From positions 1-43,992 of the forward strand of contig NZ_NQOU01000009.1 in assembly GCF_003576595.1 (NCBI RefSeq): 43,992 nt of DNA, given 5' to 3'. The notes below the pieces were generated by a model. It was not told the origin of the DNA. It saw only the letters and a program-made list of their open reading frames with translations, and ran no database searches. Shown here piece after piece: positions 1-43,992 of this stretch (position 1 is the stretch's first letter; each line of letters starts with the position of its first letter). The stretch comes from Neopusillimonas maritima. GTDB taxonomy: Bacteria; Pseudomonadota; Gammaproteobacteria; Burkholderiales; Burkholderiaceae_B. The translations under genes were made by a program, and so were the position numbers.

Positions 1-77
1 CGGAGGGAGTAAAAAACGATCAAAAAGTGGCTCCATAATTTCGACAACCGGTGGCTCCAATATTTCGATCAATGACA
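1..77. mobile_element. Terminal repeats of an IS21-like insertion sequence (partial)
   Basis: The first 77 bases carry two near-copies of a unit reading GTGGCTCCa(t)aATTTCGA, at about 27-44 and 51-68, preceded by GATCAAAAA. Arrays of this GTGGCTCC/TTTCGATCA type are typical of the multiple terminal repeats of IS21-family elements (family knowledge, recalled). The element would end near 77 in ...TGACA, right where DUF924 coding sequence begins. No istA or istB coding sequence is visible because the window starts here, so family and orientation are inferred from the repeats only. Confidence 0.55.
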
Positions 78-78
78 C

Positions 79-282
79 ATGCACAGCGAATCGATCCGAA
101 TTCACGAAATCGCAATGGAGCTCTATGACCAGCCAGGGCTTGAAACGAACTTTGAATTCGAAATAAAGCATAAAGAAATACTGGAACGCTTCGGGCGTTA
201 TCCGCATCGGAATAAAGCGCTGGGGCGCCCCTCTACCGCCGAAGAAATCGAATTTCTGAAGCAACCCGGATCAGGCTTTTAG
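79..282 (+). pseudogene. C-terminal remnant of a DUF924 family protein
   Basis: The 67 residues match the C-terminal third of DUF924 proteins, which are usually about 180-200 residues. The family signature RFGRYPHRNKALGRPST is at residues 38-54 and is followed by the usual EE..FL..PGS.F ending. The family is mostly helical and of uncertain function. In frame, the codon before the ATG is His and the one before that is a TGA lying in the insertion-sequence end, so the N-terminal two thirds are missing. The ATG is probably an internal Met of the old gene rather than a real start, and no ribosome binding site of its own is obvious. The gene was most likely broken by the adjacent insertion sequence and is non-functional. 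Its end overlaps the convergent DUF985 gene by 4 bases. Confidence 0.75.
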
Positions 283-794
283 GCCTGAACGCCCCCACGA
301 GCGAGCAAGGGCTGAATAACTTCAGCGTGCTGTGGATACTGCACAAGTAAATCATCGGCTTTGGCCAACTCAAACTCAGAAAACTCAAACCCCGGCGCAA
401 CAGTGCAACCCAAAAGCGCATAACCGGCCGGTTGCTCCAGTTGCGCGGCAAACCAGCTCCCCGCAGGCACAACAGCCTGGCAAACCGCCTGCGCATGCGC
501 CAAAGGGTGGCCCAAACGATGAGTCTGCAAATCACCATCACCCGCCAATACGTGCAATAGCAAAGGGTCCCCCGCATAAAAATGCCACACTTCGTCCGAC
601 GCAATGCGGTGCCATGCCGAATAGGCGCCATTATTCAATAAGTAATAAATAGCGGTGGAACTGCTGCGAACCGCACCATCGGACAAACGCGTGACCTGAT
701 CGGCGGCACGATAGGTCTCGCTGTAATACCCCCCTTCGGGGTGCGGCTGCATATTGAGCCCCGTTACCAACTGCTCAACCGATTCTTGAGACAT
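279..794 (-). CDS. DUF985 cupin-fold protein
   Basis: This 171-residue protein belongs to the DUF985 cupin family (YML079w-like). Visible family marks are the N-terminal HPEGGYYSETYR (residues 18-29), the STAIYYLL segment, WHRI..DEVWHFYAGDPL (about 61-77) and the late GYALLGCTVAPGFEF..FE (about 123-142). The HPEGG..ET stretch and the central His/Glu residues line the beta-barrel pocket in this family. The biochemical activity is not established; a sugar or small-ligand enzyme has been proposed for relatives. A GGAAGAA ribosome binding site sits 2-3 bases before the ATG. It is transcribed away from the endopeptidase gene across a 131-base AT-rich gap and runs into the DUF924 remnant. Length is normal. 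Confidence 0.85.
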   Translation of the reverse strand: MSQESVEQLVTGLNMQPHPEGGYYSETYRAADQVTRLSDGAVRSSSTAIYYLLNNGAYSAWHRIASDEVWHFYAGDPLLLHVLAGDGDLQTHRLGHPLAHAQAVCQAVVPAGSWFAAQLEQPAGYALLGCTVAPGFEFSEFELAKADDLLVQYPQHAEVIQPLLARGGVQA

Positions 795-883
795 ATTTCT
801 TCCTTACGTAGCCAAAAAACCTCAAATATTATTAAAGAAAACCCTATAAGTGACTAAATTTAATGAAAATTTTGTTTTTGTTC

Positions 884-892
884 TGATATGAT
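884..892 (+). promoter_or_regulatory. Candidate extended -10 promoter for the endopeptidase gene
   Basis: TGATATGAT fits an extended -10 element (TGn followed by TATGAT at 887-892), with a T-rich, poorly conserved -35 region upstream. It lies about 34 bases before the start at 926. Only sequence resemblance supports it. Confidence 0.35.
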
Positions 893-925
893 TCGGTCAT
901 CATCGAAACCCGGCCTGAACTCATT

Positions 926-1759
926 ATGCTGCGATCTTTCCACCTACTTTGCACCGCTTTACTGCTTTTGATCAGTGGCTTTACTTTCGCCCCCCCCGTT
1001 CAGGCCGATCCTATGCGATCTGAGGCCGTATTTGTTCAAGACTTGAAAAGTACCAAAGTACTCTACGACAAGAACAGTGAAGACACGCGTCCCATCGCTT
1101 CCATTACCAAGCTCATGACTGCCCTGATTGTGGCCGAAGCCGGGCAGAATCTGCAAACCAAAATCACAATTAGCGACGAGGATATCGACCGTTTACGCCA
1201 TTCGCGTTCACGCCTGGCGGTTGGCACAACCCTCAGCCGCGACGACATGCTTTTACTGGCACTGATGTCGTCGGAAAATCGCGCGGCACACGCATTAGCC
1301 CGCTATTATGCAGGTGGGCTACCGGCTTTCATTCGGGCCATGAATGATAAAGCCCGGGAATTGGGTATGCGACACACTCGCTTTGTCGACCCTACGGGGC
1401 TATCCGCCGATAATGTTTCCACTCCGCGCGACTTAATCAAGCTGCTGGAAGCGGTCAACGAAAACCCACTCATTCAACGTTATACCGTCAATGAACGCCA
1501 TAAAGTTACGCTGAAAAACGGGCGCTCGCTGACCTATAACAATACCAATCGCCTGGTTAAAAACGATGATTGGGCGGTGCAGTTATCCAAAACAGGGTTC
1601 ATTAATGAAGCCGGTCGTTGCCTGGTCATGGTTACCCGTATCGACGGCCGGGATGTCGCTATGGTATTCCTGAACTCTCAAGGGCGCTATTCCCGTATAG
1701 GTGATGCCGTGCGGGTGCGTAATTATCTGGAAAAAAACATCGATCTGGCCATGCTATAA
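926..1759 (+). CDS. pbpG: D-alanyl-D-alanine endopeptidase (PBP7 type)
   Basis: This is a periplasmic serine peptidase of the S11 family (277 residues). PBP7-type members cut D-Ala-meso-DAP cross-links in peptidoglycan. The three motifs of the penicillin-binding fold are intact: SITK with nucleophile S59 and K62, SEN at 116-118, and KTG at 222-224. A signal peptide is clear at residues 1-27 (hydrophobic core LLCTALLLLISGFTFA, then VQA-DP). There is no long C-terminal amphipathic anchor as in PBP5/DacA, and the length matches PBP7/PbpG rather than DacA, so pbpG is preferred. The ATG at 926 is the only start giving a complete signal peptide. The next gene begins 7 bases after the stop, so the two are probably co-transcribed. 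Confidence 0.85.
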   Translation: MLRSFHLLCTALLLLISGFTFAPPVQADPMRSEAVFVQDLKSTKVLYDKNSEDTRPIASITKLMTALIVAEAGQNLQTKITISDEDIDRLRHSRSRLAVGTTLSRDDMLLLALMSSENRAAHALARYYAGGLPAFIRAMNDKARELGMRHTRFVDPTGLSADNVSTPRDLIKLLEAVNENPLIQRYTVNERHKVTLKNGRSLTYNNTNRLVKNDDWAVQLSKTGFINEAGRCLVMVTRIDGRDVAMVFLNSQGRYSRIGDAVRVRNYLEKNIDLAML

Positions 1760-1766
1760 CGGGCCT

Positions 1767-2546
1767 ATGTGTATTGCCTACCTGGCGTTAAACGCCCATC
1801 CCGATTGGCCGTTATTCATTGCAGCCAACCGCGACGAATTTCATGCCCGACCAACACTTACCGCCGCACCCTGGATGAACCATCCAGACATCATCGCAGG
1901 TAAGGATGAAGTGGCGGGAGGCACCTGGCTGGGCATTAGCCGCACCGGCCGCTTTGCGCTATTAACGAATTTTCGTGACTTACGCCTGCAAGGGCCTGAA
2001 CAACCCGTTTCGCGCGGCGAACTGGTCAAAAACTTTTTAACCGGCAGCCGGCAGGCCGACACCTACGCACACGCCGTCGCGCAAGAGGGCCAACAATATC
2101 AGGGGTTTAACCTTATCGTGGGCCAAGCAGCCCAGGCTGTTTACGTGGGTAACCAAACCGCCAATCCTCACGATGTTCAGCCCCTGGCCTCCGGACGTTA
2201 TGTGTTATCGAACCATTTACTGGATACGGATTGGCCCAAAACTGAACGCCTGCGCGAGTTGCTGGGACATTTCCCCATTGAGCACCTGGAACGTTCAATT
2301 AACCGGGTATTTGAATTATTGAAAGATACAACCCCTGCCCCCGATCATTTATTGCCCGATACAGGCCTTGATCTTGAACGAGAACGTCTTCTAAGCAGCC
2401 CCTTCATCATCAGCCCCAACTACGGCACCCGCTGCTCCAGCGTCATTGCCGTTCATCGTAACGGGCGGGCTATCTTCAGTGAGCTAACGTATAACCCGCA
2501 AGGCCGGGAAACAGAACGCCACGATTGGCATTGGTCAATTCAGTGA
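1767..2546 (+). CDS. NRDE family protein (TANGO2-like)
   Basis: This 259-residue protein belongs to the NRDE/TANGO2 family. It opens with MCIAYLALNAHPDWPLFIAANRDEF, including the diagnostic N-R-D-E near residue 22. Cys2 is conserved in the family, which shares the N-terminal-nucleophile-like fold; TANGO2 homologues have been linked to haem or lipid handling, but the bacterial role is unsettled. Further conserved marks are GGTWLGISR.GRFALLTNFR and the late Y/GTRCS motif (YGTRCSSVIAV). The reading frame stays open further upstream, but this start places MCI at the N-terminus as in the family. There is no strong ribosome binding site, so translation is probably coupled to the endopeptidase gene 7 bases upstream. 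The 3' end overlaps the convergent hydrolase gene by 7 bases. Confidence 0.85.
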   Translation: MCIAYLALNAHPDWPLFIAANRDEFHARPTLTAAPWMNHPDIIAGKDEVAGGTWLGISRTGRFALLTNFRDLRLQGPEQPVSRGELVKNFLTGSRQADTYAHAVAQEGQQYQGFNLIVGQAAQAVYVGNQTANPHDVQPLASGRYVLSNHLLDTDWPKTERLRELLGHFPIEHLERSINRVFELLKDTTPAPDHLLPDTGLDLERERLLSSPFIISPNYGTRCSSVIAVHRNGRAIFSELTYNPQGRETERHDWHWSIQ

Positions 2547-3283
2547 AGGGTTGTTCCGGGCGGCACTGACGATGCAGGTTGATCGGAGGCCATACGCGAC
2601 TGCAGTTCACTTAAGGCATCTTTCCAGCTTCTTAAGGGTACACAAGTTTGCAAGCGATACACTGCCTGTTTTACCAGCGCTTCATGCAACTCGTGCCCCA
2701 CTGATGAGGCAATATCCAGCGTTGAGTCGCCCCCCAGGCCGGCCAGTTGATTATGTACACTTTGCATGACTGAACTCGGCACAATGGGATCATTTTCGCC
2801 ATGCAGAAGATGCAATGTGGTCGCCGGCGGCGCTTCTGTCGGCATGCGGGCATAACAACCAGAGAAAGCAAGCACCCGACCTGCCAGGTCGGGCTGTGCC
2901 AACGAGGCTTCAAGCGCAATCGTGGCCCCCTGTCCAAACCCCGCCAAAGCGGTTGCCTCACCGGTAAGTTCGAAATGAGCCTGCACTTCTTGTACATAAC
3001 GGATCAAATCGGGTAGCGCACGCTCTACACGCCCAATGTAGTTGTATTCACTTAGCTCAGTCTGGTCAAACCAGTGATGAACGGCCTCTTCCGACCGTAA
3101 AGGCCCGTATGGCAATACCAGAACGGCTTGAGGAAAAGCTTTCATCAGGTTTTTTTTCAACAACTCCAATTGCGCCGGATCGGCGGCATTGTCGTGCAGT
3201 AAAACAAAAAGCTGTTGCGCAGCCTGATGGGCCGGTGCAAAAACCAAGGGCTCGGGAATGGAAGTATCTGAATATTCACTCAT
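2540..3283 (-). CDS. YpfH-type alpha/beta hydrolase lacking the nucleophile serine
   Basis: This is a 247-residue alpha/beta-hydrolase resembling the E. coli esterase YpfH and the phospholipase/carboxylesterase family. Visible features are QQLFVLLHDNA (oxyanion-hole strand), the nucleophile-elbow region LAGFGQGATIALE, HLLHGENDPIVP with the acid D165, and SVGHELH with H197. The elbow normally reads GFSQG; here the codon at 2933-2935 is GGA, so the nucleophile Ser is Gly117. Acid and His remain. The protein is therefore probably not a standard serine esterase unless this is a sequencing error. It may bind a ligand without hydrolysing it, or be decaying. The reading frame is intact and of normal length. 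It is convergent with the NRDE gene. Confidence 0.8.
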   Translation of the reverse strand: MSEYSDTSIPEPLVFAPAHQAAQQLFVLLHDNAADPAQLELLKKNLMKAFPQAVLVLPYGPLRSEEAVHHWFDQTELSEYNYIGRVERALPDLIRYVQEVQAHFELTGEATALAGFGQGATIALEASLAQPDLAGRVLAFSGCYARMPTEAPPATTLHLLHGENDPIVPSSVMQSVHNQLAGLGGDSTLDIASSVGHELHEALVKQAVYRLQTCVPLRSWKDALSELQSRMASDQPASSVPPGTTLH

Positions 3284-3380
3284 AAAGACATGATACGAAA
3301 AAACAGCCGGCTTTCATAATGCGTAGCGTTACGCCGGCCGAAAAGCCGAAACGCCGCTTGCATAAATCAATCACTTTATT

Positions 3381-3400
3381 TACTGTATATATATACAGTA
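3381..3400 (+). promoter_or_regulatory. LexA binding site (SOS box)
   Basis: TACTGTATATATATACAGTA is a perfect 20-base palindrome and matches the gammaproteobacterial/betaproteobacterial LexA consensus CTGT-N8-ACAG (core 3383-3398). It lies 10 bases before the imuA start codon, where a bound repressor would block transcription. The SOS role of the downstream cassette makes this assignment strong. Confidence 0.93.
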
Positions 3401-3410
3401 AAATGGAAGC

Positions 3411-4142
3411 ATGAAATCGGTATCTCAAGCCCAGGCGGCCCCCGTTCAAATTCACCCTGCGCTCTGGCGTGCGTCACAACTGGCGCAAGGCCGTCAACCC
3501 ATTGTGCCAACCGGTTATACCGTACTGAATAATGAATTGCCCGGCGGTGGCTGGCCCAACAGCACATTCATTGAAATACTGCCAACGCAAACAGGCTCGG
3601 GCGAAATCAGTTTGTTAACCCCGGCTTTAAAACAGGTTGTGAATAACACCCATAGACGCATCATTATGTTGAATTGCCCCTTTGTTCCAAATTCGCTGTG
3701 TTGGCTGCACTGGCAATTAAATCCTAACAAGCTGGTCTGGGTACATCCCAACCAGCCCAGTCAGGTGCTATGGGCGGCCGAACAAATTCTGCGCCACGAT
3801 GCTTGTGCCGCACTCTTGCTATGGCTGCCCTCACATATTTCCTTGGCTGCTGCGCGCAAACTACATTTGGCCGCACAACGCAGTACTGCACTGTTTTTTG
3901 GTCTGGGCCAAAAACAACAGCAACAACGTGCCAGCCCAGCGCCATTACGCCTGGGCCTGCAAAGTGCGCCGAACGGTATTCACATCAGCATTATCAAGCG
4001 GCAAGGGCCAACGCATGTCACGCCTTTATTCCTGCCTTTATCCCTAAAGAAAGGGGCATTATTTACCTTCCGGCAGGAAGCCCTTCACCAAACCCTGGGT
4101 TCAAACCATGTCGTGTTGGATCAGCCTGTACATACCTCCTGA
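3411..4142 (+). CDS. imuA: SOS mutagenesis accessory protein ImuA
   Basis: This 243-residue RecA/SulA-related protein is the first gene of the damage-inducible imuA-imuB-dnaE2 cassette. The N-terminal region HPALWRASQL and the segment ELPGGGWPNSTFIEILPTQTGSGEISLL (about 42-69) match ImuA; the expected Walker A site there is degenerate (TQTGSGE with no GKS/T). ImuA is thought to help load ImuB and DnaE2 during translesion synthesis. The start is set by position directly after the LexA box. The 3' end overlaps imuB by 35 bases, which points to tight co-translation. Expression is expected to be repressed by LexA. Confidence 0.88.
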   Translation: MKSVSQAQAAPVQIHPALWRASQLAQGRQPIVPTGYTVLNNELPGGGWPNSTFIEILPTQTGSGEISLLTPALKQVVNNTHRRIIMLNCPFVPNSLCWLHWQLNPNKLVWVHPNQPSQVLWAAEQILRHDACAALLLWLPSHISLAAARKLHLAAQRSTALFFGLGQKQQQQRASPAPLRLGLQSAPNGIHISIIKRQGPTHVTPLFLPLSLKKGALFTFRQEALHQTLGSNHVVLDQPVHTS

Positions 4143-5442
4143 TTCACCGCATTTCCACACGGCCCTGAATTGGTTAATACAGGAAATGCAGTGTTACACG
4201 CCGCACATCGCTCTGGCGGCACCACACACGCTTGTACTTAATGTACAAGCCAGTCTGTCATTGTTTAACGGTGCCCGTGCATTGGCCGGAAAACTTCAAG
4301 AACACTGTCGTATGGCACCTGTCAGGCCGGTTCTGGCCATGGCACCCACCGCTACGGGCGCACAATGGCTTGCATGGCAAACGGTCACATCACGCCGGCG
4401 TATTCTGCAACAATCGCAATTAAACCGGAAACTCAATACATTGCCGGTATCCGTTATTCCACAGGCTCAACCGTATCTGGGCTGGCTGCACGGCATCGCC
4501 TGCTATTCGGTTGGCCAGTTACGTCAGTTGCCACGGGCGGGGTTGCAACAACGTACAACACCAGCGCTCATTCAAGCAATCGACGCCGCGTATGCCCGTG
4601 CAACTGAATACTTCACCTGGGTTCAGCCTGCCAATACCTGGCAATGCCACCATGAGCTTGCTTATCATGTTCAACAAGCACCCCAATTACAGCCCCCCCT
4701 TACGGCACTTTTGGCTCAGGCCTGCCAATGGCTTGCACAACATCGTTGCGCCAGCTCCGTTTTGCATATTTTGCTGCACCATGAAAAAGGCCGTAAAGCA
4801 CAACCACCTGGTTTTTTAAAAGTATGCATTACGCAACCCGGCTGGCACGCAGACCATTTTCAGGCAGTCTTGCAACAACTTTTATTGAATTTACAGCTGC
4901 CTGCTCCGGTTATTGCACTTACCCTACATATTCCCGCCACATGCCCTTTGCCGCAGAACAACACCACTTCGCTTTTTCCCGACCCGGCGCAATGGCAGCA
5001 AAACGAAGCCCATTTGTTCGATCTGCTCCACGCCCGCCTGGGGCCCAACGCGATATCAACGCCCAACCCTCAGGCTTTGCACCGCCCTGAACACGCCAAT
5101 CAATGGCAAAGCACTTCATTACGCCCTCTGGCAACTCAGGGGTATGCACCCTTACCTGCCGAGCCTGCCGGCGGTTGGCCGGTTCGTCCTTTCTGGCTGT
5201 ACGCCAAGCCCATTGCTCTGGGCATTAGAAATCACCAGCCCGTTTACCAGGGGGAAGTTTTAACGCTTTTACAGGGCCCAGAACGCATTGACTGCAGCGA
5301 ATGGCTTGAGCCTTACCTGGCTCGCGATTATTTCATTGCGCGTAACCAACACCATATTCATTTCTGGATCTTTCGCGAACATAAAGGCATTCAAACCAAA
5401 CAGCAAAAAGCCCATTGGTTCCTGCACGGCGTTTTTGCATAA
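4108..5442 (+). CDS. imuB: Y-family polymerase-like protein ImuB
   Basis: ImuB (444 residues) is a Y-family DNA polymerase homologue that has generally lost the catalytic acidic residues and acts as a hub linking the beta clamp, ImuA and DnaE2. The N-terminus MSCWISLYIP matches the ImuB pattern MLWIALHLP and fixes the start, although it lies inside imuA. The palm carboxylates of active Y polymerases (DxD near residue 8 and a central SxDE) are not visible, consistent with a non-catalytic role. The central region carries the expected PVSVIP..QPYLGWLHGIACYSVGQLRQLPR little-finger/HhH-like stretch, and the C-terminus holds the conserved GWPVRPFWLY and DYFIARN blocks. dnaE2 begins 14 bases after the stop. 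Confidence 0.87.
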   Translation: MSCWISLYIPPDSPHFHTALNWLIQEMQCYTPHIALAAPHTLVLNVQASLSLFNGARALAGKLQEHCRMAPVRPVLAMAPTATGAQWLAWQTVTSRRRILQQSQLNRKLNTLPVSVIPQAQPYLGWLHGIACYSVGQLRQLPRAGLQQRTTPALIQAIDAAYARATEYFTWVQPANTWQCHHELAYHVQQAPQLQPPLTALLAQACQWLAQHRCASSVLHILLHHEKGRKAQPPGFLKVCITQPGWHADHFQAVLQQLLLNLQLPAPVIALTLHIPATCPLPQNNTTSLFPDPAQWQQNEAHLFDLLHARLGPNAISTPNPQALHRPEHANQWQSTSLRPLATQGYAPLPAEPAGGWPVRPFWLYAKPIALGIRNHQPVYQGEVLTLLQGPERIDCSEWLEPYLARDYFIARNQHHIHFWIFREHKGIQTKQQKAHWFLHGVFA

Positions 5443-5456
5443 GCCTTGTTTTCATT

Positions 5457-8400
5457 ATGGCAACGTCACACTCAACCTTACCCGATTATGCCGAACTCGA
5501 CTGCATATCGAATTTCACTTTTCTGAAAGGCGCATCCCACCCTGAAGAGCTGGTACAACAAGCGCACCAAGCCGGTTACAGCGCCTTGGCCCTGGCCGAC
5601 GAGTGTTCGGTGGCGGGCGTGGTCAGGGCCCACGTAAAGGCGCAGGAATGCGGCTTGCATTTAATTATCGGCAGTCGTTTCCTGTTGCATCAGAACCAAC
5701 ATCGCTGTGGGGAACTGCTGGTACTCGTAACCAATAAAGAAGGTTACGGCAACCTGTGCCAGCTTATTACCCTTGCGCGTAGCCGGGCACACAAAAAAGC
5801 CGGCTATCAATTGAATTTGCATGACTTGGTGGCCGGTGCTCCTGAATTTCCGGAAATACGTCATTTGCCGGGCTGCCTGCTTGTTTTTAAGCCCTGGCTG
5901 CACCCACCTGAAGCAAACTGGCAGCAGGCCTTAAATACACTACGCACCCTTTTTCAAAGCCGGCTTTGGCTTGGCCTCACCCACCAATTAACCGCCCACG
6001 ACACTGAACACCGGCAACAACTTACCCAGGCATCACAGCATTGGCGTGTTCCCCTTGTGGCCTTGGGACAGGCCGACATGCACAAACGCTCCAGACGCTT
6101 GTTGCATCAGTTATTAACTGCGATCCGGTTGGGTAAAAAAATTGAAAATTGCGGCTACGCCCTACCCCAGAATGCCGAGCATTATCTTCTTCAACGTTTC
6201 CAGCTTGGGCTGCGTTTTACCGCCTCATCTTTGGCGCAAACCATTCACATCAGCCGACAATGCCAATTTTCCTTGAATGAGCTCCGCTATCAGTATCCAA
6301 GCGACACAATACCTGCAAACAGTCATCCGGCCACACATCTGCGCGAACTCACTTACCAGGGCGCAAAGCAACGTTATCCCAACGGCATACCCAGCAACGT
6401 TCAGCAACAACTGGAACACGAACTGGGTATCATTCAACAACTTGAATATGAGGCTTATTTTTTAACCGTACACGATATCGTCAAGTTTGCCCGCTCACGC
6501 AACATTCTGTGTCAGGGGCGTGGCTCAGCTGCTAATTCAGCGGTCTGCTATTGCCTGGGCATCACCGCAGTCAACCCCGCGCACAGCAATGCCCTGTTCG
6601 CTCGCTTCATCAGTGTCGAACGCAATGAACCACCTGATATCGACGTAGACTTCGAACACCAGCGCCGGGAAGAAGTCATTCAATATATTTATGAACGTTA
6701 TGGGCAACATCGGGCGGCCTTAACCGCCGTGGTCATTACGTACCGGCATCGCAGTGCTTTGCGCGACACCGGTAAAGCATTGGGTTTTGATGCCGATATC
6801 ATTAACCAGGTATGCCGGTCTTGCCGCTACTGGGATAAAACACAAACGCTCATTGATAAACTGGCTGAGCAAGGCCTCGACCCTAACTTGTCTCGTGTTC
6901 AGGCCTGGGCTTTTTTAGCGCAATCATTACTGGGGTTTCCCCGTCATTTGTCGCAGCATCCCGGCGGATTTGTGATCGCCAATCAAACCCTGACCCGACT
7001 GGTGCCTGTTGAAAATGCCGCCATGCCGAATCGTCGTATTGTTCAATGGGATAAAGACGACCTTGATGCCATGGGCTTGCTGAAAATCGATGTACTGGCT
7101 CTAGGCATGTTATCGGCATTGCAACAAGCCTTGCAGCTGTTAAGCCAAAAATATCAACACCCCTTCCCCTTACACCGTATTCCTCAGGAAGATAAGGCAA
7201 CCTATGACATGATCAGCCAGGCCGACACCATCGGCGTTTTTCAAATTGAATCCAGGGCGCAAATGAGTATGCTGCCACGTCTGCAACCACGTACCTTTTA
7301 CGATCTGGTCATTCAAATTGCCATCGTAAGACCAGGCCCCATTCAGGGCGATATGGTGCACCCTTATCTACGACGACGCCAGAAGCGGGAACCGGTTCGG
7401 TACCCCAACCCGAAAGTGGAACATATCTTGTCGCGCACACTGGGCATCCCGATTTTTCAGGAGCAAGCGATGCAATTGGCCATGACCGCCGCCGGCTTCT
7501 CCGCCGACGAGGCCGATCAATTGCGTCGCGCCATGGCCGCCTGGAAACGCAAAGGCGGCATCAATCACTTTCGGCCCCGTTTAATCAGCGGGATGTTGTC
7601 ACGTGGATACGACAGCCACTTTATTGAATTGATTTTGCGGCAACTGGAAGGATTCGGTGAATATGGATTTCCTGAAAGCCATTCCGCCAGCTTTGCCAAT
7701 TTGGCCTATGCCAGCGCCTGGATAAAATGTCATGAGCCCGCCATTTTCCTTGTAGCCCTGCTGAACGCGCAACCTATGGGGTTCTATGCGCCCAGCCAAT
7801 TGGTGCAAGACGCCCAGCGTCATCAGGTCACTGTTCTACCCATCGATATCCAACACAGTCAATGGGAAAGCACTTTGGAAACGCACGCATCATCGCAGGT
7901 CGTCAGATTAGGGCTACATCTGGTAAAAGGGCTAAGTCGTGATGCAGGTCGGCGCATAGAGTCGGCCCGGAACACCCCTTTTTCCTCCATCCATGATCTG
8001 GTTACCCGGGCACGGCTTACCCGTCATGATACTGAGGCACTGGCGCAGGCCGATGCTTTAAGTAGCCTGGCCGGCCACCGTTACCAGGCACGCTGGGCCG
8101 GCGCCTTGCTACCCACCCACGACTTACTGCAATATGCGCCTGTTCTGGAAGACAACACCCCCGTTTTTACTCCTCCAAACGAAGGCGAGGACGTACTAAG
8201 CGACTATACCGCTACCGGTTTAACTTTGCGGCGACACCCTGTCGCACTATTACGGACGCATCCCGAACTGGCTCGTTTTACCCCTGCCAAAAGCTTGTTT
8301 CAACATTATCCCAACAAACGTCTGGCACGCGCCTGTGGCCTGATTACCATTCGTCAACGGCCGCAAACCGCAAACGGGATCATTTTTGTCAGCATTGAGG

Positions 8401-8600
8401 ATGAAACGGGTATTGTGAATGTTGTCGTCAGGCCGGCCCTGGCCCGAAAACAGCGCTCTGAGTTACTGGACTCCCAATTACTGGGCGTCTATGGCGTATG
8501 GCAACGTCAAGAAACAGTCTGTCATTTAATCGCTCATCGCCTGGTGAATTTGAATCACTTAATTCAAGGCTTAACGATAAAAAGCCGCGACTTCCATTAA
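5457..8600 (+). CDS. dnaE2: Error-prone DNA polymerase DnaE2
   Basis: This is a C-family DNA polymerase (1047 residues from the ATG at 5457) that carries out mutagenic translesion synthesis with ImuA and ImuB. The N-terminal PHP domain (YAELDCISNFTFLKGASHPEEL, residues 10-31) has the DnaE2-type FLKGASHPEEL motif. The palm holds PDIDVDFEHQRREEV starting near residue 393, with catalytic aspartates D394, D396 and D398 in the usual pattern. The segment LGFPRHLSQHPGGFVI, the FQIESRAQMSMLPRL block and a C-terminal OB-fold (about 935-1005) follow in family order. Reading through from 5415 would overlap the end of imuB; the ATG at 5457 gives the normal N-terminus MATSHSTLPDYAELDC. It is the last gene of the SOS operon. 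Confidence 0.93.
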   Translation: MATSHSTLPDYAELDCISNFTFLKGASHPEELVQQAHQAGYSALALADECSVAGVVRAHVKAQECGLHLIIGSRFLLHQNQHRCGELLVLVTNKEGYGNLCQLITLARSRAHKKAGYQLNLHDLVAGAPEFPEIRHLPGCLLVFKPWLHPPEANWQQALNTLRTLFQSRLWLGLTHQLTAHDTEHRQQLTQASQHWRVPLVALGQADMHKRSRRLLHQLLTAIRLGKKIENCGYALPQNAEHYLLQRFQLGLRFTASSLAQTIHISRQCQFSLNELRYQYPSDTIPANSHPATHLRELTYQGAKQRYPNGIPSNVQQQLEHELGIIQQLEYEAYFLTVHDIVKFARSRNILCQGRGSAANSAVCYCLGITAVNPAHSNALFARFISVERNEPPDIDVDFEHQRREEVIQYIYERYGQHRAALTAVVITYRHRSALRDTGKALGFDADIINQVCRSCRYWDKTQTLIDKLAEQGLDPNLSRVQAWAFLAQSLLGFPRHLSQHPGGFVIANQTLTRLVPVENAAMPNRRIVQWDKDDLDAMGLLKIDVLALGMLSALQQALQLLSQKYQHPFPLHRIPQEDKATYDMISQADTIGVFQIESRAQMSMLPRLQPRTFYDLVIQIAIVRPGPIQGDMVHPYLRRRQKREPVRYPNPKVEHILSRTLGIPIFQEQAMQLAMTAAGFSADEADQLRRAMAAWKRKGGINHFRPRLISGMLSRGYDSHFIELILRQLEGFGEYGFPESHSASFANLAYASAWIKCHEPAIFLVALLNAQPMGFYAPSQLVQDAQRHQVTVLPIDIQHSQWESTLETHASSQVVRLGLHLVKGLSRDAGRRIESARNTPFSSIHDLVTRARLTRHDTEALAQADALSSLAGHRYQARWAGALLPTHDLLQYAPVLEDNTPVFTPPNEGEDVLSDYTATGLTLRRHPVALLRTHPELARFTPAKSLFQHYPNKRLARACGLITIRQRPQTANGIIFVSIEDETGIVNVVVRPALARKQRSELLDSQLLGVYGVWQRQETVCHLIAHRLVNLNHLIQGLTIKSRDFH

Positions 8601-8656
8601 CGCGCGTGCAAGCCGTTAAAATACCCCCTTCGTCAACCCATCTTCAGGAAAAGACC

Positions 8657-9118
8657 ATGAGCCGCTCGCTCAAGCAAGACCTTGCCGACAACATCAAAAC
8701 CGCCATGAAAGCCAAAGAAAGCGCCCGCCTGGGAACACTCCGCTTTCTACAAGCCGCCGTTAAGCAAAAGGAAGTCGACGAACGACGGGAGCTCACCGAT
8801 GCCGAAATTCTCGCTATTATTGAAAAGCAAGTGAAACAACGGCGAGAGTCAATCGCTGCTTTTGAAAAAGCCGGTCGCACTGAAACCGCTGCTCAAGAAC
8901 AGGCTGAACTTGCCGTTTTGCAAGAGTTTCTGCCCAAACAAGCCGCTCCGGAAGAAGTCAATGCCGTCATCGAGAAAGCCATTGCCGAAGTGACCAGCCA
9001 AGGTATTGAAGGGCCGGCGGCCATGGGTAAAGTCATGGGAATGGTTAAATCAGAACTGGCCGGCCGGGCCGAAATGGGCGCCATTTCTGCACAAGTTAAA
9101 CAAAAGCTTGCACCATGA
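8657..9118 (+). CDS. GatB/YqeY domain protein
   Basis: This 153-residue helical protein is of the YqeY family, related to the tail domain of GatB from the glutamyl-tRNA(Gln) amidotransferase. The match spans the whole protein: LKQDLADNIKTAMKAKESARLGTLRFL at the N-terminus, the E.Q...EL..L..FLPKQ segment in the middle, and the C-terminal GKVMGMVKSELAGRAEMG motif. YqeY is suspected to bind tRNA but has no settled function. The start at 8657 is chosen because AGGA precedes it and the extra upstream frame overlaps dnaE2 out of family. Its stop overlaps the start of the next gene (ATGA), so the two are translationally coupled. Confidence 0.87.
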   Translation: MSRSLKQDLADNIKTAMKAKESARLGTLRFLQAAVKQKEVDERRELTDAEILAIIEKQVKQRRESIAAFEKAGRTETAAQEQAELAVLQEFLPKQAAPEEVNAVIEKAIAEVTSQGIEGPAAMGKVMGMVKSELAGRAEMGAISAQVKQKLAP

Positions 9119-9570
9119 CCGACCTGTCGAAAGAAAGCGTGGACTACTTCGGACTGAATATACCGTTTATGCAGTGTATTGGTCTGCAGCCCGAAAAGTT
9201 TTCCCCGGATCTCACACGCACACGTCTGCCCTGGCGTGCCGACTTAACCAACAGCCGCGGGGATATCCACGGCGGAACACTCATGAGTGCGCTCGATCTT
9301 ACGCTTAGCGCAGCAGCACGTGCCAACGACCCGTCAACCAGCATGGCAACCATCGACATGGCCACGCATTTTCTTGCTCCGGCGACCGGCAATGTCGTTT
9401 TCGAGGCCCGCTGCCTGCGAATGGGAAGGTCAATTGCTTTTTGCGAAGGTCGGGCGGTGGATGATCAGGGTAACGTTCTGGTTACAGCCACTGCCACGTT
9501 CAAAATTATATGGCCGCGCCCCGATCAGGCAGCCTCTTCATCACAACGCAACGGTTCCAGCGCCGGATAA
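9115..9570 (+). CDS. PaaI-family hotdog thioesterase
   Basis: This 151-residue hotdog-fold protein is like PaaI/YbgC-type acyl-CoA thioesterases. The motif GDIHGGTLMSALDLTLSAAA (about 49-68) holds the HGG turn followed by the helix with Asp, where catalytic residues sit in this family. The next strands ATIDMATHFLAPATG and RSIAFCEGRAVDDQGNVLVTATATFK complete the fold. The likely reaction is hydrolysis of a CoA thioester; the substrate cannot be told from sequence. Translation is coupled to the YqeY gene through an ATGA overlap. The C-terminal 15 or so residues overlap the convergent OYE gene by 46 bases and are low-complexity, so that tail may have grown by stop-codon loss. Confidence 0.85.
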   Translation: MTDLSKESVDYFGLNIPFMQCIGLQPEKFSPDLTRTRLPWRADLTNSRGDIHGGTLMSALDLTLSAAARANDPSTSMATIDMATHFLAPATGNVVFEARCLRMGRSIAFCEGRAVDDQGNVLVTATATFKIIWPRPDQAASSSQRNGSSAG

Positions 9571-10604
9571 TCAATATATCCGCCGGCCCCTTCGCCATAA
9601 AAGGTTTGCGTCACCGGCTCATTTAACGAGGCCTGCCTACGGAATCGGTCAACCAGGTCGGGGTTGGCTATGAAGGGGCGTCCAAAGGCAACCGCATCGG
9701 CCCGACCCGACGCAACCATTGCGTCAGCCGTGTCAAAATTAAAGTTCTCGTTGGCAATCACCGGCCCACCGAATAATTCTTTTATTTTCGGTAACAGGCT
9801 ATCGGGCCCTTCACTTTCGCGAACACATAAAAACGCCAGGCCTTGTTGGCCCAAGGCTTCAGCCACATGAGAAAACAACGCGTGTGGGTTGTCATCACCC
9901 ATGCTGTGCGCATCCCCTCGCGGCGACAAATGCACCCCCACCCGGCTGGACGGCCAAACACTGCAACAGGCTTCCACAACCTCCATTAAAAAGCGGGCCC
10001 GATTCTCCACCGAACCGCCATAATGGTCTGTTCTGCGGTTTGAATGATTGTGCAGGAACTGGTCGATAAGATACCCATTGGCCGCATGAATTTCCACGCC
10101 GTCAAAGCCCGCTTCGCGTGCGTTGCGCGCCGCCTGCATAAAATCGGCAACAATGCTTGTAATTTCCGCTTGATGCAGGGCCCGCGGTGTGGCGTATGGC
10201 CGTTTGGGCCGCAATAAACTAACATCGCCTTCACAGGCAATGGCGCTGGGGGCCACCGGAATTTCGCCGTTGAGCAACTCCGGGTCGGATACACGCCCCA
10301 CATGCCACAACTGCAAAATCATTTTTCCGCCGTGCGCATGAACCGTGTTGGTAATGCGTTTCCAACCTTCAATTTGCGATTTACACCAGATGCCGGGGGT
10401 GTTTAGGTAACCCACCCCTTGCGCCGAAACGGACGTGGCTTCGGAAATGATTAAACCCGCCGCGGCCCGCTGGCAGTAGTATTGACGCATGAGTTCGTTG
10501 GGAACCCGGTTCGGCGCTGCACGCGTTCGCGTAAGCGGCGCCATAACGATACGATTCTTTAACGCAAGACCGCCCAACTGGACAGGCTCGAAAAGACAGC
10601 TCAT
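9525..10604 (-). CDS. Old Yellow Enzyme family alkene reductase (NemA-like)
   Basis: This FMN-dependent ene-reductase (359 residues) is of the NemA/PETN-reductase class. It should use NAD(P)H to reduce activated C=C bonds, and relatives also act on nitro compounds. The TIM barrel starts with LGGLALKNRIVMAPLTRTRA (about 10-29). The substrate-binding pair and proton donor appear as H173, N176 and Y178 in HAANGY, followed by the signature SNRRTDHYGGSVENRARF. The flavin phosphate region is AVAFGRPFIANPDLV. The His/Asn pair rather than His/His is as in yeast OYE and morphinone reductase-like members. Length is normal. The gene is monocistronic in appearance and convergent with the thioesterase gene. 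Confidence 0.9.
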   Translation of the reverse strand: MSCLFEPVQLGGLALKNRIVMAPLTRTRAAPNRVPNELMRQYYCQRAAAGLIISEATSVSAQGVGYLNTPGIWCKSQIEGWKRITNTVHAHGGKMILQLWHVGRVSDPELLNGEIPVAPSAIACEGDVSLLRPKRPYATPRALHQAEITSIVADFMQAARNAREAGFDGVEIHAANGYLIDQFLHNHSNRRTDHYGGSVENRARFLMEVVEACCSVWPSSRVGVHLSPRGDAHSMGDDNPHALFSHVAEALGQQGLAFLCVRESEGPDSLLPKIKELFGGPVIANENFNFDTADAMVASGRADAVAFGRPFIANPDLVDRFRRQASLNEPVTQTFYGEGAGGYIDYPALEPLRCDEEAA

Positions 10605-10711
10605 ACACTCAACCCGATAATGGTTTACCCTAATATCATGAAATTAACACAAATTGAAAAAAGACACACTATTTATAGGGAATAATGAGATATTCGTTCG
10701 CTTCGAGCTGA

Positions 10712-10733
10712 CTGACCACTTTACAATGGTCAG
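10712..10733. promoter_or_regulatory. Inverted repeat before ktrA (possible operator or mRNA hairpin)
   Basis: CTGACCA (10712-10718) and TGGTCAG (10727-10733) form a perfect 7-bp inverted repeat with an 8-base spacer. It sits 17 bases before the ktrA start, just ahead of the AGGGGGAGAA ribosome binding site. It has no T-run and so is not a terminator. A repressor site or a hairpin near the ribosome binding site is possible; no specific regulator can be named. Confidence 0.35.
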
Positions 10734-10750
10734 ATAAACAAGGGGGAGAA

Positions 10751-11404
10751 ATGGGGCAATTCGCCGTCATCGGCCTGGGTCGGTTCGGATCCGCAGCCGC
10801 GCTTGAATTAATGAAACTGGGCCACGATGTCATTGGTATTGATTCCAGTGAAAAACTGGTTAATAAATATGCCGATCAGCTTAGTCGAGCCGTTATTGCC
10901 GACGCCACTGACCGAAAAGCCATCGATGAACTTGCCCTGGATGGCTACGATGTCGTTCTGGTCGGCATCGGGGCAGATCTCGAATCCAGCCTGCTGTGTG
11001 TTGTCCACTTAAAAAGCGCCGGTGTAAAAAGAATATGGGTCAAAGCCACATCGCGAGCCCATCACACTATTCTTAGCAAGCTGGGAGTGGAACGGATTAT
11101 TCATCCGGAAGACGAAATGGGGGTGCGAGCCGCCCAAACCCTAAGCTACCCCATGGTGGATGACTACATTTCTCTGGGCAACGGCCAATTCGTCGTTGAA
11201 GTCCATATTGGCGAAACGCTGAATAACTCAGAACTCAACGATTTCCTGGGTGCTCAGCCCGAAAAAATACATGTCCTGCTGGTCAAACGCAAAGCGGAAA
11301 TCTTCGTGCATCCCGCCGACGATTTCACTTTGCAGACCAAAGATGTCATGGTGTTGGCAGGCCAACTTGATGCTTTAAAACTTATCGCCCCGGCCTTAAC
11401 CTGA
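10751..11404 (+). CDS. ktrA: Potassium uptake regulatory subunit KtrA (TrkA/RCK family)
   Basis: This cytoplasmic RCK protein (217 residues) gates a Ktr-type potassium channel-transporter in response to nucleotides. The N-terminal Rossmann fold shows the glycine motif GLGRFG at residues 8-13 and the acidic end of strand 2 at VIGIDSS, suited to binding NAD(H) or ATP/ADP. The C-terminal RCK_C domain (about 138-215) follows. A single RCK_N/RCK_C unit of this length matches KtrA rather than the duplicated TrkA of enterobacteria. An excellent AGGGGGAG ribosome binding site precedes it. The membrane subunit gene starts 15 bases after the stop, so they form an operon and complex. Confidence 0.88.
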   Translation: MGQFAVIGLGRFGSAAALELMKLGHDVIGIDSSEKLVNKYADQLSRAVIADATDRKAIDELALDGYDVVLVGIGADLESSLLCVVHLKSAGVKRIWVKATSRAHHTILSKLGVERIIHPEDEMGVRAAQTLSYPMVDDYISLGNGQFVVEVHIGETLNNSELNDFLGAQPEKIHVLLVKRKAEIFVHPADDFTLQTKDVMVLAGQLDALKLIAPALT

Positions 11405-11419
11405 AAATAATCAGCCTGC

Positions 11420-12787
11420 ATGCGACACTGGCACCCACGACACACTCTCTACACCTACCGGCGCGTAAAAAAAACGGGGCGCATCAATGTCAGCCCGCCC
11501 CTCGTTCTAACCGCAGGCTTTGCCATACTCAGCCTTATTGGCATGGGGCTGTTGTTATTGCCTTTTTCAACACACCAAGGCGTTTCTGCGCTTGCGGCGC
11601 TATTCTCCGCCGTTTCCGCCGTCACCATTACAGGGTTGACAACGGTTGATATCGGCACCATCTACACACCCGTCGGCCAGGCCATCCTTATCGGGCTCGT
11701 GCAAATTGGCGGGCTGGGCTTTGTCACGCTCTCGGTTACCGCGGCATTGGCATTGGGTAAGCGTATTAGCTTGCAACACCAGGCCCTGGCTCAGGAAGCA
11801 TTCAACCAAACTAGCGTTTCCACCGTCAGGCAAATTGCTTACGCCATTATCAAAATAACCTTTGTTATTGAAATAATCGGTATCGCCGTCTTTACACTTT
11901 GGTGGTGGCAAAACACCCCTTTTCTGCAGGCATTGGGTCAGGGCATTTTTCATGGCATTTCCGCGTTCAACAACGCCGGTATGTCGATCTCAACCACACA
12001 AATCATCGACTACGCCGGCGACCCCGTTATTATTCTGGGCACAACCCTGCTCATTATCCTGGGCGGGATCGGATTCTCCGTCATTCACGACGTGCGTCAA
12101 AAACGAAATTGGCGCCGGCTTATGCCATACACACGCATTGTGATTCTTGGCACACTGGCGTTGAACATAATCGGTTTTTGTTTGATTTGGCTTATGGAAC
12201 GCAACAACCCGGCGACCTTCGCCCCGTTAAGCATAGGCGATCAAGCGCTGGCGGCGTGGCTGCAAACCATTACCACCCGAACTGCAGGTTTCAATAGCGT
12301 CGCCATAAGCGAGCTGAATGACAGCACCACCGTCTTGATGATGCTTTTCATGTTTATTGGCGGCGGATCGCTTAGTTTGGCCAGCGGGATAAAAATAGGC
12401 ACCTTCATTGTTTTAATGGCTGCGGCTCGGGCCTATATATTCCAACATACCCAACCCACATTGTTGAACCGCGCCATCTCTGAGGATACCGTTCAAAAAT
12501 CATTAGCACTGTTGCTGGTAACGTCATTATTGATCTTCTTTGCCACGCTGCTGATGACCCTCTTTGAGTCTGCGCCCTTCATCAGCATTCTGTTCGAAGT
12601 GGTTTCGGCGATAAGCACAACGGGTCTAAGCCGGGACTTAACGCCGACACTTTCACCGGCAAGCCAGATTCTGGTTATTTTGTTGATGTTCGTAGGCCGA
12701 TTAGGGCCGCTCGCCCTCATATACAGCCTAAGCGCCCAACGCCGCGGCCACATCCGCTATCCTGAAACCACTTTCCAAGTGGGGTAA
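11420..12787 (+). CDS. ktrB: Potassium uptake membrane subunit KtrB (TrkH/KtrB family)
   Basis: This integral membrane potassium translocation subunit has 455 residues. It shows the four membrane-pore-membrane repeats of the SKT superfamily, with filter glycines in VTITGLTTVD, AFNNAGMS, TTRTAGFNSV and ISTTGLSRD. The Gly-rich loop in the third repeat (FIGGGSLSLASGIKIGTF) is the gate region. Its length and its direct coupling to a short RCK gene point to KtrB rather than TrkH. The start at 11420 encodes a basic N-terminal tail before the first membrane helix; a shorter start is possible. No terminator with a T-run is obvious in the 100 bases downstream. Confidence 0.88.
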   Translation: MRHWHPRHTLYTYRRVKKTGRINVSPPLVLTAGFAILSLIGMGLLLLPFSTHQGVSALAALFSAVSAVTITGLTTVDIGTIYTPVGQAILIGLVQIGGLGFVTLSVTAALALGKRISLQHQALAQEAFNQTSVSTVRQIAYAIIKITFVIEIIGIAVFTLWWWQNTPFLQALGQGIFHGISAFNNAGMSISTTQIIDYAGDPVIILGTTLLIILGGIGFSVIHDVRQKRNWRRLMPYTRIVILGTLALNIIGFCLIWLMERNNPATFAPLSIGDQALAAWLQTITTRTAGFNSVAISELNDSTTVLMMLFMFIGGGSLSLASGIKIGTFIVLMAAARAYIFQHTQPTLLNRAISEDTVQKSLALLLVTSLLIFFATLLMTLFESAPFISILFEVVSAISTTGLSRDLTPTLSPASQILVILLMFVGRLGPLALIYSLSAQRRGHIRYPETTFQVG

Positions 12788-12815
12788 GACATTTCTTTTT
12801 TTTGTCACACAGATA

Positions 12816-12835
12816 ACGCGCTTTAACAAGCGCGT
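12816..12835. repeat. Short hairpin flanked by GTCACAC direct repeats
   Basis: ACGCGCTT (12816-12823) and AAGCGCGT (12828-12835) form an 8-bp stem with a TAAC loop. The heptamer GTCACAC occurs on each side, at 12804-12810 and 12834-12840. No T-run follows on the plus strand, so this is not a classical terminator for ktrB. It may be a weak terminator or a regulator site for the c-di-GMP gene that starts at 12904. Confidence 0.3.
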
Positions 12836-12903
12836 CACACTGTCACGAAATAATAACGAGAATTCATACCGCTACGGTCTGCCCATTCCAGAGGTTTCAT
12901 GCA

Positions 12904-15192
12904 GTGCGCCCTTCTTTTGCTGTTTCCAATAGCCCGATCCATTGGGTCATTATTATTCTGGGTCTATCGCTTTTGTCGTTTCTCTGGGTTTCACATATTC
13001 GCCAATACGAGATCGCCTACAAAGAAGCCCTGGAAACCCGTGCCACTGAACATAAAAACCTGGCCATCATCATTACCGAACACCTTCGACAAATAGGTGA
13101 TCGCGCTGAGGCTTTGGGGCATTCAGCCCTAGGCGGCCAGTGGCAACCTATCCTGCTTCAACGCAACTTATCGCGCATTCTCGCTCAAGATCCCATCTTC
13201 AATCGGCTGACCCTTTATGACGAACAGGGCCATTACTGGTTGAGCAGTCATGAGAAGGACCGTGCACCATTGCCCACAACGTGGATGACACAAGTTGAAA
13301 ATCAATTGCGCCAGTACGGCGACACCGTTTTCCTGCCGACGCAAACGCAACAGAAACATTCCACCGAGGTATCGGGAACGTCAACACCGCCAAAATGGCA
13401 GCTTCCACTTCTGCTACCCATTGTCAGCGGGGACACTCGCACCTTAACCGGTGTTTTATATATAGAAATGGACGTCGGATACCTCACGCGTCTGTATCAG
13501 GATATTCATTTGGGCCAAAGCGGCATTATTCAATTACTGGACCGCGACAATGTGGAACGACTCCGCGCCAATCATAGTGGCGTGTTGGCATCAGGACCGG
13601 AGTTGAATTCCGAGAGTTATCAAAGCCTGTTGAGCAGCAAACCCGAACTTGGCTGGACGGTGGCCGTTAGCCAGCAATACCGCGATATTCTGGCACCCAT
13701 CGAGGCGCGTGAGCAACAACAAAAATGGATTTACCTATTACTAACCAGTGTCGTGGTCGGCGTTCTGGCCTGGTTATTGAAGATGATCAGCGAGCAACAA
13801 AAAACCATTAGCGCGCTGCACCATGCACAAGACGAGAATCAGGCACTAATTGAACGACTTGAAACCGCACATCGACGCAGCAGCCTCGCAGCGTCGACCG
13901 ACCACCTGAGTGGCCTTTTCAACCGCCGTCAACTTATGGAGATCGGCACACGCGTCATTACCCAACAGCGTGCCTGTCGAAAATTACTCGCCGTGCTGTT
14001 TATTGATCTTGATCGCTTCAAATCAATCAACGACACCTTAGGCCACAAAACAGGCGACCTACTTCTACAGGCGGTAGCCGGACGTATTAAGCGGCTTTTG
14101 GAGCCCGGCGATTATGCAGCGAGGTTCGGAGGCGACGAATTCGTGATCTTGCTGGCCGGGGATCGCACCGAGAATACGATTACAAGCTGGGTGCAAACAT
14201 TGGTTGCGCGCCTTTCCGACACCTATGCACTTGATGGTACGGAGCTCAATACCAGCCCAAGCGTAGGCGTATCAATATGTCCACGCGACGCCCAAAACAT
14301 CGACGAATTGATACGCAGCGCTGACCACGCCATGTATTCAGCAAAACAATCCGGACGCGGGCAATATCGATTCTACGACCCGTCATTGAATACAAGTAGT
14401 CTGGAAGCCTTTCAAATTGAACAGTCACTTATTGAAGGGCTAAAAAAGCACGAGTTTGTATTGCATTACCAGCCCATGATCGACCTGGACACAATGAACA
14501 TCGTAGGCTATGAAGGGCTCGTTCGATGGCAGCATCCGGACCACGGCATGATCTACCCCGACCGATTCATCACAATCGCCGAACGCAGCGGGCTGATAAT
14601 CGAAATGGGTGAAGAGGTACTGCGTTTGGCGTGCGAGCAACTGAAAGCCTGGCGGCAAGAGGGTTATGAAAGACACATCAGCATCAATGTCTCGGCATTG
14701 CAACTTGCCTCCGACAACTTCAGCAGCATGGTGCTTGATTCATTGAAACATTTCCAAATTCCACCTTCAACAATTGAGCTGGAAATTACGGAAACCGCCA
14801 TCCTGAACCGTCCTGAAAAGGCGATTCATCACCTTGAGCGCTTGCGCCGTCACGGCATCGGAATCAGTTTGGACGACTTCGGGCACGGCTATGCAGGTTT
14901 TGCACATCTGTACAACCTGCCGATCACCAAACTCAAGATTGATCGCAAACTGATTGCGCCACTATCGAACCGCCACGACGACAGCCCCATTGTGTCATCC
15001 ACGATTGCACTGGCAAAAAAAATGAACCTGCAAGTTGTCGCCGAAGGCGTTGAAACGCTGGAACAGGTTGTGTATCTGAAACTGGCGGGATGCGACCTTG
15101 CACAAGGTTATCACTTCAGTCGGCCGCTGGAACCAAACGCCATACTGGCCCTTGAAACCTCGTTCGCCGGGGAACACGCCACGCTGACCTGA
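12904..15192 (+). CDS. Membrane GGDEF-EAL protein with periplasmic sensor domain
   Basis: This predicted c-di-GMP turnover enzyme has 762 residues. Membrane helices at about 11-31 and 276-294 enclose a periplasmic domain (about 32-275) that looks like a double Cache-type sensor. A short coiled segment (295-325) leads to a GGDEF domain with an intact active site RFGGDEF (G409-F413). The allosteric RxxD site is absent (ExxD at 400-403). The EAL domain starts at about 505; its signature is EGL (537-539) and the metal and catalytic residues appear kept (INVSA, LEITE, LDDFG, LKID, AEGVE, AQGY). The start is GTG, with AGAGG 9 bases upstream; an ATG at 12899 is in another frame. The following gene encodes a periplasmic binding protein that may be its ligand sensor. 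Confidence 0.88.
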   Translation: MRPSFAVSNSPIHWVIIILGLSLLSFLWVSHIRQYEIAYKEALETRATEHKNLAIIITEHLRQIGDRAEALGHSALGGQWQPILLQRNLSRILAQDPIFNRLTLYDEQGHYWLSSHEKDRAPLPTTWMTQVENQLRQYGDTVFLPTQTQQKHSTEVSGTSTPPKWQLPLLLPIVSGDTRTLTGVLYIEMDVGYLTRLYQDIHLGQSGIIQLLDRDNVERLRANHSGVLASGPELNSESYQSLLSSKPELGWTVAVSQQYRDILAPIEAREQQQKWIYLLLTSVVVGVLAWLLKMISEQQKTISALHHAQDENQALIERLETAHRRSSLAASTDHLSGLFNRRQLMEIGTRVITQQRACRKLLAVLFIDLDRFKSINDTLGHKTGDLLLQAVAGRIKRLLEPGDYAARFGGDEFVILLAGDRTENTITSWVQTLVARLSDTYALDGTELNTSPSVGVSICPRDAQNIDELIRSADHAMYSAKQSGRGQYRFYDPSLNTSSLEAFQIEQSLIEGLKKHEFVLHYQPMIDLDTMNIVGYEGLVRWQHPDHGMIYPDRFITIAERSGLIIEMGEEVLRLACEQLKAWRQEGYERHISINVSALQLASDNFSSMVLDSLKHFQIPPSTIELEITETAILNRPEKAIHHLERLRRHGIGISLDDFGHGYAGFAHLYNLPITKLKIDRKLIAPLSNRHDDSPIVSSTIALAKKMNLQVVAEGVETLEQVVYLKLAGCDLAQGYHFSRPLEPNAILALETSFAGEHATLT

Positions 15193-15216
15193 AAAACCTT
15201 TTCATCCTCTAACTCA

Positions 15217-16083
15217 ATGTTAAAGCAGCTGACCCTATTTGTTTTATTGTTCTTTTATCTTGGCATCGTGCCTGCCGCCGGAGCTACGCCCCCCTATTGT
15301 TCACAAGAGCATATTCGCATTGGCGTTATTCCAAAGAAACCCATGGAAACGCTCACTCGAGAATATCAACCCCTTATTCAGTATTTAAGCGAACATCTGA
15401 ATCTTCCCGTTGAAATGGTCCATGCAGAATCGTACGAAAGTGTGATTCAAGCGTTGATTTCAGGCGGTATCGATATTGCCTGGCTGGGACCGGCAGGCTA
15501 TTTGATGGCGTATGCTCAACAACCCGGCATTGAAGCCTTTGCCAGCCTGACCATTGAAAAAGGGCGCTTTACGCCTGCGGGAAACTATTATTACTCGATA
15601 CTATTGGTTCGCAGCGACAGCAACATTGAAACGGTAAGCCAACTGCGAGGGAAAGACGTTGCCTTTAGCGAACCGTCCAGCACTTCCGGCGCAATCCTGC
15701 CGCGGCGTGTCTTCTCGAGCCTCGGCAATGGCAACCTGGAGCGTTTCTTTGGGTCTCTTATTTACACAGGTTCACATGACCGTTCAATCGACGCCCTGCT
15801 GGATAAACGCGTCGATGCTGCATTTGTTGCAAGCGTACGCGCCGACGACTATGTCAAGAAAGGAAAAATACTTGAAGAACAACTAACCGTTTTGTGGAAA
15901 TCGGCCCCGCTGCACTACGACCCCTATGTTTTTAGTGCGTCGATATGTGACAGCCTGAAAACGCAAATAAAGCATCTATTGCTTAACAGCGGGCAAAAAC
16001 TGAGCCGCTTTCTTGAGTCTCAGCAAGCTCTTGGCTTTGCGCCGGTGAGCCACTCAAACTACGAACACATGCTTAAAAAGTAA
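15217..16083 (+). CDS. PhnD-type periplasmic substrate-binding protein
   Basis: This 288-residue periplasmic binding protein is of the PhnD (phosphate/phosphite/phosphonate) family. A signal peptide covers about residues 1-23 ([19 protein letters not shown]). The fold marks are [43 protein letters not shown] (about 87-100) and [17 protein letters not shown]. No ABC permease or ATPase gene lies nearby. The gene starts 24 bases after the GGDEF-EAL gene on the same strand and ends at a strong terminator, so the two form a two-gene unit. This suggests that it serves as a sensor partner rather than a transporter component, which is inference. The ligand cannot be predicted; many PhnD relatives do not bind phosphonate. 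Confidence 0.85.
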
Positions 16084-16118
16084 AAAAAGGGTTACAGCAT
16101 AAAGCTGTAACCCTTTTT
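16084..16118 (+). terminator. Rho-independent terminator of the GGDEF-EAL/PhnD unit
   Basis: GGGTTACAGC (16089-16098) and GCTGTAACCC (16104-16113) form a 10-bp stem with loop ATAAA, extended by flanking A and T runs (16084-16088 and 16114-16118). It begins directly after the PhnD stop codon. The symmetric A/T runs would also let it stop transcription from the tRNA-Pro gene on the minus strand. Confidence 0.93.
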
Positions 16119-16124
16119 CATATT

Positions 16125-16203
<79 letters not shown>

Positions 16204-16405
16204 AGAACGTGATTTTAGCATAGATTTTCCCTCACTTTTCGAGCCGGCCGGCTCAGCCTCCGCCAAACAAATTAACCATTTTATATCAAGCATTACCGCG
16301 CAATGGTGTACGTCATCTTGCGCATTTCACCATGCTCTTTTGATACCTATAGTTTGCCTCATACAAGCTGTATCAAGTTGTCATAAAAAACAAGGAAAAA
16401 TGAGC

Positions 16406-18058
16406 ATGCTCCGCCCCTTACTATGGTTTGTTCTTGGCGCACTGATGACGCAATCCGTCGGCGCTCAAAGCATCGGAGGTTCCATTGCTGACCAGCAAGA
16501 GAACCCCGTTCAGTCAGACATACCCGCATTATTGCGCGCTCAAAACGATTATGAACAAAAGCCCGCTGACAACAACGCACTTCTAACCTACATTGCAACG
16601 TTGCGCGCAGCACGCCTTTCAAGCGTTGCTTATGCGCTGGCGCAACAACGTCGCGATTCGATTTCCGCCGACCTGCTGCGCGAGCTCACCGTTGATTACG
16701 CCGCGGAACTGACACGACTCTCTTTGGCTCCCGCACGGAGTGAAGAAGAGCGATATCGGCTTGCCGATCGCGCTTTGGAAATATACGACGCGCTACTTGA
16801 AGCCGACAATGAAATATCCGTTACGGAAACAACAAATCACAGGATCCATTTTGACCGTATCCAGGCCCTGCACGCCAGAAAACGTATGGGCGAAGTGGTT
16901 CAATCTTATGAACAACTACGCGCACAGAATATCGTTATACCGGCCTACCTACTCAATGAAATTGGTGATGCCTATCTTTACCTTGAACAACCTGAAAAAG
17001 CCGCCACACTTTACCAAACCAGCCTGATAACCAATGCGGCTGCTCCTCGTGACCGTTCTGATGTCATCAAAGAAAAAATCGGGCGCTATTACGCGCTGCA
17101 GGAACAAGGTCGCTGGACGGAAGCCTATGCGTTACTTGAAACCACCTACGCAGAAGAACCCCCATGGCGCCGCCTGCCTGGGGTAAGCCAACCCCTGCCC
17201 AACGATACATACTTTGAAGTTGCCCGCACGTGGGCAGTTGCCCCTTTATTTCATAACGACCCAGGCCTGGCCCTTGAGCGCCTGGAGACTTTAACTGAAA
17301 GCGCCCCTCGCGATGCCGGCCTGAAAATAGAGTTGGCTAACACGCAGCGTGCATACGGGCTCCCTCGAGCCGCTCAGATTACGTTAAAGCAGGCCGAAGC
17401 CCTTGCCCCACTGAACCCAGATTTACTCACCGCCCAGGCACAAACCGCCCTTTCCCTTCAAGAATGGGAGCAGGCGCAAGAGCTGGCTGCATTCACCCAA
17501 AAGCATTACCCCGAACTCAAAACCACCCAACATCTACAAGAAGACTGGGCGACGCATGAGAAGTGGGAATTGCTTATTGGCGCGCAGAAGACTTTCAGCT
17601 CAGACAGCCCCGTGTCAGGCAGCGGTGAGCACGCGTTGGAAACCACCCTTTACAGCCCTCCAATCGCATCGAATTGGCGCGCATTGGTTGGCGCGGGACA
17701 GTCCAACGCAACGTTCAACGACGAGCCATTACGCAACCGATGGGTCAAAGGCGGTCTGCAATGGCGCGCCGGCAACACAACGATTGAAGCCAATTTGATC
17801 AGCCAACGTTACGGTTATGGACAGAAAACGGGTGCATACGGCAGTTTCGAACAAAAACTCAGCGATGCCTGGACAGTGGGCGGCGCCCTTGAGTGGCGCA
17901 CCCCGGCAACACCGCTGCGCGCCCTTGCCGACAACATCAGCACCAACTCGGCACAAGCCTGGATACGCTGGACCCCCAATACCTACCGGGAATGGGCGAG
18001 CCTTGCCGGCAACTCCTTCGACACTGACATGAAAACCAAAGAAGCACAGCGGGCATGA
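16406..18058 (+). CDS. Truncated PgaA-like exopolysaccharide export porin
   Basis: This 550-residue outer-membrane protein resembles PgaA, the exporter of poly-beta-1,6-N-acetylglucosamine. It has a signal peptide (MLRPLLWFVLGALMTQSVGA), a long TPR-like helical region (about 30-400) and then the beginning of the beta-barrel (about 410-548). The barrel breaks off near SLAGNSFDTDMK; PgaA is usually about 800 residues and needs the rest to close a 16-strand barrel. The stop is followed at once by a hairpin and the convergent ABC gene, with no pgaB, pgaC or pgaD. It is therefore probably a non-functional remnant of a pga locus. Start choice: AAGGA lies 9 bases before 16406; an ATG at 16400 is also possible. 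Confidence 0.7.
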   Translation: MLRPLLWFVLGALMTQSVGAQSIGGSIADQQENPVQSDIPALLRAQNDYEQKPADNNALLTYIATLRAARLSSVAYALAQQRRDSISADLLRELTVDYAAELTRLSLAPARSEEERYRLADRALEIYDALLEADNEISVTETTNHRIHFDRIQALHARKRMGEVVQSYEQLRAQNIVIPAYLLNEIGDAYLYLEQPEKAATLYQTSLITNAAAPRDRSDVIKEKIGRYYALQEQGRWTEAYALLETTYAEEPPWRRLPGVSQPLPNDTYFEVARTWAVAPLFHNDPGLALERLETLTESAPRDAGLKIELANTQRAYGLPRAAQITLKQAEALAPLNPDLLTAQAQTALSLQEWEQAQELAAFTQKHYPELKTTQHLQEDWATHEKWELLIGAQKTFSSDSPVSGSGEHALETTLYSPPIASNWRALVGAGQSNATFNDEPLRNRWVKGGLQWRAGNTTIEANLISQRYGYGQKTGAYGSFEQKLSDAWTVGGALEWRTPATPLRALADNISTNSAQAWIRWTPNTYREWASLAGNSFDTDMKTKEAQRA

Positions 18059-18081
18059 ATTGCGTCCTTCGGGACGCAATT
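18058..18081. terminator. UUCG-capped hairpin between convergent genes
   Basis: AATTGCGTCC (18058-18067) and GGACGCAATT (18072-18081) form a perfect 10-bp stem closed by a TTCG tetraloop, an unusually stable hairpin. It overlaps the last base of the pgaA-like stop codon and lies 12 bases before the end of the ABC exporter gene. Only a short T-run follows, so termination is likely but not certain. Confidence 0.65.
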
Positions 18082-18092
18082 TCCTACCTTCC

Positions 18093-19895
18093 TTAGCTGA
18101 ACGGCCCCCCGGTTTCTTCAGCCACCTGCTGCATTTGCCACATTTGCGCGTAGCGCCCGTTAAGCAACAACAATTCGCGATGCGTCCCCTGTTCAACCAC
18201 CTTTCCATGATCCATGACAGCAATAATATCGGCGTCGGCAATCGTCGAGAGGCGATGCGCAATAATCAAAGTAGTGCGATTACGGGCAATTAAATTCAAC
18301 TCTTCCTGAATCTGCCGTTCCGTGCGCGTGTCCAATGCGCTGGTTGCTTCGTCCAGAATGAGAATAGGCGGATTCTTCAACAAGGTTCGCGCAATTGCCA
18401 CACGTTGTTTCTCGCCACCCGACAGCTTCAAACCACGCTCGCCCACCTGGGTGTCGTAACCATCAGGCAATCGCGAGACGAAATCATGAATGCGAGCTGC
18501 CTTGGCCGCTTGCACAATATCGTCGAAAGACGCGTTGGGATCTCCATACGCAATATTGTGCAAAATGGAATCGTTAAACAAAACGGTATCCTGAGGCACA
18601 ATGCCAATATGGTGGCGCAAACTGTCTTGCGTTAAATCACGGATATCCGTGCCGTTAATTCGAATTGCGCCTTGCGTTACGTCGTAAAAACGAAATAGCA
18701 AACGAGAAAGCGTACTTTTTCCCGCCCCCGATGCGCCCACCACCGCCAGCGTTTTGCCTGCGGGAATAGCCAAATCCACGTTAAACAAGATCTGCCGGTT
18801 TGGCTCGTAAGAAAAGCTAACCGACTCAAACCGAACGTCGGCGGCACGCGTATCCAAAACCTTGGCATCCGGCCGGTCCTGAACTTCGCGATTTTCGGAA
18901 ATCAAGCCGAACATGCGCTCCATGTCGGCCAAAGCATGCTTTATTTCGCGATAAACAAACCCAAGAAAATTCAACGGCGCATAGAGCTGCGTTAAATAAG
19001 CCGATACCAACACAACGTCGCCCACCGTCATGGTTTGATTCACAACTCCCTGGGCCGATAACCACAAAAGCAGGGTAATACCCACCGTGATAATGACCCC
19101 CTGGCCCATATTCAGGAAATTCAACGAAACCTGGTTCTTGACCGCTGAATCAACCCACTTACCCAGATTGGTGTCATAACGGTCGATTTCATACTTTTCA
19201 TTGCCAAAGTACTTTACTGTTTCGTAGTTGATGAGCGCATCGATTGCCTTGCTATTGGCCTTGCTATCGAGATCATTCATGCTGCGCCGATACACCATGC
19301 GCTTTTCCGTCACTATCAGCGTAAAAGCAATGTACGTTGCAATAGTTGAAAGCGTCACCACAGCAAACAAGAAGTCATAACGCCAAAACAGAATGGCTGC
19401 AACCATCGTTATTTCAAGCAAGGTGGGCAAAATGTTGAACACGGTAAAGTTCAGCAAAAAGCCGATTCCTTTGGTGCCCCGTTCAATGTCACGGCTCAGC
19501 CCGCCCGTCTGGCGATGCAAATGGAAACGAAGCGACAAGGCAAACAAATGCCGGAAAACGCGTGTGGCAATGGTGCGCACCGAACCTTGCGTTACCCGGG
19601 CAAACAACGCATCGCGCAACTCGCCGAATATGCTCGTGCTCAATCGAGCCAGGCCGTACCCCAGCAACGCCCCAATGGGCACCACCAATGCCGTGGGCGG
19701 CATGTCGAGTTGATCGACAATATCTTTCAAGTACAGCGGTGCAATAACACTGGCAACTTTCGCTCCCACCAAACAGGCCATGGCCAACATGACACGCCAT
19801 TTGAATTGCCACACATAAGGCAACAAGGAACGAATGGTTTGAAGATCGTTACGGTTGGTGGGCGCCGGGCCCCGATGAGAGAATTTCATGGACAT
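18093..19895 (-). CDS. Atm1/ABCB7-type ABC exporter
   Basis: This half-size ABC exporter (600 residues) has an N-terminal six-helix membrane domain (about 25-340) and a C-terminal ATPase. It resembles the Atm1/HMT1 group, which exports glutathione-based sulfur or metal compounds in bacteria and mitochondria. The membrane domain holds group-specific stretches HLHRQTGGLSRDIERGTKGI and DALINYETVKYFGNEKYE. The ATPase has Walker A GASGAGKST (about 386), signature LSGGEKQR (about 490) and Walker B ILILDEATSALD (about 507-518). The first ATG has an AGAAG immediately adjacent; the ATG at 19889 is better spaced and may be the true start. It is divergent from the sigma/anti-sigma fusion gene across a 118-base gap. 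Confidence 0.87.
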   Translation of the reverse strand: MSMKFSHRGPAPTNRNDLQTIRSLLPYVWQFKWRVMLAMACLVGAKVASVIAPLYLKDIVDQLDMPPTALVVPIGALLGYGLARLSTSIFGELRDALFARVTQGSVRTIATRVFRHLFALSLRFHLHRQTGGLSRDIERGTKGIGFLLNFTVFNILPTLLEITMVAAILFWRYDFLFAVVTLSTIATYIAFTLIVTEKRMVYRRSMNDLDSKANSKAIDALINYETVKYFGNEKYEIDRYDTNLGKWVDSAVKNQVSLNFLNMGQGVIITVGITLLLWLSAQGVVNQTMTVGDVVLVSAYLTQLYAPLNFLGFVYREIKHALADMERMFGLISENREVQDRPDAKVLDTRAADVRFESVSFSYEPNRQILFNVDLAIPAGKTLAVVGASGAGKSTLSRLLFRFYDVTQGAIRINGTDIRDLTQDSLRHHIGIVPQDTVLFNDSILHNIAYGDPNASFDDIVQAAKAARIHDFVSRLPDGYDTQVGERGLKLSGGEKQRVAIARTLLKNPPILILDEATSALDTRTERQIQEELNLIARNRTTLIIAHRLSTIADADIIAVMDHGKVVEQGTHRELLLLNGRYAQMWQMQQVAEETGGPFS

Positions 19896-20013
19896 CTTCT
19901 GTTATGAGCAATCAGGAACCAGTCCATGACGCATCGGTCATTTTACTGTGAGAAAATAAACCCGCTAAACCTAACGACAACAGACAATCTTTTTCTGCAC
20001 TCCCGGAGCTTGC

Positions 20014-21438
20014 ATGCCTGCCACTCTTCCCTCCCTTGACCCCGCCCTGCAACGTTGTGCGAAAAAAGAAACCAGTGGTCTGGAACAAATCTACCGGCAA
20101 ATTGCCCCGCCGATAAAGGCTTTGGCACAACACGTCTTGAATGACGAAGCGCTGGCTCAACAAGCATTGCACGACAGTATGGTAATGGTCTGGCAACACG
20201 CAAACCATTTCAACCCTGTTCATGGCTCGGGTTACGCCTGGATCTTCAGCATTTTTCGCTATCGCCTGCAGGCCTTGCAGCGGCAACCCAATGTAAACCA
20301 GCCTGATCGAATTATTGCAGTCAAAAGCTGGTTGAACGACATAGGCCCTTGCCTCGCTTACTTTGAACCACCGCTAAGGGAACACATAACCGAAGAAAGT
20401 GCTCAATTCATTGCTCTGGCCTATTGCAAAGGGTTAAACAGCTTCACCATTGAATCGGTCTTGAATATTGACGCTAATATAGTACTGACAAACCTAACCG
20501 CTGCGTTCAACCAAACCCCGGGCGCTCCCCTACCAAGCAGCCAGGTCGACAATGCCACGATTGCCTTTTATGTGCTTGGCCTGCTGAACGGCAACCAAGC
20601 GAACACAGCTCAAGCGGCGATTGCCGAAGACGACAACGCCTTGAAGCAAGCGCTTTATTGGGAGGGGCTATTTTTTCAGTTAACGCAGCTCCTGGCCACA
20701 AACGCGCCCGACGAACAAGCATGGGAAAAAATTCAGAAAACACTGAAGCTTACGATTATTCCGCAACCGTTAAAAACACCTGAAAAAAGTGCTCGGCCGG
20801 AGCCTCCTGCAACCGGAGGCGATGCCAAAGCGGCAACGACTCAAGCCACAACCAACGCAGCGCCCTCGCCTAACAGAAAACGTTCCGAATCAACACCGGC
20901 ACGGCCACGAAAAAGCGGCAAATTACGCCTATTGGTAACCGCCATACTTTTACTGATATTGGCAGCCGGTCTTTATGTGTGGCTGGTACCTATTCAGCCT
21001 GAACTGGCCGCCCACAATACAGCTAACAATGCTGAAAACACACCACCAGAGCCATTGTCTTTACACACCGTTGTTATGCAACCACCCGGCAGTACTTCCA
21101 CGCCCGGCTGGTTAATTGTCTCGCGTGATCCAGGCGTCTTGCATCTTGAGCCCCTGTTGAAAAGCCAGTTGGCAAACGACGAAGTGCTGGTTCTATGGCG
21201 GCGAAAACCCAATTCGCCTACCACTCAGAAACTTGGCGTCATCGACGACTCCGCACCCAGCCAAATTCGCCTGACAAGCGGTTTCTCAGTCGTAGAGCCA
21301 ATGCTGTATGAGATCACGATTGAACAAAACCCCGCCGAATTGGTTGAGCCACAAGGCGATATTGCCTTTATTGGACAAAGTTTCAGGTTGGAAGTACCTG
21401 ATCCTGAGCCTGAAGCACCTCCAGTTCCTGCTCAGTAA
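20014..21438 (+). CDS. Fusion of a degenerate ECF sigma factor with an RskA-type anti-sigma factor
   Basis: One open frame of 474 residues contains two normally separate proteins. Residues 20-90 match ECF sigma region 2 of the SigK type (LEQIYRQIAP, then VMVWQHANHFNP and GYAWIFSIFRYRLQAL). Residues 120-166 look like a decayed region 4: FIALAYCKGLNSFTIESVLN is kept, but the basic helix that contacts -35 DNA has become IVLTNLTAAF. Residues 180-240 resemble the RskA N-terminal anti-sigma domain (IAFYVLGLLNGNQ..., QAWEKI). A charged, Ala/Pro-rich linker leads to a membrane helix (about 304-326) preceded by RPRKSGKLR, placing the N-terminus in the cytoplasm. Residues 346-460 match the periplasmic RskA C-terminal domain. 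Function is unknown; it could be a membrane-held regulator or a fused, decaying pair. Confidence 0.8.
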   Translation: MPATLPSLDPALQRCAKKETSGLEQIYRQIAPPIKALAQHVLNDEALAQQALHDSMVMVWQHANHFNPVHGSGYAWIFSIFRYRLQALQRQPNVNQPDRIIAVKSWLNDIGPCLAYFEPPLREHITEESAQFIALAYCKGLNSFTIESVLNIDANIVLTNLTAAFNQTPGAPLPSSQVDNATIAFYVLGLLNGNQANTAQAAIAEDDNALKQALYWEGLFFQLTQLLATNAPDEQAWEKIQKTLKLTIIPQPLKTPEKSARPEPPATGGDAKAATTQATTNAAPSPNRKRSESTPARPRKSGKLRLLVTAILLLILAAGLYVWLVPIQPELAAHNTANNAENTPPEPLSLHTVVMQPPGSTSTPGWLIVSRDPGVLHLEPLLKSQLANDEVLVLWRRKPNSPTTQKLGVIDDSAPSQIRLTSGFSVVEPMLYEITIEQNPAELVEPQGDIAFIGQSFRLEVPDPEPEAPPVPAQ

Positions 21439-22183
21439 ATCCGGCGGCCAACCGGGCCTCGATGTTGAAAGGCCCCTTCAAACGCGGCGCCCGATAAATA
21501 CGCGCCATGTCAGCGTAATGTGCTACAGGGTCAAGGTTCTCTTTCTGGCACAGGTAGCGATACCACTTATTGCCGATCGCCACATGGCCTATTTCATCAC
21601 GCAGGATAATATCAATAATTTGCGCTGCCTCGGCGTCGTTGGCCTTTGCCAATTTTGTGCGAACAACCGGTGAGGCATCCAGGCCTCGGGCCTCGAGTGT
21701 TCGAGGAACCAGGGCCAGTCGGGCAAGCAAATTATCGGTGGTGCGTTGCGCCATTTCCCACAGTCCATCATGTGCGGGAAAATCGCCATAGGCATAGCCC
21801 ATTCCAAGCAAATGCTTGCTTAACAAAGAAAAATGATAGGCCTCTTCTTTCGCGACAATTAGCCAGTCTTCATAAAATTCAGACGGCATTCCTGGAAAGC
21901 GGCAAATCATATCCAGCGCCAGATTAATGGCGTTAAATTCAATATGTGCCAAAGAGTGAATGAGGGCCGCCCGCCCCTGTTCCGTATGAACCGACCGCTG
22001 CTTGACCTTAAAGGGGCCGACCAGCTCGGGCCGATCGGGGCGTCCGGGAATGGACGCACCTTCCGGCATAGACAAGTTCTGGTTGGGATCAACCTGATCA
22101 AGCTGCTTGTCTATTGCCTGTACTGCCCAAACTTTTTGGTCGGGGTTGGGCAAACACAAAGCATGTAAAGCCGCAGCACGCAT
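21383..22183 (-). CDS. DUF455 ferritin-like protein
   Basis: This 266-residue protein is of the DUF455 family, which has a ferritin-like four-helix fold. Possible di-iron ligands are visible in the expected helices: E82 in HIEFNAINLALD, E113/E114 and H117 in KEEAYHF, and E197/H200 in RDEIGHVAIG. The family function is not established. The start codon shares one base with the MerR stop codon (TAATG), so translation is coupled to the merR gene. The 3' end overlaps the convergent sigma/anti-sigma fusion gene by 56 bases. Length and motifs are normal for the family. Confidence 0.85.
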   Translation of the reverse strand: MRAAALHALCLPNPDQKVWAVQAIDKQLDQVDPNQNLSMPEGASIPGRPDRPELVGPFKVKQRSVHTEQGRAALIHSLAHIEFNAINLALDMICRFPGMPSEFYEDWLIVAKEEAYHFSLLSKHLLGMGYAYGDFPAHDGLWEMAQRTTDNLLARLALVPRTLEARGLDASPVVRTKLAKANDAEAAQIIDIILRDEIGHVAIGNKWYRYLCQKENLDPVAHYADMARIYRAPRLKGPFNIEARLAAGFTEQELEVLQAQDQVLPT

Positions 22184-22584
22184 TAAACGGCCGTTTCAGA
22201 CTGCGTCCCAAGCGCCTGATCGAGGCGATCGCGAATATTGATGAGTTCTTTTCGCATTGATTGAAACTCCGGGCCGGTAAGACGCACCGCTGCATCGGCA
22301 TCGTGGGGAACGTCACGTGCATCGCCCAGACGATTCCGCGCACCACTAATCGTAAAACCCTGCTCATACAATAAATCGCGGATTCGGCGAATAAGCAAAA
22401 CTTCATGATGCTGATAATAACGGCGGTTCCCACGTCGTTTAACAGGCTTGAGCTGCGTGAACTCTTGTTCCCAATAACGCAGAACATGTGGCTTGACCGC
22501 GCAAAGCTCGCTGACCTCACCAATTGTGAAGTAACGCTTGGCGGGGATAGGAGGCAGATTAACCGTCGTTTGGCTTGAACTCAT
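22183..22584 (-). CDS. MerR family transcriptional regulator
   Basis: This 133-residue regulator has an N-terminal winged helix typical of MerR: PAKRYFTIGEVSELCAVKPHVLRYWEQEF (about 17-45), then NRRYYQHHEVLLIRRIRDLLYEQGFTI. The C-terminal part is short and helical, with no cysteine or His pattern for metal binding, so the effector is unknown. This merR gene follows ihfA in many betaproteobacteria, a conserved neighbourhood of the pheST operon. It starts 24 bases downstream of ihfA and overlaps the DUF455 gene by one base, so it is expected to be the penultimate gene of the long rpmI-to-DUF455 transcript. Confidence 0.88.
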   Translation of the reverse strand: MSSSQTTVNLPPIPAKRYFTIGEVSELCAVKPHVLRYWEQEFTQLKPVKRRGNRRYYQHHEVLLIRRIRDLLYEQGFTISGARNRLGDARDVPHDADAAVRLTGPEFQSMRKELINIRDRLDQALGTQSETAV

Positions 22585-22608
22585 GGCGTTGTTCTGGCAA
22601 AGAAAACA

Positions 22609-22926
22609 TTAAAGTACAGGTTCATCAGGTGCTTGCTCAACCGCGCTTTTCAGTTTCTGGCTGGCATGAAACGTAACGACTCGGCGCGCCTCAATGGGAA
22701 TAACTTCACCCGTTTTGGGATTCCGACCCGGGCGTGGCGGTTTATCGCGAACCTGGAAATTACCAAAACCCGACAGCTTGACTTCAATACCATTGGCCAA
22801 CGACTCACGAATTTCTTCGAAAAAAGTGTCGACCAGATCTTTGGCTTCCCGCTTATTCAAGCCCACCCGATCGAACAATAACTCGGCCAATTCGGCTTTA
22901 GTCAGTGTGCGTGCTTCCTGATTCAT
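22609..22926 (-). CDS. ihfA: Integration host factor subunit alpha
   Basis: IHF-alpha (105 residues from this start) pairs with IHF-beta to bend DNA sharply for recombination, replication and sigma-54 transcription. The protein matches HU/IHF throughout: [26 protein letters not shown] at the N-terminus, [30 protein letters not shown] with the DNA-intercalating proline of the beta arm in GRNPKTGE, and [11 protein letters not shown]. The frame is open further upstream into phe[11 protein letters not shown] is chosen because an AAGAGAGA ribosome binding site lies just before it; the ATG one codon earlier (22929) is equally possible. It follows pheT almost directly. Confidence 0.93.
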
Positions 22927-22936
22927 CATGTCTCTC

Positions 22937-25351
22937 TTATGCTCGTTGCCGAACGCCATGCTGATCGACCAGCGCCGCCAGCAACACCTTCATGCAATCT
23001 TCAACCTGCTGATCATCCAGGGTAACCACCGGATCCTGCAACCAAAAACGCAAGGCCAGGCTGGTTTGCGCCGAAGCGCCGTCAGCATTTTTATCACGCC
23101 ATACATCAAACAAGCGAATATCCTTAACAATCTTTAGCTTAGCATCAGAAACAATACTTTGCTTTAAGGTATCGAGTAAACCCTGATACGACACACCTTG
23201 ATCCACCCAAATAGCCAAATCACGTATGACGACCGGTTGCCGGGAAATTTCAGTTGGAGCGGGCAGATTAACATAAGAGATTGCCTCAACGTCCACTTCA
23301 AAAACCACCGGTGCACGCGCCAACTCCAATTGTTGCACCCACTGTGGGTGTACCTCTCCAAGCCAGCCGATCGGCGTACCGCCGAGCAGCAGGCGGGCGC
23401 TGCGCCCGGGGTGCAAGGCCGGATGAATGGCGGCTTCGCAAACCAGCTCATTTGCCCTGCTACCCAGTAAAGCTTCAAGATCGTTTTTTACATCGTAAAA
23501 GTCGACTGGTTTATCGGGTGCGCCCCATTGTTCAGGCACGGCAGGCCCCCAGGCTGCTGCCGCCAACCGCTGTGGCTGCCGTACACCTTGCACGACCAAA
23601 TCACCTTCCTCAGCGGAGGAGTCGCGTTCAAATACGCGACCCAGCTCGAAAACCCGCACACGCGACTGTTTGCGGTTGGCATTGTGCACTATGTTGGCCA
23701 ATAAGCCGCCGATCAAACTGGAACGCATGACCGCCAGTTGACTTGCAATGGGGTTCAACAAGCGAATCGGATTGCGATTCGCACAATAATTCGTTTCCCA
23801 ATCTTCTTCAACGAATGAAAAATTGATCACTTCCTGATAATCACGCGAGGCCATTACCGCACGAAGGGCATGTGGGCCTTTCAGGGTTTCCGCCGGCATT
23901 GTCATCATCGCGGGCGCCACCGGCGCCACATCGGGAATGCGTTCGAACCCATAAATACGGGCGACTTCCTCGATCAGATCTTCTTCAATGACCAAATCGA
24001 ATCGATAGCTGGGTGGGCTGACCTTGAAAACACCGTTTTCCAGTTGATAGGGCAAATTCAACCGAGTGAAAATTTCGCCAATCTCCTGTTCGGAAACATC
24101 AATACCCAACACACGCCGACAACGATCGACGCGTAAAGCAACAACAGGTCGTTCAGGTAAATTAATAATCTGATCATCGAGCGGGCCGGCCTGCCCACCA
24201 CAAATTTCCAGTATGAGTTGCGTCATACGTTCGAGATCTTGCGGGATATTGGCAAAATCAACGCCGCGCTCAAAGCGATGGCTGGCTTCGGAACTGAACT
24301 TGAAACGCCGGGCCCGGCCCATAATGGCCTCGGGCCACCAAAACGCCCCTTCAAGATAGATATCGGTGGTATCGAGGGTTACCGCACTGGCCTCGCCCCC
24401 CATAATCCCCGCCAGGCTCTCCAATTCGTTCCCCGATGCGATGACCCCTACATCGGATTGCAAGGTAACGGTTTGGCCGTTCAACAATTCAAGCTGCTCG
24501 CCCTCTTGGGCCCAGCGCACCGTTAAACCCTCGTTAACTTTGGCCAGATCAAACACATGAGTCGGACGCCCCAGCTCAAGCATCACGTAGTTGGAAATAT
24601 CGACCAAGGCCGAGATGGAACGTTGCCCACAACGCTCCAAACGTGCACGCATCCAATCGGGAGTCTTGGCTTTGGCATTCACCCCCCGAATGACACGACC
24701 GGCAAAACGACCGCAAAGGTCTGGCGCTTTGACTTCAACAGACAAGCGATCATTAATGCTCACAGCCACTGGTTCTGCTTGTGGTGGCGACATAACAGCG
24801 CCATTCAAGGCTGCCACCTCACGTGCAACACCCAAAATCGACAGGCAATCGGCCCTGTTTGGGGTCAATTTCAATGTGAAAACCGTATCATCAAGACTGA
24901 GTGCTTCGCGGACCGACTGCCCTGCCGACAAGCCGGAATCGAGCTCCAGCAAACCAGAATGATCTTCCGATAAACCCAACTCGCGTGCCGAACACAACAT
25001 ACCGAACGACTCAACACCACGCATCTTTGCTTTGCCAATTTTCATGCCGTCAGGCAACTTGGCACCGATACGCGCAAACGGCACGGTTAAACCTGCGGCC
25101 GCATTCGGCGCACCACATACGACCTGAAGCAAATCGCCCGAACCGTCATCCACTTGGCACACGCGCAATTTGTCGGCATCGGGATGCGCGGAGATTTCCT
25201 TAATATGGGCAACGACGATCTGCTCGAACGGCGGCGCAACCGGACCCACCTCCTCAACCTCAAGGCCCGCCATGGTGAGTTGATGAGATAACGCATCGGA
25301 ATCAATATCCGGATTCACAAAGCTGCGCAACCACGATTCTGGGAATTGCAT
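22937..25351 (-). CDS. pheT: Phenylalanyl-tRNA synthetase beta subunit
   Basis: The beta subunit (804 residues) of the heterotetrameric enzyme that charges tRNA-Phe. Domains in order are the N-terminal tRNA-binding EMAP/OB domain (about 40-150, with [15 protein letters not shown]), the B3/B4 editing region (about 210-370), the B5 domain (about 400-470), the catalytic-like core, and the C-terminal FDX-ACB anticodon-binding domain (about 710-803, with [15 protein letters not shown]). Length is normal. It lies 78 bases after pheS in the same direction and its 3' end abuts ihfA, so they form one operon. Confidence 0.95.
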
Positions 25352-25429
25352 AATGGTGTCTGAATTCGATTAAAGTGTCTGGAAAACCGGATTCGGGTGC
25401 GCACTGCAGCCCCCCGAATCACAGCGATT

Positions 25430-26452
25430 TCAACGATTGAACTGACGCAGGAAACGCAGATCGCCTTCAAAAAACTGGCGCAAATCATTCACGCCGTACC
25501 GAAGCATGGTTAAGCGTTCTAGACCGGAGCCGAACGCAAAACCAATATAACGTTCTGGGTCGAGGCCAAAGTTCCGAATAACCTGAGGATGAACCTGCCC
25601 GGAACCGGATATTTCCAGCCACCGCCCTTGGTTGGGGCCCGATGTAAACATCATGTCGATTTCAGCGGACGGCTCGGTAAAGGGAAAAAACGACGGGCGA
25701 AAACGAACGACAAGATCGTCGGTTTCGAAAAAAGCCCGCAAGAAATTCGTATAAACCCCTTTCAAGTCGGCAAACGAAATATTCTCAGCCACCCATAAAC
25801 CTTCCACCTGATGAAACATAGGGGAATGGGTTGCATCGCTGTCGACACGATAGGTACGGCCCGGCGCAATAACCTTGATAGGCGGTTTGTGCATGCGCGC
25901 ATACCTGACTTGCATAGGGCTGGTGTGCGTGCGCAACAACATGGGCAGACCTTTGCTGTCGTTCATATCGACATAGAAAGTATCCTGCATGGACCGAGCC
26001 GGATGATTTTCCGGATTATTCAGCGCCGTAAAGTTTGTCCAATCGTCTTCAATTTCAGGCCCATCGGCGACATCGAACCCAATGGAACGAAAAATTGCCT
26101 CGACACGTTGCCACGATTGAATCACGGGATGAATCCCGCCCGTTGCGTAGCCCCGGCCCGGCAAAGTGACGTCGATCGTTTCCGATGCCAGCCGACGTTG
26201 CAGCTCCGCCTGCGCCAATTGTTGTCGGCGCTCGGTAAGCAACGCTTCAATTTGCTGCTTAAGCTGGTTAATACGTGCGCCTTCGGTTTTCTTTTCGGCC
26301 GGCTCGAGCTTGGCCAGCCCTTTCAACATAGAAGTGAGCAAGCCTTGTTTGCCAATAAAACGGGCTTTTGCGTTCTCCAGCGCATTGGCATCTGTTGCCT
26401 GCTGAAACGCCTCGGTTGCCTGAGCAATCAGGTCTTCATCGGACGAAGTCAT
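25430..26452 (-). CDS. pheS: Phenylalanyl-tRNA synthetase alpha subunit
   Basis: The catalytic alpha subunit (340 residues), a class II synthetase. An N-terminal coiled coil (about 1-85) is followed by the catalytic domain with [13 protein letters not shown], motif 2 ([32 protein letters not shown]) and motif 3 ([19 protein letters not shown]). The [11 protein letters not shown]-type element is present as [14 protein letters not shown]. Length is normal. It is 75 bases downstream of rplT; that gap holds a hairpin that could modulate read-through, but no pheM leader peptide is apparent. Confidence 0.96.
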
Positions 26453-26475
26453 GGGTTAACCGTTTTTCCAAATGC

Positions 26476-26501
26476 AAACGGAGCCCAACCGAGCCCCGTT
26501 T
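26476..26501 (-). promoter_or_regulatory. Hairpin between rplT and pheS
   Basis: On the minus strand AAACGGGGC (26501-26493) pairs with GCTCCGTTT (26484-26476) over 9 bases including one G-U pair, with an 8-base loop. In E. coli this gap contains the pheM attenuator. Here only a weak T-run follows and no Phe-rich leader is seen, so partial termination is the most that can be suggested. Confidence 0.35.
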
Positions 26502-26527
26502 TAGTGCAATACCGTTGACGTAAAAGC

Positions 26528-26887
26528 TTACGAAGCCAAGGCAGCTTTTGCCTGTTGAACCACTGCGGCAAAACCAGCCTTGTCGTTCACGGCCATATCG
26601 GCCAGAACCTTGCGGTCGAGATCGATGGATGCTTTTTTGGTACCGGCAATAAACACACTGTAGGATACGCCCAACTCACGGCAAGCCGCATTGATACGTG
26701 TAATCCAGAGTGCGCGGAATGTACGTTTTTTGTTGCGACGGTCGCGATAGGCATATTGCCCTGCACGCATGACCGCTTGCTTGGCAACCCGGAACACATT
26801 ACCGCGGCGACCGCGATAACCTTTGGCTGCTTTAAGAACTTTTTTGTGACGGGCGCGGGCGGTAACGCCGCGTTTTACGCGTGGCAT
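26528..26887 (-). CDS. rplT: 50S ribosomal protein L20
   Basis: L20 (119 residues) is a large-subunit assembly protein that binds 23S rRNA. The sequence is typical: [52 protein letters not shown]. In several bacteria L20 also represses its own rpmI-rplT mRNA by binding a leader structure that mimics rRNA. The gene follows rpmI by 17 bases with TAACGGAGATTAACT-type spacing containing a GGAG ribosome binding site. Confidence 0.97.
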
Positions 26888-26904
26888 AGTTAATCTCCGT
26901 TAAT

Positions 26905-27102
26905 TCAAGCGTAGGGCATCATGCTGCGAACAGACGCAACATCAGACTTGTGAACCGCTGCAGAACCGCGCAACTGGCGCTTGTTCTTGGTGGTTTTCTT
27001 GGTAAGGATGTGGCGCTTGAAGGCCTGACCGCGCTTAATAGAACCGCTACCGCGAACCTGGAAACGCTTGGCTGCGCCCCGTTTGGTTTTCATTTTTGGC
27101 AT
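26905..27102 (-). CDS. rpmI: 50S ribosomal protein L35
   Basis: L35 (65 residues) is a small basic large-subunit protein. [14 protein letters not shown] at the N-terminus and [18 protein letters not shown] in the middle are diagnostic. The frame is open upstream to 27210, but the conserved start MPKMKT at 27102 gives the normal length, so the longer form is rejected. It begins the rpmI-rplT-pheST-ihfA-merR transcript. Unusually, infC is not directly upstream. Confidence 0.97.
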
Positions 27103-27310
27103 GTTTAAACCCTGTGATTTATGACTGCAGGTGCCCAAATTTACTGGAACTTCTTTGCCGCTGCCTTGCCTCTGCCAAAAAGCCCGGAACAAGTAGCGCC
27201 GCAAACCCACGGGTCATTTATTAATAAAATACTTTAATAAATGCTTGGAAAATGCTTTTGCAATAATTTGCAAAGCCCTTGATTATAGAATGTTTTCTTA
27301 CCCGCGTCTA
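27103..27310 (-). promoter_or_regulatory. Promoter and leader of the rpmI-rplT-pheST operon
   Basis: On the minus strand a perfect -10 box TATAAT (27287-27282) is preceded, after a 17-base spacer, by TAGACG (27310-27305, four of six matches to TTGACA). The TAG of this -35 box is the yifB stop codon. Transcription from about 27275 would give a leader of about 170 bases before rpmI. The leader contains an AT-rich 8-bp hairpin (27216-27223 with 27235-27242) and a GC-rich second half, suitable for L20 feedback control, although an L20 site cannot be proved here. Confidence 0.75.
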
Positions 27311-28837
27311 CCACGCTTGGCGAAACTGCACAGCCTCAGCGACATGCGCCCCGTCAACCTGCTCACATCCCGCCAGATCGGCTACGGTTCGGGCAACGCG
27401 CATAAGCCGATGCATGACCCGCGCCGACCAACCCCATTGCTGAGCTCCCTGCAGCAACAGGCTACGTGCCCCGTCGTTAAGGCCAACATATTTTTGCAAA
27501 TCATGAGCTTGCAGTTTGGCATTCACCATACCCTGACGCTGTATCTGAGTGGAGCGAGCCCGAACCACTCGCGCTTTAACTTGCGCCGACTTTTCCCCTT
27601 CAGGAAGCTCGAGCCAGCCTTCGGGCACCGGTGCAACACCGATTTGCAAATCAAGCCTGTCCAGGAACGGACCTGACAAACGCGCCCGATATTGCTCTAC
27701 CCGCTCAGGCGTGCAACGACAAATGTGTCGGGGATGCCCCGCCCAACCGCACGGACAAGGGTTCATAGCCGCCACAAGTTGAAAATCGGCCGGAAAACGA
27801 ACGGCATGCCGAGCTCGGGCTATGGTGATATGAGCTGTTTCCAAGGGCTCACGAAGCGACTCGATAACGCGTCGCTCAAATTCCGGCAACTCATCAAGGA
27901 ACAACACACCATGATGCGCACGCGTTATTTCACCGTGTCGTGGCACCGCCCCACCACCAATCAACGCGGGAGACGAGGCACTATGATGCGGAGCCCGAAA
28001 GGGCGCAACAGAACTTAAATAAAGCCCCGCTTTATCGCGCGCGCGCAACGCAGCCACCTCAAGTGCCTGCGAATGGGATAACGCCGGCAACAAACCCGGG
28101 AGACGACCGGCCAGCATACTTTTCCCCGTTCCAGGAGAGCCGACCATGAGCAAACTATGCCCGCCCGCAGCCGCCACCTCCAACGCCCTTTTGGGAAAAG
28201 TCTGGCCCCTTACGTCGCTCAGGCACCCGACATCTTCAGAATCGGCGACATCGACGAAGCTCGATACAGAATCAACCGGCCGCCAAGTCACGTCGCCCAA
28301 CAAACCCGCCACGACTTGACTCAAAGAATGGGCCTCGTAGACCTGAACACCGGGAACCGCCGCGGCAAGCCTGGCACTTTCGCATCCCATGACCAACCGT
28401 GCGGCCGGATAATGACGCGCGATGGACAACGCGACGGAAAGGGGGTCATTGGTCGGCGGGATTGCGCCGGTTAACGAAAGATTACCGACAAATATCCAAC
28501 CCTGAATATCGACTGGTTTGGTGGGGTGCCCCTGCGCACTGGCAGTTGCCACCTGCCCCGATGCCATGAGGATGCCCAATGCAATGGGCAAATCGAACCC
28601 ACAAGAAGCCTTGGGGAAGTCAGCCGGCGCCAAATTGACCGTGATACGACCAGCAGGAAAATCGAGCCCACTACTTACAATGGCAGCACGAACACGTTCG
28701 CGACTTTCCCGTACGCCCGCATCGGGCAGGCCCACAATTGAGAAAGTGGGTAGCCCGCTACCTACATGGACTTCAACCCGCACTGCCACCGACTCAAAGC
28801 CTAACGTGACCCGGCTCTCAACCACCGCCAGTGACAT
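27308..28837 (-). CDS. comM: YifB/ComM-type AAA+ ATPase
   Basis: This 509-residue protein is of the Mg-chelatase-like YifB/ComM family. ComM is a hexameric helicase that promotes branch migration during natural transformation. The N-terminal Lon-like ChlI fold (about 1-165) carries TFSIVGLPDAGVRESRERVRAA. The AAA+ core has Walker A GSPGTGKS at 233-240, a Walker B region HHGVLFLDELPEFERRV, and the Cys-rich MNPCPCGWAGHPRHICRC stretch typical of the family. The C-terminal Mg_chelatase_C domain ends the protein. Length is normal. It is followed by the rpmI promoter, whose -35 box overlaps its stop codon. Confidence 0.93.
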   Translation of the reverse strand: MSLAVVESRVTLGFESVAVRVEVHVGSGLPTFSIVGLPDAGVRESRERVRAAIVSSGLDFPAGRITVNLAPADFPKASCGFDLPIALGILMASGQVATASAQGHPTKPVDIQGWIFVGNLSLTGAIPPTNDPLSVALSIARHYPAARLVMGCESARLAAAVPGVQVYEAHSLSQVVAGLLGDVTWRPVDSVSSFVDVADSEDVGCLSDVRGQTFPKRALEVAAAGGHSLLMVGSPGTGKSMLAGRLPGLLPALSHSQALEVAALRARDKAGLYLSSVAPFRAPHHSASSPALIGGGAVPRHGEITRAHHGVLFLDELPEFERRVIESLREPLETAHITIARARHAVRFPADFQLVAAMNPCPCGWAGHPRHICRCTPERVEQYRARLSGPFLDRLDLQIGVAPVPEGWLELPEGEKSAQVKARVVRARSTQIQRQGMVNAKLQAHDLQKYVGLNDGARSLLLQGAQQWGWSARVMHRLMRVARTVADLAGCEQVDGAHVAEAVQFRQAW

Positions 28838-28925
28838 ACCCTTTCCCCTGTTAAGATCATGCGCCAGTATGGCCGCACGACCTCAAACAAGGCCGCTTAA
28901 GTGGATAAACCCACCAGCCGTAGAA

Positions 28926-29168
28926 CTACAAGTCTTGCTTTTGCTGCAGTTCGCGCACACGCGCCTCCAACTCCCCCAAACGAACCAAAGCACGTTCAAG
29001 AACCGCCGCCTGCGTGTCAAACTCTTCCCGAGTAACCAAATCGAGCCGCGAGAACGTTTGCGTCATCATGGCGCGGACATTGCGCTCGATATCGGCCGCA
29101 GGGCTGTTTTTGATTAAATCAGACATGTTCTTCTGGAGATCTTCCATCCAGTCGCTACGATTCGCCAT
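28926..29168 (-). CDS. ubiK: Ubiquinone biosynthesis accessory factor UbiK
   Basis: This small protein (80 residues) is of the UbiK/YqiC (BMFP) family, which supports aerobic ubiquinone synthesis through the UbiJ-UbiK complex. The N-terminal amphipathic helix and the C-terminal coiled coil (LVTREEFDTQAAVLERALVRLGELEARVREL, about 44-74) are the family layout. A CAGGAGAAA ribosome binding site precedes the ATG. It sits upstream of yifB on the same strand, an arrangement common in betaproteobacteria. Confidence 0.9.
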   Translation of the reverse strand: MANRSDWMEDLQKNMSDLIKNSPAADIERNVRAMMTQTFSRLDLVTREEFDTQAAVLERALVRLGELEARVRELQQKQDL

Positions 29169-29203
29169 TATTTTCTCCTGACAATGATTTACCGTCAGTG
29201 TAA

Positions 29204-29229
29204 AGAAAAAGAGCGCCGATTGGCGCCCT
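29204..29229 (-). terminator. Rho-independent terminator of the first lipoprotein gene
   Basis: On the minus strand AGGGCGCC (29229-29222) pairs with GGCGCTCT (29217-29210) over 8 bases with one G-U pair and an AATC loop. A TTTTTCTTT tract follows (29209-29202 region). It lies 28 bases after the stop of the lipoprotein gene and before ubiK. Confidence 0.85.
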
Positions 29230-29256
29230 TATAAGATAGTTGCAACCAGAACCCGA

Positions 29257-29664
29257 TTACTGTCCGGCTTGCTGTTCGGCTTCAGGAGAGTTTTCAGGTG
29301 GTGTGCCTTTGGACAACGTATCCTGAATCGCCTCATTTGCCTCGCGGGCACCTTCTTTAATTGCTTCGCCGGCACGATTAGCCGCTTCAACCGCATCATC
29401 ACGAATCTCAGCAGCTTTTTCCGCTACGACATCCTGTGTGGATTTTTCATCAGTATCAGCCGTAACAGATCCCGTTTGAGCAGGCGGTGCCGATTCGGCG
29501 GGCGGCTGAGTCGGCGTAGGCGGCGTCGTCATGGGTGAAGACTCCATTGTGCTGCTGGAATCCGATACCGTCGGAGCAGTATCGTCTTCATTCGAACACG
29601 CAGCCAGAACAGACATTGAAGCCACTAACGCTAATGCAGCATATCGGGTTTTATAAATTTTCAT
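29257..29664 (-). CDS. Predicted lipoprotein with acidic/Pro-Thr-rich linker and amphipathic helix
   Basis: The function of this 135-residue protein is not recognised. The N-terminus is a lipoprotein signal with lipobox LAAC (Cys at 23), followed by Ser-Asn-Glu-Asp. Residues 30-75 are a low-complexity Ser/Thr/Pro/Ala-rich stretch that is probably disordered. Residues 80-118 form a long Ala/Glu/Lys-rich amphipathic helix (VAEKAAEIRDDAVEAANRAG...). Asp at +2 is absent (Ser), so outer-membrane sorting is likely by the E. coli rule. A strong AAGGAG ribosome binding site precedes it. The SNE(E/D)D stretch after the Cys is shared with the next small lipoprotein. Confidence 0.75.
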   Translation of the reverse strand: MKIYKTRYAALALVASMSVLAACSNEDDTAPTVSDSSSTMESSPMTTPPTPTQPPAESAPPAQTGSVTADTDEKSTQDVVAEKAAEIRDDAVEAANRAGEAIKEGAREANEAIQDTLSKGTPPENSPEAEQQAGQ

Positions 29665-29722
29665 AAGAACTCCTTATTGTTATCAACGGGTATAACGCCG
29701 CCAAAAATGGGAAACACAGATA

Positions 29723-29932
29723 CTAATAACTACCGCTACCCGATGAGGGTTGGCTTCCCTGAGGAGCCGGGGCAGGTGAAGGAGCCGGTGTTGCAGCCCC
29801 CCCTGGTTGGCTCATGGCTCCACCACCGCCCGGAGGTGGGCCGGCCATATCCTCTTCATTGGAACAAGCGCCCAAAGCGGTTGCAGAAACCAACAAGAAT
29901 GCTGCAGCAAATGATTTATATTGCGACTTCAT
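29723..29932 (-). CDS. Small Pro/Gly-rich predicted lipoprotein
   Basis: This 69-residue product begins MKSQYKSFAAAFLLVSATALGAC, with lipobox LGAC followed by SNEED. The mature part is almost entirely Pro, Gly, Ala and Ser (AGPPPGGGGAMSQPGG...APSPAPAPQGS), so it is probably unstructured. The start at 29932 is favoured over an upstream one by an ideal GGGAGG ribosome binding site and by the signal peptide. The function is unknown. The shared CSNEED head with the neighbouring lipoprotein suggests that the two arose by duplication of the signal region or share a sorting signal. Confidence 0.65.
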   Translation of the reverse strand: MKSQYKSFAAAFLLVSATALGACSNEEDMAGPPPGGGGAMSQPGGAATPAPSPAPAPQGSQPSSGSGSY

Positions 29933-29965
29933 TTTGACCTCCCTACTTGCGTTTAAGTCGCTCAT

Positions 29966-30347
29966 CCAGAAGATTGCTAAAGATAAGCTCGGCTGGTGAG
30001 TTCGCAGTTACAATTCTATCGAGTCAAAATCAAAACAGTCTCAATTAGTGTAAACCCTGATTACATATCCAACACACCGTGAGTGACGCCTAACCGTCCA
30101 AGAGCCGCATAAAACGGCCCCGCCAACAGTCTATTGCATAGATTCTCACGCAATAAATCGACACAATTCATGCCGAACATTCATTTTTGGTTACTTGTTT
30201 AGTGCCCATATGCACATCAATAGCGCCGGCCGCACCAAAAGCACCCTGCACGACCCAAGTCGGTGCAATTTTTGAGCACCGTCAATATCATCATGGTGCA
30301 TTACCCATCATGGTTCCAAATACGGCGACTTCCAGAAACAAAAAAAT
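29966..30347. other. Intergenic region between lipoprotein and glnK genes
   Basis: About 380 bases without a supported gene. The right half (30207-30300) has several TGCAC/GGTGCA half-sites, including TGCAC...GTGCA at 30247-30267 and CGGTGC...GCACCG at 30261-30281, consistent with an NtrC-type enhancer region though not with ideal spacing. Nothing is recognised in the left half. Confidence 0.5.
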
Positions 30348-30362
30348 TGGCATGGATCTTGC
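30348..30362 (+). promoter_or_regulatory. Sigma-54 promoter of glnK-amtB
   Basis: TGGCATGGATCTTGC matches the sigma-54 consensus TGGCAC-N5-TTGC, with the invariant GG at 30349-30350 and GC at 30361-30362. It lies 38 bases before the glnK start. This is the expected control for a PII/ammonium transporter operon under nitrogen limitation. Confidence 0.85.
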
Positions 30363-30388
30363 TTTAAGAGAAGTGATTGTCCTCTTAA

Positions 30389-30739
<351 letters not shown>

Positions 30740-30750
30740 GAGTAAAAAAA

Positions 30751-31977
30751 ATGAATGCAGCTGATTTTGTTTGGGTGACTGTATCCACCCTACTCGTCTT
30801 AATGATGGTTGTTCCGGGACTGGCCTTATTTTATGGCGGCCTGGTGCGATCCAAAAACGTTTTATCTGTCCTGGCGCAAGTTTTATGCACCTTTTCGTTA
30901 GCCATCGTCGTGTGGTTTGTTTATGGCTATTCATTGGCCTTTACAGAAAACAATGCTTTTTTTGGCGATTTCTCACGTGTTTTCCTAAACGGCATCGCCA
31001 ATTTCAGTACAGGCGAGTATGCACTGGCGGGCAGTATTCCCGAGATCAGTTTTGCCGCGTTTCAGGCAACTTTCGCCGGAATCACCTGCGCCCTGATTGT
31101 GGGTGGTTTTGCTGAGCGCATCCGTTTTTCAGCGGTATTGGTGTTTACTTTGATTTGGGTCACCTTTGCCTACCTGCCCATTGCACACATGGTATGGGCG
31201 TCCGGCGGCTTTCTGTTCGAGCGCGGCGCACTGGACTTTGCAGGCGGCACTGTTGTACATATTAATGCCGGTGTAGCGGGGCTGATCGGCGCCTATTATC
31301 TGGGCCCGCGCTTGGGTTATGGTCGCGAAGCCATGCCGCCTCACAACCTGCCCATGACCATGATTGGTGCATCACTACTTTGGGTGGGCTGGTTCGGTTT
31401 CAATGCCGGCTCAGCGTTAGGCGCAAATGAAACCGCCGCCTTGGCTTTCTTCAACACGCTTATTGCGACCGCCGGTGCCGTCATGGCCTGGTTGTTTACC
31501 GAATGGTTCGTTAAAGGCAAGCCCTCGTTACTGGGCGCTGTTTCCGGTGCCATTGCAGGCCTGGTCGGCATTACACCGGCAGCGGGTCTTGTTGGTCCGT
31601 TTGGCGCACTGATTATCGGTGTTGTTTCCGGCATCGTGTGCGTTTGGGGTGTAAACGGCCTGAAACGGCTGCTTAAAGCCGATGATTCACTCGATGTATT
31701 CGGCATTCACGGCGTCGCCGGGATTATTGGTGCGATTCTAACCGGTGTCTTTAACGCACAGGCATTGGGTGGACCCGGTCTGGAAAGCGTTGCCGAGATA
31801 TTCCCGCAGCTCTGGATCCAAATTGAAGGCATTCTGATTACGGTTGTCTGGACCGGGGTCGTTGCCTGGGTTGCTTACTTCATTGCCGACAAACTGTGTG
31901 GTTTACGCGTTAGCAACGAAGAGGAACGTGAGGGCCTTGATATTAGCACCCACGGCGAAACCGCCTACCAGCGCTAA
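30751..31977 (+). CDS. amtB: Ammonium transporter AmtB
   Basis: This trimeric ammonium channel has 408 residues from the ATG at 30751, which has a TAGGAGT ribosome binding site. Eleven membrane helices are expected. The pore twin histidines are visible at H170 (VVHINAGVAGLIGA) and H320 (VFGIHGVAGIIGA), spaced 150 apart as in E. coli. Signature blocks LALFYGGLVRSKN, PIAHMVWASGGFL and WVGWFGFNAGSAL are present. The mature N-terminus is short and has no separate signal peptide, unlike E. coli AmtB. The C-terminal cytoplasmic tail (GLRVSNEEEREGLDISTHGE) is the GlnK-binding form. A strong terminator follows. Confidence 0.95.
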   Translation: MNAADFVWVTVSTLLVLMMVVPGLALFYGGLVRSKNVLSVLAQVLCTFSLAIVVWFVYGYSLAFTENNAFFGDFSRVFLNGIANFSTGEYALAGSIPEISFAAFQATFAGITCALIVGGFAERIRFSAVLVFTLIWVTFAYLPIAHMVWASGGFLFERGALDFAGGTVVHINAGVAGLIGAYYLGPRLGYGREAMPPHNLPMTMIGASLLWVGWFGFNAGSALGANETAALAFFNTLIATAGAVMAWLFTEWFVKGKPSLLGAVSGAIAGLVGITPAAGLVGPFGALIIGVVSGIVCVWGVNGLKRLLKADDSLDVFGIHGVAGIIGAILTGVFNAQALGGPGLESVAEIFPQLWIQIEGILITVVWTGVVAWVAYFIADKLCGLRVSNEEEREGLDISTHGETAYQR

Positions 31978-31980
31978 CAT

Positions 31981-32012
31981 AAAACAAGCCGTGCTGGTGC
32001 ACGGCTTGTTTT
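31981..32012. terminator. Bidirectional terminator between amtB and ptsI
   Basis: AAAACAAGCCGTGC (31981-31994) and GCACGGCTTGTTTT (31999-32012) form a 14-bp stem with loop TGGT, with T-runs on both strands. It ends the amtB transcript on the plus strand and the ptsI transcript on the minus strand. Confidence 0.93.
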
Positions 32013-32040
32013 CCAACAGAACATAAAGCAGTTTTGCGCC

Positions 32041-33795
32041 TTAACCGGCCAGTTCATCAAGATTAATTCGCTCCGCTCTATTCAGAGCCGATGCAACCTT
32101 AACCCGAAGTGCGTTGGTATGAGACTGACGCACTTCTTTTTTGACATCGAGCAATTGCTGGGGATGCATGGAAAATTCTCGTAGACCCAAGCCAAGCAAC
32201 ATACGCGTAACCTGGGCATCGCCCGCCATTTCACCACAAACCGCCACAGATTTTCCATAACGTTGCGCTGCATTAATGGTATGTGAAATAAGCCGCAACA
32301 CTGCCGGATGCATGGGGTCGTATAAATCGGCAACATCATTGTCACCGCGATCGATCGCCAATGTATATTGAATCAAATCGTTGGTGCCGATCGACAAAAA
32401 ATCCAGCTGTTCGACAAACGGTTCTATGGCAATGGCAATAGCAGGAATTTCCACCATGGCCCCCACTTCAACGTTTCGATCAAAAGAAATGTCTCGTGAC
32501 TCCAGGTTTTGACCTGCCTCGGCAATCGCCTGACGTACCGCCCGTACTTCATGCAAATGAGCAATCATGGGAACCAGAATTCTAAGTTTCCCGTGCACAG
32601 ATGCGCGCAACAAAGCACGCAACTGCGTTTGAAAAATTTCAGGATGAGCCAGACAATAGCGAATGGCACGCAGACCCAGCGCCGGATTGGTTGCAACGGT
32701 AGCATCGCCGTCTAACGTTTTATCCGCACCAATATCCAATGTGCGAATCGTTACGGGGCGACCCTGCATCGCCTTAACGACTGTGGCATAGGCTTCGTAT
32801 TGCTCCTCTTCGCCGGGCAGGTCGCGACGGCCCATGAACAGAAATTCGCTGCGAAACAAGCCAATGCCATCGGCGCCGGCGGCCAACGCCTGCTCGGCCT
32901 CTTCCGGTAATTCAATATTGGCCTCAAGCTTAACCTGAACGCCGTCCAACGTAACCGCTTCAGCATATTTCAAGCGCCCAAGCTCAGCGCGGTCGTCTGC
33001 ATAGGCAGCCTGGCGTCGACGATATTCTTCCAGAACAAAATCGGGCGGGTTAACCAACACCGCCCCGCTCATGCCATCGACAATGAGCAGGTCGCCATCG
33101 CGCACCAGGGTACGAATATTGCCCATGCCGACAACAGCCGGCACATTCATGCTGCGGGCAACAATGGCGGTATGCGAGGTGGGTCCGCCCAGATCCGTTA
33201 GAAACGCCCCAAATCGCGCGCCGCGCAAACGTAACATGTCGGCCGGTGAAATATCCCGGGCCACCACAATCAGTTCTCCCGAATACCCCGAGTCAAACTG
33301 AGGTAAGGCAACAGGCGTGCCGGATAATACCCGCAACACCCGCTCAATAACCTGGCGAATGTCTGTGCCACGCTCGCGCAGATACTCATCTTCCATCGCG
33401 GCGAATTGCTCGCCCAATACTTGCCCTTGGGTGGTTAACGCCCATTCGGCGTTGTAGTGACGCTCGATAATAAGGTTACACGCCTGCTCCGACAGCATGC
33501 GATCGTCAAGCAACATACTATGCACAGTGAGCAGCGCACCCATTTCCCGCGGAGCATCATCGGGCAGGTTTGCCACCATATGCTGCAATTCATCGCGGGC
33601 TTGTGCGAGCGCTGCCTTCAATCTGGCACACTCTTCCTCAACCGCTTCGGGTTGGATACGATAGTGCACGACCTCTAAGGCTGCCGCGCCCATCACCGCG
33701 GCCCTCCCAATGGCGTAACCTTTCACCACACCCTGGCCGCGAAGGCACAGCATGGAACTAAATGTATGAGGTAGGGCAGACGCAGCGGCAGTCAT
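32041..33795 (-). CDS. ptsI: PTS enzyme I (phosphoenolpyruvate-protein phosphotransferase)
   Basis: Enzyme I (584 residues) takes phosphate from phosphoenolpyruvate and passes it to HPr. The active-site histidine is H208 in DLGGPTSHTAIVARSMNVPAVVG. The PEP-binding barrel shows GIGLFRSEFLFMGR and the C-terminal GTNDLIQYTLAIDRG and VAVCGEMAGD blocks. The first 15-20 residues are extra relative to some homologues; an ATG at 33753 is an alternative start. It follows HPr by 8 bases and EIIA upstream, in a block without any sugar permease, which in betaproteobacteria is thought to serve regulation rather than sugar uptake. Confidence 0.92.
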   Translation of the reverse strand: MTAAASALPHTFSSMLCLRGQGVVKGYAIGRAAVMGAAALEVVHYRIQPEAVEEECARLKAALAQARDELQHMVANLPDDAPREMGALLTVHSMLLDDRMLSEQACNLIIERHYNAEWALTTQGQVLGEQFAAMEDEYLRERGTDIRQVIERVLRVLSGTPVALPQFDSGYSGELIVVARDISPADMLRLRGARFGAFLTDLGGPTSHTAIVARSMNVPAVVGMGNIRTLVRDGDLLIVDGMSGAVLVNPPDFVLEEYRRRQAAYADDRAELGRLKYAEAVTLDGVQVKLEANIELPEEAEQALAAGADGIGLFRSEFLFMGRRDLPGEEEQYEAYATVVKAMQGRPVTIRTLDIGADKTLDGDATVATNPALGLRAIRYCLAHPEIFQTQLRALLRASVHGKLRILVPMIAHLHEVRAVRQAIAEAGQNLESRDISFDRNVEVGAMVEIPAIAIAIEPFVEQLDFLSIGTNDLIQYTLAIDRGDNDVADLYDPMHPAVLRLISHTINAAQRYGKSVAVCGEMAGDAQVTRMLLGLGLREFSMHPQQLLDVKKEVRQSHTNALRVKVASALNRAERINLDELAG

Positions 33796-33803
33796 GAATC
33801 GTG

Positions 33804-34076
33804 TTATTCGGCTTCACCAAATTTGTCATTAAACAGCTGGCGGACTTCTTCAAGCGCCACATCGGCTTGAGGGCCCTCGGCATCAACGGTTACGGTGACA
33901 CCCAGGCCCGCCGCCAGCATCATGACGCCCATTATGCTCTTGGCGTTCACACGCTGTGAACCGCGCGCTATGAAAATTTGTGTGTCCGTGTAACGAGACG
34001 CCAACTGCGTGAGCTTGGCTGCCGCCCGCGCATGCAAGCCAAGTTTGTTGGTAATAGTAATATCAATTGAAGGCAT
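33804..34076 (-). CDS. ptsH: Phosphocarrier protein HPr
   Basis: HPr (90 residues) relays phosphate from enzyme I to the EIIA protein encoded next door. The catalytic His15 lies in NKLGLHARAA, and the regulatory serine is S47 in VNAKSIMGVMMLAA, which HPr kinase can phosphorylate in betaproteobacteria that have it. The frame is open upstream, but MPSIDITITN at 34076 gives the usual length. It is 57 bases after the EIIA gene and 8 bases before ptsI. Confidence 0.94.
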   Translation of the reverse strand: MPSIDITITNKLGLHARAAAKLTQLASRYTDTQIFIARGSQRVNAKSIMGVMMLAAGLGVTVTVDAEGPQADVALEEVRQLFNDKFGEAE

Positions 34077-34133
34077 ATTAATTTCTTGTTCTATTTGAAA
34101 TTGCCGCAACACACCCAAGATCATCAAGCATCT

Positions 34134-34529
34134 TTAAGGCGTGCAACAGGCACTTACGATCCCCTTGGCGCCACTTGCGCGCACCAACTCCACCAATTCC
34201 TGAAGGTTATCACGCGGGCCGGTAAGCGCCTTGATGATCATACACAAATTCGTCCCGGTCACCAGCTCCGCGCGCGCCCCTTGCGCCTGTGTCGCCTCAA
34301 CTGCTTTACGTGCAATATTGAACGGGGTGGCGCCAAAAATATCCGTTAAAACCAATGTTGCCGACGCATCGGCAAGAATTGCTTGTAATTGGTTAACTTT
34401 ATCTTCCGGGGAATCGGCCGGCGTGATATCCATAAGGACGATATCTGGCTCGCAGCCCAGAACATGCCCTGCGCAATGCACAAAAGCACTTCCCAGTGGC
34501 TGATGCATAACCAGAACAACCCGCACCAT
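34134..34529 (-). CDS. PTS EIIA component, mannose type
   Basis: This mannose-family EIIA protein (131 residues) has the phosphorylated His9 in VVLVMHQPLGSAF. Other family marks are the LVLTDIFGATPFNIA loop (about 77-91) and the C-terminal ASGAKGIVSACC. There are no EIIB, EIIC or EIID genes nearby, so it probably ends a regulatory phosphate chain. The start at 34529 is preceded by an AAGGGGG ribosome binding site; upstream codons overlap gshB and lack family match. It starts 2 bases after the gshB stop. Confidence 0.9.
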   Translation of the reverse strand: MVRVVLVMHQPLGSAFVHCAGHVLGCEPDIVLMDITPADSPEDKVNQLQAILADASATLVLTDIFGATPFNIARKAVEATQAQGARAELVTGTNLCMIIKALTGPRDNLQELVELVRASGAKGIVSACCTP

Positions 34530-34531
34530 GT

Positions 34532-35491
34532 CTACCCCCTTACCGCCTGCTCCAACGCCTGAACAAAACAATCTGCAACGTCAAAATCAGTTTGCTCGGT
34601 AATTTCAACAAAACACGTTGGGCTGGTTACATTCACTTCTGTCAGGTAATCGCCGATTACATCCAACCCCACCAAAAGAAGCCCTCTTTCCCGCAGCTTT
34701 GAACCGATTGCCTCCGCAATATAACGATCACGCTCGGTGAGTGGTTGCGCCACCCCTCGACCACCTGCGGCCAAATTCCCTCTTGTTTCACCCGCTAAGG
34801 GTATACGCGCCAAAGCGAAAGGTACGGGCTCGCCGTTAATCAGCAAAATACGTTTATCGCCTTGTTTGATTTCAGGAATATAGCGCTGGGCCATAATGGT
34901 GCGGGCACCATTATCAGTAAGCGTTTCCAGAATAGCGCCAATATTTGCTCCATCGGGACGCACATGAAAAATGCCGGTACCACCCATGCCGTCAAGCGGC
35001 TTCAGGATGATATCTTGGTATTTAGCGTGAAATGCGCGTAAACGCGCCATATTCCGGCTGACCAGCGTTGGCGACGTAAATTCAGCGAACTCAGTAATGG
35101 CAAGCTTCTCGGGGTGGTTGCGAATGGCTTGCCCTGCATTAAAAACCCGGGCGCCTTGCGCCTGGGCAAAATCGAGCAAATGTGTGGAGTAGACATACTC
35201 CATGTCGAAAGGCGGGTCCTTACGCATTACAACAGCGTCGTAACGCGACAAGGCCTGGTCAACCGAATCACCGGACGCTTGCCACCAATCCTGGCCATGC
35301 AAGTCGGCTTCCTGGATCAGATTGATCGCTTGCCCCGTTACTTTGACCACACCCTCATCGATGTAAATATCGCCTTGCAAGGCCACACTAATTGTGTGGT
35401 CACGCTTGCACAGCGCGCGCATCATGGCAACTGAGGAGTCTTTGTAGGCCTTCAGCGACGGTAAAGGATCAATAATGAATAGTATGTGCAT
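34532..35491 (-). CDS. gshB: Glutathione synthase
   Basis: This ATP-grasp enzyme (319 residues) joins gamma-glutamylcysteine and glycine to make glutathione. The N-terminus MHILFIIDPLPSLKAYKDSSVAMMRA is diagnostic. The ATP-grasp region holds DIILKPLDGMGGTGIFHV (about 155-172) and the C-terminal LDVIGDYLTEVNVTSPT with the Mg-binding Glu/Asn. Length is normal. It leads a gshB-EIIA-HPr-ptsI transcript. Its start lies only about 11 bases after the T-run of a strong terminator, so its expression may depend on read-through or on a promoter inside infC. No gshA gene is seen in the window. Confidence 0.94.
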   Translation of the reverse strand: MHILFIIDPLPSLKAYKDSSVAMMRALCKRDHTISVALQGDIYIDEGVVKVTGQAINLIQEADLHGQDWWQASGDSVDQALSRYDAVVMRKDPPFDMEYVYSTHLLDFAQAQGARVFNAGQAIRNHPEKLAITEFAEFTSPTLVSRNMARLRAFHAKYQDIILKPLDGMGGTGIFHVRPDGANIGAILETLTDNGARTIMAQRYIPEIKQGDKRILLINGEPVPFALARIPLAGETRGNLAAGGRGVAQPLTERDRYIAEAIGSKLRERGLLLVGLDVIGDYLTEVNVTSPTCFVEITEQTDFDVADCFVQALEQAVRG

Positions 35492-35502
35492 AACGACCTG
35501 CG

Positions 35503-35538
35503 AAAACTATCCCCACCAGGGTCTCCTGGTGGGGATAG
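35503..35538 (-). terminator. Strong intrinsic terminator between infC and gshB
   Basis: CTATCCCCACCAG (35507-35519) and CTGGTGGGGATAG (35526-35538) form a perfect 13-bp stem with a 6-base loop, followed on the minus strand by TTTT (35506-35503). It ends the thrS-infC transcript 16 bases after the infC stop and abuts the gshB ribosome binding site. Confidence 0.92.
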
Positions 35539-35554
35539 ATAAGGAAAACAAGAA

Positions 35555-36100
35555 TCAGGAGGCCGAATCGCCTTTACCCGCAGGTTTCTTGCGTGGCGCC
35601 AATACCATGACCATTTGCCGCCCTTCCAGCTTGGGCATCGCCTCAACCTGGACAAGCTCGCTAAGGTCGTCACGAACACGTTCCAATACGCGCATACCCA
35701 ACTCTTGGTGGGCCATTTCGCGGCCGCGGAAACGCAACGTAACTTTGGCTTTGTCTCCGTCTTCGATAAAACGGCGCAAATTGCGCAATTTAACCTGATA
35801 ATCGCCCTCATCGGTACCCGGGCGGAACTTCACTTCCTTAACCTGGATAACTTTCTGTTTGGCTTTGGCTTCCGCCTGTTTCTTCTGTTCTTGATACTTG
35901 AACTTGCCGTAGTCCATTAAACGACAGACAGGCGGCGACGCATTGGGCGCAATTTCAACCAAGTCTACTTCATGATCTTCAGCGAGCCCGAGTGCGTCAG
36001 CCAGCTTGACGATACCCAGTTGGTCACCTTCGATGCCGATTAAACGTACCTCTGTGGCACGGATTTCGCCATTGATGCGATGGGATTTATCGGTTGCGAT
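35555..36100 (-). CDS. infC: Translation initiation factor IF-3, probable AUC start
   Basis: IF-3 (181 residues) binds the 30S subunit, checks the start codon and prevents subunit joining. The N-terminal domain reads [22 protein letters not shown] and the C-terminal domain [25 protein letters not shown]. No ATG or GTG occurs before the conserved N-terminus. An AGGAG ribosome binding site (36113-36109) is spaced 8 bases from an ATC codon at 36100, giving the start. A rare non-AUG start (AUU in E. coli) is a known device for IF-3 to repress its own synthesis. The first ATG (35962) would remove the whole N-terminal domain. It follows thrS by 20 bases. Confidence 0.92.
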
Positions 36101-36120
36101 ATCTAAAACTCCTATAAATA

Positions 36121-38061
36121 TTAATGGTCTTGCCCTGCATTGCGACGTTGCTGAATATCTTCGTGCAAACGCTGGATAAAGTCGTTGGTACTCATGACAC
36201 CCAAATCAACGCCACCCCGGCTGCGTACCGCAACCGTTCCTGCTTCGCGTTCTTTTTCGCCGACTACCAGAATGTAGGGCATTTTCTTCAAACTATGCTC
36301 TCTGATTTTACGGTTGATTTTTTCACCGCGCAAATCTGCCCCGGCTCTAAACCCTTGTTTTTTCAGCTTTTGAGCGATTTCAGCTGCATAATCAGCAGAA
36401 TTCTCGGAAATACAGCACACCACGGCCTGTTCAGGGGCGAGCCATGGCGGTAATGCACCCGCATGATTTTCAATAAGAATACCGATAAAACGCTCGAAGG
36501 AACCCAAAATGGCCCGATGCAACATAACCGGCGTTTTACGTTGATCGTTCGCGTCGACATATTCGGCGCCGAGGCGCTCCGGCATGGAAAAATCAACCTG
36601 AATTGTGCCGCACTGCCAGTGACGGCCGATTGCGTCCGTTAGCGTATATTCAATCTTCGGGCCGTAGAATGCGCCCTCGCCTTCACTGACTTCGTATTCG
36701 CACCCTGTACGGTTCAAGCTTTCCATCAACGCTTGCTCCGCTTTGTCCCAAACCTCATCAGAGCCGATACGTTTTTCCGGACGGGTCGCCACTTTATAGA
36801 GAATCTTTGTAAAGCCGAAGTCGGCATACACATTCTGCAACAAGGCCGTAAACGCCGCACACTCGTCTTGCAACTGATCTTCCGTACAGAAAATGTGACC
36901 GTCGTCTTGGGTGAACCCGCGCACACGCATCATGCCGTGCAGGGAACCGGATGGCTCATTGCGATGGCACTGGCCGAATTCACCATAACGAATGGGCAGT
37001 TCGCGATAGGAATGCAACCCGGCGTTAAAAATCTGCACGTGTCCGGGACAATTCATCGGTTTCAAACCATAAGTGCGGCTCTCCGACTCTGTGGTGAACA
37101 TGTTTTCGGCGTAGTTGTCCCAGTGCCCGGTTTTCTTCCAAAGTGAAAGATCCAGGATTTGTGGCGCCTTTACTTCCTGATAACCATTGTCGCGGTATAC
37201 GGCACGCATATATTGCTCGACTTGCTGCCAAACCGTCCAGCCTTTCGGGTGCCAGAAAATAAGCCCGGGTGCTTCATCTTGGAAATGGAAGAAGTCCAAT
37301 TCGCGACCCAATTTGCGGTGATCCCGTTTTTCAGCCTCTTCCAGCATGTGCAAATAAGCGGCCTGATCTTCTTTTGTAGCCCAAGCCGTGCCATAAATAC
37401 GCTGCAACATTTCATTGTTGCTATCGCCACGCCAGTAGGCCCCAGCCACCTTGGTCAACTTAAAAACCTTCAGTTTGCCGGTGGAGGGGACGTGAGGCCC
37501 CCGGCAAAGATCGATGAAATCACCTTCACGATACAGGCTAATGTTCTCGTTCGACGGAATAGACGCAATGATTTCCGCTTTATATTGTTCGCCAATGCTT
37601 TTGAAAAACGCAACGGCATCGTCTCTTTTCCATTCTTCGCGCGTGACCACCTCGTCTTTTTTGGCCAATTCCACCATTTTCTTTTCAATGGCTTCCAAAT
37701 CTTCGGGCGTAAACGGACGCTTGTAAGAAAAATCGTAGTAAAAGCCGTTATCGATAACCGGGCCGATAGTGACCTGGGCCTCTGGAAACAAACTCTTCAC
37801 CGCGTAAGCCAGCAAGTGTGCAGTGGAATGGCGAATGAGATCAAGCCCTTCCGGGTCTTTGGCGGTTATGATAGCCAGTTGTGCGTTCTGATTAATGACG
37901 TAACTGGTGTCCACCAGCCTATCTTCTTGGCCTTCGAACGACACTTTCCCGGCCAGAGCAGCTTTACCCAACCCCGAGCCAATGGAAAAAGCGACGTCGT
38001 TAACCGACACCGGGCCGGGATACTCGCGCTGAGATCCATCAGGCAGTGTAATTTGAACCAT
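36121..38061 (-). CDS. thrS: Threonyl-tRNA synthetase
   Basis: The enzyme (646 residues) charges tRNA-Thr. Domains in order are TGS (about 1-62), the alanyl/threonyl SAD editing domain (about 65-225, with [11 protein letters not shown]), the class II catalytic core and the C-terminal anticodon-binding domain. The catalytic zinc-site region [10 protein letters not shown] and motif 2 ([21 protein letters not shown]) are intact. The start at 38061 ([18 protein letters not shown] upstream) is preferred over an ATG 10 codons earlier. infC follows in the same operon, but rpmI-rplT do not. A terminator-like hairpin lies upstream. Confidence 0.95.
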
Positions 38062-38114
38062 ATAGCATCCTGACATTAACAAGCGTACCAATACCCACCG
38101 ATACCGTACACGCT

Positions 38115-38144
38115 ACGACAAAAAACGCGGCATTTGCCGCGTTT
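38115..38144 (-). terminator. Intrinsic terminator upstream of thrS (possible attenuator)
   Basis: On the minus strand AAACGCGGC (38144-38136) and GCCGCGTTT (38131-38123) form a 9-bp stem with loop AAAT, followed by a T-run (TTTTTTG with the stem end). It lies 54 bases before the thrS start. It could end transcription from the livJ-like gene upstream or act as an attenuator in the thrS leader. On the plus strand no T-run follows. Confidence 0.8.
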
Positions 38145-38196
38145 CCAAACAAAACATTAGCCCACCTAGTGTAACATTGAATGCCTGCAAACGGCT

Positions 38197-38226
38197 TTGA
38201 CATGCAGCCACAATTCAGGCTATCAT
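38197..38226 (+). promoter_or_regulatory. Promoter of the tRNA-Val gene
   Basis: A perfect -35 box TTGACA (38197-38202) is separated by 18 bases from TATCAT (38221-38226). The predicted start near 38233 lies about 9 bases before the mature tRNA. Confidence 0.85.
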
Positions 38227-38241
38227 TGCGTTCTTCTTTAA

Positions 38242-38318
38242 AGGCGGTTAGCTCAGTTGGTTAGAGCGCTACGTTGACATCGTAGAGGTCGCTGGTTCGA
38301 ATCCAGTACTGCCTACCA
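38242..38318 (+). tRNA. tRNA-Val (anticodon GAC)
   Basis: This 77-base cloverleaf has acceptor stem AGGCGGT/ACTGCCT with encoded CCA (38316-38318). The D arm GCTC-AGTTGGTTA-GAGC, anticodon arm CTACG-TTGACAT-CGTAG (anticodon GAC) and T arm GCTGG-TTCGAAT-CCAGT are regular. It reads GUC and GUU codons. It is transcribed opposite to thrS and to the livJ-like gene. Confidence 0.95.
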
Positions 38319-38344
38319 AATCAAATAGAATCGCAAACCGATTC

Positions 38345-38376
38345 ACAGCTAAATTACATCACTGTCATTTAGCTGT
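38345..38376. repeat. Inverted repeat overlapping the livJ-like stop codon
   Basis: ACAGCTAAAT (38345-38354) and ATTTAGCTGT (38367-38376) are perfect 10-base arms with a 12-base spacer. The right arm covers the last codons of the binding-protein gene. No T-run follows on the minus strand, so it is at best a weak terminator or an mRNA 3'-end stabiliser. Confidence 0.45.
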
Positions 38377-39507
38377 TACCAGTTTCCAGTCGCCATTTTC
38401 CACTTGCACTAACGCACTGGCGCGCTCATCAAGCCCTGTATGATCGGTTTTACTCATGGTATATACACCATGAGTACCCACGACCTCGTTACTTGTTTCC
38501 AGTGCATCCCTAAGTGCGGCACGGAATTCAGCCGTGCCGGGTTTGGCGACTTTCAACGCCTTCTCCACAGCCTGGTCTGCCAATAAATAAGCATCCCACG
38601 AATAAGCTGAAAATGCATTGCGTGTGTTATCTCCAAATTTGGCCTCATAGTTTTTGGTAAATTCCATAGCCTCAGCCTTGATCGGGTTGCTGTCGGGCAA
38701 TTGCTCGGCCACCATGACTGGCCCGGTGGGTGCGTAAGCGCCTTCGAGCGCATTACCACCAACACGCAAAAAGTCTTTGTTAATCACACCATGATTATGA
38801 TAAATAGGGCCTTTGTAGCCACGCTCTCGCAAGCTCACTTGAGGTAATGCGCCCGGCGTCCCAGAGCCACCCAAAACAACTGCATCCGGTTTAGCAGCCA
38901 TTAACTTAAGCACCTGACCAGCTACGCTGGTGTCAATACGGCCGTAACGCTCACTCGCCACCAGCTTTATATCGGTTCCCTCGATATTTGCTTTTAGCCC
39001 CGCCAACACCAGTTCACCCCAGGAATCCGAAAAACCCAGGTAACCAACGCTCTTGACCCCTTTTTCTTTCATGTTTTTGACCACCGCGGCCATCATGATA
39101 TTAATAGGTTGCGGCACCGCGTACGACCAAGGGTTATCTTCGGCCTTAACCGGCAAAGGGGAAAGCGAGATCTGAGGCACTTTCTGTTCAGCCACAATTT
39201 CACTGACTGCCAACGCAGTGGGCACACTGCTTGAGCCGATAATCAGGTCGACGTTATCTTGCTGAATAAGCTTTCGGGCCAGCTTTACCGAAGTTGTGGT
39301 GTCGGTAGCATCATCAACGATTATGTATTCAACCGGTACGCCACCCAGGGTTTTGGGTACGACCTCAAAAGTATTCTTATAAGGAATACCCAGCGACGCC
39401 CCCGGCCCGGTAGCGCCGGTAATAACGCCAACCTTAACGCCTTCGGCAAAAGCATTGGACAGCGGGATTAAGGCAACCAACGTAAATGCAAGTATGCTTT
39501 TCTTCAT
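38365..39507 (-). CDS. LivJ-type ABC transporter substrate-binding protein
   Basis: This periplasmic binding protein (380 residues) is of the branched-chain amino-acid (Leu/Ile/Val-binding, type I fold) family. It has a signal peptide MKKSILAFTLVALIPLSNAFA-EG and the opening strand VKVGVITGATGPGASLGIPYKN. The ligand-pocket loops LIIGSSSVPTALAVSEI and PQISLSPLP are visible. No permease or ATPase genes lie in the window. Many betaproteobacterial members of this family bind aromatic or organic acids rather than amino acids. Its place next to acyl-CoA genes suggests a carboxylic-acid or acyl ligand, but this is a guess. An AGGAGA ribosome binding site precedes the start. Confidence 0.85.
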   Translation of the reverse strand: MKKSILAFTLVALIPLSNAFAEGVKVGVITGATGPGASLGIPYKNTFEVVPKTLGGVPVEYIIVDDATDTTTSVKLARKLIQQDNVDLIIGSSSVPTALAVSEIVAEQKVPQISLSPLPVKAEDNPWSYAVPQPINIMMAAVVKNMKEKGVKSVGYLGFSDSWGELVLAGLKANIEGTDIKLVASERYGRIDTSVAGQVLKLMAAKPDAVVLGGSGTPGALPQVSLRERGYKGPIYHNHGVINKDFLRVGGNALEGAYAPTGPVMVAEQLPDSNPIKAEAMEFTKNYEAKFGDNTRNAFSAYSWDAYLLADQAVEKALKVAKPGTAEFRAALRDALETSNEVVGTHGVYTMSKTDHTGLDERASALVQVENGDWKLVTAK

Positions 39508-39601
39508 TTTAATGTCTCCTGTACTTCGATTTATTTAAAAATGACCGATTTACGGCCTTTGCTCTGCTGCTTATGGTGCAGCTTGTAGGTGGCAAGAGGT
39601 T

Positions 39602-40780
39602 TTACAAGCCCAGTTGCCTTGAAACGATATGCCGCATGATGTCGCCTGTACCGCCACCGATCATGGGAAAGTACGAGTCTCGTAGAAAGCGTTGCACGGG
39701 ATATTCATTCATTAATCCATAACCGCCATAAACCGACATAGCCATTTCACAAACTTCATGACACCCCTCGGCCGCGACGATTTTTGCCAGCGCCGCTTCG
39801 GTAGTAATGGAGGCATTCTGATCAGCAAGTGCCGCCGCATGATAGGTATACAACCTGCTTTGCTCCAGCTTGGCCAGCATATCGACCAACCGAAATTGAA
39901 TGGCTTGAAACTTGCTGATAGGTTGACCAAATTGCTCTCGCTCTTTGGCATAACGCAAAGCGGAGTCGTATGCAGCCCTACCGCCACCCAATGCCAAAGC
40001 CGCAGTAAAAATACGATCGACTGTTAATGACTTATAAGCGTTCAGAAAACTGCTCGGTACACCATTGTTTAAATAACATTCATCAGGCACAAAAACATTC
40101 TCAAAAACCAATTCAGCCGTGTCGGAGCTTCGTACCGAGAACTTGTCCAGCTTACGCCCTACCGAGAACCCAGGGGTATTGGTATCAACCAGAAAAAGGT
40201 CGAGCCCTTTTAACCCCTGCGTTGGGTTTGTGGTTGCCACTACCGTAATAAAATCGGCAACCGTACCGTTGGTCGTGAATATTTTGGAACCGTTAAGGAA
40301 AAAACCGCCCTCTGTGCGAGTGGCACGTGTAAGTAAAGAAGCGGCATCAGAACCCGAATTAGGCTCGGTGATGGCAAACGCCGCTATTTTTTCGCCCAGC
40401 AAAGCGGGTTTTAAGTACTTGTTATGTAAATTCTCATTACCCCACTGAAAAACGGTATGCGTTGCCGTTGAGCCTTGCATACATACCCCCGCAGCGAAGC
40501 TCATAGAGCCTCGCGCCAGCTCTTCACATAATATGGAGAAACATGTAAAGGGGTACTTCAGCCCACTACCGCCAACCGTTTCCGGATACATGATTCCGTA
40601 ATAACCCAGATCACCCAACTCTTTGAACAGTTCATGAGAAAAATCGTTCGCATTGTCGAGCGCCTCCGCCTGGGGACACAACCGCTCGTCTACCCAACGC
40701 GCAATATGATGTCGAAATTCGTTCGCCTCGGCTTCTAACTCGTCTCGACTGAAGTCGGTTCGTAAAGGTGCGGAACTCAT
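39602..40780 (-). CDS. Acyl-CoA dehydrogenase family protein
   Basis: This FAD-dependent acyl-CoA dehydrogenase (392 residues) would catalyse alpha,beta-desaturation of an acyl-CoA. The fold marks are ITEPNSGSDAASLLTRATR (FAD/substrate strand), REQFGQPISKFQAIQFRL (about 281-298) and YGGYGLMNEYPVQRFLRDSY. The catalytic base is unclear: the MCAD/SCAD position is Gly376 in IGGGTGD instead of Glu, and the IVD-type position holds Asp255 in LTVDRIF instead of Glu. It may use Asp, or have another reaction. The gene precedes the livJ-like gene in the same direction with 94 bases between. The enoyl-CoA hydratase gene is 56 bases upstream. Confidence 0.85.
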   Translation of the reverse strand: MSSAPLRTDFSRDELEAEANEFRHHIARWVDERLCPQAEALDNANDFSHELFKELGDLGYYGIMYPETVGGSGLKYPFTCFSILCEELARGSMSFAAGVCMQGSTATHTVFQWGNENLHNKYLKPALLGEKIAAFAITEPNSGSDAASLLTRATRTEGGFFLNGSKIFTTNGTVADFITVVATTNPTQGLKGLDLFLVDTNTPGFSVGRKLDKFSVRSSDTAELVFENVFVPDECYLNNGVPSSFLNAYKSLTVDRIFTAALALGGGRAAYDSALRYAKEREQFGQPISKFQAIQFRLVDMLAKLEQSRLYTYHAAALADQNASITTEAALAKIVAAEGCHEVCEMAMSVYGGYGLMNEYPVQRFLRDSYFPMIGGGTGDIMRHIVSRQLGL

Positions 40781-40836
40781 TGATTTATCCCTTTCGCTTG
40801 GGGTTACTCATACACATCACTGTCAGCAAGGGTTGT

Positions 40837-41649
40837 CTACCCCTGAGAATGGCGTTGAACCTTATTGGCCTTACGTTCCAGGAAATCGCGCAAACGCTGC
40901 TTGGCTTCATCGTCTCCTTGGGCGATGCCAACCATCAACATTTCGGTAAACAACCCTGTTTGCGGATCTTGCTCGCAAATACGAGGGATGGATTGGATAA
41001 CGGCAAAATTCGCTAATGGCGCGTTTTTTGCAATACGTTTGGCCAGTTCAATCCCTTTCTGCAATCCCTGGCCAGGGTCGACCAGATATTGAGAGAGTCG
41101 CAAAATATGATGTGCCTCTTCAGCCTCGTACACCCGTCCTGACAGCATCATATCGATTACCGTCGCAGCCCCGATAAGACGAGGCAGGCGAACAGACCCT
41201 CCTGAGCCCAGAAAAATGCCGCGCGTACCCTCGGGAAGGGCGTAATATGCACTCCGCTCGGCAACGCGAATATGTGTTGAAGCCGCAAACTCCAGCCCAC
41301 CCCCGATAACAGCACCATGGAGCACCGAAATAACCGGCACTTTACAAAATTGCACAGTGTCATTCAGGCGCTGCCCAATAATTGACGTATCAAAACTCTC
41401 GGCGACAGAGGTTTCTTTGAGTTCATTCAAGTCAAGACCGGCGCAAAAATCGCCGCCGGCACCGTGCACCACCACACCCTGCACATGCGCCGGAATGCTT
41501 GAAAAAAAGACCTGCATACCCAGCACCAACTCATCACAGAGTGCATTGCGTTTATATGCACGATTTAAAGTTAAGACAGCAATGGTGTCATCCAACTTAA
41601 CCGATAAACTATCAGGTAATGAAACGGGCCACTTATAAGATTCAGTCAT
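40837..41649 (-). CDS. Enoyl-CoA hydratase/isomerase family protein
   Basis: This crotonase-fold protein (270 residues from MTESYKW at 41649) binds CoA thioesters. The oxyanion-hole segment GAGGDFCAGLDLNEL (about 63-77) and both hydratase glutamates are present: E120 in IGGGLEFAAS and E140 in LPEGTRGIF, 20 residues apart as in rat enoyl-CoA hydratase. A hydratase activity is therefore likely; family members can also be isomerases. The frame is open upstream into the dehydrogenase gene; the chosen start follows an AAAGAA sequence, and the Met one codon earlier is possible. It lies between the acyl-CoA dehydrogenase and the hydroxyacyl-CoA dehydrogenase genes, as in a beta-oxidation operon. Confidence 0.87.
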   Translation of the reverse strand: MTESYKWPVSLPDSLSVKLDDTIAVLTLNRAYKRNALCDELVLGMQVFFSSIPAHVQGVVVHGAGGDFCAGLDLNELKETSVAESFDTSIIGQRLNDTVQFCKVPVISVLHGAVIGGGLEFAASTHIRVAERSAYYALPEGTRGIFLGSGGSVRLPRLIGAATVIDMMLSGRVYEAEEAHHILRLSQYLVDPGQGLQKGIELAKRIAKNAPLANFAVIQSIPRICEQDPQTGLFTEMLMVGIAQGDDEAKQRLRDFLERKANKVQRHSQG

Positions 41650-41675
41650 CATTTCTTTGTAGTTAGAGGGGCACG

Positions 41676-42638
41676 TCATGCCCCTAGTTTTTCCTGTAAC
41701 TTCAATACGTCGACCAAGCCCTCGTCGCGCCATTTAACCCAGTGCTGAACCGACTCGCCCTGTGATACTTCCTGCGCAGCTTTAACCAGTTTTTGAACAA
41801 GTTCAGGCGTAAGCGTCACCGACGTAGATGGCGTCCACCACTCCTGAATGGCCTGACCGGCATGATCCAGAATGCCTTGCATTCCCTTGTCACCCCCTGC
41901 CAGGTGCAACGTTAGCAACCCGCCCATTAAGGCCCACCGCGGCCCCAAACCGTAACGAACGGCGGCATCGATATCGCGTGCGCTTGCGATGCCATCTTGC
42001 AAACACGCCACCGCTTCGCGCATTAATGCAAACTGCAAACGATTGGCCATATGACCATTGGTTTCAGCATGTAAACAAATCGGTTGTTTGTGCAGAGAAC
42101 GGGCGAAATCCATCGCCCAATCAACCACAACCGGAGAAGTTTTCCGCCCGCCCACCACTTCAACAAGCGGAATTAAATGGGTAGGGTTAAATGGATGTAA
42201 AACGACTAATCGCTCAGGATACGTGCAGGCCTCTTGCATGGCACTAGGTGGGATTCCGCCCGTGCTTGAAAGAATGATTTTGCTGGGAACCGCGACAGCC
42301 TCAACCTCTGCCAAGAGCTTTTTCTTTACCTCCAAATGCTCCGGACAGTTTTCTTGAACCAAATCCGCCATGCGAGCGGCTTCACCTGCCGAAGAGACAA
42401 AACGTATCAAATCGAGTGGTGGGCGCAGCAACCTGGTGCGGCCTAACTCGCGCAAGGCAGGCCAAGCATTGGAAACAAATTCATTCACGCTTTCAGGTGC
42501 ATGGGGGGAAGGGTCATACGCAATGACCTCAAGACCGTGAGCCAGGAAGAGCGCAATCCAACTGGCGCCAACCGAACCAGTGCCTAATACGGCAACGACA
42601 CGTATCTCATCGGGATGTTTATAAATGATGTTATCCAT
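41676..42638 (-). CDS. 3-hydroxyacyl-CoA dehydrogenase family protein (carnitine dehydrogenase-like)
   Basis: This NAD-dependent dehydrogenase (320 residues) has the Rossmann motif VLGTGSVGASWIALFLAHG (about 18-36) and acidic D42 in VIAYDPS. The HPFNPTHLIPLVEVVGG block (about 147-163) contains the catalytic His of the family, and ETNGHMANRLQFALMREA begins the C-terminal domain. Size and these blocks resemble L-carnitine 3-dehydrogenase as well as short 3-hydroxyacyl-CoA dehydrogenases. The exact substrate is open. It starts the HCDH-hydratase-ACAD-binding-protein run on the minus strand, with a 193-base gap separating it from the acetoacetyl-CoA synthetase gene. Confidence 0.83.
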   Translation of the reverse strand: MDNIIYKHPDEIRVVAVLGTGSVGASWIALFLAHGLEVIAYDPSPHAPESVNEFVSNAWPALRELGRTRLLRPPLDLIRFVSSAGEAARMADLVQENCPEHLEVKKKLLAEVEAVAVPSKIILSSTGGIPPSAMQEACTYPERLVVLHPFNPTHLIPLVEVVGGRKTSPVVVDWAMDFARSLHKQPICLHAETNGHMANRLQFALMREAVACLQDGIASARDIDAAVRYGLGPRWALMGGLLTLHLAGGDKGMQGILDHAGQAIQEWWTPSTSVTLTPELVQKLVKAAQEVSQGESVQHWVKWRDEGLVDVLKLQEKLGA

Positions 42639-42831
42639 GTAAATCCAATTATCTGCAATTGACGCTGCGCAAACAGTCTCACGTTTCAGAAACTCATGAA
42701 AACAGTTTAGAGTTTGACTGATTATTTGAATAATGCAGAAGGCTTATAAGAGTTAACCGATTTATGGATAACTGAAAAACAAACACACCGATTTTCAGCA
42801 TAGGCAGAAAAACTATACCAATCTTCGCTGT

Positions 42832-43992
42832 TCAGGCTCTCAATCCAAGCGCGCGCAGGCATTCACCAATTTCGTCCAGTGCCTGCGGATTGGCCAACGC
42901 ATCGCGATTGTCTGCGCGGACAGACCCATTCACCAGGCGCGCCACCGCCAACTCCACTTTCTTGCCGCTGCGGGTGTAGGGGATATCGGGCACGGCCAGA
43001 ATATGACGCGGCACATGTCGTGGGCTGGCCCCTTCACGAATACGGGTGCGTAACTCCTTTACCAAGGCTTCACTTAACTCATGACCTTGAGCAGGAACAA
43101 TCAGTAGCACCACTTCCACATCGCCATCCACCTGACGCCCCACCACCAAGCTGTCTTTTACTGCGTCCACCGTTTCAACCTGGCGGTAGATTTCTGCGGT
43201 GCCAATGCGCACCCCGCCCGGGTTCAACGTGGCATCGGAGCGACCGTAGATAATAGCGCCGCCCGTCTCGGTGAATTCGATAAAGTCACCATGCGCCCAG
43301 ACACCCGGGTAGGTAACAAAGTACGCATCGCGATATCGGCTGCCGTCAGGGTCGTTCCAGAACGCCACCGGCATCGACGGCAAGGGCTCCCTGCACACCA
43401 GTTCACCCCGCCCGGCCTGCACCTCATGACCCTGGTCATCAAAGGCCGTCACGTCGGCCCCCAACATCTTGCCCTGAATCTCGCCCCGGTGGACCGGCAA
43501 TGTGGGGACGCACCCGACAAAGCAGCCGCAAATGTCGGTGCCCCCCGCAATGGAGCCTAATAATGCCTGCGGCACCCCGTCGGCATAAAACCAGTCGTAA
43601 TCTTCAGGCAACAACGGTGAGCCCGTAGAGAACACCACTCGCAGCTTTTGCAGACTATGAGTTTGCGCGGGCGTTAAATTGGCCTTGCGACACCCGGCAA
43701 TAAAGCGGGCACTGGTCCCAAAGTGTGTCACGCCCTCGTTCGCGGCCAGTTCCCACAGATAACTTAAATTCGGATACCCCGGAGAGCCATCGACCGTTAC
43801 CAGGCGCGCGCCCGTGAGCAGGCCCGACGCCTGCCAGTTCCACATCATCCAGCCGCAAGTGGTGAAATACATCAGGCTATCGCCCGGCCCGATGTCCCCA
43901 TGCAGCATAAGCTCTTTGGCATGGTTCAACAAAATGCCACCCGTGCCATGCACAATACACTTGGGCTTGCCGGTGGTGCCGGAAGAAAACAG
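42832..43992 (-). CDS. Acetoacetyl-CoA synthetase (5' end beyond window)
   Basis: The last 386 residues of an AMP-forming acyl-CoA synthetase of the acetoacetate-CoA ligase type. The fragment begins [19 protein letters not shown], the P-loop motif, so about the first 270 residues are missing. Acetoacetyl-CoA synthetase features are [31 protein letters not shown] (about 145-161), [14 protein letters not shown] and [22 protein letters not shown]. The catalytic lysine region SGKKVELAV is present. The enzyme would activate acetoacetate or a related ketoacid. Its position beside beta-oxidation genes fits a path ending in acetoacetate. No terminator with a T-run was noted in the gap after it. Confidence 0.9.

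Follow-up and report, generated by a model that had tools for sequence, protein, structure and literature searches.

A putative SigK-like sigma factor joined in one chain to an RskA-type anti-sigma factor in Neopusillimonas maritima: a candidate membrane-anchored pro-sigma factor

Fusions of a sigma factor to an anti-sigma factor have been described both singly and from certain ECF groups. The single case is IutY of Pseudomonas putida, reported as one sigma/anti-sigma protein that is released by Prc and RseP (PMC5411451, PMC9249621), and PMC8999054 lists fusions for ECF36, 48, 52, 53 and 243. For the pair SigK and RskA, RskA is reported to be both inhibitor and activator of SigK through the same N-terminal region (PMC7509140); section 11 of that source gives a SigK cysteine pair, 133/183, as present in 94% of ECF18 and 56% of ECF19. 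Among the literature matches listed, no fusion of the RskA type was found in titles and abstract openings, and the main ECF reclassification paper may mention one. At the locus considered here, which lies in Neopusillimonas maritima, the two parts are one protein, and near relatives have the same locus in both the fused and the unfused form.

The window, a stretch of 43,992 nucleotides (contig NZ_NQOU01000009.1), contains the gene as a single open frame running from ATG to TAA (Table 1). A preliminary description, made from the letters of the sequence, had read this frame as an uninterrupted sigma/RskA fusion of 474 codons with a membrane tether, and the open frame, Pfam, NCBIfam and the AlphaFold2 domains all bear it out; the boundaries drawn there agree with the modelled helices and strands, and the tether coincides with one modelled helix and a hydropathy peak. 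The first 166 residues do include a sigma-like match, Sigma70_r2 (PF04542) over residues 26-84, at 25.7 bits against a cut-off of 24 (Pfam, E up to 10; 29.7 bits in the genome-wide search). RskA_C (PF10099) is likewise above its cut-off, with 30.3 bits against 29.4 over residues 307-449, and follows one membrane helix. Sigma region 4 has no Pfam match in the fused protein at E values up to 10. NCBIfam returned 28 matches, and all of the best 25, the ones listed, lie below their own cut-offs; these include ECF sigma models over about residues 9-85 (best PRK12537, E 2.8e-15, 56.3 bits, with the SigK model behind it at 44.5 bits) and an anti-sigma model over residues 185-414 (E 2.9e-7).

Structure prediction from the fused sequence alone gave a mean pLDDT of 42, and an AlphaFold2 model built on a 58-row alignment was used instead (mean pLDDT 85.6, pTM 0.63). 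The profile of the family alignment A2 found 4nqw_A, the SigK chain of the SigK-RskA complex 4NQW, as its best match (E 9.8e-25, profile positions 6-166), and Foldseek, given the model of the fused protein, placed the same chain first (E 5.9e-4), the sole match under 0.001. Among solved sigma factors, SigK is thus the closest to the family by profile, and Foldseek agrees. This layout is best explained by an ECF sigma factor nearest to the SigK type that is made as a single polypeptide together with an RskA-type anti-sigma factor of its own.

The only in-frame starts between residues 95 and 190 are TTG107, TTG150 and GTG187, none of which is preceded, as judged by eye, by a stretch resembling a ribosome site, so one polypeptide is expected. 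The fused gene is single-copy in its genome. Sigma region 2 occurs at 8 genome sites (E up to 0.001), of which the 7 besides the fusion are all on other contigs, and RskA_C occurs at 1 site; therefore no separate partner adjoins the fused gene, as the preliminary description had also said of sigma genes. Elsewhere in the window, a PgaA-like frame at 16340-18058 covers only positions 2-154 of a 294-position barrel model and then stops, and may be truncated.

Table 1. Features of the fused gene and its upstream region (window coordinates; omega from the comparison with the second species, G019)
Feature	Residues	Coordinates	Strand	Evidence
Upstream interval from the divergent ABC transporter gene to the fusion; relatives' TACAAT box missing		19896..20013	+	upstream comparison
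Entire fusion gene (474 aa), ECF sigma factor followed by RskA-type anti-sigma factor	1-474	20014..21438	+	open frame, Pfam, NCBIfam; same frame in G019 at 94%
Sigma region 2	1-92	20014..20289	+	Pfam r2 26-84; helices 9-89; omega 0.098
Sigma region 4, few basic residues	119-168	20368..20517	+	helices 121-166; collinear with relatives' sigma4 in alignment A2; K/R count; A2-SigK match; omega 0.178
Sigma/anti-sigma junction	169-178	20518..20547	+	site of the gene boundary in two-gene relatives
RskA-type cytoplasmic anti-sigma domain	179-247	20548..20754	+	NCBIfam anti-sigma 185-414; four helices 180-243; omega 0.075
Disordered cytoplasmic tether	248-303	20755..20922	+	low pLDDT over most of tether; omega about 1.2 (1.19)
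Single transmembrane helix	304-326	20923..20991	+	modelled helix 303-324; hydropathy peak 307-325
Periplasmic RskA_C beta domain	342-460	21037..21393	+	Pfam RskA_C; strands 349-460; omega 0.013

The same 474-residue frame is found at 94% identity in a second species of the genus, whose genome (G019) is a single contig. For this pair omega is 0.196 over residues 1-168 (95% bootstrap interval 0.08-0.43) and 0.143 over residues 179-474 (0.07-0.26), and the value for sigma region 4 alone has a bootstrap interval of 0.03-0.89 that rests on 10 substitutions. The sigma half and the anti-sigma half are both under purifying selection, the tether is free of it, and sigma region 4 of the window copy has undergone no detectable release from selection. 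In four further fused pairs, too, each half is under purifying selection; in a fifth pair the silent sites are saturated. The membrane helix has omega above 1 in two Alcaligenes pairs, over 13 codons in each, from which we draw nothing. A survey of relatives thus finds the fusion conserved and both of its halves maintained.

We favor, at a probability of roughly 0.55, the reading that the fused protein is a membrane-anchored pro-sigma factor that carries its inhibitor in cis and is freed by regulated proteolysis. At rest, inhibition would come in cis from the anti-sigma domain, placed between sigma2 and sigma4, while the single helix would anchor the whole protein in the inner membrane. RskA_C would sense a periplasmic signal, which would lead to a site-1 cleavage, followed by an intramembrane cut by an RseP-type protease, both steps being modelled on IutY and RskA. 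The freed cytoplasmic fragment, consisting of the sigma factor and the anti-sigma domain, would either be trimmed or act untrimmed, and on this reading the sigma factor would still recognize promoters. Class I anti-sigma domains are reported to touch sigma4 via helices 1 and 3 (PMC7406223), so sigma4 may end near the point where the anti-sigma domain begins, and a short junction could be workable. Since RskA is described as both inhibitor and activator, a fragment that keeps the anti-sigma domain could be active. The genome has an M50 (RseP-type) protease gene; all 14 control genomes have one too, so its presence says little.

A second and distinctly less probable reading is that the sigma part of this lineage no longer directs transcription. 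The protein would then be a repurposed membrane sensor, or a decoy for RNA polymerase or sigma factors, in which sigma2 and sigma4 may be retained for folding with the anti-sigma domain or for binding some other partner. In sigma region 4, residues 119-168 hold 2 lysines or arginines in total and the recognition helix has none, which is the lowest count among 36 rows, and there is no region 4 match. When a shorter sigma4 segment is compared over 63 rows, a total of 2 is common to the window copy and a few others, both fused and separate, while no separate row has a recognition part with 0. Sigma region 4 of the window copy is helical in the model and collinear with the sigma4 of relatives. Among the members of alignment A1, the window copy counted with the fused, Pfam (E up to 0.1) matched r4_2 in 8 of 12 fused and 24 of 25 separate proteins; for r4 the figures were 7 of 12 and 23 of 25. 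Over the 63 rows of the shorter segment the median K/R count of sigma4 is 4 in fused and 5 in separate rows (p 0.002), which would suit this reading. That said, this gap finds no support in independent pairs on the tree, of which 5 lie on starred branches (median p 1), and decay of sigma4 caused by fusion was rejected on that account; the recognition-helix measure goes, if anything, in the opposite direction.

The rest of the protein also speaks to this reading. In sigma2, the window copy has changed three residues that do not vary among the 25 separate relatives of alignment A3 (L26, E30 and R74), but W60, W76, S79, R82 and R84 are retained and the omega of sigma2 is low (Table 1). Divergence extends to all domains, beyond the sigma part: the window copy retains 20 of 37 conserved positions in sigma2, 2 of 5 in sigma4, 15 of 24 in the anti-sigma domain and 22 of 41 in RskA_C. 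The sigma factor had been called decayed at the outset, which holds for a sigma4 poor in basic residues, without any in its recognition helix and without a region 4 match, but it fits less well with a protein in which every domain is divergent and with a sigma4 omega of 0.18. We conclude from these comparisons that the sigma half is best termed strongly diverged, the function of its sigma4 being doubtful, rather than dead.

The upstream region gives a further indication for the sensor reading, the loss in the window pair of a box that its relatives have. TA[CT]AAT occurs in the last 100 nt of 36 of the 41 family upstreams (shuffle mean 2.2), and a 37th, that of L076, has it at 101 nt. In the majority of Alcaligenaceae relatives, whether fused or separate (upstreams L055-L133), the box reads TACAATA and its distance to the sigma/RskA gene is 33 to about 100 nt. 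It recurs as a TACAAT-type box in 15 of 17 members of a further Alcaligenaceae set that partly overlaps the 41, in 3 of 8 short fused copies, and in 1 of the 33 separate copies that are of Pseudomonas type or from Advenella. An ordinary sigma70 -10 element was considered as an explanation and set aside; the upstreams of other genes of the same loci have no excess (7 of 140; shuffle mean 6.4). The box is special to the sigma/RskA gene, but the loci are orthologous, and either sigma70 or the ECF sigma factor may read it. In the window pair the matching place reads, by eye, GAAAAT, so control of the fused gene may have changed. An autoregulated ECF promoter, suggested by an ECF-like GGAAC-N16-GGTC upstream of the fused gene, was also considered and set aside, being present in only 2 near-identical window-type loci of the 41 (shuffle mean 0.29, maximum 2). 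Most of the Pseudomonas-type two-gene loci (L082-L131) have, by eye, approximately GACATCC, a gap of about 17 and GGGTATAACC, which resembles an ECF promoter.

How the two forms are distributed was judged from 200 genomes of the family, 139 of which had some match, many to the sigma gene alone. Loci from these genomes and 79 named loci (from the best 80 of 95) were sorted by frame, giving a sample chosen by similarity and no census. The fused form is found in Pusillimonas minor (YC-7-48, locus L055), Pusillimonas sp. T2 (L056), Alcaligenes, Paenalcaligenes, Mesopusillimonas, strain CGII-43 and a short group that includes Advenella, and the separate form in Pollutimonas, Candidimonas, Pusillimonas noertemannii (L072), Castellaniella, Pseudomonas and others. 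In 64 of the 66 separate rows of the tree the sigma stop and the anti-sigma start overlap as ATGA (30 of 31 Alcaligenaceae-type rows, the exception being the frame-broken L020, and 34 of 35 remaining rows). The two-gene locus L104, with ATGA, and the fused L060, from the isolate CGII-43, share 1149 of 1596 aligned nucleotides, and the sole internal difference that changes the frame is a single base at the ATGA, the others being of 3, 6 and 15 nt; L104 is a MAG, in which a sequence error of one base is possible.

The neighborhood is largely shared. An ABC transporter gene adjoins the sigma gene in 6 of 7 relatives tested, the seventh, L091, showing only its end some 3.9 kb away, and DUF455 lies on the other side in 5 of the 7, not in L060 or L091. 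Both flanking genes are therefore present in five, two of them fused (L055, L064) and three separate (L057, the MAG Alcaligenaceae AS09scLD_59; L072; L080). Compared with P. minor, the ABC transporter shows 84% identity and the fused protein only about 35-38% over aligned parts, which points to fast evolution of the regulator.

The candidates for fusion beyond the family that were inspected did not hold up. A class-wide search of 369 genomes gave candidates of which 6 regions were inspected; five proved to be two genes and one a sigma gene alone near a contig end, the remaining candidates being judged solely by the listed match and frame length. Castellaniella-type frames of 670-678 residues (L048; L049 and L132, apparently from the same contig) were likewise rejected as another fusion. 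The sigma gene forms the end of these frames; in the two that were scanned, L048 and L132, Pfam matches nothing in the first 500 residues, and a TACAAT box stands directly before an internal methionine in all three, which are probably mechanical open frames with an internal true start. The Advenella genome G115 contains a two-gene copy nested in the Pseudomonas clade, placed as if it had been transferred, as well as a separate short fused copy (L036, L037).

A quick tree with 66 separate and 33 fused rows, one of the latter frame-broken (99 in all), requires 8 state changes. A more careful tree with 27 fused and 36 separate rows (63 in all) gives 8 as well, or 7-8 in bootstraps, of which at least 5 are forced by well-supported branches. 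The count by itself does not tell gain from loss, and with separate rows as outgroup we read it as about six to seven fusion events against one to two splits, among which L020 resembles a frame break in a draft genome. Several separate fusions among the relatives are thus probable. One clade (100/100) unites the window pair with P. minor, T2 and the two-gene L057. The fusion in the window lineage therefore either goes back to one in common with P. minor, later reversed in L057, or arose on its own. The tree program warns of long branches, including those of the window pair.

Such repeated fusions suggest that permanent linkage is tolerated, which, together with the activation of SigK by RskA through its inhibitory N-terminal region (PMC7509140), lends something to a third reading, activation without release. 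The anti-sigma domain in cis would then be a modulator, the fused fragment would itself be active, and proteolysis would serve only to free it from the membrane. We consider this unlikely: the same N-terminal region was inhibitory alone in PMC7509140, though the sequence does not separate this reading from proteolytic release. Finally, the idea of an artefact or dying gene, with a missed frameshift or a degrading copy, draws on relatives that look frame-broken in draft genomes, and is already largely refuted, and very improbable, because the 94% copy lies in an independent one-contig genome and both halves are under purifying selection, with omega below 1 in every folded domain and a confident alignment-based fold. 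The relatives in question, L020 and L066, are fused-type genes with a frame break in the anti-sigma part or tether, whether by error or by decay.

The tethered pro-sigma factor remains our preferred reading, and under it an alarm that normally has two parts would become a single part held at the membrane. With several apparent switches, nature has in effect run an experiment that asks if a sigma factor has to part from its anti-sigma factor in order to function. Matched pairs are at hand for direct comparison, namely L060 with L104 and the fused Pusillimonas copies with the unfused L057. More speculatively, Alcaligenaceae two-gene operons might repeatedly become tethered pro-sigma factors via small shifts at ATGA, with the sigma4 of the window copy no longer reading the -35 and only holding the anti-sigma domain, leaving a switch that is sigma2-driven or non-transcriptional; this we would hold to be a long shot. 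For annotation, such fusions are easily filed as a sigma factor or as an anti-sigma factor.

Set against the systems described so far, the protein resembles IutY (ECF243) in having an N-terminal ECF sigma factor, one membrane helix and a periplasmic part in one chain. The periplasmic part of IutY is FecR-like, according to PMC9249621, and its partner is an outer membrane siderophore receptor, whereas the window protein has a periplasmic RskA_C and a distinct cytoplasmic anti-sigma domain. Pfam found no FecR-type domain in the periplasmic part, only RskA_C, and none of the six neighbors scanned belongs to the TonB-dependent receptor family. The fusions of ECF36, ECF48, ECF52 (SCO4117) and ECF53 are similar in that the sigma factor is joined to membrane anti-sigma-like parts and, in section 3.5.3 of PMC8999054, proteolytic freeing is predicted. 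As given in that source, ECF48, 52 and 53 differ by a zinc-finger anti-sigma domain, the window protein having one of RskA type that is C-terminal and occurs in Alcaligenaceae, and ECF36 differs by an N-terminal membrane extension with DUF2275, in place of the C-terminal RskA-type part. Closest of all are SigK-RskA and the two-gene operons of relatives such as L072 and L057, which have the same domains in the same order, with 4NQW as the closest structure. The operons of L072, L080 and L057 also have both flanking genes in common with the window locus, and the difference is that they are two genes joined at ATGA where the window has one.
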